Origin: a candidate division WOR-3 bacterium
GTDB taxonomy: Bacteria; Hydrothermota; Tepidihabitantia; Tepidihabitantales; Tepidihabitantaceae
Reading direction: 5' to 3'
DNA length: 56,022 bases
Assembly: GCA_039801365.1 (NCBI GenBank)
Contig: JBDRUN010000006.1
Coordinates: 1 to 56,022 of the forward strand
The stretch's first letter is position 1. Every line of letters starts with the position of its first letter. The notes under the pieces are model-generated. The model did not search any database. It was not told the DNA's origin and saw nothing but the letters and a program-made list of their open reading frames with translations. Positions 1 to 56,022 of the stretch are shown one piece after another. The translations under genes were made by a program, and so were the position numbers.

Positions 1-984
1 GCCGAGACCTACGTGGCGGACCGGCATTTCTCGCAGCCGGCCTCAGGCACGCCGAATACCGACCTGGTGCCAGTTGACAGCCTGCGGCCGGTGGTGCCGC
101 CGGTGGCCGGTGATGAGCATTTCCGGGGCAGTTATTCAGACGCGGGCCATCCTTCGGCCAAGGGTCTAAAGATTACCCAGAACAGCTATCAGGTTGCGAG
201 TTCAGGGTACGATGACTTTGTCGTGGTTGTAACCGACATTGCCAACAACGGCAGTTCGGCAATGAACGGGTTGTATGCTGGTGTGTTTGCGGACTTTGAC
301 GTCGGTTCGACGCCGACCGCGAACGTGTGTTCTTCAGACGTTTCACGGCGGTTCACGTTCATGCGACAGAGCTCGAGTGCGAATCCGTGTGTTGGCGTGA
401 AGATACTGGCGCCGACGTCGTATGCGAATCTGGCCGCGGTTGACCATGCGCGGTACGTGTATCCGGATTCGGCAATGACCGACGGGATGAAGTGGCGGTT
501 CTTGAATGGTACCGTGGTGCAACCGAACTCGAACCGGGCATATGACTGGTCGGTGTGCGTGTCGGTTGGGCCGTTCGATCTGCCAGTGGGAGCGAGTCAA
601 CGGTTTGCGTTCGCGTTCTGCGGCGGTGCCGATGGTGCCCAGGCCCGGGCCCATGCGGATTCGGCCCAGTCGTGGTATGACCGGAACGTCGGCCTTGCCG
701 AAGAGCGCCGACCGAGGCAGGCAAGCGCGGCCCGTCCGCTTTTCCTGTCGCCGAACCCGTTCTCGAATGGTACTTTTGTACACTACTTCACGGCTACGGC
801 CGGAGCGGTGGAACTCACCACGTACGATGCGAGCGGACGCGAGGTCGAGCGAGTCCTGTTTGACGCCGATAAGGGAAGCAGCCGTTACTTCTGGCAGCCG
901 AGGAGTCTCGCACCAGGAATCTACTTCCTGAAAGTCAGGACACCGGAGCGCGAGTCGGTAGCCAAGGTGCTACTGCTCGATTGA
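1..984 (+). CDS. C-terminal part of a secreted protein with FlgD-like/Por-type sorting domain (5' end outside window)
   Basis: The reading frame is open from base 1, so the gene begins upstream; the GTG at 13 is only an internal codon. The visible ~327 residues are a beta-rich extracellular region. The last ~80 residues form a typical FlgD-like/Por secretion C-terminal domain: an SPNPF motif, a strand with YDASGRE, then PGIYFLKV and a hydrophobic end KVLLLD. In known systems this domain is a cargo signal or a beta-sandwich anchor on exported proteins. The catalytic or binding part is not in the window, so the function cannot be named. It ends at a TGA followed by a strong hairpin shared with the convergent MFS gene. 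Confidence 0.8.
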   Translation, partial: AETYVADRHFSQPASGTPNTDLVPVDSLRPVVPPVAGDEHFRGSYSDAGHPSAKGLKITQNSYQVASSGYDDFVVVVTDIANNGSSAMNGLYAGVFADFDVGSTPTANVCSSDVSRRFTFMRQSSSANPCVGVKILAPTSYANLAAVDHARYVYPDSAMTDGMKWRFLNGTVVQPNSNRAYDWSVCVSVGPFDLPVGASQRFAFAFCGGADGAQARAHADSAQSWYDRNVGLAEERRPRQASAARPLFLSPNPFSNGTFVHYFTATAGAVELTTYDASGREVERVLFDADKGSSRYFWQPRSLAPGIYFLKVRTPERESVAKVLLLD

Positions 985-1000
985 CCTGGAACCGAACTTC

Positions 1001-1026
1001 ATTGGGGCGCCTTCGGGCGCCCCAAT
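1001..1026. terminator. Bidirectional hairpin terminator between convergent genes
   Basis: A perfect 11-bp inverted repeat (ATTGGGGCGCC and its complement) closes a TTCG tetraloop at 1012-1015. It lies between the stop of the secreted protein (984) and the stop of the minus-strand MFS gene (1030). There is no U-tract on either side, so intrinsic termination is inferred from the stem and position. Confidence 0.75.
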
Positions 1027-1029
1027 GCT

Positions 1030-2184
1030 TCAAAGCACCAATGCCAGACCCAGTGCGGCCGCCAAGCCCAGGACCCCGCCGAACCAGAAGGGCGCTCGCG
1101 GCCCCCAGAGACCCCAGAGAAGGCCGGCAGCAAGAGACGCAGGCAGAAGTCCGATACCAACCAAAGTAGAGTGAAGGCCAATGAAGGTAGCGCGTTGAGC
1201 TTGAGGCGCAATATCGGCGACAAACGCTTTTTCCAGACCTTCGGTCAGGGCGCTATACACTCCGTACAGACCGAAAAGTAGCCAAGGCAGCCACGCATAG
1301 TTGCCCGGGCCAAGCACGGCGAACCCGACGTACACGAGTCCGTACACAGCGTAGCCTGCGACAAGAAGCCGTTTGCGTCCAATCGCATCAGCAATTCTAC
1401 CTGCAGGCCAGGAAAGCAACCCGTAAACGATGTTGTAGAGGAGATAGACCGCTAGGGTGTTGACGATTGTGTAGCCGACTGTCTTCGTGCGCAGAATCAG
1501 GAATTGATTTGATGAGTTACCAAGCGCAAATAGCCCCACCACAAGGAAGAACCAGCGCAGCCGGACTGGAAGATCGCGAAAGCTTAGTCGTACTGATCGG
1601 GTGCCGGTCGGACCGCTCCGGGTCTCACGCACCAGGAAAAGCACTGCTACGCCGAGCGCTTGCGGTACCAAAGCAAGAAGAAATACCGGCAGAAAATCGG
1701 CTCGTTGCGGGACGAGCGGGAAACGTGATACGAGCAAGATGGCAACAGCAACACCGGCAGCCGCACCGATGGTGTCCATGGCACGGTGCAGACCGAACGC
1801 GGCACCGCGTTGACCCGCCCGGGTTGAGTCGGCAATGATTGCATCACGCGGAGCAGTGCGGATTCCCTTTCCGACTCGGTCAGCTAGACGACCGGCAAAC
1901 ACCATGCCCCAGCCCTGAGCTAGATAGAACAGAACCTTGCCTAAGGTCGAACCGGCATATCCAAGAATCGCCAGCGGCTTGCGCCGACCTGCCCGGTCTG
2001 ACACCTGACCGGAGAACACCTTGAGCAACGACGCGGTGCTCTCACTGAATCCCTCAATGAGTCCGAGTGCGGACCACGGACTGCCGGTCAGGGTTGTGAG
2101 AAACAAAGGAATGAGAGGGTAAACCATCTCGGTCGAGAGGTCGGTCAGAAAACTTGTAATGCCTGTGATGATGACGTTGAACAT
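1030..2184 (-). CDS. MFS transporter
   Basis: A 384-residue inner-membrane protein with about 11-12 hydrophobic segments. It carries two loop motifs typical of the major facilitator superfamily: DRAGRRKPLAI near residue 64 in the first half and DAIGRKRLL in the second half. The N-terminus (TDLSTEMVYPLIPLFL) resembles a family of uncharacterised bacterial MFS exporters. The substrate cannot be inferred. The ATG at 2184 has no Shine-Dalgarno sequence; a TTGACG/TATACT promoter ends 9 nt upstream, so the mRNA is probably leaderless. It is transcribed divergently from acsA. Confidence 0.85.
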   Translation of the reverse strand: MFNVIITGITSFLTDLSTEMVYPLIPLFLTTLTGSPWSALGLIEGFSESTASLLKVFSGQVSDRAGRRKPLAILGYAGSTLGKVLFYLAQGWGMVFAGRLADRVGKGIRTAPRDAIIADSTRAGQRGAAFGLHRAMDTIGAAAGVAVAILLVSRFPLVPQRADFLPVFLLALVPQALGVAVLFLVRETRSGPTGTRSVRLSFRDLPVRLRWFFLVVGLFALGNSSNQFLILRTKTVGYTIVNTLAVYLLYNIVYGLLSWPAGRIADAIGRKRLLVAGYAVYGLVYVGFAVLGPGNYAWLPWLLFGLYGVYSALTEGLEKAFVADIAPQAQRATFIGLHSTLVGIGLLPASLAAGLLWGLWGPRAPFWFGGVLGLAAALGLALVL

Positions 2185-2193
2185 CGCCGAGCG

Positions 2194-2221
2194 AGTATAG
2201 AACGACCGGCAGTTCCGTCAA
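2194..2221 (-). promoter_or_regulatory. Promoter of the MFS gene, leaderless type
   Basis: On the minus strand, TTGACG (2216-2221) and TATACT (2194-2199) are separated by 16 bp. The -10 box ends 9 nt before the ATG at 2184, so the transcription start should fall at or within about 3 nt of the start codon. Confidence 0.6.
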
Positions 2222-2260
2222 GGAGGGTAGAATGCGCCAGTTTCATTCCCACTTCGCCGC

Positions 2261-2288
2261 TTGACACCATGGACGCTCCCAATATACT
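2261..2288 (+). promoter_or_regulatory. Promoter of acsA
   Basis: A perfect TTGACA (2261-2266) and TATACT (2283-2288) are separated by 16 bp. Transcription should begin near 2295, leaving a 5' leader of about 95 nt that ends in a strong Shine-Dalgarno (AAGGAGG, 2377-2383) before the ATG at 2391. Within the leader, CGGTTA (2296-2301) can pair with TAACCG (2331-2336), enclosing a short structured region. I do not recognise it as a known riboswitch. Confidence 0.6.
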
Positions 2289-2390
2289 GACGCTCCGGTT
2301 ATCCCTGCAATAGCCGGGCAAGCTAGGCCGTAACCGAATACATAACCACGCTGCAGACGCACGTGGCCGATACATAAGGAGGAAACCGTT

Positions 2391-4295
2391 ATGGCGCAGA
2401 CTGAGCTGTTCCACCCGCCCAAGGAGCTGGTGGAGAACTCAAACGTAATGGCCTTCATGAAGAAGCACGGCATCAAGGACTACGATGACCTGCTCAAGCG
2501 GGCCGAGAATCAGGAATGGTACTGGGCCGAGGTGGCCAAGGAACTGGAGTGGTTCAAGCCTTGGGACAGGGTTCTGGACGACTCAAATGCTCCTTTCTTC
2601 AGGTGGTTCATCGGCGGCAAGTTCAACATCACCGTAAACTGCCTAGACCGGCATATGAAGACCAAGGCCAAGGACAAGGTCGCCTACATATACGAACCTG
2701 AGCCTCTTGACCAGAAGGTTGAACGTTGGACCTATGCTCAATTGTACCGGGAGGTGAACAAGCTGGCTAACGCGCTGAAGAAGCTCGGCATCAGGAAGGG
2801 CGACCGAATCACCATCTTCATGCCGATGATTCCACAGCTACCAATCGCAATGCTTGCTTGCGCTCGAATCGGCGCAGTTCACTCTGTGGTGTTCTCCGGT
2901 TTTTCGGCTGGCTCGCTGCGCGACCGCATCCAGGACGCCGAAGCTAAGGTGCTCATTACCGCCGACGGTGGGTACCGACGTGGCAAGTTGGTCACGCTCA
3001 AAGCCAATGCCGACCCAGCCTTGGCTGAGTGTCCCTCAATCCAGCATTGTATTGTGTTCAAGCGGGCGGGCAACGAAGTCCAGATGAAGCCGGGACGTGA
3101 CCTTTGGTGGCACGAGATCACCGCCCACGAATCTGACGAATGCCTGCCCGAACAACTGGACGCAGAGGATATGCTGTACACTCTGTACACATCCGGAACT
3201 ACGGGTAAGCCCAAGGGCATCGTCCACGTTCATGGAGGATATGCGGTCGGTACCTACTCAACGCTGAAATTTGTCTTTGATATCAAGCCAGCTGATATCT
3301 ACTGGTGCGCGGCGGACATCGGCTGGGTCACCGGTCACTCCTACATTGTTTATGCACCCCTGATGAATGGTGCGACGTCAGTTCTGTACGAAGGCGCACC
3401 CGATTTTCCGGCTCCGGACCGCTGGTGGTCCATCATCGAACGCGAGAAGGTGACGATTCTCTACACTTCGCCTACCGCAATCCGGATGTTCATGCGCTTC
3501 GGTGAGGAGTTCCCAAGAAAGCACAATCTGACTTCGCTCCGACTTCTGGGTTCGGTTGGTGAACCCATCAACCCCGAGGCCTGGCGATGGTACCGGGAAC
3601 ACATCGGCGGCGGTAAGCTGCAGATTATGGACACTTGGTGGCAAACCGAGACCGGCACATTCATGATCTCGCCACTGCCGATAACACCTTTGAAGCCCGG
3701 TTCAGCTACCAAACCTCTACCCGGCATCCTTGCCGACGTATTCGACCAAAACGGCAAGCCGGTGAGACCGAACGAGAACGGTTTCGCAGTACTACTAAGG
3801 CCGTGGCCTGCGATGCTGCGCACCCTGTACAAGGACCCTGAGCGTTACAAGCAGGCATACTGGTCACGCTTCCCTGGTGTTTACCTGACTGGTGACTCAT
3901 GCACCAAGGACGAGGATGGTTACTTCTGGTTCCGGGGCCGGGCCGACGAAGTGTTGAACGTCGCCGGACACCGGCTCGGCACCGCCGAAGTCGAATCTGC
4001 CCTGGTTGCGCATCCCGCGGTTGCTGAGGCCGCGGTCATCGGTGTACCGCATGAAGTCAAGGGCGATGTCCCCAAGGCTTATGTCACCCTCAAAGTGGGC
4101 TTCGAGAAAACAGAGGCACTCAAGAAGGAGCTGATTGACTGGGTTGGCAAAGAAATCGGCGCCATTGCCAAACCGGACTCAATTGAGTTCCGGGACAAGC
4201 TGCCCAAGACTCGTTCCGGCAAGATAATGCGCCGGCTGCTTAAGGCCGAAGCCTTGGGCAAAGAAGTCGGCGACATCTCGACCTTAGACGAGTAG
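2391..4295 (+). CDS. acsA: Acetyl-CoA synthetase (AMP-forming)
   Basis: A 634-residue cytoplasmic enzyme activating acetate to acetyl-CoA through acetyl-AMP. The ANL-superfamily signatures are intact. The P-loop [11 protein letters not shown] is near residue 265. The adenine site WWQTETG is near 415. The hinge region is [22 protein letters not shown]-terminal [11 protein letters not shown] carries the lysine that is acetylated in this family. Length is normal (about 630-650). The start is set by AAGGAGG 7 nt upstream. It is followed in the same direction by an OFA-type transporter and malic enzyme, suggesting an acetate or C2/C4 acid utilisation block. A propionyl- or other short-acyl-CoA synthetase is possible but less likely, given the WWQTETG motif. 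Confidence 0.93.
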
Positions 4296-4409
4296 GAGCT
4301 AAAGCATACGGCCGGCGGCTCTCGGCTGAAGAGACAGCAGGCACGCAGCGCTACGCGTTCCTGGTGTCTTCAACGAACCGCGGATGCATTTTTGAGGAGG
4401 TAACTGACG

Positions 4410-5678
4410 ATGGGTGAACCTAGAACCTACAACCGTTGGTTGATTGTTGTCGGCGCCATACTTGTTCAAGTCTGTCTTGGCGCCATCTATGCGTGGAGCG
4501 TGTTCCGCAAACCCCTTGAAGCCGAACTGAACATTTCACCTACCCAGGCATCACTTCCCTTCTCGGTCGTACTCATCTTCTTCGCTCTGGCGACCGTTGC
4601 CGGCGGCCGGCTTCAAGACCGGTTCGGACCCAAGGTCGTAGCGATTATCGGCGGAATTCTCCTTGCGGCAGGGATGATTCTGGCAAGCCTCGCCCGCGGT
4701 ATCAGCATGCTGGTGGCCGGGTACGGTATCGTCTCCGGCATCGGCATCGGCTTTGCCTACGTCTGTCCTATCGCCGCAGGTGTCAAGTGGTTTCCGGACA
4801 AGCGTGGGCTGATTACCGGGCTTTCGGTTGCCGGGTTCGGAGCCGGTGCGTTCTTCGTCGCGCCCCTAGCTGCTGGACTCATCGCCGGTACGCCCTACAA
4901 CCTTCTTGGAGCCAGCCTATTCGACCTACCGCGTCTGGGTGTGTTTCCTACCTTCCGGTGGCTCGGACTCGCATATCTGGTCCTTGTGGTGCTCGGCGGT
5001 CTGCTTCTGCGCAACCCGGAGCCAGGCTACCGGCCAGCCGGCTGGAACCCACCCGCCCCAAGACCTGGGCAGGCGGCACACGCAGACTTCACATCAGGAC
5101 AGATGCTTTCTACCTGGCAGTTCTGGGCCATCTGGCTGATGTACTTCGCTGGCTGCGCCGCGGGTCTGATGATGATTGGCCAGACCTCGCCAATCGCCCA
5201 AGAGCTGGCCAGGTTCGACAAATCGGTTGCGGCCATCGGGGTGTCGGTTCTTGCCATCTTCAACACCCTGGGTCGCATCTTCTGGGGCCGCATCTCCGAC
5301 TCCATCGGACGCTCCCGAACCCTGTTCTTGATGTACCTCATTAATGCGGTTGCGGTGTTCGGCTACTTTCTCATTCCGGTCGCGCCGGTGGTATTCTGGT
5401 TCGCCATCGCACTGGTCGGCGCAACCTTTGGCGGATACCTTGCCATCTACCCGGCGGTCAATGCCGATTACTACGGCACAAAGTATGCCGGAGTCAACTA
5501 CGGCCTCATCTTCACGGCGTACGGCGTCGGCGGACTTCTGTCAAACATCTTTGCCCCGCGGGTCAAGGAACTGACCGGCAACTACAATTTTGCATTCATT
5601 CTCACCGGAGTACTGTGTGCCGCGGCCGCGGTCGCGAGCTTCTTGCTTCGGGCTCCAACAAAGAGAAACAGCAAATAG
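4410..5678 (+). CDS. MFS transporter, oxalate/formate antiporter (OFA) family
   Basis: A 422-residue membrane protein with about 12 hydrophobic segments. It opens with RWLIVVGAILVQVCLGAIYAWSVF, matching the OFA family signature (GAIYAWSVF). The second half begins with FWAIWLMYFAGCAAGLMMIG, also typical of OFA members. Family members exchange oxalate/formate or carry monocarboxylates such as lactate or pyruvate. Placement between acetyl-CoA synthetase and malic enzyme points to uptake or exchange of a small organic acid; the actual substrate is unproven. The start ATG follows GAGGAGG with good spacing. The 114-nt gap from acsA has no convincing promoter, so co-transcription is likely. Confidence 0.88.
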   Translation: MGEPRTYNRWLIVVGAILVQVCLGAIYAWSVFRKPLEAELNISPTQASLPFSVVLIFFALATVAGGRLQDRFGPKVVAIIGGILLAAGMILASLARGISMLVAGYGIVSGIGIGFAYVCPIAAGVKWFPDKRGLITGLSVAGFGAGAFFVAPLAAGLIAGTPYNLLGASLFDLPRLGVFPTFRWLGLAYLVLVVLGGLLLRNPEPGYRPAGWNPPAPRPGQAAHADFTSGQMLSTWQFWAIWLMYFAGCAAGLMMIGQTSPIAQELARFDKSVAAIGVSVLAIFNTLGRIFWGRISDSIGRSRTLFLMYLINAVAVFGYFLIPVAPVVFWFAIALVGATFGGYLAIYPAVNADYYGTKYAGVNYGLIFTAYGVGGLLSNIFAPRVKELTGNYNFAFILTGVLCAAAAVASFLLRAPTKRNSK

Positions 5679-5690
5679 AAAGGAACTGAC

Positions 5691-7043
5691 GTGAAAAGGT
5701 TGTCCCAGTCTGAAATAGACCAACTTGTTGCCAGAGCCAAGAAACCATCAGAGGACGCGATGAAGTTGCACCCGTTCTACCGGGGCAAGTACCAGACCGT
5801 ACCCAAGTGCTGTATCCGTAACTTTGACGACTTCGCCATCTGGTATACACCGGGCGTTGCCGCACCCTGCAAGGACATCTATGCACATCCCGAGATGTCT
5901 TTCCAGCATACCAACCGAGCCAACACAATCTGCGTACTGACCGATGGCACGCGGGTACTTGGTCTGGGCGACATCGGGCCTGAGGCCTCAATGCCGGTAA
6001 TGGAAGGCAAGGCACTGCTCTTCAAGTACCTCGGCGGCGTTGACGCGGTGCCGATTGCGCTACGTACCAAGGACTCAGACGAATTCATCCGTACTGCTAA
6101 GCTCCTGGAACCATCGTTCGGCGGCTTCAATCTCGAGGACATCGCCCAACCCAAATGCTTCCGCATCCTGGACACGCTCCGAGCGGAGATGAACGTGCCT
6201 GTCTGGCACGACGACCAGCAGGGCACAGCCGCGGTCACCTATGCCGGACTCGTGAACGCCTTGAAGTTCGTCGGCAAGGACATCGGCAAGGTGAAGGTAG
6301 CAATGCTTGGAGCCGGAGCTTCGAACATTGCCATATCGCGCGTGTGCATCAAAGGCGGCGTCAATCCGGGAAATATCATTATGTGCGACTCAAAAGGCAC
6401 GCTGCACAAGGGGCGTACCGAGCTTCAGACCGAATTCAAGGAAAAGTGGCATATGTGCCAGATTTCCAACAAATGGGACGTGCGAGGTACCATTGCCGAT
6501 GCCATGAAAGATGCAGACGTACTTATAGCACTTTCCACACCCGGCCCCGGCGTGGTAAAACCAGAATGGATAAAGTCCATGGCCAAAGATGCAATCGTGT
6601 TCGTCTGCGCCAACCCGATTCCAGAAATCTGGCCGTGGGAGGCGATCGAAGCTGGAGCACGGGTGGTTGCGACCGGTCGCTCAGACTTCCCAAACCAGGT
6701 AAACAATTCCCTCGGATTTCCCGGTATCTTCCGTGGTGCGCTGGATGTGAACGCCCGTACCATCACCGACGAAATGTGTATCGCCGCTGCGCTCGAACTT
6801 GCTAAGGTGGCCGAGGACCGCGGTCTGCGCGAGGACTATCTCGTACCGACGATGGACGATTGGGAGGTATTCCCGCGTGAAGCGGTGGCGGTCGGAATGA
6901 AGGCAATCGAACAGGGCGTGGCACGCATCAAGCTGACTCGTGATGAACTGATGGAGAAGGCAACGACCACAATCAAGCAGGCCCGCGAGCTGACCCAGTG
7001 GATGATGAAAGAAGGCTTCATTCCTGAACCACCCAGAGCCTAG
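5691..7043 (+). CDS. Malic enzyme (NAD(P)-dependent, oxaloacetate-decarboxylating)
   Basis: A 450-residue cytoplasmic enzyme of the short bacterial malic enzyme type, converting malate to pyruvate and CO2 with reduction of NAD(P). Visible features are the N-terminal domain (TPGVAAPCKDI; VLTDGTRVLGLGDIG), the metal/substrate loop (EDIAQPKCF), VWHDDQQGTAAVT before the nucleotide fold, the Rossmann motif LGAGASNIA near residue 207, and ATGRSDFPNQVNN. The start codon is GTG, 8 nt after AAAGGA and 12 nt from the end of the transporter gene, so the two are co-transcribed. Cofactor preference cannot be read safely. Confidence 0.92.
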   Translation: MKRLSQSEIDQLVARAKKPSEDAMKLHPFYRGKYQTVPKCCIRNFDDFAIWYTPGVAAPCKDIYAHPEMSFQHTNRANTICVLTDGTRVLGLGDIGPEASMPVMEGKALLFKYLGGVDAVPIALRTKDSDEFIRTAKLLEPSFGGFNLEDIAQPKCFRILDTLRAEMNVPVWHDDQQGTAAVTYAGLVNALKFVGKDIGKVKVAMLGAGASNIAISRVCIKGGVNPGNIIMCDSKGTLHKGRTELQTEFKEKWHMCQISNKWDVRGTIADAMKDADVLIALSTPGPGVVKPEWIKSMAKDAIVFVCANPIPEIWPWEAIEAGARVVATGRSDFPNQVNNSLGFPGIFRGALDVNARTITDEMCIAAALELAKVAEDRGLREDYLVPTMDDWEVFPREAVAVGMKAIEQGVARIKLTRDELMEKATTTIKQARELTQWMMKEGFIPEPPRA

Positions 7044-7060
7044 CTTCTCGGAACCTGTAA

Positions 7061-7089
7061 GGCGGGCGGCCAAGGAGGGGCCGCCCGCC
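7061..7089 (+). terminator. Hairpin terminator of the acsA-transporter-malic enzyme block
   Basis: A perfect 11-bp GC stem (GGCGGGCGGCC and complement) with a 7-nt loop, 17 nt after the malic enzyme stop codon. No T-tract follows. Confidence 0.75.
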
Positions 7090-7198
7090 GCTGATTCAAG
7101 AACTCATCTGCTACCGACCTTCTGACTGGTGCCGGACTGGAACTACCAAGACCTAGCGGTTCTCTGCATCGCGTCTCACATCGAGTTCGACAGCATGC

Positions 7199-7226
7199 TT
7201 GATTCTGAATGTACGGAATCTATACT
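7199..7226 (+). promoter_or_regulatory. Promoter of the yggS-like gene, leaderless type
   Basis: TTGATT (7199-7204), 16-bp spacer, TATACT (7221-7226). The ATG at 7233 begins 6 nt after the -10 box, so transcription should start on or next to the A of the start codon. Confidence 0.6.
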
Positions 7227-7232
7227 CTGAAC

Positions 7233-7922
7233 ATGAGCGTGGCTGAGAACCTACGTCTGCTGGAACAGCGTATCAGAGCAGCCTGCAACCGGGCGGCACG
7301 CAACCGCAGGGACGTCACTTTGGTCGCAGTGGCCAAGACACGCACCGCAGACGAGGTAACCGAAGCAATCCAGGCCGGTGTCACTGACATTGGCGAGAAC
7401 CGAGTTCAGGAGGCAGCCGCGAAAAAGCCACTGGTACGCCTTTCGGCAAATTGGCACCTTATCGGTCATCTGCAGACAAACAAGGTGAGAAAGGCTCTGG
7501 AGTTGTTCTCCGTCATCCAAAGCGTGGACTCAGCTCACCTTGCCTACGAACTTAATCGCCGCTGCGAGCAGCAGAATAGACATGTCAGTATATTCATTGA
7601 GGTGAATACTTCAAATGAGCCAACCAAGTTCGGTGTTCGGCCTGACGAGCTTGACGGTCTGGTGCAGGAAGTGACAAGACTCGGACGGCTCGAACTGGCC
7701 GGGCTGATGACCATCGGCCCGGGCTGGGCAATCGAGGACCCCGAGGCATCCCGCCCCTGCTTTCAACTGCTGCGTCGTCTGCGCGATGAGATGCGCCAGC
7801 GTTTCTCGATACCATTGCCTCATCTCTCGATGGGTATGTCTTCGGACTTTGAACAGGGAATAGAAGAAGGCGCGACCATCATTCGGATCGGCACAGCCAT
7901 ATTCGGCCCGAGGCCTGGATGA
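7233..7922 (+). CDS. yggS: YggS/PLPBP-family pyridoxal-phosphate homeostasis protein
   Basis: A 229-residue, single-domain PLP-binding protein of the alanine-racemase N-terminal fold, involved in vitamin B6 and amino/keto-acid homeostasis rather than a known catalytic step. Seen: the PLP lysine in VTLVAVAKTRT, the GENRVQEAAAK motif, NWHLIGHLQTNKVR, IEVNTSNEPTKFGV, LAGLMTIGP, and the C-terminal SMGMSSDFEQGIEEGATIIRIGTAIFG. All are family hallmarks. I chose the ATG at 7233 rather than an in-frame ATG at 7209, because 7209 lies upstream of the -10 box. The product then starts MSVAENL, as in homologues. A small zinc peptidase follows on the same strand. Confidence 0.92.
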   Translation: MSVAENLRLLEQRIRAACNRAARNRRDVTLVAVAKTRTADEVTEAIQAGVTDIGENRVQEAAAKKPLVRLSANWHLIGHLQTNKVRKALELFSVIQSVDSAHLAYELNRRCEQQNRHVSIFIEVNTSNEPTKFGVRPDELDGLVQEVTRLGRLELAGLMTIGPGWAIEDPEASRPCFQLLRRLRDEMRQRFSIPLPHLSMGMSSDFEQGIEEGATIIRIGTAIFGPRPG

Positions 7923-8038
7923 CGGGTCCCAAGTCCCGATGACCGACCAAGGGCCAGCTCGCAAGACCCAATCTTGCGCATCATCGTCCAGCCCACCCAC
8001 TTTTCCACCATTAACTACTGGCCATCGGGTATTCGACC

Positions 8039-8449
8039 TTGAAGACTGAACGGTTTGCCGAGCTTGTGGAACAGGCCGTAGCCAGCATTCCGGATTACTT
8101 TAGAAAGCGGATTGAGAATGTTCAGATCGACATCATGCCGCAGGCGTCACCTGACCTGGCCCGAAGTCTTGGCCGACACCCGATGCAGCTTCTCGGCGTG
8201 TATCAGGGTATTCCGTACAGGCGCCGCGGACCCTGGTATGGCAATGTTGTGCCGGACCGGATTCTCATTTTCCAGGTTCCAATTGAACGCCAGTGCCAAA
8301 CTGAAGCCGATGTCAGGAGTCTGGTCCGCAAGGTAGTTATTCACGAAGTCGGGCACTATTTCGGTCTTTCGGACGAGGAACTGTTCCGGCTCCAAGCTGA
8401 GGCTGAGCGCGCCCCGCAAACCCACGAGGCAGACAAAGCCGGGATGTAG
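8039..8449 (+). CDS. Small zincin-like metallopeptidase (MMP_TTHA0227 family)
   Basis: A 136-residue cytoplasmic protein with the zinc motif HEVGHYFGLSDEE (HExxHxxGxxD) near residues 101-113. This is the signature of the minimal metallopeptidase family typified by Thermus TTHA0227. The conserved LLGVYQGIP and PDRILIFQ stretches fit the fold. Substrate and role are unknown in the family. The predicted start is TTG (8039) with no Shine-Dalgarno sequence. A weak TATTCG lies 3 nt upstream, but no -35 box is convincing. It ends 17 nt before a strong hairpin. Confidence 0.82.
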   Translation: MKTERFAELVEQAVASIPDYFRKRIENVQIDIMPQASPDLARSLGRHPMQLLGVYQGIPYRRRGPWYGNVVPDRILIFQVPIERQCQTEADVRSLVRKVVIHEVGHYFGLSDEELFRLQAEAERAPQTHEADKAGM

Positions 8450-8465
8450 GATACCATCCGACAGC

Positions 8466-8494
8466 CAGGCGGGGCGCATTTCGCGCCCCGCCTG
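8466..8494. terminator. Bidirectional hairpin terminator
   Basis: A 12-bp GC-rich stem (8466-8477 with 8483-8494) and a 5-nt ATTTC loop. It lies between the convergent peptidase gene (ends 8449) and the secreted-protein gene (ends 8515). Confidence 0.75.
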
Positions 8495-8514
8495 AAGGAA
8501 TTTGCAGACCCTGT

Positions 8515-10242
8515 TTAGTGCTCCAGTATCAGTTTGTGAGTTACCGCCGCATCCTCGGTCTCAAGCCGCACAAGGTAGATACCAGAGGCAAACTGCTTCG
8601 CATCCAGCGTCACCGTACCAAGTAGTCCTCTTGGTGTACTGTACAGGTTACGCACCAGACGGCCGGTCGCGTCATACAGATTGACGCTTACCGCCTGGAA
8701 CCTCGGCACCTGCCACTTGATGGTTGCAACCCCACACACCGGATTCGGGTAGTTCGTGATCCTGAGCGTTGGCTCATGCACTGGTGAGACGCCCTCGGCG
8801 ACACCAACTCCGCCCTGGCACGAAGCCGAGGTAAAATACTCACCCATCGTCCAGGCGGTCCAAGCACCGGGTTGACCATAGAAACTCCGGCCATTGGAGG
8901 TATCATCTGCGCACGAGGACGGGTGACCACCGGTATGAACCGGCCGGACCGAAATGTAGAACTCGCCCGAGTTGAATATAAGGGTCGAGTCGAAGTCAAC
9001 CGCAACAATCGGACCAGGTGTACCAGGTGCTGCCTCAACCGTGTCGGACTCGTACAAGAGCGTCGAGCCGTCACCCGCATAGACCTTGACCGTGAAACTG
9101 GAATCAGGCCACGGGTAGGATGGATGGAGATAGAACTGGTGTCGCATCCGGAAGAGACCTACCGGGTATGTCAGGCCGAAAGTCGCAGGATTGAACTTGG
9201 TCGCCCGCTCCCTGCCGCCCCAAGTCAGCCATGTTAGGCGGTTGAAGTTCGCGTACTCAATCCACCTGGCAACACTCAGGTCGTAAGTGATGGTATCATC
9301 CGCTGGCCACTGCTCGCCTGCGGCCTCAACCCACGATGTGATACGGTAGTTCCCAGAGGTCTGCGGGATGACCCAGGCCGGGGTGAAATTCATCTGCGCA
9401 GTCTGACCCCGGTTCAGGACTGTGGTGGTGTTCACCGTATCCTCATAGGTATAGCCCTGCGGCCCTGCAATACGCACCCGGACCGGCGTTCCAACCGGCA
9501 ACGGATTGTTGCCCAGGTTCTTTATCATTGTCCGGATGTAGAAGTTAATGCCCGGAACCGTGTCTGGCGGCATATTTGAAGCAAAGTACATTGCGGTCGC
9601 ATTCACGTTCTGTGGACTCCAGTCGAGCACCGCCCTTATCAGCCACTCCCCACGTCGTGCATCCTCGGCAAACCCGTCGGTTGAGGAATAGGTCCACTTG
9701 CGGTGTGAGGCCGCGTTGTTGAAAGCGTCAATCGAGAGCCCGGGACATATCGGATACGAGTCAACCTGAACGTAGAAGATATAGAAGTTCGAGCCCACGA
9801 CCGGGCTGCCAATCGGCACGTAGTTCCACTGGCCACGCACAATCGTCAGCTCGCTTGATGCCCAGATTTGAGTTCCAGGCGAACCTCCCGGGCCGTCGTC
9901 AGCGAAAACTTTGACCAGTGCCTTGGTACCGCCCGGCGTGGGCCAGCCGGAGTAGAAGTGAATCAACGCACCAGCCAGCGTGACGTTGTCTGACGGACTA
10001 ATGAACTTCATGCCCCACCCGTTGCCACCCTTCTGCCAAGCCCAGGCCGAAGCCGGTGTGCCGTCATCGTACTTGAAAGTATCAACCGCCGGCATGAAGA
10101 GCTCCGGGACCTGAGGAAATATTCCCGGCTCAGGGTTGGGAATGTTGTAGTGGACACAGGGAGACGGCCCAATCCACTGCTCGGTACCGGCCAGACCCAG
10201 GCCTAAGGCGACTGCCAATAAGAGGACGACTAGCTTACGCAT
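8515..10242 (-). CDS. Secreted beta-rich protein with C-terminal FlgD-like/Por-type sorting domain
   Basis: A 575-residue protein with a signal peptide (MRKLVVLLLAVALGLGLAG). It has long extracellular beta-sandwich regions, including a CARDB-like stretch around residues 210-320 (ATAMYFASNMPPDTVPGINF, NLGNNPLPVGTPVRV). The ~80-residue C-terminal domain shows ITNYPNPVCGVATIKW, LYDATGRLVRNL, ASGIYLVRLE and KLILEH. The same C-terminal design occurs in three other proteins of the window. No catalytic motif was seen. The start is clear: GGAGGAG precedes the ATG at 10242. Confidence 0.82.
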   Translation of the reverse strand: MRKLVVLLLAVALGLGLAGTEQWIGPSPCVHYNIPNPEPGIFPQVPELFMPAVDTFKYDDGTPASAWAWQKGGNGWGMKFISPSDNVTLAGALIHFYSGWPTPGGTKALVKVFADDGPGGSPGTQIWASSELTIVRGQWNYVPIGSPVVGSNFYIFYVQVDSYPICPGLSIDAFNNAASHRKWTYSSTDGFAEDARRGEWLIRAVLDWSPQNVNATAMYFASNMPPDTVPGINFYIRTMIKNLGNNPLPVGTPVRVRIAGPQGYTYEDTVNTTTVLNRGQTAQMNFTPAWVIPQTSGNYRITSWVEAAGEQWPADDTITYDLSVARWIEYANFNRLTWLTWGGRERATKFNPATFGLTYPVGLFRMRHQFYLHPSYPWPDSSFTVKVYAGDGSTLLYESDTVEAAPGTPGPIVAVDFDSTLIFNSGEFYISVRPVHTGGHPSSCADDTSNGRSFYGQPGAWTAWTMGEYFTSASCQGGVGVAEGVSPVHEPTLRITNYPNPVCGVATIKWQVPRFQAVSVNLYDATGRLVRNLYSTPRGLLGTVTLDAKQFASGIYLVRLETEDAAVTHKLILEH

Positions 10243-10775
10243 TACTGCTCCTCCTCACAATACCTGTTCTGCAGGCCTTCTTGCCCTCGAGACCGCGCGG
10301 GCCTTCGGCGATCGCGGACCGATTCTACGTCCGCCGGGCAAGCAATGATAACTATCCCTCCTGGCGAGTCAAGCACCGGCTACGACAAGATATGTGTACT
10401 CATCGGCAGAGATGAAAGAGTCCTTGGCAGCCATGGCCTTTCTGCGGCTACCATTGCGTCTCATCCCTTGGATAAAGAGAATACCTTAGGTAGCCCGTTC
10501 TCGATCCCGAAAGAGCCCAAGACCCTCCTGACGAAATCGTCTCCTTCCTGGGTAGAATGTCCCCGAGGAGAGCCCAAGAACCGCCACAGACCATTGCGTC
10601 ACCCTGAGCGACTGAAGCGAGTCGAAGGGCCCCTCAGGCGAGATTCTTCGCTCCGGCCTTCCGCCGCCGCTCTGAATGACAGCATAGGGCAGGTGAAGCC
10701 AATCCTCGTATCCTGCCAGCCACGATCAGCCTGTATCCGTCACTCCCTGTCGGTTCGCAAGCGAGAATAGCGCTG
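10243..10775. other. Gene-poor spacer with degenerate repeats
   Basis: About 530 bp without a convincing gene. A 141-codon plus-strand frame (10345-10770) has no recognisable domain, no ribosome site and contains a repeat element, so I do not call it. The decamer CCATTGCGTC occurs at 10451 and again 140 bp later at 10591. Short AGCCCAAG copies also recur nearby, suggesting a decayed duplication. Confidence 0.5.
10598..10680. repeat. REP/MITE-like palindromic interspersed element
   Basis: The ends are an imperfect inverted repeat: 10598-10610 (GTCACCCTGAGCG) against the complement of 10668-10680, 10 of 13 positions matching. Internally, AGCGACTGAAGCGAGTCGAAGGG-like and GAGATTCTTCGC segments resemble intergenic palindromic repeats common in many bacterial genomes. 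Copy number cannot be judged from one window. Confidence 0.5.
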
Positions 10776-10803
10776 TTGACCACCCGGGACGCACCGGTAT
10801 AAT
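10776..10803 (+). promoter_or_regulatory. Promoter of trpS, leaderless type
   Basis: TTGACC (10776-10781), 16-bp spacer, perfect TATAAT (10798-10803). The GTG start at 10812 is 8 nt after the -10 box and has no Shine-Dalgarno sequence. Confidence 0.65.
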
Positions 10804-10811
10804 CCCATCTC

Positions 10812-11867
10812 GTGGCAAAGAAGAGAATCCTTACCGGCGACCGACCGACTGGCCCATTGCACCTCGGCCACTACGTTGGTTCCGTCGCAAACCGAGTCAG
10901 CCTTCAATACGAATATGATACCTTCATCATCATCGCCGACCTACAGGCGCTGACGACCAATTTCGATCGACCCGAACGACTGAGAGAGGACGTCCTCAAC
11001 GTCGCAATAGACAACCTGGCCTGCGGTCTGAACCCGTCACACGCTACGCTGTTTGTCCAATCGCTCGTGCCGGAGATTGCTGAGTTAACCGTCATCTATT
11101 CGAACCTGGTAAGCGTGCAACAGCTCTCCCACAATCCGACTATCAAGACTGAGGCCGCTCAGTACAACTTCGGCGAATCCATGCCTTATGGATTCCTCGG
11201 ATACCCGGTCAGTCAGGCCGCGGACATCACATTCTGCCGTGCCCAGCTTGTACCCGTTGGCTCAGATCAGCTCCCCCACATCGAGATGACGCGTAAACTA
11301 GTCCGGAAGTTCAACGCCACCTACGCTCCTGTGTTGATCGAGCCGGAAGCTAGGGTCAGCCACGTACCTCGGCTCGTCGGCCTTGATGGCAACACTAAGA
11401 TGTCCAAGTCGCTAGGTAACGCCATCTATCTCTCCGATTCACCGGAGGAGATTCGGCGCAAGGTGTCAATTGCTGTCACCGACCCGGCCCGGATTCACCC
11501 GACCGACAAAGGACACCCCGAGGTCTGTGCGGTGTTCGCTTACCACCGAGCTTTCAATCAGGACTCCGAACACAGCCTGCATGATGACACCCCACGTAGC
11601 ACGGAAATCGAGGAACAATGTCGAGCCGGAACGATCGGCTGCGTACCTTGCAAGAAGCTCCTTGCGGACGTGCTCAATCGTTTCCTCGAGCCGATTCGCC
11701 AACGCCGGTCTGAATATGAGAGAAACCCCGACCTTGTCCTCGACATTCTGTCTGCCGGCTCGGCCCGGGCCCGGGCCGAAGGTCAGACCACAATGGCGCT
11801 CGTCCGAGAAGCGATGAGAATGAATTACTTCCGAAGCCGAGTGGGTCAGCAACCGGATAGCAGATAG
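10812..11867 (+). CDS. trpS: Tryptophanyl-tRNA synthetase
   Basis: A 351-residue class I aminoacyl-tRNA synthetase. The HIGH-type motif is HLGH (residues ~17-20, in GPLHLGHYVGS), and the KMSKS loop is exact at residues 196-200. The tryptophan/ATP pocket motifs GYPVSQAADI and LVPVGSDQLPHIEMTR are present. Length is slightly above the usual ~330. The GTG start sits directly behind a strong promoter. ispD follows after 6 nt, so trpS appears to lead an operon with isoprenoid genes and rseP. Confidence 0.93.
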   Translation: MAKKRILTGDRPTGPLHLGHYVGSVANRVSLQYEYDTFIIIADLQALTTNFDRPERLREDVLNVAIDNLACGLNPSHATLFVQSLVPEIAELTVIYSNLVSVQQLSHNPTIKTEAAQYNFGESMPYGFLGYPVSQAADITFCRAQLVPVGSDQLPHIEMTRKLVRKFNATYAPVLIEPEARVSHVPRLVGLDGNTKMSKSLGNAIYLSDSPEEIRRKVSIAVTDPARIHPTDKGHPEVCAVFAYHRAFNQDSEHSLHDDTPRSTEIEEQCRAGTIGCVPCKKLLADVLNRFLEPIRQRRSEYERNPDLVLDILSAGSARARAEGQTTMALVREAMRMNYFRSRVGQQPDSR

Positions 11868-11873
11868 CGGATT

Positions 11874-12557
11874 GTGTATCGGTGCATGCAGTCGGCAGCC
11901 GGAGAGTGCTTCGGGCTTGTCGTGGCCGCGGGCCGAGGAACCAGATTTGGTGGCCTGAAGCAGTTCGCACTCCTCGGCGGTCGGCCGCTTCTAAGCTGGT
12001 CCCTAAACGCATTCGAACAATCAAAGAGTGTCGTCGGCGTTGTCGTAGTTACAAATCGGCCGAAGATACCGTTTGTCCACACGCTCGTCCAACGGTCGGG
12101 ATTCGGCAAGGTCTTGGCCATCGCTCCCGGTGGCAGGACGCGCTCTGCCTCTGTACGCAACGGACTTGCCTCCCTGCCAGCACACGGACTGGTCGCCGTA
12201 CACGACGCGGCTAGGCCCTTTGTCAACGCACAGATGCTTGACCAGGGACTAGCCAAATGTATCCGTCGTGGTGCAGTAACCTACGGCTATCCATTGTCCG
12301 ACGCGGTCAAACGCGTGTTCAGAGGCCGCATCACGGAAACAGTCGCCCGACGAGGACTCTACGCGGTTCAGACACCGCAGTTCTTCCGGCTTGAATTGCT
12401 TCGCCGCGCCCACGCAAACTCCCGAGGCACCGACGCACCGGATGACTGCGCTCTGGTCGAATCGCTGGGGTACCGGCCACTGGTGATTCCTGGTCCGCTG
12501 ACCAACTTCAAGATAACATCAAGGGCTGACCTTGCCCTCGCTCGGAGACTCTTGTGA
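11874..12557 (+). CDS. ispD: 2-C-methyl-D-erythritol 4-phosphate cytidylyltransferase
   Basis: A ~227-residue MEP-pathway enzyme making CDP-methylerythritol. The N-terminal nucleotidyltransferase signature (GLVVAAGRGTRFGG, then KQFALLGGRPLL) is clear. The conserved GGRTRSASVRNGL, VAVHDAARPFV, VKRV and AVQTPQFF motifs follow. The start may be the GTG at 11874 or the ATG at 11886; the conserved part begins after both. It overlaps dxr by 4 nt (GTGA), indicating translational coupling in the trpS-ispD-dxr-rseP operon. Confidence 0.92.
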   Translation: MYRCMQSAAGECFGLVVAAGRGTRFGGLKQFALLGGRPLLSWSLNAFEQSKSVVGVVVVTNRPKIPFVHTLVQRSGFGKVLAIAPGGRTRSASVRNGLASLPAHGLVAVHDAARPFVNAQMLDQGLAKCIRRGAVTYGYPLSDAVKRVFRGRITETVARRGLYAVQTPQFFRLELLRRAHANSRGTDAPDDCALVESLGYRPLVIPGPLTNFKITSRADLALARRLL

Positions 12558-13780
12558 GACGGCGCCGGATTGCAGTGTTCGGCTCGACCGGTTCAATCGG
12601 AAAGGCAACCCTAGACGTAATAGGACATCTTTCAACGCGTTTCGAGGTGTCGGTCCTTGTCGCCCATAGTTCATCCCGCATCATCGCTGCGCAGGCGCGT
12701 CGTTTTCTGCCCAGTATGGTCGTTCTATCTGACCAAGAGGCCTGCGTCAGAACCCGACAACTGCTCGGCCCCGGCTTCCGAGTTGAATCGGGACTTGGAC
12801 CGATGCTCGATGCCGCTACCTCGGCCAGGACTGACATCGTAGTTATGGCCATGTCCGGGACTGCGGGCGTTCTGCCGGTCATGGCTGCCCTGGAACGCGG
12901 CAAGCATGTATGTCTTGCAACCAAGGAAATCCTTGTCAGCTTCGGCTCTGAGGTGACAGAAACTGCACACCGGTACGGTGCCCAGCTACTGCCGATTGAT
13001 TCCGAGCTTGCCGGACTTCATCAGTGTCTTGAGCACCGGTCGAGGGAAAGTGTACGCAAAGTCATACTCACTGCCTCCGGTGGCCCTTTTAGGCGGACCG
13101 GCCCGCCAGAACGGGCTGCCGCCAGCCAAGTGCTCGCCCATCCAACATGGCGCATGGGCCGCAAGGTTACCGTTGACTCAGCCACACTCATGAACAAGGG
13201 ACTAGAAGCAATCGAGGCTGTAAGGCTCTTCGAGCTGCGGCCGGAGCAAGTCGAGGCTGTAATCCATCCTCAGTCTATTGTGCACGCCCTAATCGAATTC
13301 CAGGACGGGTCACTCCTCGCCCAGCTCGCAAACCCTGATATGCGGCTGCCCATTCAGTACTGTCTCACCTATCCCGAACGACTGGACTCGGTTATCCGGC
13401 CACTGAACCTTTCCCGAGTTGGACGACTCGAATTCGCGGCGGTTGAGGAACGCCGCTTCCCATGCTACCGGCTGGCCCGGTCGGCGCTGAGACTGGGCCC
13501 GGCCGCGACCTGCGTTCTCAACGCTGCAAATCAGGTGGCGGTTCAGGCCTTTCTTCAGGGCCGGATTGCATTGGGCGCGATTCCGCGCATAATCTCGCGC
13601 ACAATGCTCGCTCTCGGCGTTGCGAAGAAGAATGTCGGCCGCAGGTCGGTCAGGGTTCTCCTCCGCCTGGAGCAGAAGGCGACGACCTACGCGCACTGTC
13701 TCGTGCGTTCGTGTCCGGCACCAGGCGGCTGTCCGCCGCACGCGGAGAACCGTAAAGCGGTCCGGGACAGTCGTCAGTGA
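12554..13780 (+). CDS. dxr: 1-deoxy-D-xylulose 5-phosphate reductoisomerase
   Basis: A 408-residue NADPH-dependent enzyme producing MEP, the step before IspD. Motifs: Rossmann FGSTGSIGKATLDV at the N-terminus, LATKEILVSFG, the active-site PIDSELAGLHQCL, LTASGGPFR, the catalytic MGRKVTVDSATLMNKGLE, and VIHPQSIVHALIEF. The last ~25 residues run past the usual end of the family as a low-complexity tail and overlap rseP by 4 nt. The GTG start overlaps the ispD stop. MEP-pathway genes paired with an intramembrane protease gene is a widespread bacterial order. Confidence 0.93.
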   Translation: MRRRRIAVFGSTGSIGKATLDVIGHLSTRFEVSVLVAHSSSRIIAAQARRFLPSMVVLSDQEACVRTRQLLGPGFRVESGLGPMLDAATSARTDIVVMAMSGTAGVLPVMAALERGKHVCLATKEILVSFGSEVTETAHRYGAQLLPIDSELAGLHQCLEHRSRESVRKVILTASGGPFRRTGPPERAAASQVLAHPTWRMGRKVTVDSATLMNKGLEAIEAVRLFELRPEQVEAVIHPQSIVHALIEFQDGSLLAQLANPDMRLPIQYCLTYPERLDSVIRPLNLSRVGRLEFAAVEERRFPCYRLARSALRLGPAATCVLNAANQVAVQAFLQGRIALGAIPRIISRTMLALGVAKKNVGRRSVRVLLRLEQKATTYAHCLVRSCPAPGGCPPHAENRKAVRDSRQ

Positions 13781-15348
13781 TGCTCTCCTCAGTTGTTCTC
13801 GTCGTGCTGCTGGTCAGCGTGCTCATCATCATCCACGAGTTCGGTCATCTCGCCGTCGCCAAGCTTTCGCATATCCCGGTTGAGGTATTCTCGGTCGGAT
13901 TCGGACCGGTTCTAATCCGCAGGAGGTTTGGTGAAACCGAGTACCGACTCTCCGCCATCCCACTCGGGGGGTTCATCAAGATGGCCGGTGAGGAAGAACG
14001 CGCGGGCCCGGGGCCCGAAAGTCCTGCTCTGCTAGGCAAACCCGGATACATGGACAAGCCGCTCGGTATCAGGGTAGCAGTTATCGCTGCGGGACCCTTG
14101 TCGAACCTTCTGCTCGGATTTGTCCTCTTCACCGTAGTGCTTGGAATCTTCGGTCAGGACTATACCCCAGCGACCATCTACGCTCCGGATGGTTCCCTTG
14201 CCGCTGCGGTCGGGCTAAGGACCGGAGATATTGTTCGTGCCGTCGCCGGCCAGTCAGTAACGGACTTTGCCGACCTGGAGACGCACCTTGCAAACAACGC
14301 CGGCAGGACAGTCAGCCTGACCGTCGAACGGAACGGCGATACAACTATGATCGAGTACCCTGTTCCAGTATCGTACTCAACCTCAGAGATGCCGCCAGTT
14401 GTCGGCGCTGTTGCTCCTGGAAGCCCGGCTGAAGAAGCCGGGCTCACGCAGGGCGATACCCTAATTGCACTCGATGGCGAACCGGTCACCACGTGGCAGG
14501 AGTTTCAGAGAAGGATCACCAGTGGTGAGCCCAGAACTGTAGTAGTGGAATGGCGCAGCCGCGGACGACACCACACAGCCGCAATCCAAACAAGACCTGA
14601 CACGGCGCTGCCGGGCGCGCCACCGAGAATCGGAGTCCGAGTAGACGAGTCCTGGGTACTAGCCCAGTTTACCGGTGCGCGCGTCGGTTCCGTCCGGCAT
14701 CGAAGTCCGGCGGCAAATGCAGGCATCAAACCCGGCGATTCCCTCATCACAGTAGGTGGCCGGCCGATAGTGCGCTGGCAGGACTACCTAGAGGTGGACG
14801 CAGAACTTGATGGCGTTGATTCAATCGAGGTCGTCTGGACACACAACGGCCAGCAAATGTCGGCCTGGGTCAAACCACGGTCAAGACCAGACCAGTTCTC
14901 CCGCGAGCGCCTCGGATTGCTGCATCTCCGTCACGCCAGCCGACTCGGCCCACTTGCGCTAGTCGCTGCGGCTGCTACGCGGACCGGCTCGGTCATGCTC
15001 ACCATCTTTAGAATCGTCGCTCGTGCCGTAACCGGTGACCGCGAAGCTCGCGAGGGCATCGGCGGCCCAGTTGCTGTTGCCCAGATTACCTATGGCGCCG
15101 TTGATTGGGGTCCACATCTCTTCTTGAGTCTTTGGGCATTGCTCTCTGTGAACCTTTTTGTCGTCAACATGCTACCCGTTCCCATACTCGATGGTGGCCG
15201 AATCCTTCTCGACTGCATTGTCGCAATCCGCCGCCGCCGCCTCACTGACCGAGAGCTCACCTGGGCCAGCAACATCGGCTGGCTCCTGATCGGTACACTC
15301 GTTCTCTTCACACTTTTCAACGACATTCTCCGGCTCATCCGGAAGTGA
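13777..15348 (+). CDS. rseP: Site-2 intramembrane zinc metalloprotease with three PDZ domains
   Basis: A 523-residue inner-membrane protease of the S2P/RseP family, which cuts anti-sigma factors or leftover signal peptides. The zinc motif HEFGH is at residues ~20-24 inside the first membrane helix. The third ligand motif NMLPVPILDGG is near residue 465 in the C-terminal membrane part. Between them are three PDZ-like units, at about residues 128-190, 205-270 (SPAEEAGLTQGDTLIALDG) and 300-370 (SPAANAGIKPGDSLITVGG). The usual number is one or two. The protein is longer than the ~450-residue norm. It overlaps dxr and the next gene, each by 4 nt. Confidence 0.93.
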   Translation: MMLSSVVLVVLLVSVLIIIHEFGHLAVAKLSHIPVEVFSVGFGPVLIRRRFGETEYRLSAIPLGGFIKMAGEEERAGPGPESPALLGKPGYMDKPLGIRVAVIAAGPLSNLLLGFVLFTVVLGIFGQDYTPATIYAPDGSLAAAVGLRTGDIVRAVAGQSVTDFADLETHLANNAGRTVSLTVERNGDTTMIEYPVPVSYSTSEMPPVVGAVAPGSPAEEAGLTQGDTLIALDGEPVTTWQEFQRRITSGEPRTVVVEWRSRGRHHTAAIQTRPDTALPGAPPRIGVRVDESWVLAQFTGARVGSVRHRSPAANAGIKPGDSLITVGGRPIVRWQDYLEVDAELDGVDSIEVVWTHNGQQMSAWVKPRSRPDQFSRERLGLLHLRHASRLGPLALVAAAATRTGSVMLTIFRIVARAVTGDREAREGIGGPVAVAQITYGAVDWGPHLFLSLWALLSVNLFVVNMLPVPILDGGRILLDCIVAIRRRRLTDRELTWASNIGWLLIGTLVLFTLFNDILRLIRK

Positions 15349-16589
15349 AAATCCTCTGTCTGGCTCTTGCTTGGAATGAGCAACGCTTCATTCCAGGCCT
15401 TCCAGCTCGCGGTGCTCGGTTGTTTCTGTGGCCAGACCCGGAAGTATGTCGGCTTGCCGGACTCGTCACCCAGACCGACGAGTTCCACTACCAGGACCAA
15501 CGAGTTGAACCACTGAAATGGGACACGGACGTGGACCTGTGTCTGGTACGTGCTGATTTTGGACACGATGCCTCCGCACGCGAGATATGGCTGGCCCTGA
15601 ACCAATCTGGTGTTCCGTTTCTTTTCTTCGGTCCGCTCGTTACCGCACTTGACCCCAGAGCCCCAGATTGGGCCGAGCGCCGGGTCGTCGGTGACATAAT
15701 CAACGTCTGGACGCTGATCAGAGAGGACGCTACCAAGCGACGTCTGAAGCCGGTGTACCGTGCCTCGACTCAGCCGCGGCACGCGCCCGCTCGGCTTGAC
15801 CTAGTCCTCAACCGCGAAATGAACGCCGAGCATCGGATAATGAACTTTGTGCGGGGATGCTCTTGTCCCGACCCCGTGCACCGATTCTGCCCTGAACGTC
15901 TTTACTACGGTACTGCCCGTCTCACGCGGGACTTGGACGAAATCGTCGGCGAACTCCTGGACCTCCCCGGCAAGCATGTTCAGCTCATGGATGACGACGT
16001 TGCGTCGGACCCGGGTTATTACTCTGAAGTGTTCACCGCGCTTTGGAACTACCGGCGCCACTGGACTGTCAACGCCAGCGATGCCCTGTTTCGCTACCCT
16101 CAACTTATTCGGCTCTTGGGCAAAGCTGGCACCAAGACCGTTTTTCTCAACGAGACTTTCCTACTCGGCCGCCTGGGCCGAGCGGTGACCGAATACCGGG
16201 TGCTGCGCCACCTATACCGCCGGGTCAAACTCCTCCAGTCGCGCCGGATGCTGGTCGGTGCCAGAGTCTTTATAGAACTAGGTTCCAAACCGCGTGACTA
16301 CGAAAGGATCGCTCTCGCCCTCAAACGCATGGACCTTGACTTCATCGAACCCTGTTTTGCCCGAATGGACGAGAATGGTCACTGGCAGCGCGTCCAGGTG
16401 TCGTACCGACCCGGACTGACCAAGTCTGACCCGGCCTGGGTCAAGCATCGATTCTACACAATGGGCTCAATTCTTAGCCGGTTGGCACGTCGGCCGCGAC
16501 GGGTCGGATTCTACACGACGAGCAGATATCTCCTCCCCTACAGTCTGGCCTACAGACAGAACTTTCTTGAAGGAATTCCCGGCCCCTAG
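15345..16589 (+). CDS. Radical-SAM-like protein with an aberrant cysteine motif
   Basis: A 414-residue cytoplasmic protein. Residues ~165-330 read like a radical-SAM barrel of the B12-binding/radical-SAM type: NFVRGCSCPDPVHRFCPER, a short spacer, LYYGTARL, QLMDDDVASDPGYY and TVNASDALFRYPQLIRLL. The N-terminal ~130 residues could be a degenerate cobalamin-binding-like domain. Instead of CxxxCxxC, the cysteines are spaced C-x-C-x8-C, so binding of a 4Fe-4S cluster is uncertain. It is the last gene of the trpS-ispD-dxr-rseP operon, overlapping rseP by 4 nt (GTGA). Function unknown; a link to isoprenoid or membrane chemistry is only suggested by position. Confidence 0.7.
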   Translation: MKILCLALAWNEQRFIPGLPARGARLFLWPDPEVCRLAGLVTQTDEFHYQDQRVEPLKWDTDVDLCLVRADFGHDASAREIWLALNQSGVPFLFFGPLVTALDPRAPDWAERRVVGDIINVWTLIREDATKRRLKPVYRASTQPRHAPARLDLVLNREMNAEHRIMNFVRGCSCPDPVHRFCPERLYYGTARLTRDLDEIVGELLDLPGKHVQLMDDDVASDPGYYSEVFTALWNYRRHWTVNASDALFRYPQLIRLLGKAGTKTVFLNETFLLGRLGRAVTEYRVLRHLYRRVKLLQSRRMLVGARVFIELGSKPRDYERIALALKRMDLDFIEPCFARMDENGHWQRVQVSYRPGLTKSDPAWVKHRFYTMGSILSRLARRPRRVGFYTTSRYLLPYSLAYRQNFLEGIPGP

Positions 16590-16674
16590 ACTTCGCTGAT
16601 CTGAGCGAATCCTTTTCCGCGAGAGCAAACACAGACCATCCAGTCGGCGGACCGGGCGTCCGGCTTTCTTCAAA

Positions 16675-16917
16675 CTAGGGCACCGGTTCGACCCGGACAA
16701 CCTCGGGCACGTTCTTCTTAAGCGTAGCCTCGACCCCGATAGCGAGCGTCATCGCCGCAAAAGGACAACCGGCGCAAGCCCCGGTCAACCGCAAACGTAC
16801 CACGCCGTCGTCGGTAACCTCAACCAGCTCCGCATCGCCGCCGTCGGCCTGAAGTCCGGGTCGTACCTGCTCAGCCAGGATCCGGCTCACCTTTTCTTTC
16901 GTCTCGGGTAGCATCAT
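16675..16917 (-). CDS. NifU C-terminal-domain (Nfu-type) Fe-S protein
   Basis: An 80-residue stand-alone Nfu domain: VRPGLQADGGDAELVEV, then GACAGCPFAAMTL with the CxxC cluster ligands near residues 48-51. Such proteins carry and hand over Fe-S clusters. The gene starts inside the last 47 nt of the upstream PP-loop gene, so the two are translationally coupled. A weak AGAAG precedes the double ATG. Pairing with a thiolation enzyme gene fits a shared sulfur/Fe-S role. Confidence 0.88.
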   Translation of the reverse strand: MMLPETKEKVSRILAEQVRPGLQADGGDAELVEVTDDGVVRLRLTGACAGCPFAAMTLAIGVEATLKKNVPEVVRVEPVP

Positions 16918-17941
16918 CTTCTAATGTTTTGTCCTTCTTCGACGCCTGAATCAGCCATAAGTCGGCCTCTTCTGTTGAAAGCGCCTTTACTTTCATCACT
17001 CTTCCGGCACACGCCACTGCAACCGCCTTACCAGCCGGAGCATCGGCATAACGCGCGCACAACCTCGCAGCGACTTCAACATCCCTCTTCGTCTTCCTAC
17101 CACCCCGCACTAACACAACCGGTCCTACTACTTCGGCCGGTTTACACACAACATCATCAGCAAGCTTGAGCTTTTCTAGCTGCTCGTTCTCATCCTGGTT
17201 CCGACCGACTACCACCTTGGCGCCACTCTCCAATCGGAAGTGCCGTCCGACACTCAGGAGTTGCCGGTCGGCGGGCTTGAGCTGGTCAAAAGTAGCGGCA
17301 TCCTTCACGCGGGCACCAAAGTTTGCATCAATGAGAAGACAGCCCCCGGTCGGCATCGGATAGTCAAGGATCCCGAACTCAGAAGCGAGCCGGATCTGCC
17401 GACGTCGGCCATGACCCTTGAGGTCCAGAAGCCGTTCCCGCCGGACAATGCCGGTCAGCTCCGGAATTGTCGGCTCAAGCAGCTTGGCCGAAAGAGGACG
17501 CAACAGCCGACCTTCGACACGGGCTTCCCTTCCGAGAAGTTTCAGCGAACGCTTGTTCTGACAATGAGCGCGCTGGCCCAGCACTTCGCCGGTGAAAACG
17601 AAATCCGACCTGGTCTGCTGGGCCAGTTCGCGGGCTTTCACCAGCATGTAGAGCATGCAATCCACACATGGCGCCATGCCCCGCGAGTATCCGTGCGTCG
17701 GGGCCTTGACAATGTCAAGGTAATCTTCGCCAACATCAACCGACACGAGACTAGCACCGGCTGATTCTGCAATCTGCCGTAACCGCTCGTCAGAAAACTC
17801 GTGAGGCGGCGCAGGGAACGGTACTCGAAAATGAAGCGCAATTACCTCGATACCCTGTTCCGTCATCAACTTGGTAGCAAGGATACTGTCGAGGCCGCCA
17901 GAAAACAATCCAACTGCTTTCGACCTGCGGCTGGGGATCAC
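16871..17941 (-). CDS. PP-loop ATPase, ThiI/MnmA-like tRNA sulfurtransferase
   Basis: A 356-residue protein with an N-terminal adenylating PP-loop (FSGGLDSILATK, residues ~13-24) and cysteines at MAPCVDCM near residue 93 plus AHCQNKRSL. The C-terminal region (GAKVVVGRNQDENEQL) matches the small NFACT-R-like domain seen in a group of predicted tRNA thiolases. It should adenylate a tRNA base and accept sulfur; which position is modified cannot be told. The start is GTG at 17941 with no Shine-Dalgarno. It overlaps by 4 nt (GTGA) a short upstream ORF that sits right behind the promoter. It is followed by and overlaps the Nfu gene. Confidence 0.8.
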   Translation of the reverse strand: MIPSRRSKAVGLFSGGLDSILATKLMTEQGIEVIALHFRVPFPAPPHEFSDERLRQIAESAGASLVSVDVGEDYLDIVKAPTHGYSRGMAPCVDCMLYMLVKARELAQQTRSDFVFTGEVLGQRAHCQNKRSLKLLGREARVEGRLLRPLSAKLLEPTIPELTGIVRRERLLDLKGHGRRRQIRLASEFGILDYPMPTGGCLLIDANFGARVKDAATFDQLKPADRQLLSVGRHFRLESGAKVVVGRNQDENEQLEKLKLADDVVCKPAEVVGPVVLVRGGRKTKRDVEVAARLCARYADAPAGKAVAVACAGRVMKVKALSTEEADLWLIQASKKDKTLEDDATRDERKGEPDPG

Positions 17942-18033
17942 AGGCTATCAGCCCCTTCTACAGGCAGACGGGCGGGCAGCAAGATTATCGAACTCTGTTG
18001 GTTCTCTGCTCGCGAGTGACCCTCGGTAAACAC
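17938..18033 (-). CDS. Possible 31-codon leaderless upstream ORF
   Basis: A GTG lies 9 nt after a TAGAAT -10 box and opens a 31-codon frame whose TGA overlaps the GTG of the PP-loop gene (GTGA). The PP-loop gene has no ribosome site of its own and would otherwise have a ~95-nt leader. The arrangement suggests that ribosomes loading on a leaderless mRNA reach the main gene by termination-reinitiation. The peptide has no recognisable motif and may serve only this purpose. Expression is inferred. Confidence 0.4.
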   Translation of the reverse strand: MFTEGHSRAENQQSSIILLPARLPVEGADSL

Positions 18034-18042
18034 AACGTCGGA

Positions 18043-18070
18043 ATTCTAGCAGCCGCCTCCAAACTGTCAA
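18043..18070 (-). promoter_or_regulatory. Promoter of the PP-loop/Nfu operon
   Basis: TTGACA (18065-18070), 16-bp spacer, TAGAAT (18043-18048) on the minus strand. It lies back to back with the rocD promoter, with 18 bp between the two -35 boxes. Confidence 0.65.
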
Positions 18071-18088
18071 GGTTGGTTAGTAAAAGGA

Positions 18089-18116
18089 TTGACCGCTGCA
18101 GCCATGCCGCTACAAT
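18089..18116 (+). promoter_or_regulatory. Promoter of the ornithine aminotransferase gene
   Basis: TTGACC (18089-18094), 16-bp spacer, TACAAT (18111-18116). The leader of about 38 nt contains a Shine-Dalgarno (AGGAAAGGA) before the ATG at 18160. Confidence 0.6.
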
Positions 18117-18159
18117 TCAGTTGCCGGACTAACAATCCTAGCTAGGAAAGGAACCAGTC

Positions 18160-19359
18160 ATGCATACTCAAGAACACATAATGCTGGCCGAAACATACAG
18201 TGCCAGGAACTACGAACCGCTGCCGGTGGTACTAACAAAGGCCCAGGGAGTGTGGGTTGAAGACGTCGAAGGTCGCCGCTATCTGGACATGTTGTCGTCC
18301 TACTCAGCCCTGAATCAGGGACATCGCCACCCGAAGATAGTCAAGGCGCTGTGCGACCAGACCGAACGGCTGTGCTTGACCTCACGGGCGTTCCATCACG
18401 ATCTGTTCGGACCTTTCTGCAAGCTTATCACCGAGACCTGCGGGTTCGAGCAGGTACTCCTCGCCAACACCGGGGTCGAGGCGGTTGAGACCGCAATCAA
18501 GGCGGCCCGCCGCTGGGGATATGCAATAAAGGGCGTTGAACGAGACAAGGCGGAAATCATTGTCTGCGAAGGCAATTTCCACGGGCGGACAACTGGCGTC
18601 ATTGCATTCTCGACTGAGAAACTGTACCGGGACGGATTCGGACCGTTTTCGCCCGGGTTTCGAGTAATTCCCTACAATGACCTCGAGGCGCTGAAGCGTG
18701 CGATCACGAAGAACACGGTCGCGTTCCTGGTTGAACCGATTCAGGGCGAGGCTGGCATCAATGTACCCTCAGACGGATACTTGGCCGGCGCACGGGAAAT
18801 CTGCTGCCGGAACAATGTGCTACTGATACTCGACGAAATCCAGACCGGGTTGGGACGAACAGGGAAGCTGTTCTGCTACGAGTATGAGGCTGCGAAGCCG
18901 GATATCCTGGTCGTAGGCAAGGCGCTAGGTGGTGGATGTTTTCCGATCTCCGCCACACTAGGATCAAGAGAGCTGATGAACGTGGCGTTCTGCCCTGGCA
19001 ACCACGGTTCCACTTTCGGCGGCAATCCTCTAGCCTGCGCGGTGGGCATTGCCGCGCTAAACGTGGTCATCGAAGAAAGGCTGCCGGAGAACTCATTCGC
19101 AATGGGCGAGTACCTGCGGACTGAACTGCGCACACTCAATTCGCCGCACGTGAAGGAAATTAGAGGCAGGGGACTACTGGTCGGCGTGGAAATCAAACAG
19201 GAATCCGGTCCGGCTCGGTCCTTCTGCGAACGGCTCGCCGAGCTAGGGGTGCTCGCCAAAGAAACTCACGGGACAGTCATCAGACTTGCCCCCCCATTGG
19301 TAATAACGCGAGAGGAAATGGATTGGGCATTGGAACGCATCGCCAAGGTCATCAAATAG
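18160..19359 (+). CDS. rocD: Ornithine--oxo-acid aminotransferase
   Basis: A 399-residue class III PLP aminotransferase converting ornithine and 2-oxoglutarate to glutamate semialdehyde and glutamate. Motifs: NYEPLPVVLTKAQGVWV at the N-terminus (the ornithine aminotransferase start), NTGVEAVETAIKAARRWGY, CEGNFHGRT, the metal-free PLP motif LILDEIQTGLGRTGK, and the PLP lysine K254 in VVGKALGGGCFP. GNHGSTFGGNPLA and IRLAPPLVI follow. Length and motifs match RocD better than acetylornithine aminotransferase, and no arginine-biosynthesis genes are nearby. Confidence 0.9.
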   Translation: MHTQEHIMLAETYSARNYEPLPVVLTKAQGVWVEDVEGRRYLDMLSSYSALNQGHRHPKIVKALCDQTERLCLTSRAFHHDLFGPFCKLITETCGFEQVLLANTGVEAVETAIKAARRWGYAIKGVERDKAEIIVCEGNFHGRTTGVIAFSTEKLYRDGFGPFSPGFRVIPYNDLEALKRAITKNTVAFLVEPIQGEAGINVPSDGYLAGAREICCRNNVLLILDEIQTGLGRTGKLFCYEYEAAKPDILVVGKALGGGCFPISATLGSRELMNVAFCPGNHGSTFGGNPLACAVGIAALNVVIEERLPENSFAMGEYLRTELRTLNSPHVKEIRGRGLLVGVEIKQESGPARSFCERLAELGVLAKETHGTVIRLAPPLVITREEMDWALERIAKVIK

Positions 19360-19386
19360 CTTCGACACGCGCATTTCCCTCGATCC

Positions 19387-19414
19387 TTGACATTCGCAAG
19401 CATTCGGGTATAAG
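19387..19414 (+). promoter_or_regulatory. Promoter of the folP-cdaA-DUF2723 operon, leaderless type
   Basis: A perfect TTGACA (19387-19392), 16-bp spacer, TATAAG (19409-19414). The GTG start of folP at 19420 is only 5 nt beyond the -10 box. Confidence 0.65.
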
Positions 19415-19419
19415 TTCAC

Positions 19420-20613
19420 GTGCGGATTCTGACCCTCTACCACAAGTTTGATTTGGAAGCTGAACTTGCCCGGGTTGGCGCGGACCCGTGCTCGTGGTCA
19501 ATATTCGCGGCCAAACGTGAAGCGCTAGCCCTATGGGTCAATCGGCTCTCGACCGCCGGGGCCAATATCCTGAAACAGACTGCGCTCGCGTGTGGTGCCG
19601 ACTGTGCGGTTCACCGCGACGTCGCGTCGGGCCGAGTACGCCACAGCGACGCCGTACTATTCGGCACACGGCGTCAACTTCTTGGACTATGCGCCCGACT
19701 GGCCAGCCAGCCGGAGTGTGTTGCGCGGCTTGTGCCAGAGCTGCGCACGCTGCTGGAGCGTGCCAGCGGATGCTTCGGTGCAGTCCGTCTTGGCAAGAAG
19801 GAGATTGACCTCGGAGCCAGGACCTTTGTGATGGGCACCCTCAATGTCACACCGGATTCGTTCTTTGACGGCGGCCGCTTCCTTGACCCCGACGCAGCCT
19901 TTCGCAGGGCCATGGAGATGGAGCAGGATGGCGCGGACTTCATTGACATCGGAGCGGAGTCAACCCGACCGGGTGCTAGACCGGTTGCGCCCAAGGAGCA
20001 GCTCAACCGGCTCCTGCCAGTGCTACGCCGGATACAGGGCAAGGTCCGTGTACCAATATCGGTGGACACGACAAGTGCTACGGTAGCACGTGCAGCGCTC
20101 GACGCCGGCGCGCAGATGGTCAACGATATATCGGGCCTGGCATTCGATGAAAACATGGCCCGCGTGCTGGCAAGAACTGGTGTCCCATGTGTGGTTATGC
20201 ATATACAGGGCAAGCCGAGAACCATGCAACGCCAACCGAAATATCGGAACCTGATGCAGGAGGTCATTGATGGCCTTGACGCAGCAATCGGCCGCGCAGT
20301 CGAAGCCGGGGTTAGGCGTGAGCAGGTGATCGTGGACCCGGGCATCGGGTTCGGCAAGCGACTGGAACACAACCTCGAGATTCTGCGCCGGCTTTCGGAG
20401 CTCCGGTCTCTTGGACGACCGATACTCGTTGGTCCATCACGCAAGTCGTTCATTGGTGCAATAACTGGACTGGGCCCGGAGCAACGGCTGGAAGGCACAC
20501 TTGCGGCCACCGTGCTTGCAGCAGTAAACGGCGCAAACATTCTCAGGGTTCACGATGTGAAAGAAGCGGTGCGAGCTCTGAGGGTCGCAGATGCTATTAC
20601 CAGGAAGGCCTAG
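19420..20613 (+). CDS. folP: Dihydropteroate synthase with N-terminal extension
   Basis: A 397-residue protein. The C-terminal ~265 residues are a TIM-barrel dihydropteroate synthase making 7,8-dihydropteroate in folate synthesis: MGTLNVTPDSFFDGGRF, DIGAESTRPGA, VPISVDTTSA, MVNDISGLAFD, CVVMHIQGKPRTMQ, DPGIGFGKRLEHNL and GPSRKSFIG. The first ~130 residues are an extra domain (with RREALALW-like and HSDAVLFGTRRQLL stretches) that I do not recognise; such extensions occur in DHPS of some anaerobes. The start is a leaderless GTG. The stop shares one base with the cdaA start (TAGTG). Confidence 0.9.
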   Translation: MRILTLYHKFDLEAELARVGADPCSWSIFAAKREALALWVNRLSTAGANILKQTALACGADCAVHRDVASGRVRHSDAVLFGTRRQLLGLCARLASQPECVARLVPELRTLLERASGCFGAVRLGKKEIDLGARTFVMGTLNVTPDSFFDGGRFLDPDAAFRRAMEMEQDGADFIDIGAESTRPGARPVAPKEQLNRLLPVLRRIQGKVRVPISVDTTSATVARAALDAGAQMVNDISGLAFDENMARVLARTGVPCVVMHIQGKPRTMQRQPKYRNLMQEVIDGLDAAIGRAVEAGVRREQVIVDPGIGFGKRLEHNLEILRRLSELRSLGRPILVGPSRKSFIGAITGLGPEQRLEGTLAATVLAAVNGANILRVHDVKEAVRALRVADAITRKA

Positions 20614-21371
20614 TGCTGTCCTTCATCAAGCTACGCGCAGTGGACTTAGTAGACATTCTAATTGTCGCACTCATCGCATTCTACTTTCTGCGATTCCTGA
20701 AGGGTACGCGAGCAATAAGGATGCTTTACACTCTCTTCTTCCTCGTAGCGGTCTCACTTGTTGCGCGATGGCTCGACTTCAAAGCACTCGGACTAATCGT
20801 GAACTCGCTGACTACGCTGTGGATCGTGGCATTCGTCATCATCTTTCAACCTGAGATTCGTAACATCCTGGCCAGGGTGGGTCGGTACCGACCGCTCCGC
20901 TTTCTCCTGAAGCAGGAGGCTACTCGGGAGTCGCTGGAGGAGCTGGTCGAGGCGGCGATGCTACTAAAGGAAAGCCGGGTCGGTGGACTGGTGGTAGTTG
21001 AGCGAGACATCGGCCTGAAGGAGTACTCGGACACCGGAACGAGGCTGGACGCCCGGGTGTCAGCAGCCCTCATCGGCTCGATTTTCACCCCGCCATCGCC
21101 GCTGCACGACGGTGCAGTCATTGTGGTCGGTGACCACATCGTTGCGGCCGGATGCACCCTGCCGCTGAGCGACGTTACCTATCAAGACGGGTTCTTGGGA
21201 ATGAGACACCGAGCTGCGCTCGGCATTGCGACTTTGACTGACGCCGTGGCGATTGTGATTTCGGAGACGACCGGCCGCATAAGCTTCGCCAATCGGGGGA
21301 AACTAGTCGTCAATTTGACTGCCTCGCAACTGCGATATAATATGACCCAAGCGTTACTAAAGGAGGCCTAG
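20613..21371 (+). CDS. cdaA: Diadenylate cyclase (c-di-AMP synthase)
   Basis: A 252-residue membrane-bound enzyme making cyclic di-AMP from two ATP. Two to three hydrophobic helices fill residues ~8-80. The DAC domain follows with its two signatures, PLHDGAVIVVGD (DGA near residue 167) and GMRHRAALGIA (RHR near 197). GTG start overlapping folP by one base. The order folP-cdaA is recurrent in several phyla. Downstream, the DUF2723 gene begins after 3 nt. Confidence 0.95.
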   Translation: MLSFIKLRAVDLVDILIVALIAFYFLRFLKGTRAIRMLYTLFFLVAVSLVARWLDFKALGLIVNSLTTLWIVAFVIIFQPEIRNILARVGRYRPLRFLLKQEATRESLEELVEAAMLLKESRVGGLVVVERDIGLKEYSDTGTRLDARVSAALIGSIFTPPSPLHDGAVIVVGDHIVAAGCTLPLSDVTYQDGFLGMRHRAALGIATLTDAVAIVISETTGRISFANRGKLVVNLTASQLRYNMTQALLKEA

Positions 21372-21374
21372 CTC

Positions 21375-24209
21375 ATGACTGAGCGCCGTGTGCGCATTTT
21401 CGTTTTTGCGCTGATTCTCGTTGTCGTCGGCGCAGTATATCTGTACAGCGTTGCGCCGACAGCTTCTTTCTGGGACTGTGGTGAGTTCGTGGCCTGCACC
21501 TACATCCTTGGCATTCCGCATCCACCTGGTACCCCACTGTTCGTCGCAATCGGGCGCCTGTTCACGCTACTGCCAATTGCCCGCGAGCCGGCGTTCCGGG
21601 TGAACTTCATTCCGGTTCTGTTTGGCGCCTTGTCCTGTGGGCTGATCTACCTTATCGTGCTGAAACTCATCTCCTTGTACTCTGACCGAGACCGCTTCAC
21701 CTGGCTGAGGCACGTCGCGGCTGCTTTTGGGGCGTTGGCGTGCGCTTTCGCATATTCGTTCTGGGACAACTGCGTTGAGGCGGAGGTATATGCACCCTGC
21801 GCTTTTGTCGCCCTCTCGGTCCTCTACATGGCCATGCACTGGCGCACCAGGGTTGAGACTACGGCCGGGGACAACCGGTTGATACTGCTGGCGATATACA
21901 TGCTGTTTCTGTCTACCGGGATTCACTTTACGCCGATGCTCGTCGTGTTCTCCGTCGTAGTTTTTGCTCTGCTGGTTGACCGTGACTCAGTGATTCAGCT
22001 ACGACTGTTCGAGTTCCTTACCGGGTTTCTTGTCATTCTCAGTGTCAACGCCATGACCGGCGATGGCGCCGAAGCGGTAATTCTCAAGGTCGTGGTCGCG
22101 GCCTTGATGCTGGCCGCAGCCTACTTCGGCATTCGTATCATCGAACGTTCCGAGCGGAACCTTTCGGTTCTCTGGGGACTGGGTCTTCTGTTTCTCTCTT
22201 TTGTCATCGGCTACGCCGCATCAGGTGGTGACGTAATGGACAATGCGGTGCTGCTCCTGGCCTCGCCGATGGTCGCACTGGTCGAGATGTGGGTACACGC
22301 CAGGTTACTCGTTGCTCTCCTCGTACTCGGGTATGCCGGCTACCTCTACTGGCTGCACACCCAGGGCAAGCTTAGGCCCAAGTATGTTGCACTGGCACTG
22401 GGGCTGATACTGGTTGCGAGTTCTGTCCAGTTTTTTCTGCTGATCCGAGCCAAGGCCGGGCCGGCGATAAACGAGGTTGACCCCTCGCGCTGGAAAGACT
22501 TTGTCTCAGTACTGCGGCGCGAGCAGTACGACCCGATGAAACTGTACCCGCGTAAGACAATGTTTCTGACCGAGGACGACTACCGTCAGGAGATTAACGC
22601 ACGCTACAGTCTCCTGGTTGGGTATTTCGAACAGGTCAAGTTCTACCTGCGCTACTTCCTGTGGCAGTGGGGCAACGAACGGTTCTTTGACATATTCCTC
22701 GGCGTCAAGTGGCAGGCACTCTTGGGTCTGATTCCGCCACTGCTAGGACTCTGGGGCATGTGGCACCAATTCAAGAATGAGAAGAAATCCTTCGTTCTGA
22801 TATTCATTGCTTTCCTTGTTGCCTCAATCGGGCTTGTAACCTATCTCAACCTCAAGTATTCGCCCTCGGATCCTCGGCCGCATTTGAAATACCGCGAGGT
22901 GCGCGAACGTGACTACTTCTACGCCTTCTCGTTCGTCTTCTACACGATATTCATCGGTGTCGGCGCGTACGCATTCCTGCGTTGGGCAGCCAAAAGGCTA
23001 CGGTTCCGCAGGGTCCTGGCGATCAGCCTGGCCGGCTTGACAACTGCGTACGGCTTTGTGCCAATGTTTCTAAACTACGACACGGTCACGCGTCGACATA
23101 ACTGGATACCGGCCGAATACGGCTACAATATGCTTATCTCCTGCCCAGGCGAACACGCCGTCCTATTCACCAACGGTGACAACGACACGTTTCCCCTGTG
23201 GTTTATGCAGACCGTGCCATCAGTAGTGGCCGGTCTAGACCCAAACTTTGGGAAGAACGTGGCGGTGGCGAACTTGTCGCTCCTGAATACAAACTGGTAC
23301 TGCCGACAACTCAAACGGTGGGGAGCGCCGATTTCCTTTACCGAGGCTGAGATCGATCGATTGCCCCAAGGCTTTGTCGGCAAAGATGGCCGGACCGTTC
23401 TGCTCAAGGACATCATGATAAGAGACATCGTCGCAACAAGCGGCGGGGTGAAACTCAAGTGGCCGGACGACTATGGTTCCTCGCCCCAGGAGTTCATGGT
23501 GAAGGTATTTGCGCCCGGATACCGGCCAACTACGCCAGTTTACTTCGCAACGACAGTCTCAAGTGACAATCTGAAGGACGTTGAACCATATCTGAGACTT
23601 GAGGGCCTGGTGAACCGTATCGTACCGGAACGGGGAGACCGGCAGGTTGACGTCGAGCGCACGCGCCAACTTCTGTTCGAGGTGTACAAGATGAACTCAA
23701 TGCTCGACCCCCGTGTAAAAAAGGACGACAATACCCGGGGACTACTAATTAACTATGCGGCGAGCTACCTCGCACTGGCCCTCGAATATCAGAAACAGGG
23801 CAAGACCCGGGAGGCGCAGGAAGTAATGACCAAGGCGCTGGCGTTTGATCTTGACCCGGAGCGGAAGATTCCGCTGTTCTACCATCTTTCGGTGTTTGCG
23901 ATGCTGAACTCGGACTACGACAATGCGTTACGCTACCTTGATTCGATCGAAGCTCGAGGGTTTGAAGACCCAGAACTGACAATGCGACGGGGCCTCGCGT
24001 ACCAGGGAAAGGAAGAGTTCGAGCGGGCCGAGCAACAGTTCCTCAAGGCGGCCGAGCTGTCTCCGAACCGGCCCGAGCCGGTACAGGCACTCTATCGGCT
24101 GTATCTTGAGATGAACGATACGGCAAAGGCGCGGCAGGTGATTGAGAACTGGCTCAAGCGCGCACCCCAAGACAGCATTGCCCGCGAACTCCTTAAGGAT
24201 ATTTCATAG
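21375..24209 (+). CDS. DUF2723 polytopic membrane protein with C-terminal TPR region
   Basis: A 944-residue protein. The N-terminus carries the DUF2723 signature (APTASFWDCGEFVACTYILGIPHPPGTPLFV), followed by many hydrophobic segments up to about residue 570. The acidic WDCGEF site near the start is reminiscent of GT-C type glycosyltransferases, and DUF2723 proteins are thought to be related to protein O-mannosyltransferases, so transfer of sugars at the outer face of the inner membrane is plausible. Residues ~790-940 are TPR-like (YLALALEYQKQGKTREAQEV). Start ATG behind AAAGGAGG. It is the last gene of the folP-cdaA operon. Confidence 0.85.
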   Translation: MTERRVRIFVFALILVVVGAVYLYSVAPTASFWDCGEFVACTYILGIPHPPGTPLFVAIGRLFTLLPIAREPAFRVNFIPVLFGALSCGLIYLIVLKLISLYSDRDRFTWLRHVAAAFGALACAFAYSFWDNCVEAEVYAPCAFVALSVLYMAMHWRTRVETTAGDNRLILLAIYMLFLSTGIHFTPMLVVFSVVVFALLVDRDSVIQLRLFEFLTGFLVILSVNAMTGDGAEAVILKVVVAALMLAAAYFGIRIIERSERNLSVLWGLGLLFLSFVIGYAASGGDVMDNAVLLLASPMVALVEMWVHARLLVALLVLGYAGYLYWLHTQGKLRPKYVALALGLILVASSVQFFLLIRAKAGPAINEVDPSRWKDFVSVLRREQYDPMKLYPRKTMFLTEDDYRQEINARYSLLVGYFEQVKFYLRYFLWQWGNERFFDIFLGVKWQALLGLIPPLLGLWGMWHQFKNEKKSFVLIFIAFLVASIGLVTYLNLKYSPSDPRPHLKYREVRERDYFYAFSFVFYTIFIGVGAYAFLRWAAKRLRFRRVLAISLAGLTTAYGFVPMFLNYDTVTRRHNWIPAEYGYNMLISCPGEHAVLFTNGDNDTFPLWFMQTVPSVVAGLDPNFGKNVAVANLSLLNTNWYCRQLKRWGAPISFTEAEIDRLPQGFVGKDGRTVLLKDIMIRDIVATSGGVKLKWPDDYGSSPQEFMVKVFAPGYRPTTPVYFATTVSSDNLKDVEPYLRLEGLVNRIVPERGDRQVDVERTRQLLFEVYKMNSMLDPRVKKDDNTRGLLINYAASYLALALEYQKQGKTREAQEVMTKALAFDLDPERKIPLFYHLSVFAMLNSDYDNALRYLDSIEARGFEDPELTMRRGLAYQGKEEFERAEQQFLKAAELSPNRPEPVQALYRLYLEMNDTAKARQVIENWLKRAPQDSIARELLKDIS

Positions 24210-24286
24210 AGGAGTCCATGGCGTGCGGCTTGCAGCTCTAGTCCGGCAGCGGTCAGTGATCAGCGGTCAGCGGTGAGCCGTTCTGG

Positions 24287-24628
24287 ATGCACGAGTACGC
24301 CATTACAAGATACCTGCTGGACCAGGTTCTTGCCGCGGCACAATACCCTGGTGCGACAAAGATTACGCGCATCAACCTTCTAGTCGGCGAAGAGGCCGGA
24401 GTCGTGCCGGACTGCGTTCGATTCTACTTCGACCAGATGAAGCTGGGCACGGCTGCGGCCGGAGCCGAGCTTGCCTTCAAACGCTCGCAGCTCATTCTGC
24501 GGTGCCCCAAGTGCGGGGCCGAGTTCTCGCGGCTTGACAACATCTGTTCCTGCAACGCTGGGGCCGATGTCTTATCCGGTCAAGAACTGACAATCGAGAG
24601 CATCGAGGTCGAGTTTCCACCGGACTGA
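24287..24628 (+). CDS. hypA: Hydrogenase/urease nickel-insertion protein HypA
   Basis: A 113-residue protein beginning MHEYAITRYLLDQV; His2 and Glu3 are the conserved nickel-binding N-terminus. The zinc site is LRCPKCGAEFSRL followed by ICSCNAGAD, a variant of the usual two CxxC pairs because the second is C-x-C. Family role: delivery of Ni to [NiFe]-hydrogenase with HypB. No hydrogenase or other hyp gene is in the window, so partners must be elsewhere. The upstream 77 nt contain a 10-bp direct repeat (CAGCGGTCAG, twice) and no clear ribosome site. Confidence 0.88.
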   Translation: MHEYAITRYLLDQVLAAAQYPGATKITRINLLVGEEAGVVPDCVRFYFDQMKLGTAAAGAELAFKRSQLILRCPKCGAEFSRLDNICSCNAGADVLSGQELTIESIEVEFPPD

Positions 24629-24894
24629 GCCGGGGATACGCCTAGAGCTAAGGCCGGGAGCGGTCACGTCGAACAAACAGATATGGGGCACGGTCGTGGG
24701 CAACCCGCGTGGCACACAGGACCAGGACTGTCATTTGCCGGCAACAATGTATCGAACCATGACGCCTGCTGTTGCCAATGAAGGAAATGGGAACATCTCG
24801 GCATGACTTCGAAACAGATCAAGATTCAATGCGGTTTGGCTGCGCTGGTCTCCGGTTTTATAGCTATACCGATGCATCGCCTGACCGGCAGACC
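24629..24894. other. Spacer without a recognisable gene
   Basis: About 270 bp between hypA and the promoter of the TPR gene. A 67-codon frame (24772-24975) abuts the TPR start but has no domain or ribosome site and crosses the promoter, so I leave it out. Confidence 0.5.
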
Positions 24895-24922
24895 TTGACA
24901 GAAGGACGCATCGGTCTAGCCT
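24895..24922 (+). promoter_or_regulatory. Promoter upstream of the TPR gene
   Basis: A perfect TTGACA (24895-24900), 16-bp spacer, TAGCCT (24917-24922; a TAnnnT match only). An ATG opening an 18-codon ORF lies 6 nt after the -10 box. Confidence 0.45.
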
Positions 24923-24928
24923 GTAGCA

Positions 24929-24985
24929 ATGACGGGTTCACCAACCGCGGCAAACAAACAGGCAGTCTCCGTTAGATGGAACTAA
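24929..24985 (+). CDS. Possible 18-codon leaderless upstream ORF
   Basis: An ATG 6 nt after the candidate -10 box opens 18 codons ending in TAA at 24983-24985, overlapping the start of the TPR gene (24976) out of frame by 10 nt. The TPR gene lacks a Shine-Dalgarno sequence. The geometry parallels the short ORF before the PP-loop gene. The peptide has no recognisable motif. Confidence 0.3.
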   Translation: MTGSPTAANKQAVSVRWN

Positions 24986-26967
24986 TCCCTGCAGCAGCCC
25001 TCAGTCTTGTGGCGGCCATCGCTGCTGGCACGGCAGTGTATCTTTTCGTCCGGACCAGACGACAGTGGAAACTGCTCTGGATCGAGGCTCGCCTGTACCG
25101 GCTTGAGAAGGACTCGAACCGGGAGGCAAGTGGGCGATTGCGGATCATGCAGCGTCGCACCGGCGTACTGTACTTTGACGGACTGACGTATTCAACCAGC
25201 CGTGGGATAGCACGACCTTTCCGTGATGGTCTCGAGCATGCATCACACGGACAGTGGGACAGAGCCTCGTGTGAATGGACCGAGGCGCATAAGCTAGCAT
25301 CGGGCAGCGAAGCCGTCGCACTTGAGTTTCTAATCGCCTGTTGCCTCCTGATGAGCAACCGGGTCGAAGCGGCAAGGACCACACTGGTATCCGCCCTCAA
25401 GCACAGCCGCAGATTGAGAGACCGCGCCGGCATGGCAAGCTGCTGCTTCGTACTCGGGCGACTCGAACGTGAAGAAAGGCGGTATGCAGCCAGCCACTCT
25501 CATTTCCTGGCAAGCAGTCGTCTGTGGGATTCTCTTGGCGACTTGGAGCTGGAAGCCCGCGCCCTGGCCGAAGCGGCAGAGGTAGCAGGCCTCATGGGCA
25601 TGTGGCAGCGGTCGCTGAGGTTACATAGGCAGTCTCTCCGTTTGTCGGAGGAGAACGAGGACAAGGTCAGTGCCGCGGCCCGCTACGCCGCAATCGGCAC
25701 AATCATGGTACAGCAGGGAGAGTTTGATAAGGCCCGTGCAGCACACGAGGACGGACTACACCTTGCCCGGCAGGCCGGCGACCGTTTGGCCGAGGCCGAG
25801 CATCTTTTGGCGATCGCTGAGATTCACCTACTGCAGGCAAGTCCGAAGCGCGCACTGGAAGTACTTGAACGATCACTCCGTCTGTACCGGAACGTTCGGC
25901 ACCCGGCCGGTCAGGCGCGTGCACTGTTGCGCATTGCGTTGATCCATCAACGTTTGGGAGATGTAAACGCAGCAATGGAGCATTCTGAGCAGGCGTTGAG
26001 GCTTAGCCGAGGAATCGGTGATCGCCAACTGGTTGCGCAGGCACTCGAAGGCGTAGCAGAAGGGATGATGGCCCACGGCGCACACGAACAAGCTGAGGCG
26101 TTGCTTGAGGAGGCAGTGGCTCTTGATCGCGAAATCGGTGATGCTACCAGGCTAGCCAGACACCTGGTTGCGCTGGGACGAGCTTTGCTCGCGCAACGTG
26201 AGGACACCAAGGCGGAAGAAGTCCTGAGAGAAGCGGTTAGCTTTAGCCGCAAGGCTGTTGACCAAAGAACCGAGCTATGGGCGGCAGTTGAACTTAGCCG
26301 CGTTCTGAGAAAACAGGCTCGAACGGATGAGGCGATGAAACTGCTAGTTCACTACCGCTCACTCAACGTCACTGACCTGGAAGTCGGCGCACGCCTCCGC
26401 ACTGAAATTGGCCTATGTTTCCTCGCTCTGAACGACTCGGACCGGGCAGTTGCCGAATTACGCCAGGCATCGCAACTCTGGCCACCCGGATTCAGCCGCG
26501 AACGAGGGGCCGCTCTAGTCGAACTGGGACGGGCTCTAGTCGCCAGCAACGAGAGCGCTGCTGGAATCCGAAGCATCGAGGAGGGATTGCATCTGTTGCG
26601 CGAATCAGGCCATAGGTCAGATGAGTCGTGGGCGTTGCGCGTTCTGGCTGAGGTAAATCGGCAGCAAGGGAACCCAGAGCTCGCACGACACAACCTGGCA
26701 CGTGCTTTGGAGCTTGCCCGCCAGGAACAGGATACTTTGGCCGAGGCCGAGAGTCTTGTCGCCCTAGGAAGACTCGCAGCCGCTCAGCAAGACTACGGCC
26801 AGGCGAAGTCGAGTCTGGAACTGGCCCTCAGGACATTCGTCCGGACCGGTCTGGAATCACGAGCCAATGAGCTAGCCGATGAGTTGAGGCGGCTTCCGCA
26901 TGCTGGCGTGGGCGTACGCTTCCTCGACGAAACATCTGGCATTGACTTGAAGGACCGGTCGGACTAG
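24976..26967 (+). CDS. Membrane-anchored tetratricopeptide-repeat protein
   Basis: A 663-residue protein with one N-terminal membrane helix (residues ~3-24, ending VYLFVRTRRQWK). A long array of TPR-type helical repeats follows, each about 40 residues, with recurring patterns such as ARYAAIGTIMVQQGEFDKA, LLRIALIHQRLGDVNAAMEH and LARHLVALGRALLAQRED. Repeats of this kind scaffold protein-protein contacts; no catalytic domain is present. The soluble part is probably cytoplasmic, because basic residues follow the helix. No ribosome site is seen at the ATG, which overlaps a short upstream ORF. The tRNA-Val promoter overlaps the 3' end of this gene. Confidence 0.8.
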   Translation: MELIPAAALSLVAAIAAGTAVYLFVRTRRQWKLLWIEARLYRLEKDSNREASGRLRIMQRRTGVLYFDGLTYSTSRGIARPFRDGLEHASHGQWDRASCEWTEAHKLASGSEAVALEFLIACCLLMSNRVEAARTTLVSALKHSRRLRDRAGMASCCFVLGRLEREERRYAASHSHFLASSRLWDSLGDLELEARALAEAAEVAGLMGMWQRSLRLHRQSLRLSEENEDKVSAAARYAAIGTIMVQQGEFDKARAAHEDGLHLARQAGDRLAEAEHLLAIAEIHLLQASPKRALEVLERSLRLYRNVRHPAGQARALLRIALIHQRLGDVNAAMEHSEQALRLSRGIGDRQLVAQALEGVAEGMMAHGAHEQAEALLEEAVALDREIGDATRLARHLVALGRALLAQREDTKAEEVLREAVSFSRKAVDQRTELWAAVELSRVLRKQARTDEAMKLLVHYRSLNVTDLEVGARLRTEIGLCFLALNDSDRAVAELRQASQLWPPGFSRERGAALVELGRALVASNESAAGIRSIEEGLHLLRESGHRSDESWALRVLAEVNRQQGNPELARHNLARALELARQEQDTLAEAESLVALGRLAAAQQDYGQAKSSLELALRTFVRTGLESRANELADELRRLPHAGVGVRFLDETSGIDLKDRSD

Positions 26968-26970
26968 AAT
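26942..26970 (+). promoter_or_regulatory. Promoter of tRNA-Val
   Basis: TTGACT (26942-26947), 17-bp spacer, TAGAAT (26965-26970), embedded in the last codons and stop of the TPR gene. The mature tRNA 5' end (26978) is 8 nt beyond the -10 box, about where transcription should start. Confidence 0.6.
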
Positions 26971-26977
26971 TGATTGA

Positions 26978-27051
26978 GGGCGATTAGCTCAGTTGGTCAG
27001 AGCGCTGGTCTCACATACCAGAGGTCACAAGTTCAATTCTTGTATCGCCCA
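26978..27051 (+). tRNA. tRNA-Val (anticodon CAC)
   Basis: A complete 74-nt cloverleaf with the acceptor GGGCGAT paired to ATCGCCC and discriminator A. The D arm is GCTC/GAGC, the anticodon stem CTGGT/ACCAG holds the loop CTCACAT (anticodon CAC, reading GUG), and the T arm is ACAAG-TTCAATT-CTTGT. The CCA end is not encoded. Confidence 0.95.
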
Positions 27052-27077
27052 GTACAAAACCGGATCAGTCGACTCTT

Positions 27078-27575
27078 CTAGGTCCTTTTCCGAGCGCTAA
27101 CCGTCTTTCTTCCGTCCCAGCGGAGACCCAGCTGCTTACGGTAACGCCGGCGCTGAAGCGCGCTATAGCCGAGCTTGTCGCACGCCTCCTCGAAGGTCAC
27201 GCCCCGGTCAAGCAGGCGGCGCAGCGAGTCGAGACGACACAGCCGCTGGATGCGGCCAGCTGGCTCAAGCTTCGGACGAACAGTTCTAATAGCCTCCCGC
27301 ACGTGGTAGTCGCTGACTCCGAACTTCTTACCGATCTCCGCCAGGGACATGCCCTTGTCGTGAAGCCTGGCCATCTCGTTGCGCAGTCGCCGGGGCAGAG
27401 TCCGATGCCACGCACGGACTCGACGACCAGGTTTTACCTTCATCCGAGGGACGAGCTGACGGATGCGTTCGCGCGATACCCCGACAGCTCTTGAGAGCTC
27501 GGCCTGCGTCATCGTTCCGACCTTCTTGCCGAGTCTCCGGATAGCTTCAAGCGCAGTCATCTCCTTAGGCTTCAT
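27078..27575 (-). CDS. Protein with three helix-turn-helix units
   Basis: A 165-residue basic protein built of three HTH-like units. They are TQAELSRAVGVSRERIRQLV (residues ~22-41), SLAEIGKKFGVSDYHVREAI (~76-95) and TFEEACDKLGYSALQRRRYR (~126-145), each followed by basic stretches. The first resembles LacI- or sigma-region-4-like helices. No sensor or dimerisation domain is visible. It may be a regulator, a nucleoid-type protein, or a remnant of a transposon resolvase-like regulator; I do not recognise the family. It lies 37 nt after a secreted-protein gene on the same strand. A TTGTGA-16-TAGAGA pair ends 3 nt before its ATG. Confidence 0.7.
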   Translation of the reverse strand: MKPKEMTALEAIRRLGKKVGTMTQAELSRAVGVSRERIRQLVPRMKVKPGRRVRAWHRTLPRRLRNEMARLHDKGMSLAEIGKKFGVSDYHVREAIRTVRPKLEPAGRIQRLCRLDSLRRLLDRGVTFEEACDKLGYSALQRRRYRKQLGLRWDGRKTVSARKRT

Positions 27576-27611
27576 ATTTCTCTAGGGTTAGGTTGCTTGC
27601 TCACAATCTTG

Positions 27612-28469
27612 TTACCGTTCGAGCACCAGTTTGGATACCGTTGTTCGGCCGGCGTCGTCGCTAAGCACGACAAAGTAGAGACCGCCGGGAAGCTCTCTGC
27701 CCCAGCGGTCAGTACCACTCCAGGGAACAGTATGCGTTCCCGCTCCTAGCCTGCCGCGGAATGCAGTCGCCGCCAAGGAACCAGTCATGTCATAGACATC
27801 GAGCTGCGCTATACCAGCGTGGGCGAGCTCCAGCTCAATGACTGTCGGGCCGCACGAAGGGTTTGGCCGGACGGCGAGCCGGACCGACGGCCACCGCACG
27901 TAGCCCAAGCCTTCGCCAACACCGGAAGCATCAACAAAGCCAGCGTCGTCAACGTAAACAACCCCGCCCGGCGGACTGCCAGTGAATCCATAGACACGAA
28001 GCAGCACGTCGGCCGTAGCCGCACCGGTCGGTGCGGTGTCGGTCACAGACAACTGCTGCCACGTGCGGATCGACGAATCGCAGTAAACTGTGCTGGAACT
28101 GCGGATGTACACGCCACCGGCATCACGCCAGGTGATCGTAATGCCGCCACCGGCATTGATGTCATTATCCAGGTACCAGACGCTCAATCTGTAAGGATGG
28201 CCGGCTGACACCGGTACTACCTGCTTCAGCCCTTTGTTGTTGCCCGTACCGGCGACCAACCGCGTGATTCTGGCCGCATAGCTCGGCGAGCGCACCGTAT
28301 CCACACTCTGACCGATTCTTGCCTTGGTAGTGTCCTCCACCACCCAATCTGCCGGCTCAGCCGGACTTGTCCAGACCGAGAAATCACCGTTTTTAAGCAG
28401 GTTGGCACTGACCCTCGGCACGGCGACGAATATGAACACCAGGCCCAGTGCAATGAATCTAGCATGCAT
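27612..28469 (-). CDS. Secreted protein with carbohydrate-binding-like domain and C-terminal sorting domain
   Basis: A 285-residue exported protein. The signal peptide is MHARFIALGLVFIFVAVPRVSA. Next comes a jelly-roll domain of about 150 residues that resembles a CBM-like module (NLLKNGDFSVWTSPAEPADW; GGVVYVDDAGF). The FlgD-like C-terminus is VRPNPSCGPTVIEL, VYDMTGSLAAT, LPGGLYFVVLS and VSKLVLER. The ATG at 28469 is chosen because GGAGGT lies just upstream and the signal peptide begins there. It probably binds glycans or is displayed on the cell surface. The ligand is not identifiable. Confidence 0.8.
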   Translation of the reverse strand: MHARFIALGLVFIFVAVPRVSANLLKNGDFSVWTSPAEPADWVVEDTTKARIGQSVDTVRSPSYAARITRLVAGTGNNKGLKQVVPVSAGHPYRLSVWYLDNDINAGGGITITWRDAGGVYIRSSSTVYCDSSIRTWQQLSVTDTAPTGAATADVLLRVYGFTGSPPGGVVYVDDAGFVDASGVGEGLGYVRWPSVRLAVRPNPSCGPTVIELELAHAGIAQLDVYDMTGSLAATAFRGRLGAGTHTVPWSGTDRWGRELPGGLYFVVLSDDAGRTTVSKLVLER

Positions 28470-28499
28470 TGCTACCTCCAATCCAGAGAGCATGTCGGA

Positions 28500-28817
28500 C
28501 TATCCCGAAAAAAGAATCCTCTCGATGCGTATCTTAGTTAAGGATTGGCGATGGCCTAGCTTGCGCCGGTAGTTCTCGCGGCGTCGGAACTTTAGGGCCG
28601 TCACTTTGGTTGTACGAGCGTGACCGATGACCTCGGCCTCGACCCTGCTCTCCTCTACCCGGGGGCGACCCACAACCGCCCGGTCCTTAGTACGGACGAA
28701 CAGGACATCGTCAAACGCAATTCTGGAACCGGGTTCGAGGTCCAGCCGCGGGACATTGACGACATCGCCTTCCCTCACCAAGTACTGAAAACCAGAAATG
28801 CGGACAATCGCGTACAT
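28500..28817 (-). CDS. rplU: 50S ribosomal protein L21
   Basis: A 105-residue protein with L21 hallmarks: MYAIVRISGFQYLVREGDVVNVPRL, GRPRVEESRVEAEVIGHART, and the rRNA-binding KFRRRENYRRKLGHRQSLTKIRI. It follows secG by 9 nt on the same strand and has its own purine-rich ribosome site (GGGGGAAAGG). The usual partner rpmA (L27) does not follow; instead a secreted-protein gene comes 30 nt after. Confidence 0.95.
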   Translation of the reverse strand: MYAIVRISGFQYLVREGDVVNVPRLDLEPGSRIAFDDVLFVRTKDRAVVGRPRVEESRVEAEVIGHARTTKVTALKFRRRENYRRKLGHRQSLTKIRIERILFSG

Positions 28818-28826
28818 CCTTTCCCC

Positions 28827-29162
28827 CTACTCACCGGTCGGCTCGAGCGGCCCGGGCTCGGACGCACCCGGCGTCGTTGGTGCAGGCTCGGACGGCATCG
28901 GCTGAGACGACGTCGGTCGCACGGCCGCAGGCCGCGAGCGACGTGCCGACACAAGCACCAGGCTTACTGAAGTAACCATGAAGAGGACTGCGAGCACGGT
29001 CGTCAACTTGGCCATGAATGGAGCTGCACCGCCGCCACCGAAGATACTTTCACCGCCGCCCATAATTGATGCCATGCCTCCCTTCTGGGGCTGCTGGACG
29101 AGAACAACCAGGACTAGAACTACCGCGACCAGCAGGTGGATGAAAATCAGGACACCATACAT
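28827..29162 (-). CDS. secG: Protein translocase subunit SecG
   Basis: A 111-residue small membrane protein with two helices (residues ~3-24 and ~50-72) separated by the SecG loop QQPQKGGMASIMGGGESIFGG. It supports SecA-driven export through SecYEG. A Pro/Ser/Glu-rich tail of about 35 residues extends past the usual end. I prefer the ATG at 29162 because it starts MYGVLIFIHLL like the family and has AAAGGAG upstream. Possible extra N-terminal codons up to 29213 would run into the promoter. Confidence 0.92.
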   Translation of the reverse strand: MYGVLIFIHLLVAVVLVLVVLVQQPQKGGMASIMGGGESIFGGGGAAPFMAKLTTVLAVLFMVTSVSLVLVSARRSRPAAVRPTSSQPMPSEPAPTTPGASEPGPLEPTGE

Positions 29163-29185
29163 TGACTTTGCTCCTTTATTGGGCA

Positions 29186-29213
29186 AGATTACACCAAGTG
29201 AGAATGAAGTCAA
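29186..29213 (-). promoter_or_regulatory. Promoter of secG-rplU
   Basis: TTGACT (29208-29213), 16-bp spacer, TAATCT (29186-29191) on the minus strand, giving a leader of about 17 nt that carries the Shine-Dalgarno sequence. Confidence 0.55.
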
Positions 29214-29351
29214 GGAAGAAAAGCAGCTGCCCAGGCAAAGAAGACTAAAAGAATCCTTCTAGTCGAATGGGAGTCTATATAAAGCAGTAGCGTGAGCACT
29301 TAGCTATGAAACAGCCAGCAAAAAACCTAGAACCAACAAGGAGGACAGACG

Positions 29352-29924
29352 ATGACCCTAAAAGGCACAAAGACCGAAAAAAATCTACTCACGGCTTTTG
29401 CCGGTGAATCCCAGGCACGGAACCGTTATACCTATTGGGCCAGTCAGGCCCGAAAAGACGGCTACATGCAGATAGCCGACATATTTGAGGAGACCGCCAA
29501 CCAGGAAAAGGAACACGCCAAGCGTTTCTTCAAGTTTCTGGAGGGTGGCGAAGTGGAAATCCAGGCGGCTTTTCCAGCCGGGGTCATTGGCACCACTTCA
29601 GACAATCTGCAGGCTGCCGCTGCAGGGGAGCACTACGAATGGTCGGAGATGTATCCCGGTTTTGCCAAGGTTGCCGATGAAGAGGGGTTCCCGGAGATAG
29701 CGGCTGTTTTCCGCGCGGTGGCAGTGGCAGAGAAGCAACACGAGAAACGGTACAACGACCTGCGGCAGAATGTGTTGCAGGGTCGGGTATTCAAACGGGA
29801 ACAGCCGGTGGTGTGGCGCTGTCGGAATTGCGGCTATCTGCATACCGGCACAGAGGCGCCCAAGGTGTGTCCTGCCTGTGCCCATCCGCAGGCGCATTTT
29901 GAGCTGCTGGGCGAAAACTGGTGA
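29352..29924 (+). CDS. rbr: Rubrerythrin
   Basis: A 190-residue non-haem iron peroxidase that reduces H2O2 in anaerobes. The N-terminal four-helix diiron domain shows [36 protein letters not shown] and [15 protein letters not shown], with the conserved Glu/His ligands. The C-terminal rubredoxin centre is [22 protein letters not shown] (two CxxC pairs). AAGGAGG precedes the ATG. It is the first gene of a seven-gene oxygen-defence operon. Upstream, TATATA (29276-29281) is the only promoter-like element I see; no good -35 box accompanies it. Confidence 0.95.
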
Positions 29925-29946
29925 AGTAGTGAGAGGAACGAAGCAT

Positions 29947-30456
29947 ATGACAGAGCGGAGCGTACAGTTTGGTCCCAGTCGTTTGCGTCTGGACGGCAGG
30001 GCATTGCAAGTTGGAGACAAAGCTCCGGATGTGGTGCTGACTGGACAAGACCTAAAGCCCGTGTCCCTGTCTTCCTTCTTTGGCAAGGTGCTGGTGCTTT
30101 CCAGCGTGCCCTCGCTTGATACTCCCACCTGCGATATGGAGACCCGGCGTTTCAATGTTGAGGCGGCAAAACTGGGTCCAGAAGTGCAGATTATCACGGT
30201 GTCCATGGACCTGCCGTTTGCTCAGAAACGCTGGTGCGGAGCCGCGGGAATTGACCGCGTGCTTGTTCTGTCTGATCATCGCGAGGCTGCATTTGGCTTG
30301 GCGTACGGGATGCTTATACCAGAGGTTCGTCTGCTTGCCCGCGCCGTGTTCGTGGTTGACCGGCAGGGCATCGTTCGTTACATTCAGCTGGTTCAACAGA
30401 CCGGTAACGAGCCTGACTACGAGTCCGTCTTGGCTGCAGTCAGGCAATTGTTTTGA
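29947..30456 (+). CDS. tpx: Thiol peroxidase (atypical 2-Cys peroxiredoxin)
   Basis: A 169-residue thioredoxin-fold peroxidase. The peroxidatic Cys62 lies in [15 protein letters not shown] and the resolving Cys97 in [14 protein letters not shown], the spacing typical of Tpx. Conserved [13 protein letters not shown] near the C-terminus. It reduces H2O2 and alkyl hydroperoxides with thioredoxin or a rubredoxin-type donor. The ATG at 29947 is chosen because homology begins there and a GAGAGGA site precedes it. It lies 22 nt after rbr, in the same operon. Confidence 0.93.
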
Positions 30457-30467
30457 GGAGAATCAAT

Positions 30468-30656
30468 ATGTCGGAGAAGAATCAAGACAAGCCCTACTGG
30501 AAATGCAGTGGTTGCGGTTATGTGCTTCAGGCCGAGATGCCGCCGGAACCCTGTCCATCCTGCGGGGTAAAGTGCGAGTTTGTGAATGTGACCTGCTACA
30601 CGCCCGAGTGCGGATTCACCGGAGTGGACCCGCGGCTGGCGGGTGGCAACAAGTAA
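30468..30656 (+). CDS. Seven-cysteine rubredoxin-like mini-protein
   Basis: A 62-residue protein. Residues 10-33 are a rubredoxin-like or zinc-ribbon knuckle pair, with Cys13/Cys16 (KCSGCG) and Cys29/Cys32 (CPSCG). Three more cysteines follow at 36, 43 and 48. A metal centre (Fe or Zn) on the first four cysteines is likely; the extra ones could form a second site or disulfides. Strong Shine-Dalgarno (GAGGAG) 12 nt after the tpx stop. Its place between peroxidase and superoxide reductase suggests an electron carrier for them, by inference only. Confidence 0.8.
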
Positions 30657-30677
30657 AAAAAAGAAAGGAGTCGTGCT

Positions 30678-31058
30678 ATGGCTAAGAAACTGGAAGTGTA
30701 TAAGTGTGAAGTTTGCGGCAATATAGTAGAAGTTCTGCACGGTGGAGCCGGGTCGCTGGTCTGCTGCGGCAAACCGATGAAGCTTATGGTAGAGAATACG
30801 GTGGACGCGGCCAGAGAGAAGCATGTCCCGGTCATAGAGAAGAAAGACGACGGATACTTGGTGAAGGTGGGAAGCGTGGCCCACCCCATGGAAGAAAAGC
30901 ACTATATTGAATGGATAGAGCTGTTGGTGGACGAGAGGGTGTGCCGGGCTCACCTTGCACCCGGACAGGCTCCTGAGGCGATGTTCTGGGTGAAGGGCGA
31001 AAGGGTGGAAGCCAGAGAGTATTGCAATCTGCACGGGCTCTGGAAAGCGGGGTTGTGA
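30678..31058 (+). CDS. dfx: Desulfoferrodoxin (2Fe superoxide reductase)
   Basis: A 126-residue enzyme reducing superoxide to peroxide without making O2. The N-terminal desulforedoxin centre uses Cys10, Cys13, Cys29 and Cys30 (CEVCG, VCCG). The catalytic Fe(His)4Cys centre has all ligands: His49, His69, His75, Cys116 and His119, with the conserved Glu47-Lys48 (EKH) beside the site. Shine-Dalgarno AAAGGAG precedes the ATG. The stop overlaps the ferritin start (TGATG). Confidence 0.95.
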
Positions 31059-31600
31059 TGGTACCGGTGAAGATTGAGGATGCCTTCAACGAGCAGATAA
31101 AGCATGAGCTGGAGTCGGCGTACCTCTATTTGGCCATGGCCGCCTATTTTGATTCCGAAGGTCTGGAGGGAATGGCGCGGTGGATGCGTGCCCAGACGCA
31201 GGAGGAAGTGACGCACGCGATGCGTTTCTTCAAGCACCTTCTGGAACGAGGCGGTACGGTGAAGCTGGCCGCGCTTTCTCAGCCGCAGTCCAGGTGGGAT
31301 TCGCCGCTAGCGGCTTTCGAGGCTGCTTACAAGCATGAGCAGTTCATTACCAGCTACATCCACAAACTGGTTCGTCTGAGCAAGGAGGAGAGCGATTTCG
31401 CCTCGCAGACGATATTGCAGTGGTTTGTGGACGAACAGGTGGAAGAAGAGGAAAGCACTCTGCGGGTGGTGCAGCAGCTCAAGCTGGTGGGGCAGGACGG
31501 AAGAGGGCTGTTGATGCTGGACCGGGAGCTCGGGACCCGCACCTTTGTGCTGCCGCCAGAACTGACAGCCTTCTATGCGCAGGCTCCGGCCGGCGCCTAG
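31058..31600 (+). CDS. ftn: Ferritin (non-haem, bacterial FtnA type)
   Basis: A 180-residue iron-storage protein with the four-helix ferritin fold. The di-iron ferroxidase ligands are visible in INEQ-type helix A (NEQIKHELESAYLYLAMAAY), helix B (QTQEEVTHAMRFFKHL), helix C (AYKHEQFITSYI) and helix D (FVDEQVEEEEST). The start at 31058 shares one base with the dfx stop; a longer frame from 31022 would overlap dfx and lacks homology. In an oxygen-defence operon it would sequester Fe(II) and limit Fenton chemistry. Confidence 0.92.
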   Translation: MVPVKIEDAFNEQIKHELESAYLYLAMAAYFDSEGLEGMARWMRAQTQEEVTHAMRFFKHLLERGGTVKLAALSQPQSRWDSPLAAFEAAYKHEQFITSYIHKLVRLSKEESDFASQTILQWFVDEQVEEEESTLRVVQQLKLVGQDGRGLLMLDRELGTRTFVLPPELTAFYAQAPAGA

Positions 31601-31649
31601 GGACGGTCTGACTGCGTAGAGAGTTGAGGACAGCTCGAACGGAGGGCAG

Positions 31650-32855
31650 GTGATGGGTGAAAATACTTTCAGTGCGGTGCGGGTGTCGGAGCACGTTTAC
31701 TGGGTCGGAGCAATAGACTGGGGACTGCGTGATTTTCATGGCTACACAACTCATCGCGGATCTAGCTACAACGCCTATCTGATTCTGGCAGACAAGGTAA
31801 CGCTGGTTGATACCGTGAAGCGGGGTTTTGCGGATGAACTGCTGGCACGCACAGCTTCGGTCATAGACCCACGGCGGATTGACTTCATCGTTTCCAATCA
31901 TGCGGAGATGGACCATTCCGGTTCGCTGCCGGAGATAATCCAGGCGGTGCAGCCGGAGAAGGTTTTTGCTTCGGCTATGGGCGTGAAAGCTCTGGCGGCG
32001 CATAACCTGGCGCAGCAGATCGAGGCAGTCGGGAACGGTAGCAGTCTCAATCTGGGCAATCTTACCCTGCGATTCTGGGAGACCAGGATGTTGCACTGGC
32101 CGGACAGTATGGTGTCTTATCTGGTAGAAGACCAGGTGCTGTTTTCGCAGGATGGATTCGGAATGCATCTGGCTTCAAGCGAGCGATTTGCCGACGAGGT
32201 TGACCCCTGGATTCTGCGTTACGAGGCGGCCAAGTACTATGCGAACATACTGCTGCCCTATTCGCCGCTGGTGACCAGGCTGCTGGCAACGATAAAGGAG
32301 CTGGGTATTCCTATCGCCTGCATTGCCCCGGACCACGGCCCAATCTGGAGAAAAGGGCTGGAGGTCCTGGAGTGGTGGCGGGAATGGGCGGAGCAGAAGC
32401 CCACGAAGAAGGCAGTCATAGCTTATGACACCATGTGGAAGTCAACCGAACTGATGGCGCGGGCGATAGCTGAAGGTCTGGTAGAAACTGGCGCCACGGT
32501 AAAGCTGGCGGGTATGCACGGTTCCACCCGCAGCGATGTGGCAACAGAATTGCTGGAAGCCGGTGCATTTCTTGTTGGTTCCCCGACTATCAACAACAAC
32601 ATGTTCCCCACTGTCGCCGACCTCTTGTGCTATATTCGTGGTCTGAAGCCCAAGAATCTGGTAGGTCAGGCGTTTGGTTCCTATGGCTGGTCGGGCGAAG
32701 GGGTCAAACAGGTGCGGGAAGAACTGGCCAGAATGGGCGTGGAGCTGGTGGGTGAGCCGGTGGCGATCAATTATGTTCCGAACCAGTCTGCTCTGCAGGC
32801 GTGCCGGGAATTGGGTCGTGCGGTGGGTAGGAGAATGCAGGAGAGGTTGTCTTGA
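31650..32855 (+). CDS. fprA: Flavodiiron protein (FprA family; O2/NO reductase)
   Basis: A 401-residue A-type flavoprotein. The N-terminal metallo-beta-lactamase-like domain has the diiron motif HAEMDHSG (His84, Glu86, Asp88, His89). Further ligand regions are [21 protein letters not shown] and [10 protein letters not shown]. The C-terminal flavodoxin domain begins near residue 255 ([28 protein letters not shown]). It takes electrons from rubredoxin to reduce O2 to water or NO to N2O. ATG after GGAGGGCAGGTG. It overlaps by 4 nt the flavin reductase-rubredoxin gene that should feed it. Confidence 0.95.
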
Positions 32856-33589
32856 ATCAGGATAACTGCCCCAGTGGTCTCGACCTCACTGCACTGAACT
32901 ATCTCACCTACGGACTGTACGTACTGACCGCACGCGAAGGAGAGCGGCGCAATGGTTGCATCATCAATACCGCGGTGCAGGTGGCGCTTGACCCCTGCAC
33001 CGTCACGATCAGCCTGAACAAAAAGAACCTGACCACAGAGATGATTGAACGCAGCGGCCGGTTCGCTTTTCAGGTGCTGGAGAAACAGACCCCGCTGCCG
33101 TTCATCGGTATATTCGGCTTCCACACAGGAAAGGAATTTGATAAGTTCAGTAAAGTGCGCTTCCGCGACGGTGCCAACGGCTGTCCAGTTGTTCTGGAGC
33201 ATACGCTGGTATCGGTGGAAGCAGAGGTGAAACAGTCGGTTGACTGCGGAAGTCATCTGCTCTTTGTGGCCAGAGTGACGGCGAGTGAGGTGTTGCAGAG
33301 CGGAGAACCGCTCACCTATGCCTACTACCACGAGGTAAAGGGAGGAAAGACCGGCCGCAACGCTCCTACTTACGGTCTAGGAGAAAAGAAGAAAGCAGAG
33401 AAGGAAGTTCCAGAGAGGAAGAAGACAATGAAGAAGTACGTCTGTACAGTATGCGGATACGTGTATGACCCGGAAGCAGGCGACCCGGACAACGGCGTGA
33501 GACCGGGTACGGCGTTCGAAGACCTGCCGGGCGACTGGGTCTGCCCGGTCTGCGGTGCGGCCAAGGAAGAGTTCGAACCGCAGGAATAG
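32852..33589 (+). CDS. hrb: Flavin reductase-rubredoxin fusion (high-molecular-weight rubredoxin, Hrb type)
   Basis: A 245-residue fusion. Residues 1-~165 are an FMN-binding flavin reductase domain ([21 protein letters not shown]). A Lys/Glu-rich linker follows to ~191, then a complete rubredoxin ([26 protein letters not shown]). This matches Moorella Hrb, the NADH-dependent electron donor to FprA. The start is TTG in a 4-nt TTGA overlap with fprA. A purine-rich AGAGGAAG and an in-frame ATG at 33428 lie exactly at the domain boundary and could also yield free rubredoxin. It ends the operon, converging on clpX. Confidence 0.9.
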
Positions 33590-33632
33590 ACTGCGGACCC
33601 TGTCCGGCAACTGATTCAGTCGGAGTTGGCGA

Positions 33633-34886
33633 CTACTCGGCTTTACGCCGGGCAGCAGCGCTGCGGATGTACTGGGGCGGTGCGCCTTCTGTGATAACTG
33701 CAGGGGTGATGATGCATTCTACGACATCCTGCAGAGACGGCAGTTCAAACATGATGTTCAGCATAGCCTTTTCCAGAACCGAACGCAATCCCCGAGCGCC
33801 GGTCTTGCGCTTCAGGGCTAGGTCGGCCACAGTGTTCAGTGCTTCCGGGGTTAGCGTCAGCTTTACGCCTTCCAGCTCAAAATAGTATGCGTACTGTTTG
33901 AGCAGGGCATTGCGGGGTTTGGTAAGTATTTCAATCAGTGCCTGTCGGTCTAGACTCTGCAGACTGGCGATTACCGGCAGTCGTCCGACCAGTTCCGGAA
34001 TCAGACCGTACTGAATCAGGTCGTCTGGCTCGACCAGCGTAAGAAGTTCGTCCGTACTGCGCCGGCCGGACGGGATAACATCCTGGCCGAAGCCCATGGC
34101 TCCGGAACGCACGCGTCGCTCCACAATCCGGTCCAGCCCGATGAAGGCGCCACCACATATGAACAGGATGTGGCGGGTGTTCACTTGGATGAATTGTTGC
34201 TCGGGGTGCTTGCGCCCACCCTGAGGGGGAACGTTGGCAATGGTGCCTTCCAGTATTTTGAGTAAGGCCTGTTGCACCCCTTCGCCTGATACATCGCGGG
34301 TGATGGAGGGCGAATCTGACTTACGGGCGATCTTGTCAATCTCGTCCAGATACACGATGCCGGTCTCGGCCAGCGCAACATCCATGTCGGCTGCCTGCAA
34401 GAGTCGCAGAAGGATGTTCTCAACGTCCTCGCCGACGTATCCGGCCTCGGTCAGTGGCGTGGCATCGGAAATTGAGAACGGAACGTGGAGAAACCGGGCC
34501 AGAGTTTCAGCCAGTAGGGTCTTGCCGACTCCAGTCGGACCGATCAGTAGAATGTTGGACTTTTCTAAGTCAGGTCGCTGGTCACGTGAGAAGATGCGCT
34601 TGTAGTGATTGTACACTGCGACGGAGACGACTCGCTTAGCCAGGTCCTGACCGATGACGTACTGGTCAAGGTGTGCCTTGATCGCAGCCGGGGTCGGCAG
34701 GGTACGGCGCAGAGTAGAGTTCTGTTCTCCGGAGTACTTGTCAAACAACCCGACTGCAAGCCGGGCGCAGGTCTCGCAGATGCGTGAACGTCGGCCAGAC
34801 ACGAGCCGCACCGAGGCACTACCAGTCTTACCACAGAACCCGCAGCGGATGACCCGTTTCCCAACCTTCGACCCCTTGCTGCTCAT
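33633..34886 (-). CDS. clpX: ATP-dependent Clp protease ATPase subunit ClpX
   Basis: A 417-residue AAA+ unfoldase. The N-terminal C4 zinc-binding domain is [12 protein letters not shown] and ICETCARL. Walker A is [15 protein letters not shown] and Walker [14 protein letters not shown]. The pore and hexamer-specific segments ([30 protein letters not shown]) and the ClpP-binding region are in the expected order. It overlaps clpP by 4 nt (ATGA). Length normal. Confidence 0.97.
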
Positions 34887-35467
34887 GGTCGCTTGGCAAT
34901 AACCTCGTCAACGATTCCGTACTCCCTGGCCTCTTCCGCGGACATGAAGAAGTTGCGGTCCGAATCACGCTCAATGCGCTCTACTGGCTGGCCGGTGTGC
35001 CGCGACAGTATCTCGTTCAGCTGAGCCTTGAGCTTGACGATTTCCTTGGCGTGGATATCTATGTCCGTTGCCTGGCCGGAAATACCGAACGCAGAGGGCT
35101 GGTGAATCATCACCCGGGCCCGGGGCAGACAAAAGCGCTTGCCTTTTTCTCCTGCGGCAAGCAACAGGGCAGCAATCGAAGCGGCCATTCCCACGCAGGT
35201 GGTCGCAACCTTGGCCTTGATGTACTGCATCGTGTCGTAGATTGCCAACCCGGCAGAAACCACGCCGCCGGGTGAGTTGATGTAAAGGTTTATCTCCTTC
35301 TCCGAGTCCTCGGCTTCAAGGAAAAGAAGCTGTGCGACCACGAGGTTCGCAACGGTGTCATCAATGGGCGAACCGAGAAAGATGATTCTTTCCTTCAGAA
35401 GCCGAGAATAGATGTCGTAGGCTCGCTCTCCCCGTCCTGTCTGCTCAATAACTATGGGTACTAGCAT
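34883..35467 (-). CDS. clpP: ATP-dependent Clp protease proteolytic subunit ClpP
   Basis: A 194-residue serine peptidase forming the ClpXP chamber. The catalytic Ser is in [16 protein letters not shown], the His in RVMIHQPSA, and the Asp in the [22 protein letters not shown] region. The ATG at 35467 is chosen because GGAGG precedes it and the protein then starts like the family ([23 protein letters not shown]); an open frame further upstream overlaps tig. Gene order tig-clpP-clpX is the common bacterial arrangement. Confidence 0.97.
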
Positions 35468-35483
35468 GGGGACCTCCTGTTTC

Positions 35484-36698
35484 TCAGCTAACATCGGCCT
35501 TCTCCAGTATGAAATCCAGCACCTTGTCACGCAGTACTTGATTACGGTAGGCCGGGTTTGCAAGCAGCGGTGCGACCTCATCCACCGAGCGGTTGGTACT
35601 GCGGGCGAGGTCCTCAATCTGGACGTTGATCTCCTGCTCGGTCACTTCGATTCGCTCCCTTTCTGCTATACGGGCTGCAATGACGTCGAATTTGGCGCGC
35701 CGGACCGCAACGGCCATCAGTTTAGTCCTGGTCTCCTCGTCATCAGGTAGTTCATATTCGCGTGCGAGCCTTTCGTAGGCGGCATTGACCCAGGACTCGG
35801 GCGGCTCGAATTCATGTTCTCTGACCAGAAAGTCGAATATCTGGTTCTTCAGCCCGTTGACAACAAGCCGGGCCCGGTCGCGCAATATCTGATCATTGAT
35901 GTCCTGGCGCAGAGCATCGAGACTCTCATATCCAAGGTCAGATGCCAGGTCTTCGTTGACCTCGGGCAACTGCTTCTCTTTGACCTCACGAACGGTAAAC
36001 CTAAAAGTCACCTGCCGGCCGGCCAGAGACTTGTCCGGATGATCGGGCTGAATGTCAACGACGGCGGTGCGCTCGTCCCCGGGTCGAACTCCGGTCAGTG
36101 CCTGATTCACCGGCTCAAAATTCATCTTGTCGCCGACCTGAATCATAACGCTGTTCCGGACTGGACCCAGGGGCTTGTCAGAATCGAACATCTGATAGTT
36201 GCAGGTGACATAATCAAGGGCCTGGGCCGGACGTGACACCGGCTTGAAGGTCGCACATCGGTCCTGCAATGCTCTGAGCCGGCGCTCGAACTCTTGGTCG
36301 AACCCGGTCGGTTCCTCCTTTCTGAGCTTGAGCCCGTGGTAATTCTTCAGTTCGAACTCCGGAAACACCTCAGCTCGGAGTACAAATCTGACGCTCTTGT
36401 CCGGCAGCACTTCAAAGTCACGCACCTTGACCTGGCTGGCGAGCCTGAACTTTGCCTGTTCGATCACGTCGCTGATGGCCTGCTCTACCACTTCCTCTGC
36501 AGCGACGGCTTCGAGGCTGGAGCCAAGACGCCTCTCAAGTATATGTCTGGGTGCTCTGCCCTTACGAAAGCCCGGGACAATGGCCTTGTTGCCGTACTCC
36601 TGGTACAGTTTCTCAAGCCTGGACTTGAGCCGATCCGGCTCAACCTCAACTCGGATTTCGCGTAGCCAATCCTTGGGCGCCTGAATGCTTACTTCCAA
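35484..36698 (-). CDS. tig: Trigger factor
   Basis: A 404-residue ribosome-associated chaperone. The N-terminal ribosome-binding domain carries the signature [15 protein letters not shown] near residue 42. A PPIase (FKBP-like) domain covers ~155-235, somewhat diverged, and a long helical C-terminal domain follows. Slightly shorter than the usual 430. The start codon is TTG (36698) preceded by a GGAG. It follows tRNA-Leu at 82 nt with no obvious promoter between, so it may be read from the tRNA promoter. Confidence 0.93.
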
Positions 36699-36780
36699 CT
36701 ACACTCCATCACCATCGGATACCCGTCGCCGGTCTCTTCCTGGCAGTGTGTGTACTGATCACGGCGCAAGGGGTAAACCA

Positions 36781-36862
36781 TGCGAGGAGGGGGAGTTGAA
36801 CCCCCACCCTTCACAGGACTGGATCCTAAATCCAGCGCGTCTGCCAGTTCCGCCATCCTCGC
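36781..36862 (-). tRNA. tRNA-Leu (anticodon TAG)
   Basis: An 82-nt cloverleaf with a long variable arm typical of tRNA-Leu. The acceptor GCGAGGA pairs with TCCTCGC, discriminator A. The anticodon stem CTGGA/TCCAG holds loop TTTAGGA (anticodon TAG, reading CUA/CUG). The T arm is GGGGG-TTCAACT-CCCCC. CCA is not encoded. Confidence 0.94.
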
Positions 36863-36872
36863 GACGATACTC

Positions 36873-36901
36873 AGTATAGAAACCACACTCGCTCAAGTCA
36901 A
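36873..36901 (-). promoter_or_regulatory. Promoter of tRNA-Leu (and perhaps tig-clpP-clpX)
   Basis: TTGACT (36896-36901), 17-bp spacer, TATACT (36873-36878) on the minus strand. The tRNA 5' end (36862) is 11 nt beyond the -10 box, so the primary transcript would have only a few extra nucleotides. Confidence 0.65.
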
Positions 36902-36929
36902 TGCGCTTCCCCAGACAACGGTGGCTGTG

Positions 36930-39224
36930 CTAATTAAACCGGGCCGCAATGACAACTGGCTGGACCACGGTCTCGACTCCACCGCCCGGCTTCACGCCCT
37001 TGAGACTGACAAGATAGATACCGGCCGGCTGGGACCGCGAAAGCTCGTCAGTCCCATCCCACACGAGGTCATGAAAACCGCCCTGGGCCTCACTCAGCAG
37101 CACGCGCACAGGCCGTCCCTGCATGTCAAACACAGTCACGGTAAGCCGGTACCCTGTCGGTGCGTTCACCTGAATCCCGGCTACCTCACCCTTTGCAGGT
37201 GAAAACGGACTGGGCGCGATTGAATGAATCGCCAGCCGCTCTGAGGGTGGGAACGCGCCCGACGTATCATTCACGTCCGAACTGAACCTGGGCAGGAGCT
37301 GATACCCGGTCGTGTACGGTGCCTGGTAGTCGTACTGACCAACGATACCGGTGAACCGCACCCGCTTACCCGCGGTCCTGAGAAAACCAGGGATACCGGA
37401 AGGGAATGCATTATCTCCGATGCGGATCGTTATCGGTGCAGAACCGTTCTTGACCACGACGTTGTATCCTGAGCCGGACCGCACCGCGGCCTGGGCCACA
37501 TCGCCGACCACAGTGACAAGATACGACTCCATCGCCTCGGTCAGTGAAGTATTGAATGGCAACTGCCTGGGCACGACCGGCACCGCGCTGGAGTCGGTCA
37601 CGAACATCGTGCCGTTGGCAATCTCAGTCAGACCGTTGTACTCGGTGACCGTGCCGATGACCTCCCATTCCACTCCCAGGCTGTCCAGGAACTTCAACTG
37701 CGCACTCGGGTAGCTGCAGCCGTACAGGTTGACACCAAGAGTGGCGTCCTGAATGTACAGGCTCTTGTTCGTGCCAGACGTGAAGGACGATGCCGGCCCA
37801 GTAACCCGGCCCCGCACCCTGACCACGGAGTCAAGCAACTCCGGTGTTACACCATCCGGCCCAGGTTTCTGCACCTGGGCGATCGTCCGCAACGGCAAGG
37901 TCTCGACCTCAATCAGAAAGTCGGCCCGATATCTCGGCATTATCTGATACCCGTCGTCCATATTTACCGTATCATTGGCGTACTGGCCTTTGATGCCAAC
38001 GACGTCAAAAGTCAACGGTGGCTGAGGCACGGACAGCCCCGGAATCTCGGTATCGCCATCAATCCGTAGTGTTGTCGCGCCGGTCTGGTCTTCAACCTCA
38101 TAGTTCTGATTGCCTTGAAGAACCCCGGCATCGCAGGTGACGCCGACCAGCTTCACGAGCTCGCCCTCGTGTGCTTCAGAGTTCATTTGGCTGCAGGTCA
38201 GTACCTTGGGCTCAGGCAGGGGTCGGCCCGAAGCCAGTACCGTGACCGTTGCGCCTGAAATCTCAGTCTTACCCCGATACAGGTCAACCTTGCCGGAAAC
38301 CGCAACCGAGTCACCCAGGGTTACGGCGCTCATATTGAAACTGAACACGTTGACCCCTGCGGTCGAGTCCTGCACGTAGATGTCGAGATACTGGGTATTG
38401 AAAAGGCCCGATGGTGCGGTCGCAATCCCGGTCACGGTCACCGACTGGCCCAGCCGGTCCGGCCTCCGGTCGCCGTTGTCGTCCCGGATGGCGTCGGCAA
38501 TCTTCATGTACTCAATCGGAATCCCCAGGTCGGCCGCGGTTCTAGGCATTACCTGATATCCGCCGAAATGCGGCGGGTTCGGCCGATACTGCGCTATCAC
38601 ACCGACAAGAAACACGGTATCGTCCGGAATCGTCATGCCTACGATGCCGGGTGCGTCCGCATCAACCCGCATCTGCGACGAGTAACCGGTCGGGTCATTT
38701 ATCGTGTAGTTCCGGTCACCAGCGAACTTCTCCCCGGGCGCATGCTGGATGTAGATGCGCTCGAACCGGACCAGCCAGCCCTCGTTTTCCACGTAGCCGG
38801 CTGCGGTATCAATCCGGTCCACAAACCTGAGCTCCTCAACTCGTGGCCGAGGTGTGCCGACCGCACCGTGGTTGGTTAGACTCGCAATCGGGTCGAGCTC
38901 GGCAAGACCATAGAAGTTCTTGACCGTTCCAGTCACGGTCACGCTGTCGCCGATACTGATGCCGCCCACCGCACTGCCGTATATCGCCACGCCGCCAGTC
39001 GCATCCTCAACATAGGCCGGGCCCCAGCCGCCGAACTGACCGGCCACGGTTACACGTCCGGTAACCGTAACGCTCTGACCGGCTAGTAGCGGAACGCCTT
39101 GGCTGTTGTTCTGCCGCACGTCTCGAATCGGCCGAATCTGGGCAAGCGCGAAGCCGAAGCACAAGGTCATACCCAAGCAGACCGCGGACTGCAACCGGCA
39201 AACTGCAAACTTGTCTGTCGTCAT
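36930..39224 (-). CDS. Secreted multi-OB-fold protein with C-terminal sorting domain
   Basis: A 764-residue exported protein with a signal peptide (cleavage near ALAQIRP). It contains about four to five repeated OB-fold-like/DUF5689-type modules, recognised by recurring patterns such as GDSVTVTGTVKNFYGLAEL, YIQDATLGVNLYG and VEDQTGATTLRIDGD. The C-terminus is FlgD-like (FDMQGRPVRVLL, PAGIYLVSLKG, VQPVVIAARFN). Such OB repeats often sit in extracellular nucleases or glycan-binding proteins. No nuclease domain is present, so a binding role is likely. It overlaps the upstream solute-binding protein gene by 4 nt (ATGA), so the two are co-expressed. Confidence 0.8.
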   Translation of the reverse strand: MTTDKFAVCRLQSAVCLGMTLCFGFALAQIRPIRDVRQNNSQGVPLLAGQSVTVTGRVTVAGQFGGWGPAYVEDATGGVAIYGSAVGGISIGDSVTVTGTVKNFYGLAELDPIASLTNHGAVGTPRPRVEELRFVDRIDTAAGYVENEGWLVRFERIYIQHAPGEKFAGDRNYTINDPTGYSSQMRVDADAPGIVGMTIPDDTVFLVGVIAQYRPNPPHFGGYQVMPRTAADLGIPIEYMKIADAIRDDNGDRRPDRLGQSVTVTGIATAPSGLFNTQYLDIYVQDSTAGVNVFSFNMSAVTLGDSVAVSGKVDLYRGKTEISGATVTVLASGRPLPEPKVLTCSQMNSEAHEGELVKLVGVTCDAGVLQGNQNYEVEDQTGATTLRIDGDTEIPGLSVPQPPLTFDVVGIKGQYANDTVNMDDGYQIMPRYRADFLIEVETLPLRTIAQVQKPGPDGVTPELLDSVVRVRGRVTGPASSFTSGTNKSLYIQDATLGVNLYGCSYPSAQLKFLDSLGVEWEVIGTVTEYNGLTEIANGTMFVTDSSAVPVVPRQLPFNTSLTEAMESYLVTVVGDVAQAAVRSGSGYNVVVKNGSAPITIRIGDNAFPSGIPGFLRTAGKRVRFTGIVGQYDYQAPYTTGYQLLPRFSSDVNDTSGAFPPSERLAIHSIAPSPFSPAKGEVAGIQVNAPTGYRLTVTVFDMQGRPVRVLLSEAQGGFHDLVWDGTDELSRSQPAGIYLVSLKGVKPGGGVETVVQPVVIAARFN

Positions 39225-40477
39225 TTCCTGAGCCCTTTCTCCACTTCGGCTGCCGCCTCATCCAGCGCCTGTTTCGCCCCTTTCTCGCCCCGCATTATCC
39301 GCTCCAGCGCCTCACCCAGAACCTTACGGCCCTCAAACCACTCCTCGGTCTTCGGCTCGAACGAAACGTATTCAAGCTGAGCCAGTTCGTCCGCAAGTCC
39401 AGGTATTTCCTGAATCATCTTCGCATACGACGGCACCTGTAGCGAACTCCGGCGGCACGGCACGTAAGACGTCCGCACTGCCCACTCGGCCTGCTGCTCA
39501 GGACTCGTGAACCACTTGATGAACCGCCAGCACGCCTCAATCTGATCCGGTGTCCCGGTGCGGAACACACCGATGTTTGTGCCGAACGAAAGCACGTTGG
39601 GCCTGTCCCAGGTCGGTATCCGGGCGATGCCAACCGGAAACGTCATGTTGTCCTTCATGAATGCCCAGGACGCCGACGTTCCCCAAATGCAGGCAATCTT
39701 CCCTGAAAGAAAGTCATTCTGCGGGTCGTACCCGATGCCGAACACTGCCGAAGAATCCTTGGCCACGAGCTCGTACATGAACTCTGCGGCCCTTACTCCG
39801 GCCGGAGAATTGAACAGCACTCTCCGGTTGTCTTCGTCCAGGAAGTCGCCGCCCTGTTGTCGCAGCATGCATCCGAACATCCACTCGTTCACGCCACCGA
39901 CCGTTCCCCAAATCCCCCGGCTCCGGTCGGTCAGCTTCCTGACCATCACCCGGAATTCATCCCAGCTTGAAGGGAACTTCTCATAGCCCGCGGCCCTCAG
40001 CATCTCGATGTTGTAGAAGAACACCGGCACTGACTTATTGAAAGGCATCGTCACCAGCCTGCCGTCCCACCGGTTGTCCTCAAGAAACGGAGCGTAGAAA
40101 TCAGCCAAATCCTCGGCGCTGAACCCGGCCGGGCCGTTCACAAGCGAATCGAGCACAACCAGCTTTCCCAACTGGTGGAACTGAGTAGTCCACGACTCAT
40201 ACATCTGCGCCATGTTCGGCGGTGCATTCACCTGAATCGCAGCCATCAGCTTCTGGGAAAGACTTGAGTACCCGCCCATCGAGACAAGATTGATACTCGT
40301 GCCAGGATTCTCCTTCTCAAACCTGCTCACCATCTCCTTCAGGGCATCGCCCAGAGGCCCGCCCATTGCATGCCAGAATGTCACGGTGACCGCAGCGGTG
40401 CGAACCTTGGGCTTGCCCGGACACGCGACCAGCGCCAGCACCAGGAACGAAACAACGGCTGTTCTGATTGTCATCAT
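39221..40477 (-). CDS. Extracellular solute-binding lipoprotein (family 1, sugar type)
   Basis: A 418-residue substrate-binding protein of the ABC carbohydrate uptake class. It has a signal peptide with a lipobox (FLVLALVAC, Cys19), then the family-1 start VTFWHAMGGPLGDALKEMVSRFEKENPG. Domain motifs include PFNKSVPVFFYNIEML, CIWGTSASWAFM and CWRFIKWFTSPEQQAEW. Its permease and ATPase partners are not in the window; the neighbouring ABC genes are of the exporter type. Likely leaderless: no ribosome site, and the ATG lies 9 nt from the -10 box. Confidence 0.9.
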   Translation of the reverse strand: MMTIRTAVVSFLVLALVACPGKPKVRTAAVTVTFWHAMGGPLGDALKEMVSRFEKENPGTSINLVSMGGYSSLSQKLMAAIQVNAPPNMAQMYESWTTQFHQLGKLVVLDSLVNGPAGFSAEDLADFYAPFLEDNRWDGRLVTMPFNKSVPVFFYNIEMLRAAGYEKFPSSWDEFRVMVRKLTDRSRGIWGTVGGVNEWMFGCMLRQQGGDFLDEDNRRVLFNSPAGVRAAEFMYELVAKDSSAVFGIGYDPQNDFLSGKIACIWGTSASWAFMKDNMTFPVGIARIPTWDRPNVLSFGTNIGVFRTGTPDQIEACWRFIKWFTSPEQQAEWAVRTSYVPCRRSSLQVPSYAKMIQEIPGLADELAQLEYVSFEPKTEEWFEGRKVLGEALERIMRGEKGAKQALDEAAAEVEKGLRK

Positions 40478-40486
40478 TGCCCGGCC

Positions 40487-40514
40487 ATTCTAGCGCCTCG
40501 CTTCACAGTGTCAA
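40487..40514 (-). promoter_or_regulatory. Promoter of the solute-binding protein gene, leaderless type
   Basis: A perfect TTGACA (40509-40514), 16-bp spacer, TAGAAT (40487-40492) on the minus strand. The tandem ATGs at 40477 and 40474 begin 9 and 12 nt after the -10 box. Confidence 0.6.
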
Positions 40515-40526
40515 CTTGACCCACCT

Positions 40527-41279
40527 TCAGTACTCCCCACGGTTGAAGAAGAACACTGCGGCCGCGGTCGTAAGCACGCAGAAGCCAAGCAGAAACCCGA
40601 CGTTGAGAACCGGCGGGTAGTACGCAAACCCGAGCACGAGTCGCCGAATCAGGTCCACCCCGTAACTCAGAGGATTCACCCGGACCAGAATGTTCAGCCA
40701 CCACGGCAGCCCCTGCACCGGAAACAGCGCTCCGCTTAGAAACCACATCGGCATGATGACAAAGTTCATAATCGTACCGAAGCCCTGAAACGACGTCATC
40801 CGTGCCGCGATGACGATGCCGATGCCGGTCAGGGCGAAAGAGAGCACGACCATTACCAGCAGCAGTGGCACGATATTGACCAGCTTCAACTGCACGTGGA
40901 CAAGCGGCGCCAGCAGCAGCACGATGCACCCCTGAATCAAAGACAGCGTAGTTCCGGCCAGTCCCTTGCCGATGACGATTGAAGTCCGCGGCACCGGTGC
41001 GACGAGGATTTCCTTGAGGAACCCGAACTCACGGTCCCAGATGATGGAAATCGCTGACTGAATCGAAGTGAATATCGTTGTCATCGCGAGGATGCCCGGA
41101 AAAATGAACTGCGTGTAGTTGACGTTCTGGACCCGGCCGTACGAACCGCGCAGGCCCATCCCGAGAATAAAGAGCCAGAGTACCGGTCGGACCAGGGAAC
41201 CGTAAAGCTGGCTCCGCTCCCGGAAGTAACGGATGATGTCGCGCAGCCACACCATCCGAATGCACACGAAGTCAATCAT
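40527..41279 (-). CDS. ABC-2 type transporter permease
   Basis: A 250-residue membrane protein with about six hydrophobic segments and the ABC-2 pattern: WDREFGFLKEILVAPVPRTSIVIGK in the loop after helix 2, and the ABC-2 signature region near PVQGLPWWLNILVRVNPLSYGVDLIRRL. It forms the membrane part of an exporter with the ATPase gene that ends 3 nt upstream. DrrB-type drug or lipid/polysaccharide exporters are the closest class; the cargo is unknown. Confidence 0.9.
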   Translation of the reverse strand: MIDFVCIRMVWLRDIIRYFRERSQLYGSLVRPVLWLFILGMGLRGSYGRVQNVNYTQFIFPGILAMTTIFTSIQSAISIIWDREFGFLKEILVAPVPRTSIVIGKGLAGTTLSLIQGCIVLLLAPLVHVQLKLVNIVPLLLVMVVLSFALTGIGIVIAARMTSFQGFGTIMNFVIMPMWFLSGALFPVQGLPWWLNILVRVNPLSYGVDLIRRLVLGFAYYPPVLNVGFLLGFCVLTTAAAVFFFNRGEY

Positions 41280-41282
41280 CGC

Positions 41283-42266
41283 CTAGCGCCATCCCCGGCC
41301 CATCCGGCGCAGCCGGCTCTTCAGCTTCTCCGCGCCGCTGGCCTCTTCGTCCCGTATCTCGCGGCCGGTGAGTTTCAGGAACACATCATCCAAAGTCGGC
41401 GGATTGATGCTCACCGACAGAACCCGAACCGACAACTCCCTTACCAGCCCGGGCACGAACTCGGCTCCATCCTGCACCTCGAAGCGAAGACCGCCGGCAT
41501 CCCTCGTCGGCTCAAGCCCGTACCGCGTGCGCAGCTCGGCTTCGGCCCGTGCGTCGTCTGCGGTGGCGAGGCGGACGCAGTCGCCCTTGACCTGGGACTT
41601 GAGTCGAGCCGGTGTGTCGAGTGCGATAATCCTGCCCCGGTCAATGACCGCAATCCGGTCGCAGTTCTCAGCCTCGTCCATGTAATGGGTCGTAAGAAAC
41701 AAGGTAACGCTCTGCTCCTGGCGCAGGCGCAGCAGACGCTCCCAGATGCGACTGCGGGTCTGCGGGTCAAGACCCAGAGTCGGCTCGTCAAGAAACAGCA
41801 CCCGCGGGGCATGCAACAGCCCGCGCGCAATCTCAAGCCGGCGCTTCATCCCGCCGGAAAAGTTGCGCACCAGGTCCTGCGCCCGTTCCCGAAGCTCCAT
41901 CCACTCCAGCGCCTGCTCGATGCGGGGTCCAAGCTCGCGGCCCGGCACCCGGTAAATCATACCGTGGAATCTCAAGTTCTCGTACGCGGTCAACCGGTCG
42001 TCCAGGGACGGGTCCTGGAAAATGATGCCGATGCTCTTTCTCACCGCGGCCTGCTCGCGCACGATGTCATGCCCGCTGACCCTGGCGCTGCCTGCGCTCG
42101 GCCGGGTCAAGGTACACAACATCCGCACCGTGGTCGTCTTACCCGCGCCGTTCGGGCCCAAGAACCCGAACACCTCACCCTCAGCAACCTCGAAAGACAC
42201 GTGGTCAACTGCGACAAAGCCCTTGAACTGCTTGGCCAGGCCGCTGACCTCAATCGCCGCACTCAC
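41283..42266 (-). CDS. ABC transporter ATP-binding protein, DrrA type
   Basis: A 327-residue ATPase with Walker A GPNGAGKTTT (near residue 39), the Q-loop in FQDPSLDDRLTAYENL, the signature NFSGGMKRRLEIA, Walker B VLFLDEPTLGLD and the H-loop TTHYMDEAE. The ~100-residue C-terminal extension with SINPPTLDDVFLKLTGREI is typical of DrrA-like exporters. The start is GTG (42266), 7 nt after a -10 box, without a ribosome site. Confidence 0.92.
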   Translation of the reverse strand: MSAAIEVSGLAKQFKGFVAVDHVSFEVAEGEVFGFLGPNGAGKTTTVRMLCTLTRPSAGSARVSGHDIVREQAAVRKSIGIIFQDPSLDDRLTAYENLRFHGMIYRVPGRELGPRIEQALEWMELRERAQDLVRNFSGGMKRRLEIARGLLHAPRVLFLDEPTLGLDPQTRSRIWERLLRLRQEQSVTLFLTTHYMDEAENCDRIAVIDRGRIIALDTPARLKSQVKGDCVRLATADDARAEAELRTRYGLEPTRDAGGLRFEVQDGAEFVPGLVRELSVRVLSVSINPPTLDDVFLKLTGREIRDEEASGAEKLKSRLRRMGRGWR

Positions 42267-42273
42267 AGCGCTA

Positions 42274-42302
42274 ATCCTAATCCTGAAATGCCCCTATGTC
42301 GA
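42274..42302 (-). promoter_or_regulatory. Promoter of the ABC exporter genes, leaderless type
   Basis: TCGACA (42297-42302), 17-bp spacer, TAGGAT (42274-42279) on the minus strand. The GTG of the ATPase lies 7 nt after the -10 box. The rest of the 42267-42552 spacer shows nothing else I can name. Confidence 0.5.
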
Positions 42303-42552
42303 GTACAGACCTGCGCCCACTCCCTGCACTCCGATGGCAATAACCGCGCATCGGTCCATTGTCGGCGAATCCGACACTCTGACCGCCGTGCGGTCGCAAC
42401 CCTGCTGCTGGCACGGTCCGATTCGGAAACTGATAACCTGCGGCCAGGCCTTGGCTCAAGATGCGGAACCGGCGGGCTGGCAGCAAGCCCGCCGGTCCTG
42501 GTGTTCGGCTGTGGGTCAGCCAATCGGCTCCTCGAACCCCTGAACCGTTCTC

Positions 42553-42924
42553 CTACGGCGTTGGCGCGCCGATGTTGAACACCTGGGTCCGGATCGTCTC
42601 CAGCACTGACCGGGAGAGACCTCTCGCCACCCACTTGCCGATCAAGGTGGCGGCCTCAACCGCCAGCGACTCACCGGACACCTCGCGCTGGCTCAGGTGC
42701 CACATCTCGCGTCCGAAGCAGAGATAGAACGGGTACTGGATGATCGAAACGCCTTCCTGGTCAATGACCTGCTTCACCTGGCTCTCCATTGCAGCCAGCG
42801 AAACATAGACCGAGTTCACGTGCTCAAGCATCTTAGGCCGCTTCTCGGTCAGGATTGCGTTGACCCGCTCGAGGTTGTACTTCTTGTCCCAGTTCTCGAT
42901 TCTCTTCACCGGATCTGTCGCCAT
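42553..42924 (-). CDS. Small uncharacterised protein, YLxFGRE family member 1
   Basis: A 123-residue, probably all-helical cytoplasmic protein of unknown function. A segment near residues 65-110 (YLCFGREM, then SLAVEAATLIGKWVARGL) is shared with the 132-residue protein at 44856-45254, which has YLDFGREV, LASELEILRHKWTVRGL at the same spacing, so the two are paralogues. The ATG at 42924 has a strong AAAGGAGG. It is downstream of the 89-residue gene and of the sigma genes on the same strand. I do not recognise the family. Confidence 0.75.
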   Translation of the reverse strand: MATDPVKRIENWDKKYNLERVNAILTEKRPKMLEHVNSVYVSLAAMESQVKQVIDQEGVSIIQYPFYLCFGREMWHLSQREVSGESLAVEAATLIGKWVARGLSRSVLETIRTQVFNIGAPTP

Positions 42925-42929
42925 TTCAT

Positions 42930-43157
42930 TCACCTCCTTTCTGCAACAGGATTGGCATCCAGCCGCGGCTGTCCGCCGATTGCGTCCGGAACCCGGGCCA
43001 GGCTTGGCCTCTGCCTGCTGCCAGCCCGAGTCCGGCGGTTCTGACCTCTGCACGCTGTGAACAGAAATCTACAATCAAACCTATCCCCTGCTGTTTGTTC
43101 GGGTCCCGCCCTTCTGAGGGCCAACGTCTGAACACTGGTATCTGACATCATCTTCAT
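42930..43157 (-). CDS. Doubtful 75-codon ORF between two small genes
   Basis: This frame starts in an ATGA overlap with the 89-residue gene and ends in TGA inside the ribosome site of the next gene, 5 nt before its ATG. That is the geometry of a coupled gene. The composition (Arg/Gly/Pro-rich, no hydrophobic pattern) and the GC-rich repetitive DNA argue against it. Listed so the 230-nt gap is not mistaken for empty. Confidence 0.25.
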   Translation of the reverse strand: MKMMSDTSVQTLALRRAGPEQTAGDRFDCRFLFTACRGQNRRTRAGSRQRPSLARVPDAIGGQPRLDANPVAERR

Positions 43158-43423
43158 CTTCTGGCTCCGATATCCGCAATCAGTTGCCTCACCAGGTACC
43201 CTTCGTCCGTTCCCTCGACGTAGTCAAGATACCGCCACAACATCTCCACGAGCACCGCCTCAAGCAACTGGCGCCTGAGCGTTTCCAGCCGCTTCTCCAG
43301 GCAGGCAAGCAAAGCGAGCTGGCCTTGACGTTCCCTCGGCTTCACCGGCCTCTGGGCCGCTGCAACGAGCTTTGATGCGTCGGCAAGAGCCTCAGCCATC
43401 TGCATCAGCGTCGTCAGGCTCAT
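43154..43423 (-). CDS. Small uncharacterised helical protein
   Basis: An 89-residue protein, Leu/Ala/Glu-rich and predicted all-helical (MAEALADASKLVAAA; LACLEKRLETLRRQLLEAVL), with an acidic C-terminal half (YLDYVEGTDEGYLV). No family recognised. The ATG at 43423 has AAAGGAAG upstream. It lies 13 nt downstream of a promoter-like element that is also found, with identical spacing, before the gene at 44856-45254. This suggests common control with the neighbouring sigma factor. Confidence 0.65.
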   Translation of the reverse strand: MSLTTLMQMAEALADASKLVAAAQRPVKPRERQGQLALLACLEKRLETLRRQLLEAVLVEMLWRYLDYVEGTDEGYLVRQLIADIGARR

Positions 43424-43436
43424 ACTCTTCCTTTCA

Positions 43437-43476
43437 TGTTCGACAAATGAGATGCTCCGGGCCTCTAATCTGTGAC
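43437..43476 (-). promoter_or_regulatory. Shared alternative-sigma promoter-like element, copy B
   Basis: On the minus strand: GTCACA (43471-43476), 16 nt, CATCTCA, TTTG, TCGAACA, ending at 43437. It lies 13 nt before the ATG at 43423. Copy A at 45268-45307 has the same words and the same distances. It does not match the TTGACA/TATAAT boxes used elsewhere in the window. Confidence 0.55.
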
Positions 43477-43576
43477 TCCGCCGAAACCACCGAATCATCC
43501 AGGGAGCAACCGGCCGGCAGCCAGCGCGATCAGCTCCAGGCCTGGACCGATACCCCTAACGAACCAACGAAAGACT

Positions 43577-43606
43577 GAAGGCGTCACCTGACCGGGTGAC
43601 GCCTTC
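43577..43606 (-). terminator. Hairpin terminator after the sigma-factor pair
   Basis: A 12-bp stem (GAAGGCGTCACC and complement) with a 6-nt loop, just beyond the stop of the region-4 protein gene (43622) in the direction of transcription. It separates that operon from the element-B promoter. Confidence 0.7.
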
Positions 43607-43621
43607 CTGGTCGCGGCCGGT

Positions 43622-44086
43622 CTAACTCCTTCGCCTTTGTGCTGTGCGCAAGCTGTACCGGAGTCTTGCCAGCCCGTGCCTTACCAGGCGTCGTGCCTCA
43701 GCCGGAGTTACACCCAGCCGGTCGGCAACCACGTCATAGGACCGGTTGTTCAGGCAATGCAGAATCACGGCAAACCGGACCGGCCTGGCCAAGGTCCGAA
43801 GCTCAAGCCAGGCCCAGGCGCAGGGGTCAAACTCGGCTGCTTCAGACCCCAGCTCGGAATCCGCGGCCTCGTCAAGAAAACCGTGAGCCACGCCAAGGTT
43901 CGGCACGCAGGATGACAGGCTCAGGGCTGCCTCACGAAACCAGCTTACAAAGCTCTGCCTCGCCGGCTTCGCTCTAGTCTGCATAAACAGCCTGAACCTT
44001 ATCCACGCATGGTCGGTCTGCTCCGCTGTCACCACAACCGCCCGCTGTGCCAGCTCGGTCAAGTTCTGATAACTGTGCTTCTTCAT
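43622..44086 (-). CDS. Sigma region-4-only protein
   Basis: A 154-residue protein. Residues ~95-150 look like sigma-70 region 4: LARPVRFAVILHCLNNRSYDVVADRLGVTPAEARRLVRHGLARLRYSL, a helix-turn-helix that would touch a -35 element (described here in segments: VVADRLGVT, PAEARRLVRHG). No region 2 is present; the first ~95 residues are unlike any domain I know. It overlaps the full ECF-type sigma gene by 4 nt (ATGA). It could act as a split sigma partner, a co-sigma or an anti-sigma-like decoy. Confidence 0.65.
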   Translation of the reverse strand: MKKHSYQNLTELAQRAVVVTAEQTDHAWIRFRLFMQTRAKPARQSFVSWFREAALSLSSCVPNLGVAHGFLDEAADSELGSEAAEFDPCAWAWLELRTLARPVRFAVILHCLNNRSYDVVADRLGVTPAEARRLVRHGLARLRYSLRTAQRRRS

Positions 44087-44754
44087 CTTCTTTCTCCATT
44101 TCGACCGCCCCTGCTTGCTCTCTCCTCATTCCTCATTCTTCTCACTTCCTTATCTCCCCGTGAAAGCCTTTTCCTCAAAGCCTCGTGGCTCGTTCCCAGC
44201 ACTTCGGCTGCCGCCTGCGGGTCCAGCCCGCAAAGCCGTACCAGGCTCATCGCCTGGGCAATCCTGTCCGGCAGCCGCGAAATCCAGTACGCCAGCTCCA
44301 GGAACGCGGCCCGTTGCTCATCCTGCTCGAACTCCTCAAGCGCAGCCCGCTCGCTGAGTCGCTGTTTCCTTTTCAACTCGTCCTCGACCGTCGGCCCTGG
44401 AAGCTCCTCGAACTCGCCCAAAGACGCTGTTCTTGGCCGTCGTCGCTTCCGTCGCGCAATCATCAGCATCCGATTCTGCGCCACCTTGAACACCCAACTC
44501 GAGAACTTCGACCTGTCTCGGCCCTCAAAACTCGAAAGATGCCTATACACGTCCTCGATCGCCTCCATCGCCGCGTCCTCCACCTCTTGCCGGTTCGGAG
44601 CGAAAAAGCCCCATGCTATCCTCACCAGAATCGGCCAGTACATCTTGAACAGCGGCTCGAACGCATCCGGCCCGTCGGAAAGGGCCGCGGCCAGAACCCC
44701 TGGTTCCGGATTTGGCAGACTCGACACGCGTCTGCGGCGTTCCTGTTCAGGCAT
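44083..44754 (-). CDS. ECF-type RNA polymerase sigma factor
   Basis: A 223-residue sigma-70 family protein. Region 2 covers residues ~30-100 (FEPLFKMYWPILVRIAWGF; AAMEAIEDVYRHL; FSSWVFKVAQNRMLMIARR). Region 4 covers ~150-205 (ISRLPDRIAQAMSLVRL; AAEVLGTSHEALRKRLSRG). The linker is long and charged. The ATG at 44754 is preferred over an upstream start at 44787, because a TTGACA/TAGTTT promoter ends only 5 nt before it, predicting a leaderless mRNA. Coupled to a region-4-only gene and flanked by small paralogous proteins; no recognisable anti-sigma factor adjoins it. Confidence 0.82.
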   Translation of the reverse strand: MPEQERRRRVSSLPNPEPGVLAAALSDGPDAFEPLFKMYWPILVRIAWGFFAPNRQEVEDAAMEAIEDVYRHLSSFEGRDRSKFSSWVFKVAQNRMLMIARRKRRRPRTASLGEFEELPGPTVEDELKRKQRLSERAALEEFEQDEQRAAFLELAYWISRLPDRIAQAMSLVRLCGLDPQAAAEVLGTSHEALRKRLSRGDKEVRRMRNEERASRGGRNGERR

Positions 44755-44759
44755 GGACC

Positions 44760-44787
44760 AAACTACATCCAGCCCCACGGCTGTCAA
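44760..44787 (-). promoter_or_regulatory. Promoter of the ECF sigma gene, leaderless type
   Basis: A perfect TTGACA (44782-44787), 16-bp spacer, TAGTTT (44760-44765) on the minus strand. The ATG at 44754 is 5 nt after the -10 box. The sigma gene itself thus seems to be made from a housekeeping promoter. Confidence 0.6.
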
Positions 44788-44855
44788 CGCTCAATTTCCG
44801 CTGACTGCTGCCCGCCGACCACCTTCTATCCCTCAAGGTCCTCACTCCTGACCCC

Positions 44856-45254
44856 TCACATCTGCAACCTGCTATCCGCTAACGTCTGGTTCAGCATCTC
44901 AACTACCGCGGCCTCCACCTTCTCCAGGGTCTTCGGGTCCAACCCTCTCACAGTCCACTTGTGCCTCAGGATTTCAAGCTCTGAGGCCAACGCGTGACTT
45001 GGAACCTTCCTCCACCTGCCATACACCTCACGTCCGAAATCCAGATACCAGACCCACACTAACATCGGAGCACCGTCGGTGGCCTGCCGAACCGTTGCCT
45101 CAACAAGACGTAGCAACTCAGCCTGTTTACGATACTTAGCCAGCATTACTCCGCCCAGGTCATCCAACACATCCGAAACAAGCTTCGGGTTCATCCGGCA
45201 TGCATAGTTCGCCGAGTCATTCTCGAACTGCTTTGGCTTCTTTGTGTCTTTCAT
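44856..45254 (-). CDS. Small uncharacterised protein, YLxFGRE family member 2
   Basis: A 132-residue, mostly helical protein of unknown function, paralogous to the protein at 42553-42924: YLDFGREV near residue 73, then LASELEILRHKWTVRGL and a helical LEKVEAAVVEML tail. The ATG at 45254 has AAAGGAG. It is preceded at 13 nt by the shared GTCACA/CATCTCA element (copy A). It lies directly upstream of the ECF sigma gene on the same strand. Confidence 0.72.
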   Translation of the reverse strand: MKDTKKPKQFENDSANYACRMNPKLVSDVLDDLGGVMLAKYRKQAELLRLVEATVRQATDGAPMLVWVWYLDFGREVYGRWRKVPSHALASELEILRHKWTVRGLDPKTLEKVEAAVVEMLNQTLADSRLQM

Positions 45255-45693
45255 GTTTCTCCTTTACTGTTCGATAAGTGAGATGCACGGACCCCAAGAA
45301 ATGTGACATTTTGCCATCCCCGGGGTGGCTTGGCACACTCCCTGCCCTGCGGTCTGCCCTGCTCCGTGCCTCGTCCTTTGCCAAGCCGCCTATTCTGCCG
45401 CCTGGGCCGCTGCGTGTATCATTGCCCGACCCGCTTCCTGCCTTGCGGTCTGACTGACGGTTCGCCCTGCTGCCTATCCATCGGCCTGCCTTGCGCCTTG
45501 GTCTGCTGCCTGCCCCGCAGTCCAGCTTGCCGCTTGGCCTACGGTCTGACCTGCGCTCTGCCTTTCGGTCTGTGCCGCCACCTGCCTCGCGGCCTGGCCT
45601 ACTCCCTACCTTGGCGTCTGGCTCGCCGCCGGTACTGCTGCCTGTCTTACGGTGCCACCCGTACTTCCTCTTAGTGGTCTCGACTTCATCCAC
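45217..45693 (-). CDS. Doubtful ORF encoding a tetrapeptide-repeat protein
   Basis: A 158-codon frame starting GTG whose central ~105 residues are a four-residue repeat (units like DRKA, GSRP, RRKA, GSRA), the translation of the 12-bp tandem repeat. It overlaps the next gene by 38 nt and runs through promoter element A. The opposite strand is also open with an LPCG-type repeat, as expected of a 12-bp repeat without stops. No ribosome site was seen, so coding status is uncertain. Confidence 0.3.
   Translation of the reverse strand: MDEVETTKRKYGWHRKTGSSTGGEPDAKVGSRPGREAGGGTDRKAERRSDRRPSGKLDCGAGSRPRRKAGRWIGSRANRQSDRKAGSGSGNDTRSGPGGRIGGLAKDEARSRADRRAGSVPSHPGDGKMSHFLGSVHLTYRTVKEKHERHKEAKAVRE
45268..45307 (-). 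promoter_or_regulatory. Shared alternative-sigma promoter-like element, copy A
   Basis: On the minus strand: GTCACA (45302-45307 in plus coordinates), 16 nt, CATCTCA, CTTA, TCGAACA, ending at 45268. It lies 13 nt before the ATG at 45254. Matches copy B (43437-43476) in all words and spacings, while the spacer between them is not conserved. Confidence 0.55.
45345..45656. repeat. 12-bp degenerate tandem repeat, 26 units
   Basis: Read in steps of 12 from 45345, every unit ends mostly in CTG or TG and fits the consensus GCCTGCGGTCTG (plus strand). Examples are CCCTGCGGTCTG, CCTTGCGGTCTG, GCCTACGGTCTG and CCTCGCGGCCTG. There is no indel over 312 bp. Two weaker units may precede it (45321-45344). 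Confidence 0.85.
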
Positions 45694-45707
45694 TCAGCTC
45701 AACTGAA

Positions 45708-45947
45708 CTATCTCCGCGTGTCTTGCAACCGGCTCTCGATTTGCTCTCCCTCTCCTTGACTTCGCGCTCGAAATCGGCTATAAGTCCGCAATGCGAGTAA
45801 GTGGGCAAGTTCAGACGGGCCGGCCTCAAGCCGCAGAGCCCAGAAATAATCCCAGGGCAGGTGGGACAGCGAAACGATATGCAGAACAAGCAGAAACAAG
45901 AGGGTACTGAGCAAAACGTAACGCAGCCACAAACGAGGTCTTGTCAA
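45708..45947 (-). CDS. Possible small membrane protein next to the insertion sequence
   Basis: A 79-codon frame with a TTG start at 45947 and one strong hydrophobic segment (YVLLSTLLFLLVLHIVSL) followed by a basic tail. The start lies only 4 nt inside from the IS terminal repeat, so the true N-terminus may have been removed by the insertion. No family recognised and no ribosome site. Confidence 0.3.
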   Translation of the reverse strand: MTRPRLWLRYVLLSTLLFLLVLHIVSLSHLPWDYFWALRLEAGPSELAHLLALRTYSRFRARSQGEGEQIESRLQDTRR

Positions 45948-45950
45948 ATT

Positions 45951-47339
45951 CTGTGGAAATAGATTCGGCGGTGTAGTAATAGCTCATGCTAGTTTGACCT
46001 CGACTCCGTCATGGTACTTGGCTCCAGCAACGACTGCCGCAACCAGGTGCGGCGCACTGAGCCGGAACCAGCGTGTCTCCTGCTCGAGCAGAAGCCTGTA
46101 TACCAGTCCCAGCGCTGACCAGTAGCGCATCAGCCGCTTCGCCCGCTTCACCCGGCTCTTCACCGGTGCAAACGCCGACTCAACCGGGTTGGTCGTCTTT
46201 AGGTGCCGCCAGTGCTCCTTGGGGAAGTCGAAGTAGCTCAGAAGGTCATCCTGCTTCTCCAACAGACACTTCACTGCTGGCGGATGTAACCGATAGTGGT
46301 CGGCAAAGTACACAATCCAGCTCACCGCCTCAGCTTTGCTACCAGCCTCATAGATCCGCACCAGGTCCTTGTGCGCCTGCTGCTGCCTGGCCTTCGGCAG
46401 TTTGTCGAGCACGTTACGAATCATGTGTACCCAGCACCGCTGACGCCGGGCCTCAGGAAACGCCTCCCCAAACGCTCGCCAGAACCCGGGAATACCATCC
46501 GCCACCGCCAGCCCAACCCATTTGACCCCACGCCGTACCAAGTCGCGTAACACTTCCAGCCATTGCTCGTAACTCTCCCGCTGCCCAGGTATCATCGCCA
46601 GTATCCGCTTCCTGCCCTCCGCATCTGCACCCATCACTACCAAAAGCGCCAGTTTCTCTTTGTTCTGGCCCACCTTGATGTAGATACCGTCGGCCCAGAT
46701 ATAGGCGTAGTGAGAAGCCAAAGGCTCATTCCGCCAAGCCTCGTAGTCCAGATACCACCGTTGTTTCAAGCGGGCAATGGTGGACGGACTCAATGCTGCT
46801 CCGACACCTAACAGGCACTCCAGCGCCGCCTCGAAGTCACCGGTCGAGATGCCATACAGGTAGAGCTGAGGTAGGGTAGCCAGGACCGCAGAGCTGCTTC
46901 TTTGATAGCGCGGCAATAGACCCGACTCAAAGGGCTCGGCGTTATCCGCCACCCTGGGCAATCGGACCCGAACACTGCCGCTGCCAAGATGGACCTGCCG
47001 CGGCTCGCCATGGCCGTTGCGATAACCTCGGAACTGCTCGTCACTTACCCGCTCGTACCTGGCGCGCTCCAGAAACGTCTCCCGTTCTTCATCCAGCGCA
47101 TCCTGTAGCTTCTCCTGGGCGCCTTCTAGTGCTTTCTTATCCAACAGGCTGGCCGAGTCTTGGCGCAGCTTGTGTCTCAGCCGGCGCATTGCCCGTTGCT
47201 CCTTGCGTTCCCGCCTTCTTCTTGCATTATCCTGCTCTTTCTGATACTCTGACATAGCGGTGTCTCCTTTCTCGGGCTTCCGCCCGGTCTTACTACATAC
47301 ACATAGAATTGTAGACACCGCTTCATCTTTTTTCCACAG
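45951..47339 (-). mobile_element. IS256-family insertion sequence
   Basis: About 1.39 kb with imperfect terminal inverted repeats of ~25 bp: left end 45951-45974 begins CTGTGGAAA and ends GCGGTGT. The right end 47315-47339, read on the minus strand, begins CTGTGGAAAA and also ends GCGGTGT. One transposase gene fills it. I see no 8-9 bp target duplication next to these ends, so the exact outer limits or the age of the insertion are uncertain. Confidence 0.8.
45984..47255 (-). CDS. IS256-family (mutator-type) transposase
   Basis: A 423-residue DDE transposase that looks intact. Catalytic residues lie in YIWADGIYIKVG, LAVADGIPGFWRAF and TTNPVESAFAPVKSR, the usual Mutator/IS256 motifs, with the QRCWVHMIRNVLDKLP signature between the second Asp and the Glu. 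The N-terminus is very basic and coiled. The ATG at 47255 is preferred because GGAGA precedes it; an open extension to 47318 enters the terminal repeat. No frameshift or internal stop. Confidence 0.93.
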   Translation of the reverse strand: MSEYQKEQDNARRRRERKEQRAMRRLRHKLRQDSASLLDKKALEGAQEKLQDALDEERETFLERARYERVSDEQFRGYRNGHGEPRQVHLGSGSVRVRLPRVADNAEPFESGLLPRYQRSSSAVLATLPQLYLYGISTGDFEAALECLLGVGAALSPSTIARLKQRWYLDYEAWRNEPLASHYAYIWADGIYIKVGQNKEKLALLVVMGADAEGRKRILAMIPGQRESYEQWLEVLRDLVRRGVKWVGLAVADGIPGFWRAFGEAFPEARRQRCWVHMIRNVLDKLPKARQQQAHKDLVRIYEAGSKAEAVSWIVYFADHYRLHPPAVKCLLEKQDDLLSYFDFPKEHWRHLKTTNPVESAFAPVKSRVKRAKRLMRYWSALGLVYRLLLEQETRWFRLSAPHLVAAVVAGAKYHDGVEVKLA

Positions 47340-47445
47340 CTTTCGATAGTATCTCCACGCATTCGCTGCCTTTAGCTGAATGACCGGTGGAATCTAGATG
47401 TGCCCCTTTTTCCGCCGGCTACAGGGCCAGTTTGGCGCCAAAGTT

Positions 47446-47991
47446 CTAGTCCGAATCCGGTGGCTCGATCCCGTGCGGCCTGTCGCACCGGCCGCGGTGC
47501 TGCCGAAGCATACCGGGCTGGAACACGCGCGGCCAACCTCCTGCAAACCGACCTCGGCCACGCGCAAGCATTTTGCGCACCTTGCTCTGCTGGTCCGGGG
47601 TAAGAATGTTGTAAACGTCAATCTGGTGCATGACCCTGGCTACCTCAAGCCGGGTCCGCACCTCGGCAATCTCTTTGACCTTGGCCACGATTGACTTGGT
47701 ATCGAGCTTATCAGCACGCCAGAGCGCAGCCAGCTCCATTTCCTTGATACGAATGTCCGTCCCCAGCGGCATTGTCTCCTTAAGAAACGACATCTGGAGC
47801 TTGTCCAGTTTCTCATGCTGTTCCGGACTGAGGTCAAGACCGGCAAGCCCTGGTATCGGTGGCGGTGCCTGTTCAAGCAAACCGTGTTCCGGTTCGGCCA
47901 GCATCGGCGCAGGCACAGGCGCCATCGGCTGTGCCCATAGCACGGCAGCCGATCCGAGTACAATGAGAGCAGTCCACTTCGGTGTTTTCAC
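47446..47991 (-). CDS. Periplasmic Spy/CpxP-like LTxxQ-type protein
   Basis: A 181-residue exported protein with a GTG start (47991) behind AAAGGAG and a signal peptide (KWTALIVLGSAAVLWAQ). Two LTxxQ-like motifs, LSPEQHEKLDKLQ and LTPDQQSKVRKML, flank a long amphipathic helix pair as in Spy, CpxP and ZraP. These proteins are periplasmic chaperones or metal sensors. It is the last gene of a sigma/anti-sigma operon, where CnrX-like sensing of metals or misfolding would fit. The C-terminus is Arg/Gly-rich and unusual. Downstream is the IS element. Confidence 0.75.
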   Translation of the reverse strand: MKTPKWTALIVLGSAAVLWAQPMAPVPAPMLAEPEHGLLEQAPPPIPGLAGLDLSPEQHEKLDKLQMSFLKETMPLGTDIRIKEMELAALWRADKLDTKSIVAKVKEIAEVRTRLEVARVMHQIDVYNILTPDQQSKVRKMLARGRGRFAGGWPRVFQPGMLRQHRGRCDRPHGIEPPDSD

Positions 47992-48045
47992 GTTTCTCTC
48001 CTTTCTCAATTCTAACTTATGCGTTCTGAGTTTTCTGTCTGCCAC

Positions 48046-48576
48046 TTATCGCCCTTGTCTCGGAGGCGGCTCAGGTGGTGGCTCGATTCCCGGTGGGCCG
48101 GGAATCGGTTCAGGTGGGGGCATTCGCCGGCCGCGGAAATGCCCGCGACGCGGCTTGGGCCCATGCGGGCTTTCCCACATCTCGCGCAGCCGACGCTGGA
48201 TTCTCTCTCTGGTCCTGGCCGGGTACATGGACTCAATTGTGCGCGTCGTCACGAACACCAGCCGGTTCATCTCCTTGTGCGTGTTGGCAATGATGCCAAG
48301 CAGTCGCTCGACCTCAAGTGAGTCCGGCCGATCCTGAAATCCCAGCTCGCCGAGCTGCCTTCTTGCATTCCAATACACCTGACGCAGCGAGTCCATCCTG
48401 GGCTCGGTCTCCCTGAACAGCGATGTCAACCTTCCCTTGGCCCGTTTCTCAAGATGGCGAAAGAACATCTGCTCGCGCCTCCAGTCCATGTACCGGCGAT
48501 ATGCGAAAGCGCCAAGTGCGGCTGCGTTCAGCGCAAGCGACGCTGCCAGGACCACAACCGTCCATCTGCTCTTCAT
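48046..48576 (-). CDS. Periplasmic heavy-metal-sensor-like (CnrX/Spy-type) protein
   Basis: A 176-residue protein with an N-terminal membrane helix (VVVLAASLALNAAALGAFAYR), then a periplasmic four-helix region with repeated charged heptads (RLTSLFRETEPRMDSLRQVYW; LLGIIANTHKEMNRLVF). The last ~35 residues are a Pro/Arg-rich tail (PPPEPIPGPPGIEPPPEPPP). The helix-anchored layout resembles CnrX-type sensors and RpoE-linked periplasmic regulators. It overlaps the anti-sigma gene by 4 nt. Confidence 0.7.
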   Translation of the reverse strand: MKSRWTVVVLAASLALNAAALGAFAYRRYMDWRREQMFFRHLEKRAKGRLTSLFRETEPRMDSLRQVYWNARRQLGELGFQDRPDSLEVERLLGIIANTHKEMNRLVFVTTRTIESMYPARTRERIQRRLREMWESPHGPKPRRGHFRGRRMPPPEPIPGPPGIEPPPEPPPRQGR

Positions 48577-48992
48577 CGTTCCTCCACCGCTGTCTGATAG
48601 ACATCGTACAGTGATGGTTCGGAATTGACGGCAAGCACGCTCTCGGTGTATCCGTTGCGGCTACCCGCAAACTCCCGGCCAAGAATAGCGCCACACCAGG
48701 CTCCGACTGCTGCAAGCAGCACCGCGGCTGCGACCGGAATCGCCCTGGCCCAGAACGGACGCGACACCTTCACCTCAGCCCTTATCTCAGCCATCGTCCG
48801 AGCCACAAGATACGGTGGTGGTTCCGGCGAATCAGCCAAGCGCAGCAACTCAGCATCGGCCTGCAAGGCTTCCAGCTCAGCCCGGCACGCGGCGCAATCA
48901 GCCAGGTGCTGTTCAATCATCACCTTCTCCGACTGCCCGAGGTCCTGGTCAATTAACCTCGAAAGCGCCCTTCGCACCTTATTGCACTTCAT
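48573..48992 (-). CDS. Zinc-finger anti-sigma factor
   Basis: A 139-residue membrane-anchored anti-sigma factor. The cytoplasmic zf-HC2 (ZAS) domain shows Cys3 and the HxxxCxxC motif HLADCAAC (His29, Cys33, Cys36). One membrane helix lies near residues 85-107 (AIPVAAAVLLAAVGAWCGAI), then a short periplasmic tail. ATG at 48992 behind AAGGAG; an upstream open frame overlaps the sigma gene and lacks homology. It should hold the ECF sigma factor encoded 46 nt upstream, and release it on a signal from the two periplasmic proteins encoded downstream. Intramembrane cleavage by an RseP-type protease is possible but not shown. Confidence 0.88.
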   Translation of the reverse strand: MKCNKVRRALSRLIDQDLGQSEKVMIEQHLADCAACRAELEALQADAELLRLADSPEPPPYLVARTMAEIRAEVKVSRPFWARAIPVAAAVLLAAVGAWCGAILGREFAGSRNGYTESVLAVNSEPSLYDVYQTAVEER

Positions 48993-49038
48993 CTTGTTCT
49001 CCTTCTTAGACACGAAACTGTCCCAGTTCCTGCGGCGT

Positions 49039-49602
49039 TCACACCAACCCTTTCTTGTGCGCCGGCTCCAGGAACTTGCGCAGATTTTGCCTTGCCCGGA
49101 ACAGAAGTGAATCCACTGCCCGTACCGTCTTGCCCATCGCGCGGGCAATTTCACTGTAACTCATGTCTTCGTAGGTACAGAGCACCAAAGCAGACCGCTG
49201 GTCTGCTGGGAGCTGATTCAGGGCTGCCTGCACCAGTTGCTCGCGCTGCCTTCGACGGAAAGTTTCGTCCGGCTCCTCGGACTCAGGCCCGGGCAGCGAT
49301 TCCGGGATTTCCGCGGTCGGTTTCGTACGTTGCAGTCGGTTTATCGCCAGGTTAGTCCCGATTCGGAACAGCCAGGTCTTGAAACTCGACCGACCCTGGA
49401 ACCCCTTGATGCTCTGCCATGCCCGCACCAGTGCGGCCTGCGCCATTTCCTCGGCTTCATCCCGGTTACCGCACATCCGATACAAGTATGAGAAAAGCGG
49501 TCGCTGGTACCGCCGCACCAGCTCCTCAAAAGCGACGAGGTCCGCGGCCTGGGCCCGACGAACCAGGTCTAAGTCCTGTTCAGAGACTGGTATCTTTACC
49601 AT
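49039..49602 (-). CDS. rpoE: ECF sigma factor (RpoE/SigW-like)
   Basis: A 187-residue ECF sigma. Region 2 spans ~25-90 (LVRRYQRPLFSYLYRMCGN; EEMAQAALVRAW; FKTWLFRIGTNLAINRLQR). Region 4 spans ~125-178 (NQLPADQRSALVLCTYEDMSYSEIA; VRAVDSLLFRARQNLRKFL). It heads a four-gene unit: sigma, anti-sigma, and two periplasmic sensor or chaperone-like proteins. No TTGACA/TATAAT promoter was found near its ATG, and no copy of the GTCACA element either. Confidence 0.93.
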   Translation of the reverse strand: MVKIPVSEQDLDLVRRAQAADLVAFEELVRRYQRPLFSYLYRMCGNRDEAEEMAQAALVRAWQSIKGFQGRSSFKTWLFRIGTNLAINRLQRTKPTAEIPESLPGPESEEPDETFRRRQREQLVQAALNQLPADQRSALVLCTYEDMSYSEIARAMGKTVRAVDSLLFRARQNLRKFLEPAHKKGLV

Positions 49603-49739
49603 TCGGCATCCGGCCTGGCCGTGCGGTCATTAGGGATAGACCCCAAGACCTGGCCATCCCTGCGGCGGCACGGTTAGGCGGTGCACAACCGGCAAAGGCC
49701 GGCAGACTTCCTATACTCGTGGCCCATCGGTGTTCTTGA

Positions 49740-50759
49740 TCACACTGCGGCCCTGCCGACCTGGATTAGCACAAGCGCGATGACCGCAAGTCCGATTCCA
49801 AACCAGCTTCGCAGTCCGACCCGCTCGCGCCAAACAAACACGCCTGCAAACGCCATTAGCGCAACTTCGCCCGCCGCGATTACCGGGTACACCACGATGC
49901 CGGGCAGTACGGTCAGAGCCAGAACCAGAAACAGGTAGTTACCGAGATTGGCAACGCCGAGCAATGCACCATGGACTAGGGACTTCTGGTCAACCCTGGC
50001 CCGCTGCGCGTAATAGACAATGGTTGTGACCGCGAATGCCGCAACGAATATCACGGTCTGGAACGGCAGGTTCTCCTCTGACGGCAACTCCTTGCGGAAT
50101 ATCTGAGCTGGCAGCATCACAAGCCCGTCCACAACAAACAGACCCAGAAGCCACAGCCAGGCCGGGGCCACGGAAAACCGGGACTGTCCCTGATGGCGGT
50201 GTCCGACAACGGGAACTGTCCCGGGCTTTACCTCTGTACCGACAGATTCGCCCTTAGCTCCGTTTCTTGAAGTCCTTATATCCTTACGTTCAGCTCGTTC
50301 TGACTCTTGCGCCCTTCGCACGTCAGACAGCACAAGTCCTAGGGACATTAGTGCTACTGCGCTGCCTACCAGCTCAAGACTTGTTGGTCGCTCGCGCCAG
50401 ACTAGGATAGACGCCAGCACTGGCAGTATGATGGCGAGCCTCATCGCAACGACTGATAGCGCAAGACCCGCAACCTCAATCGCTTTCGCCCAGAATACGA
50501 GCCCGGCTACGAACACGACACCGGTACCGACCGCGAGAAGTGCAGTCGGCCGGGAAATGTGAGTCTGGTTCGTAGCCAGGGCGCAGGCAAAGGCGAGCAC
50601 TGCAGCAACTGCGTAATTTACGCGGACTACAGGCAGCCGGGCGATGCCTTTTCCATCCGCTCGCTTGAGCACAAGCCCCATTCCGACTGCAGAAGCGACT
50701 TTGAGCAACAGGAAATGCACGCCGAAGTATGCACTAGGAAAGAAAGCGGTCAATAACAA
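49740..50759 (-). CDS. DMT-superfamily (EamA-type) transporter
   Basis: A 339-residue membrane protein with about ten hydrophobic segments in two EamA repeats (ending VWRERPTSLELVGSAVALMSLGLVL and VWRERVGLRSWFGIGLAVIALVLI, each carrying the VWRER motif before the last helix). Between the halves lies an unusually long hydrophilic loop of ~50 residues whose DNA contains short palindromic repeats. Substrate unknown; metabolite export is usual. The start is uncertain (TTG at 50759). Confidence 0.82.
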   Translation of the reverse strand: MLLTAFFPSAYFGVHFLLLKVASAVGMGLVLKRADGKGIARLPVVRVNYAVAAVLAFACALATNQTHISRPTALLAVGTGVVFVAGLVFWAKAIEVAGLALSVVAMRLAIILPVLASILVWRERPTSLELVGSAVALMSLGLVLSDVRRAQESERAERKDIRTSRNGAKGESVGTEVKPGTVPVVGHRHQGQSRFSVAPAWLWLLGLFVVDGLVMLPAQIFRKELPSEENLPFQTVIFVAAFAVTTIVYYAQRARVDQKSLVHGALLGVANLGNYLFLVLALTVLPGIVVYPVIAAGEVALMAFAGVFVWRERVGLRSWFGIGLAVIALVLIQVGRAAV

Positions 50760-50859
50760 AGGTGAGCAGAAGAAAAAGTAGCCGGCAGGTCTTAACCTTG
50801 GCAGAATCTTCGATTACGTCGCTTTCCCCTTGCCCTCATCAATGCTTCGTCCGCTCTCC

Positions 50860-50887
50860 TTGACTTTGTGCGTCGCCGTGATATGTT
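50860..50887 (+). promoter_or_regulatory. Promoter of the FmdE-like gene, leaderless type
   Basis: TTGACT (50860-50865), 16-bp spacer, TATGTT (50882-50887). The GTG start at 50894 is 6 nt after the -10 box and has no Shine-Dalgarno sequence. Confidence 0.6.
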
Positions 50888-50893
50888 GCGCCG

Positions 50894-51310
50894 GTGAAGC
50901 GACTAACCTCTCTTGCCGATGCCGCCCGGTTCCATGGTCACCTCGGTCCCTGGCTTGTTCTCGGACTGCGGGCCGGAAGGCATGCTGCTGATAAACTCAA
51001 GGTGAAGCCGTTTGAACTCCAGGCCCGCGTGTTCTGTCCGTCTGGTACGCCGTACACATGCTTGCTGGACGGCGTCCAGCTTGGTTCCGGCTGCACAATG
51101 GGCAAGGGCAACATCAGGCACATCCGCAGCCGCCGTGTCCGCATAGTATTCCAGCGCCAGGCCAGACCTGGCTCACTACTCTTGGAACTTCGACCTGAGG
51201 TCTGGACCGAGCTTCATCTGTGCGCAACTCGGCACCGCGTCGCCGCCATCGCCCACTCGCTTTTCCGCCGACCATTCCCGGCCCTGTTTCTTGAACGTCC
51301 GGGAACCTGA
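50894..51310 (+). CDS. FmdE-domain protein (short, stand-alone)
   Basis: A 138-residue protein matching the N-terminal domain of the FmdE/FwdE family. It has FHGHLGPWLVLGLRAG with His14 and His16, and a Cys-containing loop TCLLDGVQLGSGCTMGKGN near residues 55-73. Full-length FmdE proteins carry a C-terminal zinc ribbon that is missing here. FmdE domains are tied to formylmethanofuran dehydrogenase in methanogens, but stand-alone bacterial versions have no settled role. No Fmd subunits are in the window. Confidence 0.8.
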   Translation: MKRLTSLADAARFHGHLGPWLVLGLRAGRHAADKLKVKPFELQARVFCPSGTPYTCLLDGVQLGSGCTMGKGNIRHIRSRRVRIVFQRQARPGSLLLELRPEVWTELHLCATRHRVAAIAHSLFRRPFPALFLERPGT

Positions 51311-51366
51311 AACCATCGGCTGTCAGCCGAGTCTAACAGGTGTGACAAGAAAAGGAGGTGACAAAT

Positions 51367-51813
51367 ATGGCGAAGCAGATTGCAACGTGGAATCCGTTCC
51401 GCGATATAACCTCGCTGCGCGACGAGATGGACCGGCTTTTCGACTCGATGCTCGGCCGCTACCCGGTAGAAAGGCCTGAACCTTTCTGGTCGCCTGCCAT
51501 TGATGTCGAAGAAAACAAAGACAACATCATTGTCCGGGCTGAACTGCCGGGCATGAAGAAAGACGACATCAAAGTCGGTATCACCGGCGACCAGCTTACA
51601 ATTTCAGGTGAACGCCGGCACGAGGCCGAGGAAAAGGGCAAGACCTTCCATCGCATCGAGCGCTGCTACGGAAGGTTCCAGCGGTCGCTCATCCTGCCGG
51701 CTGACATTCAGGCCGACAAGGCGAAAGCCTCGTACAAGGACGGTATCCTGGAACTCACCTTGCCCAAGTCCGAAAAGGCCAAAGTCCGGGAGATTACCAT
51801 CCAGACCGAATAG
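51367..51813 (+). CDS. Small heat shock protein (Hsp20/alpha-crystallin family)
   Basis: A 148-residue holdase chaperone. The alpha-crystallin domain spans ~45-140: DIIVRAELPGMKKDDIKV, LTISGERR, then the loop EEKGKTFHRIER and ASYKDGILELTLPKSEKAK. The C-terminal ITI motif, which plugs neighbouring subunits, is in REITIQTE. The start is the ATG at 51367 because AAAGGAGGTG lies at 51350-51360; a GTG at 51358 falls inside that ribosome site. A strong terminator follows. Confidence 0.95.
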   Translation: MAKQIATWNPFRDITSLRDEMDRLFDSMLGRYPVERPEPFWSPAIDVEENKDNIIVRAELPGMKKDDIKVGITGDQLTISGERRHEAEEKGKTFHRIERCYGRFQRSLILPADIQADKAKASYKDGILELTLPKSEKAKVREITIQTE

Positions 51814-51826
51814 ACAGTCGCGCACG

Positions 51827-51852
51827 AAGCGGCCCGCGGTTGCGGGCCGCTT
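51827..51852 (+). terminator. Intrinsic terminator after hsp20
   Basis: An 11-bp stem (AAGCGGCCCGC and complement) with loop GGTT, followed by GCTTTTCT. It is the only hairpin in the window with a recognisable T-rich tail. Its right arm overlaps the -35 box of the lepB promoter. Confidence 0.8.
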
Positions 51853-51878
51853 GCTTTTCTCAGGCTCGTGCTTATACT
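51851..51878 (+). promoter_or_regulatory. Promoter of lepB, short leader
   Basis: TTGCTT (51851-51856), 16-bp spacer, TATACT (51873-51878). The ATG at 51894 is 15 nt after the -10 box, predicting a 5' leader of only about 8 nt, too short for a Shine-Dalgarno site. Confidence 0.5.
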
Positions 51879-51893
51879 TGCCGTCTCGAGACC

Positions 51894-52718
51894 ATGGCTC
51901 TGCATAAGATCGGCCAGTTTTTCGCACGCCTCTTCCGGGAATGGGGCCCGGTCATCATTGCCGTACTGCTTATCCGTTCTTTTCTCGTCGAGTCGTTCAT
52001 GGTGCCGACCGGCTCGATGCTCAACACCATCGCCATCGGCGACTTCATGCTCGTCAACAAGTTCATTTACGGTGTGAAACTCCCATTTACTCACCGGACG
52101 CTTGTACCGGTCTCAAATCCCCGCCGCGGTGACATTGTCGTCTTCCGCTTCCCCCAGGACCCTGATGAGCCAGAGCCAAGGGAGCGCTACGCCCGCATCT
52201 TTCCGCGCTGGCTCCCCCTGCTCCCGGTCTTCTGGGACCGTCAAGCCCATTTCTTCAAGTGGTACATCCCCCCGAATTTTGTCAAGCGCTGCGTCGCGGT
52301 AGCTGGCGACACGGTTGAATACCGCGGCAAGCAACTCTACATCAACGGTCGGCTCCAGTTCGAACCCTACGTCGTGCACGCCGACCAGCGACGCCTACGC
52401 GGGCTCTCAGTGTCATCCGATAGCTTCCAACGGCTCTGGGAAGCTGACCGTTTCTACCGCACCGAACTATCACCCTATGTCCGGGATGAATTCGGTCCGG
52501 TCGTGGTACCCCCTGGTCACATCTTTGCGATGGGCGATAATCGCGACAACTCCGAGGACTGCCGATTCTGGGGCCCATTGCCGCTTGCCTACCTACGCGG
52601 CCGGCCATTGACGCTCTATTTCTCCTCGTCCGCGGTGTCAAACCCACCCAGCATACCAAAGATAGTTCTTTCACCTTGGGCGATTCGGGCTGACCGCATC
52701 GGCCGCATTGTCCGCTGA
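51894..52718 (+). CDS. lepB: Signal peptidase I
   Basis: A 274-residue type I signal peptidase with one N-terminal membrane helix (GPVIIAVLLIRSFLVESF). The catalytic Ser41 is in MVPTGSMLNT. The general-base Lys is near residue 131 (NFVKRCVAVAGDTVEYRGK). Box E GDNRDNSEDCRFWGP is present. A ~65-residue insertion lies between boxes B and C (residues ~65-125), as in larger Gram-negative LepB. It would process the many exported proteins encoded nearby. I start at 51894; an open frame back to 51840 crosses the promoter. Confidence 0.95.
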   Translation: MALHKIGQFFARLFREWGPVIIAVLLIRSFLVESFMVPTGSMLNTIAIGDFMLVNKFIYGVKLPFTHRTLVPVSNPRRGDIVVFRFPQDPDEPEPRERYARIFPRWLPLLPVFWDRQAHFFKWYIPPNFVKRCVAVAGDTVEYRGKQLYINGRLQFEPYVVHADQRRLRGLSVSSDSFQRLWEADRFYRTELSPYVRDEFGPVVVPPGHIFAMGDNRDNSEDCRFWGPLPLAYLRGRPLTLYFSSSAVSNPPSIPKIVLSPWAIRADRIGRIVR

Positions 52719-52794
52719 CGCCCTAAGGCTACACAGATTTCAGACCGCAATCAGAAAGATGCACCATTTACTACATCACCGTGTACCAACGACC

Positions 52795-52821
52795 AGCGGG
52801 CCCGCACACCGCGGGCCCGCT
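52795..52821. terminator. Bidirectional hairpin terminator
   Basis: A perfect 11-bp stem (AGCGGGCCCGC and complement) with a 5-nt loop, between convergent lepB (ends 52718) and the propeller protein gene (ends 52844). Confidence 0.75.
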
Positions 52822-52843
52822 CTGAAGGAACTCGTGCCTGGTG

Positions 52844-54676
52844 CTACCAGGCCGAAGCCTTGCCGCTGTTGTGCGCGTCCTTCTGCCACTTAGGCCACGG
52901 CGCGGACATCAACGGCCGCTCAGGATAGCCGGCAACGCAGTACATCACGTCGGCACCGATTAGGACCACGTCGCCGTTAGAAAGAATTGCGGGCTGCCCT
53001 TCAAAGAAGTCCGGCTTGCCCCGGCGGGCCTTCTTGCCGGGGCCATAGGGAATGCAATCACACGACCAGATGAGATAGCCGTCGGACTGACGCAGACAGT
53101 ACAGAATATCGTCTGAGTCCTGGTAGTACACGTAGTCACCAGCAAGAATCGGACTCGTGACGATCTCTGCAGTACCGTACTGCTTGAACCAGTTCTGACT
53201 GCCAGTTGCCGGATTCAGACAGTACAGTTTGCCCGAGCCGGTGGCAACGAACAGCGCGCTCGGACTGATTACGACACGATATGCCTCACCGTCCAGGGCA
53301 ACGTTCCACTTGACGGTTCCGTCTTGATTTACCGCGAACAGACGACCCGAGCTTGTGCCACAGTAAATCGTGCCGTCTGAGCCGATTGCCGGACTGTGGA
53401 TGTCGCTGTTTGACTGAAGTGTCTTGACCCAGACCGGGCTGGCAAGATTAGGTGGCATCTTGTATAGCTGGCCGGAACCGGTGCCAATATAAACGTAGCC
53501 GCCAGCGTCAATTACCGGTGCATCCACCATTCCTGGTATGTAATAGGCCGCTTCGAACCTTCCGGTTGTGCCCAGGTCGGTGAAATAGTACAGACTGTCG
53601 TTCTCACTTGGCACGTAAATCTTGTTTCCATTGATTGCCGCGGTACCCCAAGCGACATAGGTGAGTGAGTCCTCATGCGTGTGGCCAGGCCAGTGCCAGT
53701 CTTTTGCCAGACTCGGTTTGAAGGCGTACAGTTCGCCGTCCGAATTACCGATGATTAGGTGCCTGGTGGCCGCACAGTACGCCGGGTGGCCTTCGAACTC
53801 ATTCTCCTCTTCGGGCTGGACCGGTGAGCCGGAGCGCCGGCGCTTGCCGTCCGGGTCAATGCCGTAAACCTTGCCGTCATCTGCAGTGATGACGATATAT
53901 TCCTTGCCCTCGTCAATGATGACCGCGGCCGACGTCGTGGCAATGTACTGGTTCTCATCATCGGTCCACCACCACCACTTGACACCGCCGGCAAGGCCGA
54001 CTACGACCTGAACTGGGTCGGACCATGGCCCCGGGGTCTTGTGGACATCCCGGGCCCGACACCTGACGGAAACAGTTTCGAGCTTCGTGTAGGTGTGGGT
54101 ATCGCGCCATACCGTGTTGCCGGGCAGGAATCCAACCAAGGTGTCGCTCCAGACGCTCTGCTTGCCGTCGCCCCAGTCAAACTGGTACCCGACGTCATTA
54201 CCATCCGGGTCAGTTGTCACAGCCGAGAAATAGGCAACCACGTTCTTGACCGCAACAAGCGGTGCATCAATTTCCGGTGGCAGCGGTGGACTGTTGGGCA
54301 GAACCCTTATCGTTGCTTCCTCAGACCAGTCTGATGCCTTGGTTGCATCGTCGTTCAGTATCGCCAGCGCCTTGACTTTGTAATGACCGGTATCAGACCA
54401 GGCGTGGTAGACTGAAGCCTTGGCACCGGAGGCGAAACTCGCCACAGTCGTGTCCTGCTTGCCGTCACCCCAATTCATCACGTAGCGGACTTCCTTGCTC
54501 TGGGCTTGGGTTGTGGTTACCTCGAACCTGGCCGGTGCACCCTGCCAAGTTGAGTCCGGGCCGACCGGCTTGCCCGGTGTTTCCGGCGGAGTCAGCTTCT
54601 TGCACAGCGAGCCGGATACGACCAGGAACAAGACTAGGCACAGCGCAACAGTGGTGCTGAGTTTCTTCCAGTTCAT
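52844..54676 (-). CDS. Exported PKD-domain/PQQ-type beta-propeller protein
   Basis: A 610-residue exported protein. The N-terminal hydrophobic segment ends LVVSGSLC, possibly a relaxed lipobox (Cys25). Two PKD/Ig-like domains follow (~30-240; YVMNWGDGKQDTTVASF and YQFDWGDGKQSVWSD). Residues ~250-600 are a seven- or eight-blade PQQ-like propeller with repeats such as IGSDGTIYCGTSSGRLFAV, LFVATGSGKLYCLNPATG and GYVYIGTGSGQLYKM. Quinone-binding residues are not evident, so a structural or binding role is likely. ATG behind GGAGGAG. Confidence 0.85.
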   Translation of the reverse strand: MNWKKLSTTVALCLVLFLVVSGSLCKKLTPPETPGKPVGPDSTWQGAPARFEVTTTQAQSKEVRYVMNWGDGKQDTTVASFASGAKASVYHAWSDTGHYKVKALAILNDDATKASDWSEEATIRVLPNSPPLPPEIDAPLVAVKNVVAYFSAVTTDPDGNDVGYQFDWGDGKQSVWSDTLVGFLPGNTVWRDTHTYTKLETVSVRCRARDVHKTPGPWSDPVQVVVGLAGGVKWWWWTDDENQYIATTSAAVIIDEGKEYIVITADDGKVYGIDPDGKRRRSGSPVQPEEENEFEGHPAYCAATRHLIIGNSDGELYAFKPSLAKDWHWPGHTHEDSLTYVAWGTAAINGNKIYVPSENDSLYYFTDLGTTGRFEAAYYIPGMVDAPVIDAGGYVYIGTGSGQLYKMPPNLASPVWVKTLQSNSDIHSPAIGSDGTIYCGTSSGRLFAVNQDGTVKWNVALDGEAYRVVISPSALFVATGSGKLYCLNPATGSQNWFKQYGTAEIVTSPILAGDYVYYQDSDDILYCLRQSDGYLIWSCDCIPYGPGKKARRGKPDFFEGQPAILSNGDVVLIGADVMYCVAGYPERPLMSAPWPKWQKDAHNSGKASAW

Positions 54677-54711
54677 TTCTCCTCCTAGGGAATCATGCAG
54701 GGATGACAGGA

Positions 54712-55740
54712 CTACCGGGTCACGACCGGGCCGTGGAACTTGCCCCGTGCCGGCAGGCGACAAGTGCCTCCCTTGCCGTCCTCGAAATAGAAATAGTAGT
54801 TGTGGTAAGGACTGATGTGAAGATTTGTGCGGAAAACGTAAATGCCGTAATAGGGTTTAGTTGCGGCGAGCCGCATCGGGTGCGGAATATCGTCAATATA
54901 GATGAGCGCAACCGCGGGCGGGTCAAAGTCCTTGTCTTCGTACTCGACGGTGTAGGAGTACCTTGTGAGATGGGAGCCAGCCGGCGGAATGACCTTCGGA
55001 TACCGCAGCTCAGGCGGGGAGTTGGGCAGCTTCTGGACTTCCGGACCGCGCAGGAACCCGTAACGCGGATGAGTGATGCAGTCACCGTTGCCGTCCCTGG
55101 CCACGAAGTAGTATGCATGAGGCCCAGCTGGCAGCACGGCCTGGTACAGATAGATGCCGTCGTTCGGAGTCCCATTGTGTAGCTTCATGTCGTGGACAAT
55201 GCCATCAACAACAACCCGCACGGTTGGCGGTTTCGGGCAGTCCTTGTCTTGGTAACGCACCGTGAAGGTGTAGATGTCACGGTCACTACCCCAGTCAAAG
55301 TACACCCCTCCTTCAGACAGCATCGGCAGACGGTTGTAGGGCTTGCGCGAACCAACGAACGGACCAGATTTCGCACCATAGCGCGGAAACCGCTCCGACA
55401 TGCCACGAGCGTCCTCGGCGTAGAAATAGTAAGAATGTTCACCTGGTGGAAGGGTCAACCGTGCCTGATACGTACCGTTATCGGGGCGGCCCTTGACTAA
55501 CCGCATCGGGTAGGCCACATCGTCAACGCAGACGTTCACGACCGAGGCCGCATCTCCGTCCGGGTCAGAGTATCTTACGGTCGCCACGTATGTTGTCCGA
55601 GCGACACCATCCATCGGTTTGATCGTCGGCTGGCACAGGCATGGCTTGTTGTTTGCCGGTGCCGCAAACAATGGAGCTGAGAGAACAACCACAGTCAGGA
55701 CTGCAATTACTGTCGCAACACGGCCGTGCTTTTCGCGCAT
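54712..55740 (-). CDS. Exported protein with three Ig/choice-of-anchor-like repeats
   Basis: A 342-residue exported protein with signal peptide (VIAVLTVVVLSAPLFAAPA). Three tandem ~95-residue beta-sandwich repeats follow. Each has a YSDPDGD/YQDKDCPKP/YEDKDFDPP acidic turn, VCVDDVAYPMRL-type and HYYYF-type strands (SYYFYAEDARG, AYYFVARDGNG, NYYFYFEDGKG), and a terminal RYGxxxGP or RGKFHGP. No catalytic motif. The fold resembles extracellular Ig-like modules with Ca-binding turns. ATG at 55740 behind AAAGGAGG. It lies 35 nt upstream of the propeller gene and is probably co-transcribed. Confidence 0.82.
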   Translation of the reverse strand: MREKHGRVATVIAVLTVVVLSAPLFAAPANNKPCLCQPTIKPMDGVARTTYVATVRYSDPDGDAASVVNVCVDDVAYPMRLVKGRPDNGTYQARLTLPPGEHSYYFYAEDARGMSERFPRYGAKSGPFVGSRKPYNRLPMLSEGGVYFDWGSDRDIYTFTVRYQDKDCPKPPTVRVVVDGIVHDMKLHNGTPNDGIYLYQAVLPAGPHAYYFVARDGNGDCITHPRYGFLRGPEVQKLPNSPPELRYPKVIPPAGSHLTRYSYTVEYEDKDFDPPAVALIYIDDIPHPMRLAATKPYYGIYVFRTNLHISPYHNYYFYFEDGKGGTCRLPARGKFHGPVVTR

Positions 55741-55764
55741 GCTTCCTCCTTTACGGTGCGTGTG

Positions 55765-55793
55765 ATTATAGAACCGGGCGATTGGGGTGTCAA
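55765..55793 (-). promoter_or_regulatory. Promoter of the two exported-protein genes
   Basis: A perfect TTGACA (55788-55793), 17-bp spacer, perfect TATAAT (55765-55770) on the minus strand. The leader of about 18 nt holds the Shine-Dalgarno sequence. This is a conventional promoter, unlike the leaderless ones. From 55794 to the window end (about 230 bp) I see no gene. Confidence 0.7.
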
Positions 55794-56022
55794 GGCAGAC
55801 GCCGACCATTCCGTGTCTTATGCTCCGAGGATGGACACCGGCAGCCGGCCATGACCCTGACACGCCAAAGACCGGGTGGCCTGGCACGTCGCATGATATT
55901 GACTTCCCACCGGCTGTCAACGTCCCGCGTTGCCTCACCAAAAATGTACTCGAAGCTACCCCGTTGCCTCACGTAAGAAAAGTACTCGAAACAGGAGGCA
56001 TAATCTGACCAGCCCTTACCAT

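Follow-up and report, generated by a model that had tools for sequence, protein, structure and literature searches.

Is the group of five genes at 42553-45307 in the window, the 56,022-nt stretch of DNA analysed here, a sigma-factor regulatory system, and what are the two related small proteins at its ends? The preliminary description took the locus for a self-contained regulatory system, with new small proteins as its outputs or regulators. All five genes that it listed lie on the minus strand, with reading frames that are open and, by a dicodon model, coding. In the order of transcription they encode Y1 (P0001, 132 aa, 44856..45254), an ECF-type sigma factor (44083..44754 from an ATG at 44754, or from a TTG at 44787), a region-4-only sigma-like protein (154 aa, 43622..44086), a small helical protein B (89 aa, 43154..43423) and core Y (P0005, 123 aa, 42553..42924). 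The naive ORF starts differ for two of these genes: protein B was placed at ATG 43423 by the dicodon call, and core Y at ATG 42924, which matches the N-terminus of its family. The sigma and region-4-only genes do share an ATGA overlap (44086-43622 against 44787/44754-44083). A single homologue of protein B turned up, encoded in another genome (G017, L126:13097-13378) between the sigma and core Y genes. No counterpart of the region-4-only protein was seen in the other loci compared. Y1 and core Y are paralogues: the YLxFGRE...KWxxRGL pattern that they have in common is due to shared ancestry (30% identity over 108 aa in BLASTP, E 1e-10). We refer to the YLxFGRE protein family as Y.

The nature of Y was addressed by structure prediction and profile comparison. 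The window proteins gave no above-cut-off Pfam or NCBIfam match that would place Y among anti-sigma factors or in any other known family. When the AlphaFold model of P0005 (pLDDT 82) was searched with Foldseek, the seven best PDB matches were all adnaviral coat proteins, six with probability 1.00 and one with 0.92. The model aligned to the SIRV2 coat protein (3j9x) with TM 0.68/0.66 and to the C-terminus of the SIRV coat protein with an rmsd of 1.5 Å. Its three best matches in a viral library included two named proteins, both likewise adnaviral coat proteins. For P0001 (pLDDT 81) the best PDB fold match was the AFV1 ORF140 coat protein (probability 1.00) and the third was the SIRV coat C-terminus (0.69), marking Y1 as a divergent SIRV-fold paralogue. 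The predicted Y fold has the helical-bundle core and N-terminal helical arm of the SIRV-fold coat family, the arm, presumed to contact DNA, being modelled with low confidence (pLDDT 49-65).

Sequence comparisons gave the same result. The Pfam family Sulf_coat_C (PF12193) matches 29 of 35 core Y members (best E 4.1e-7), with P0005 alone scoring 17.7 bits where 25.2 are required by Pfam. A Y profile run against PDB sequences returned the coat proteins of SIRV2, SSRV1, SFV1 and AFV1 as its top five matches (E 0.0024-0.02), and hhalign of Y against rudivirus and AFV1 coat proteins gave 96.8% (E 2.5e-10), compared with at most 2.3% for shuffles. The Y profile also matches (E 2.5e-9) a bridging protein on contig G073:C173, which is itself plainly a coat protein of the adnaviral kind (E 6e-16 to Sulf_coat_C and 1e-17 to the SIRV2 coat) with other rudivirus-like genes next to it. 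Taken singly, the E-values from Foldseek and HMMER are modest (0.002-0.01), and it is because several methods agree that we regard Y, from its sequence and modelled fold, as almost certainly a bacterial family homologous to the major coat protein of Adnaviria, filamentous viruses of archaea whose packaged DNA is in A-form. Its charge is only mildly basic (mean +2.9, compared with +6 to +9 in rudiviral coats). The family is large, bacterial (Caldifarciminota, formerly WOR-3) and previously undescribed; it was present in 28 of 28 genomes examined of the order, with up to 36 matches per genome.

A further feature of the locus, which the preliminary description missed, lies 39 nt 5′ of Y1. This is a tract, at 45293..45746, in which a degenerate 12-nt unit, approximately GGCAGACCGCAA when read on the minus strand, is repeated in tandem. 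It is the sole such tract in 56 kb (score 0.54, compared with a maximum of 0.37 in 40 Markov resamples), with a match of 0.41–0.45 at lags 12, 24 and 36 and about 0.28 at the remaining lags. Y genes frequently adjoin tracts of this kind, 250-780 nt long, in which the period is constant and the unit is locus-specific. In samples of the genomes, from which all the genome-wide tract statistics were taken, of 86 Y genes in six genomes, 40 had a tract on their 5′ side no more than 600 nt away and one had it on the 3′ side; in the window's own genome, a tract lay within 1.5 kb of 8 of the 13 Y loci (P ~4e-13); and in a different family the tract was on the 3′ side in five of the six Y loci examined. 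Control periods of 10, 11 and 13 gave none.

Several other explanations of the tracts were set aside. They are not a conserved coding repeat, their frames being open in places and not conserved, nor do they carry a common recognition sequence, the units being unrelated between loci; a 5′ motif, GCAGTCAAGCCGAGA, was present at just a few of the tracts of G003 and G013. Type III toxin-antitoxin systems combine a ToxN-like toxin with near-identical ~36-nt repeats upstream; at the Y locus no toxin family was matched, and the repeats are degenerate, locus-specific and of period 12. By the score used for the tracts, the SIRV2 and AFV1 genomes themselves have no period-12 excess. In the virions of SIRV2, AFV1 and SFV1, the asymmetric unit, one coat dimer, covers 12 bp (PMC5517147, PMC6105669), and 12-bp indels are common in rudiviruses and lipothrixviruses (PMC4390879).

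The tracts are, we believe, probably tied mechanistically to Y. If instead the coat homology is real and the repeats unrelated to it, they would be an independent minisatellite family of the long intergenic regions in which dispersed Y genes also sit. Consistent with this, some tracts have no accompanying Y (22 sites in 320 kb of G013 and 3 in 480 kb of the window's own genome), Y occurs without tracts (in the low-copy genomes G001 and G009), and repeat units are unrelated between loci. However, two bacterial families that differ in GC content and in the side of Y on which the tract lies both show the association, it is strongly enriched in the window's own genome, period 12 alone stands out among neighbouring periods, and samples of two Y-less genomes contained zero tracts in 220 kb. 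On balance, an independent origin of the repeats seems unlikely.

Still less probable is that Y loci are remnants of an unknown bacterial lineage of Adnaviria, in which Y genes would be coat genes that had decayed or been captured, and the ECF sigma a former viral transcription switch. The homologues of Y are viral coat proteins, a MAG of the same phylum contains a true adnavirus-like contig (G073:C173), tandem Y pairs resemble the two coat paralogues of lipothrixviruses, and some loci hold serial truncated 3′ ends of Y or in-frame stops, all of which speaks for such remnants. Yet the Y loci examined contained no other recognisable adnaviral gene (P1070, glycosyltransferase, resolvase), these being present only on the separate contig, and the large cargo protein at Y loci, considered as a rudiviral P1070, showed no similarity to it. 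Y is also found throughout the order, mostly solo and in long chromosomal contigs, under purifying selection (dN/dS 0.02-0.34). Finally, viral contigs were scanned twice and yielded no relative; these scans used conserved-peptide patterns, the profile of all core Y being too diverse for scanning.

Could Y and its tract together be a dispersing genetic element? A recombination site at the 3′ end would explain the serial copies on C56, where five additional copies of the Y 3′ end only lie in a single orientation between unrelated genes, and one genome holds recent duplicates of 1.2-1.4 kb. We consider this quite improbable, as the two duplicate pairs inspected had neither terminal inverted repeats nor an end in common (one pair extends into a neighbouring gene), no integrase or transposase was seen in common, and some Y copies are syntenic between species. 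A transposon or integron-like cassette, suggested by the resemblance of the C56 3′ ends to attachment sites, was likewise judged improbable from these two pairs.

We return to the sigma factor. The protein encoded at 44083..44754 combines sigma-70 regions 2 and 4 in a single short polypeptide, as in ECF sigma factors (TIGR02937, 9.2e-20; Sigma70_r2, PF04542, 4.1e-9), while that at 43622-44086 has region 4 only (PF08281, 2.6e-5), its 24.2 bits lying 1.5 below the cut-off of 25.7. As the preliminary description held, no known anti-sigma adjoins the window sigma. At 49039-49554 the window encodes another ECF sigma, that one with a zf-HC2 partner. Across eight genomes, 30 of 74 ECF-type sigmas have a Y gene less than 2 kb away, on the same strand in every case, where 1.5 would be expected. 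The linked Y genes belong to the P0005 clade. A recurrent arrangement has sigma first, then in some cases a small protein, then core Y; further small proteins sometimes intervene. The window sigma is one of several divergent lineages so linked. Y does travel with sigma in this subset, but most members of the family are scattered without a sigma nearby, an outcome that the preliminary description had named as evidence against its reading. For that reason a self-contained sigma system is not supported, and neither is Y as a regulator or output particular to sigma, because Y is homologous to adnaviral major coat proteins; the possibility that it belonged to a known, unrelated family, which the preliminary description had allowed for, was realised in an unexpected form. 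That Y proteins act on the adjacent sigma as anti-sigma factors or co-regulators, as the linkage and recurrent order might suggest, is very improbable given the many Y genes without sigma, a predicted fold matching DNA-wrapping coat proteins, the lack of any Pfam or NCBIfam anti-sigma match for P0001 and P0005, and the presence at several loci of a separate acidic ~90-aa protein that adjoins sigma and is the better anti-sigma candidate.

Adnaviral coat proteins wrap double-stranded DNA as dimers, each covering 12 bp, which is kept in A-form. Y proteins are most likely DNA-coating proteins of this bacterial order, and we think it likely that they bind and coat DNA. The reading we favour, with some reservation, is that Y are chromosomal DNA-wrapping proteins related to the viral coat and sometimes under sigma control, the tracts reflecting the 12-bp quantum of the filament. 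Y would assemble dimer by dimer beside its own genes, and the 12-bp quantum would there maintain or generate the locus-specific repeats. In the sigma-linked subset, which includes the window, the divergent ECF sigma would drive the Y1 and core-Y set, and coating, with silencing or protection of the neighbourhood, would therefore be switchable. Such sets sometimes appear to enclose restriction or other defence-type genes, judging from the few loci examined for these. A role in silencing or protective chromatin is possible, though we advance it with caution. For the full proposal the odds seem a little under even: a cellular A-form-DNA nucleoprotein system in which up to dozens of SIRV-fold proteins coat the chromosomes of one order in 12-bp steps, leaving 12-bp arrays, and a sigma-controlled subset guards or silences defence loci.

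The adnaviral coat is the defining protein of an entire virus realm, which recent papers describe as specific to archaea and as having no connection to any virus of bacteria (PMC10848233, PMC10848311), and the literature found treats the coat family as archaea-only. A conserved, multi-copy family of the same ancestry in bacterial chromosomes makes the origin of the coat protein, and the direction of transfer between virus and cell, directly testable. If the tracts reflect the footprint of the coat dimer, they would record a protein filament in the genome and might be relevant to the 12-bp indels that rudiviruses and lipothrixviruses show (PMC4390879). If the Y nucleoprotein system exists, the adnaviral coat would have its first counterpart in cells, and the virus realm may have arisen from that system or given rise to it.

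Among known systems, the closest are the Adnaviria major coats (SIRV2 ORF134, AFV1 ORF132/ORF140, SFV1 VP4/VP5; PF12193, PF21660). Y shares with them collinear sequence similarity over ~110 residues, a helical fold (predicted in Y) with an N-terminal helical arm, a length of 115-140 aa and, as in lipothrixviruses, tandem paralogue pairs. The 12-bp unit is common to both, as a footprint in the viruses and as a repeat period at Y loci. Unlike the viral coats, Y genes are chromosomal and bacterial, dispersed in many copies without other viral genes, and linked to ECF sigmas; no virion is known, and DNA binding is predicted only. The window sigma resembles other members of the TIGR02937 superfamily in its regions 2 and 4 and in an operon-like order with small proteins downstream, but has coat-protein homologues and no classical anti-sigma as neighbours, and the Y-linked sigmas form several divergent lineages. 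H-NS, Lsr2 and HU are small, chromosomal, DNA-coating proteins of the bacterial nucleoid and of xenogeneic silencing. The proposed role of Y, likewise near foreign or defence-type genes, would make it their functional analogue only, as Y has no sequence or fold relation to them and differs in its 12-bp repeat arrays and proposed A-form wrapping. Encapsulins, cellular relatives of viral capsid proteins, offer a conceptual analogy, a viral capsid fold in cellular use; theirs is the HK97 fold, built into a closed shell, whereas that of Y is predicted to be a DNA-wrapping coat fold.

The preliminary description placed five genes on one strand of the window, and all five are present as claimed, on the minus strand: Y1 (P0001, 132 aa), an ECF sigma, a region-4-only protein with an ATGA overlap with the ECF sigma, a small helical protein (protein B, start ATG 43423) and core Y (P0005, 123 aa, start ATG 42924). 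The resemblance that it saw between the two YLxFGRE (Y) proteins is true paralogy (BLASTP E 1e-10, 30% over 108 aa). The set is flanked by a Mutator-family transposase upstream (45984–47255) and an ABC transporter downstream, in a 2.5 Mb genome of candidate division WOR-3, now Caldifarciminota. Another set on the minus strand spans 48046–49554: an ECF sigma of the ordinary kind, its zf-HC2 anti-sigma and, after them, a small protein with a membrane anchor and no Pfam match. This set apparently has no relation to the Y finding. A 164-aa protein at 27078–27572, also on the minus strand, has at least two sigma-region-4/HTH-like repeats and lacks region 2.

The AlphaFold model of P0005, built from the window sequence and related loci, was all-helical with a pLDDT of 82 and lower certainty in the first 30 residues. 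Its seven best PDB matches in Foldseek were all coat proteins of archaeal filamentous viruses, with probability 1.00 in six and 0.92 in the seventh. The best matches included AFV1 ORF140 and ORF132 and the SIRV C-terminal domain (rmsd 1.5 Å), and the TM-score against the SIRV2 coat was 0.68/0.66. Against a viral library, the best match was unnamed, while the second and third were named archaeal filamentous virus coats. A separate model of P0001 gave AFV1 ORF140 as its best match (probability 1.00) and the SIRV C-terminus as its third (0.69).

Because the fold-search E-values were individually weak (best 0.009), independent sequence tests were run. Pfam Sulf_coat_C was matched by 29 of 35 core Y members (best 4.1e-7), and two other coat families of filamentous archaeal viruses by four each. 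When a Y profile was searched against all PDB sequences, the top five matches were the coats of SIRV2, SSRV1, SFV1 and AFV1 (two entries), with E of 0.0024–0.02. Compared profile to profile with coat proteins from rudiviruses (six) and AFV1 (two), Y reached 96.4% (E 1.2e-9), and 96.8% (E 2.5e-10) on rerunning, against at most 2.3% in 100 column shuffles and 0.2% with the alignment reversed. The top 20 single-sequence matches of Y proteins to SIRV2 and AFV1 ORFs were all to coat proteins. There is good support for homology of Y to the adnaviral coat family, but none for placing Y in the virus realm Adnaviria, since no other adnaviral gene was recognised at the Y loci examined.

P0005 had 24 matches in its own genome (E up to 1), and matches in 28 of the 41 genomes searched, with a maximum of 36 per genome. 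With a 35-member profile (A2), Y was found in 28/28 genomes of its order and in 1/119 other genomes of the phylum. The genes lie on long chromosomal contigs alongside ordinary bacterial genes. A few copies are truncated or carry stops, and dN/dS of 0.02–0.34 in nine pairs indicates purifying selection. At one locus of the window's genome (L072, contig C56), five additional copies of the Y 3′ end only (6711–6756, 8407–8535, 8591–8728, 10096–10229 and 10374–10405), in the same orientation and separated by unrelated genes, precede a complete Y.

The sole match outside the order (E 2.5e-9), on a 10-kb contig of 28% GC (G073:C173, 1–10269), is unmistakably an adnaviral coat protein (Sulf_coat_C 6e-16, SIRV2 coat 1e-17) and bridges the two families. 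The contig carries further rudivirus-like genes, among them SIRV2 ORF335-like (E 2e-35) and ORF121-like genes. The MAG that includes it belongs to the same phylum as the Y-bearing order and is listed with 7% contamination. The contig may be a contaminant; otherwise it would represent a filamentous virus with a bacterial association.

Tracts of degenerate 12-nt tandem repeats were scanned at period 12 using lags 12, 24 and 36. The window has one (45293–45746), 39 nt upstream of Y1. In its genome, a tract lies within 1.5 kb 5′ in 8 of 13 Y loci and 3′ in none (P about 4e-13; background 3 tracts per 480 kb). Of the 86 Y genes from six genomes in this family, 40 have a tract within 600 nt 5′ and a single gene has one 3′. 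In G021, a genome of another family with AT-rich DNA, the tract was directly 3′ of the Y gene or pair in five of six loci examined. At L226:2205–2599 in G021, a tract separates a Y pair from an HU gene (Bac_DNA_binding 7e-31). The unit sequence varies between loci and between genomes. A scan of 746 kb gave 50 tracts of period 12, none of periods 10, 11 or 13, four of period 14, five of period 9 and two of period 15. The link to Y is non-exclusive. Genome G013 has tracts at 22 places in 320 kb and four Y genes there, each with a tract; most of these places (L132–L147, contig C81) are intergenic and without a Y gene. Samples of two Y-bearing genomes (G001 and G009) contained no tract, nor did 220 kb from two genomes without Y.

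The Y/sigma association of the preliminary description was borne out in part: among the 74 ECF-type sigmas of eight genomes, 30 have a Y gene within 2 kb, always on the same strand, where 1.5 would be expected. These linked sigmas form several divergent lineages, and most of the Y genes beside them are of the P0005 clade. At its fullest, such a locus starts with the tract and one to three divergent Y genes, may then carry cargo, and continues with the sigma, in some cases a small acidic protein, and core Y; shorter loci have sigma, then core Y. The locus in the window is a variant in which the region-4-only protein and protein B replace the acidic protein. Directly downstream of the Y-linked sigma at six loci (L095, L096, L107, L123, L126 and L072) is a protein of about 64–147 aa (FTDAELDLxGEFSDA...), a candidate anti-sigma or sigma partner. 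Among the cargo in the few loci examined are a type III restriction-modification set, a Schlafen/AlbA-type protein, a type II methyltransferase, a SocA/Panacea-type XRE protein and a large protein family without known relatives. Members of the last (1077–1372 aa; L126:8369–11602 and L081:3626–7744, BLASTP 6e-42) occur in sigma–Y loci of different genomes and had no match in Pfam, PHROGs or PADLOC.

We propose that Y functions in DNA coating. Core Y and its paralogues would coat DNA as dimers, coating would nucleate next to their own genes, and the ECF sigma would set the Y level in sigma-linked loci; the purpose might be silencing, protection or something else. The N-terminal regions of the AFV1 coat are helix-turn-helix arms folded over DNA, and the Y models place, with low confidence, two short N-terminal helices carrying the conserved R8 and W12 in that position. 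Each asymmetric unit of SIRV2, AFV1 and SFV1 consists of a dimer of the coat protein and 12 bp of DNA in the A form (PMC5517147, PMC6105669). A fixed period with free sequence would be expected if the footprint of a non-sequence-reading protein set the period, and we suggest that the tract period is tied to the Y footprint. By the score used for the tracts, the SIRV2 and AFV1 genomes themselves have no period-12 excess. Adnaviria have been described as archaea-specific, without connection to bacterial viruses (PMC10848233, PMC10848311), and the open-access literature yielded no report of bacterial homologues of their coat. What is shown for Y is a bacterial, chromosomal, multi-copy branch of this known coat-protein family.
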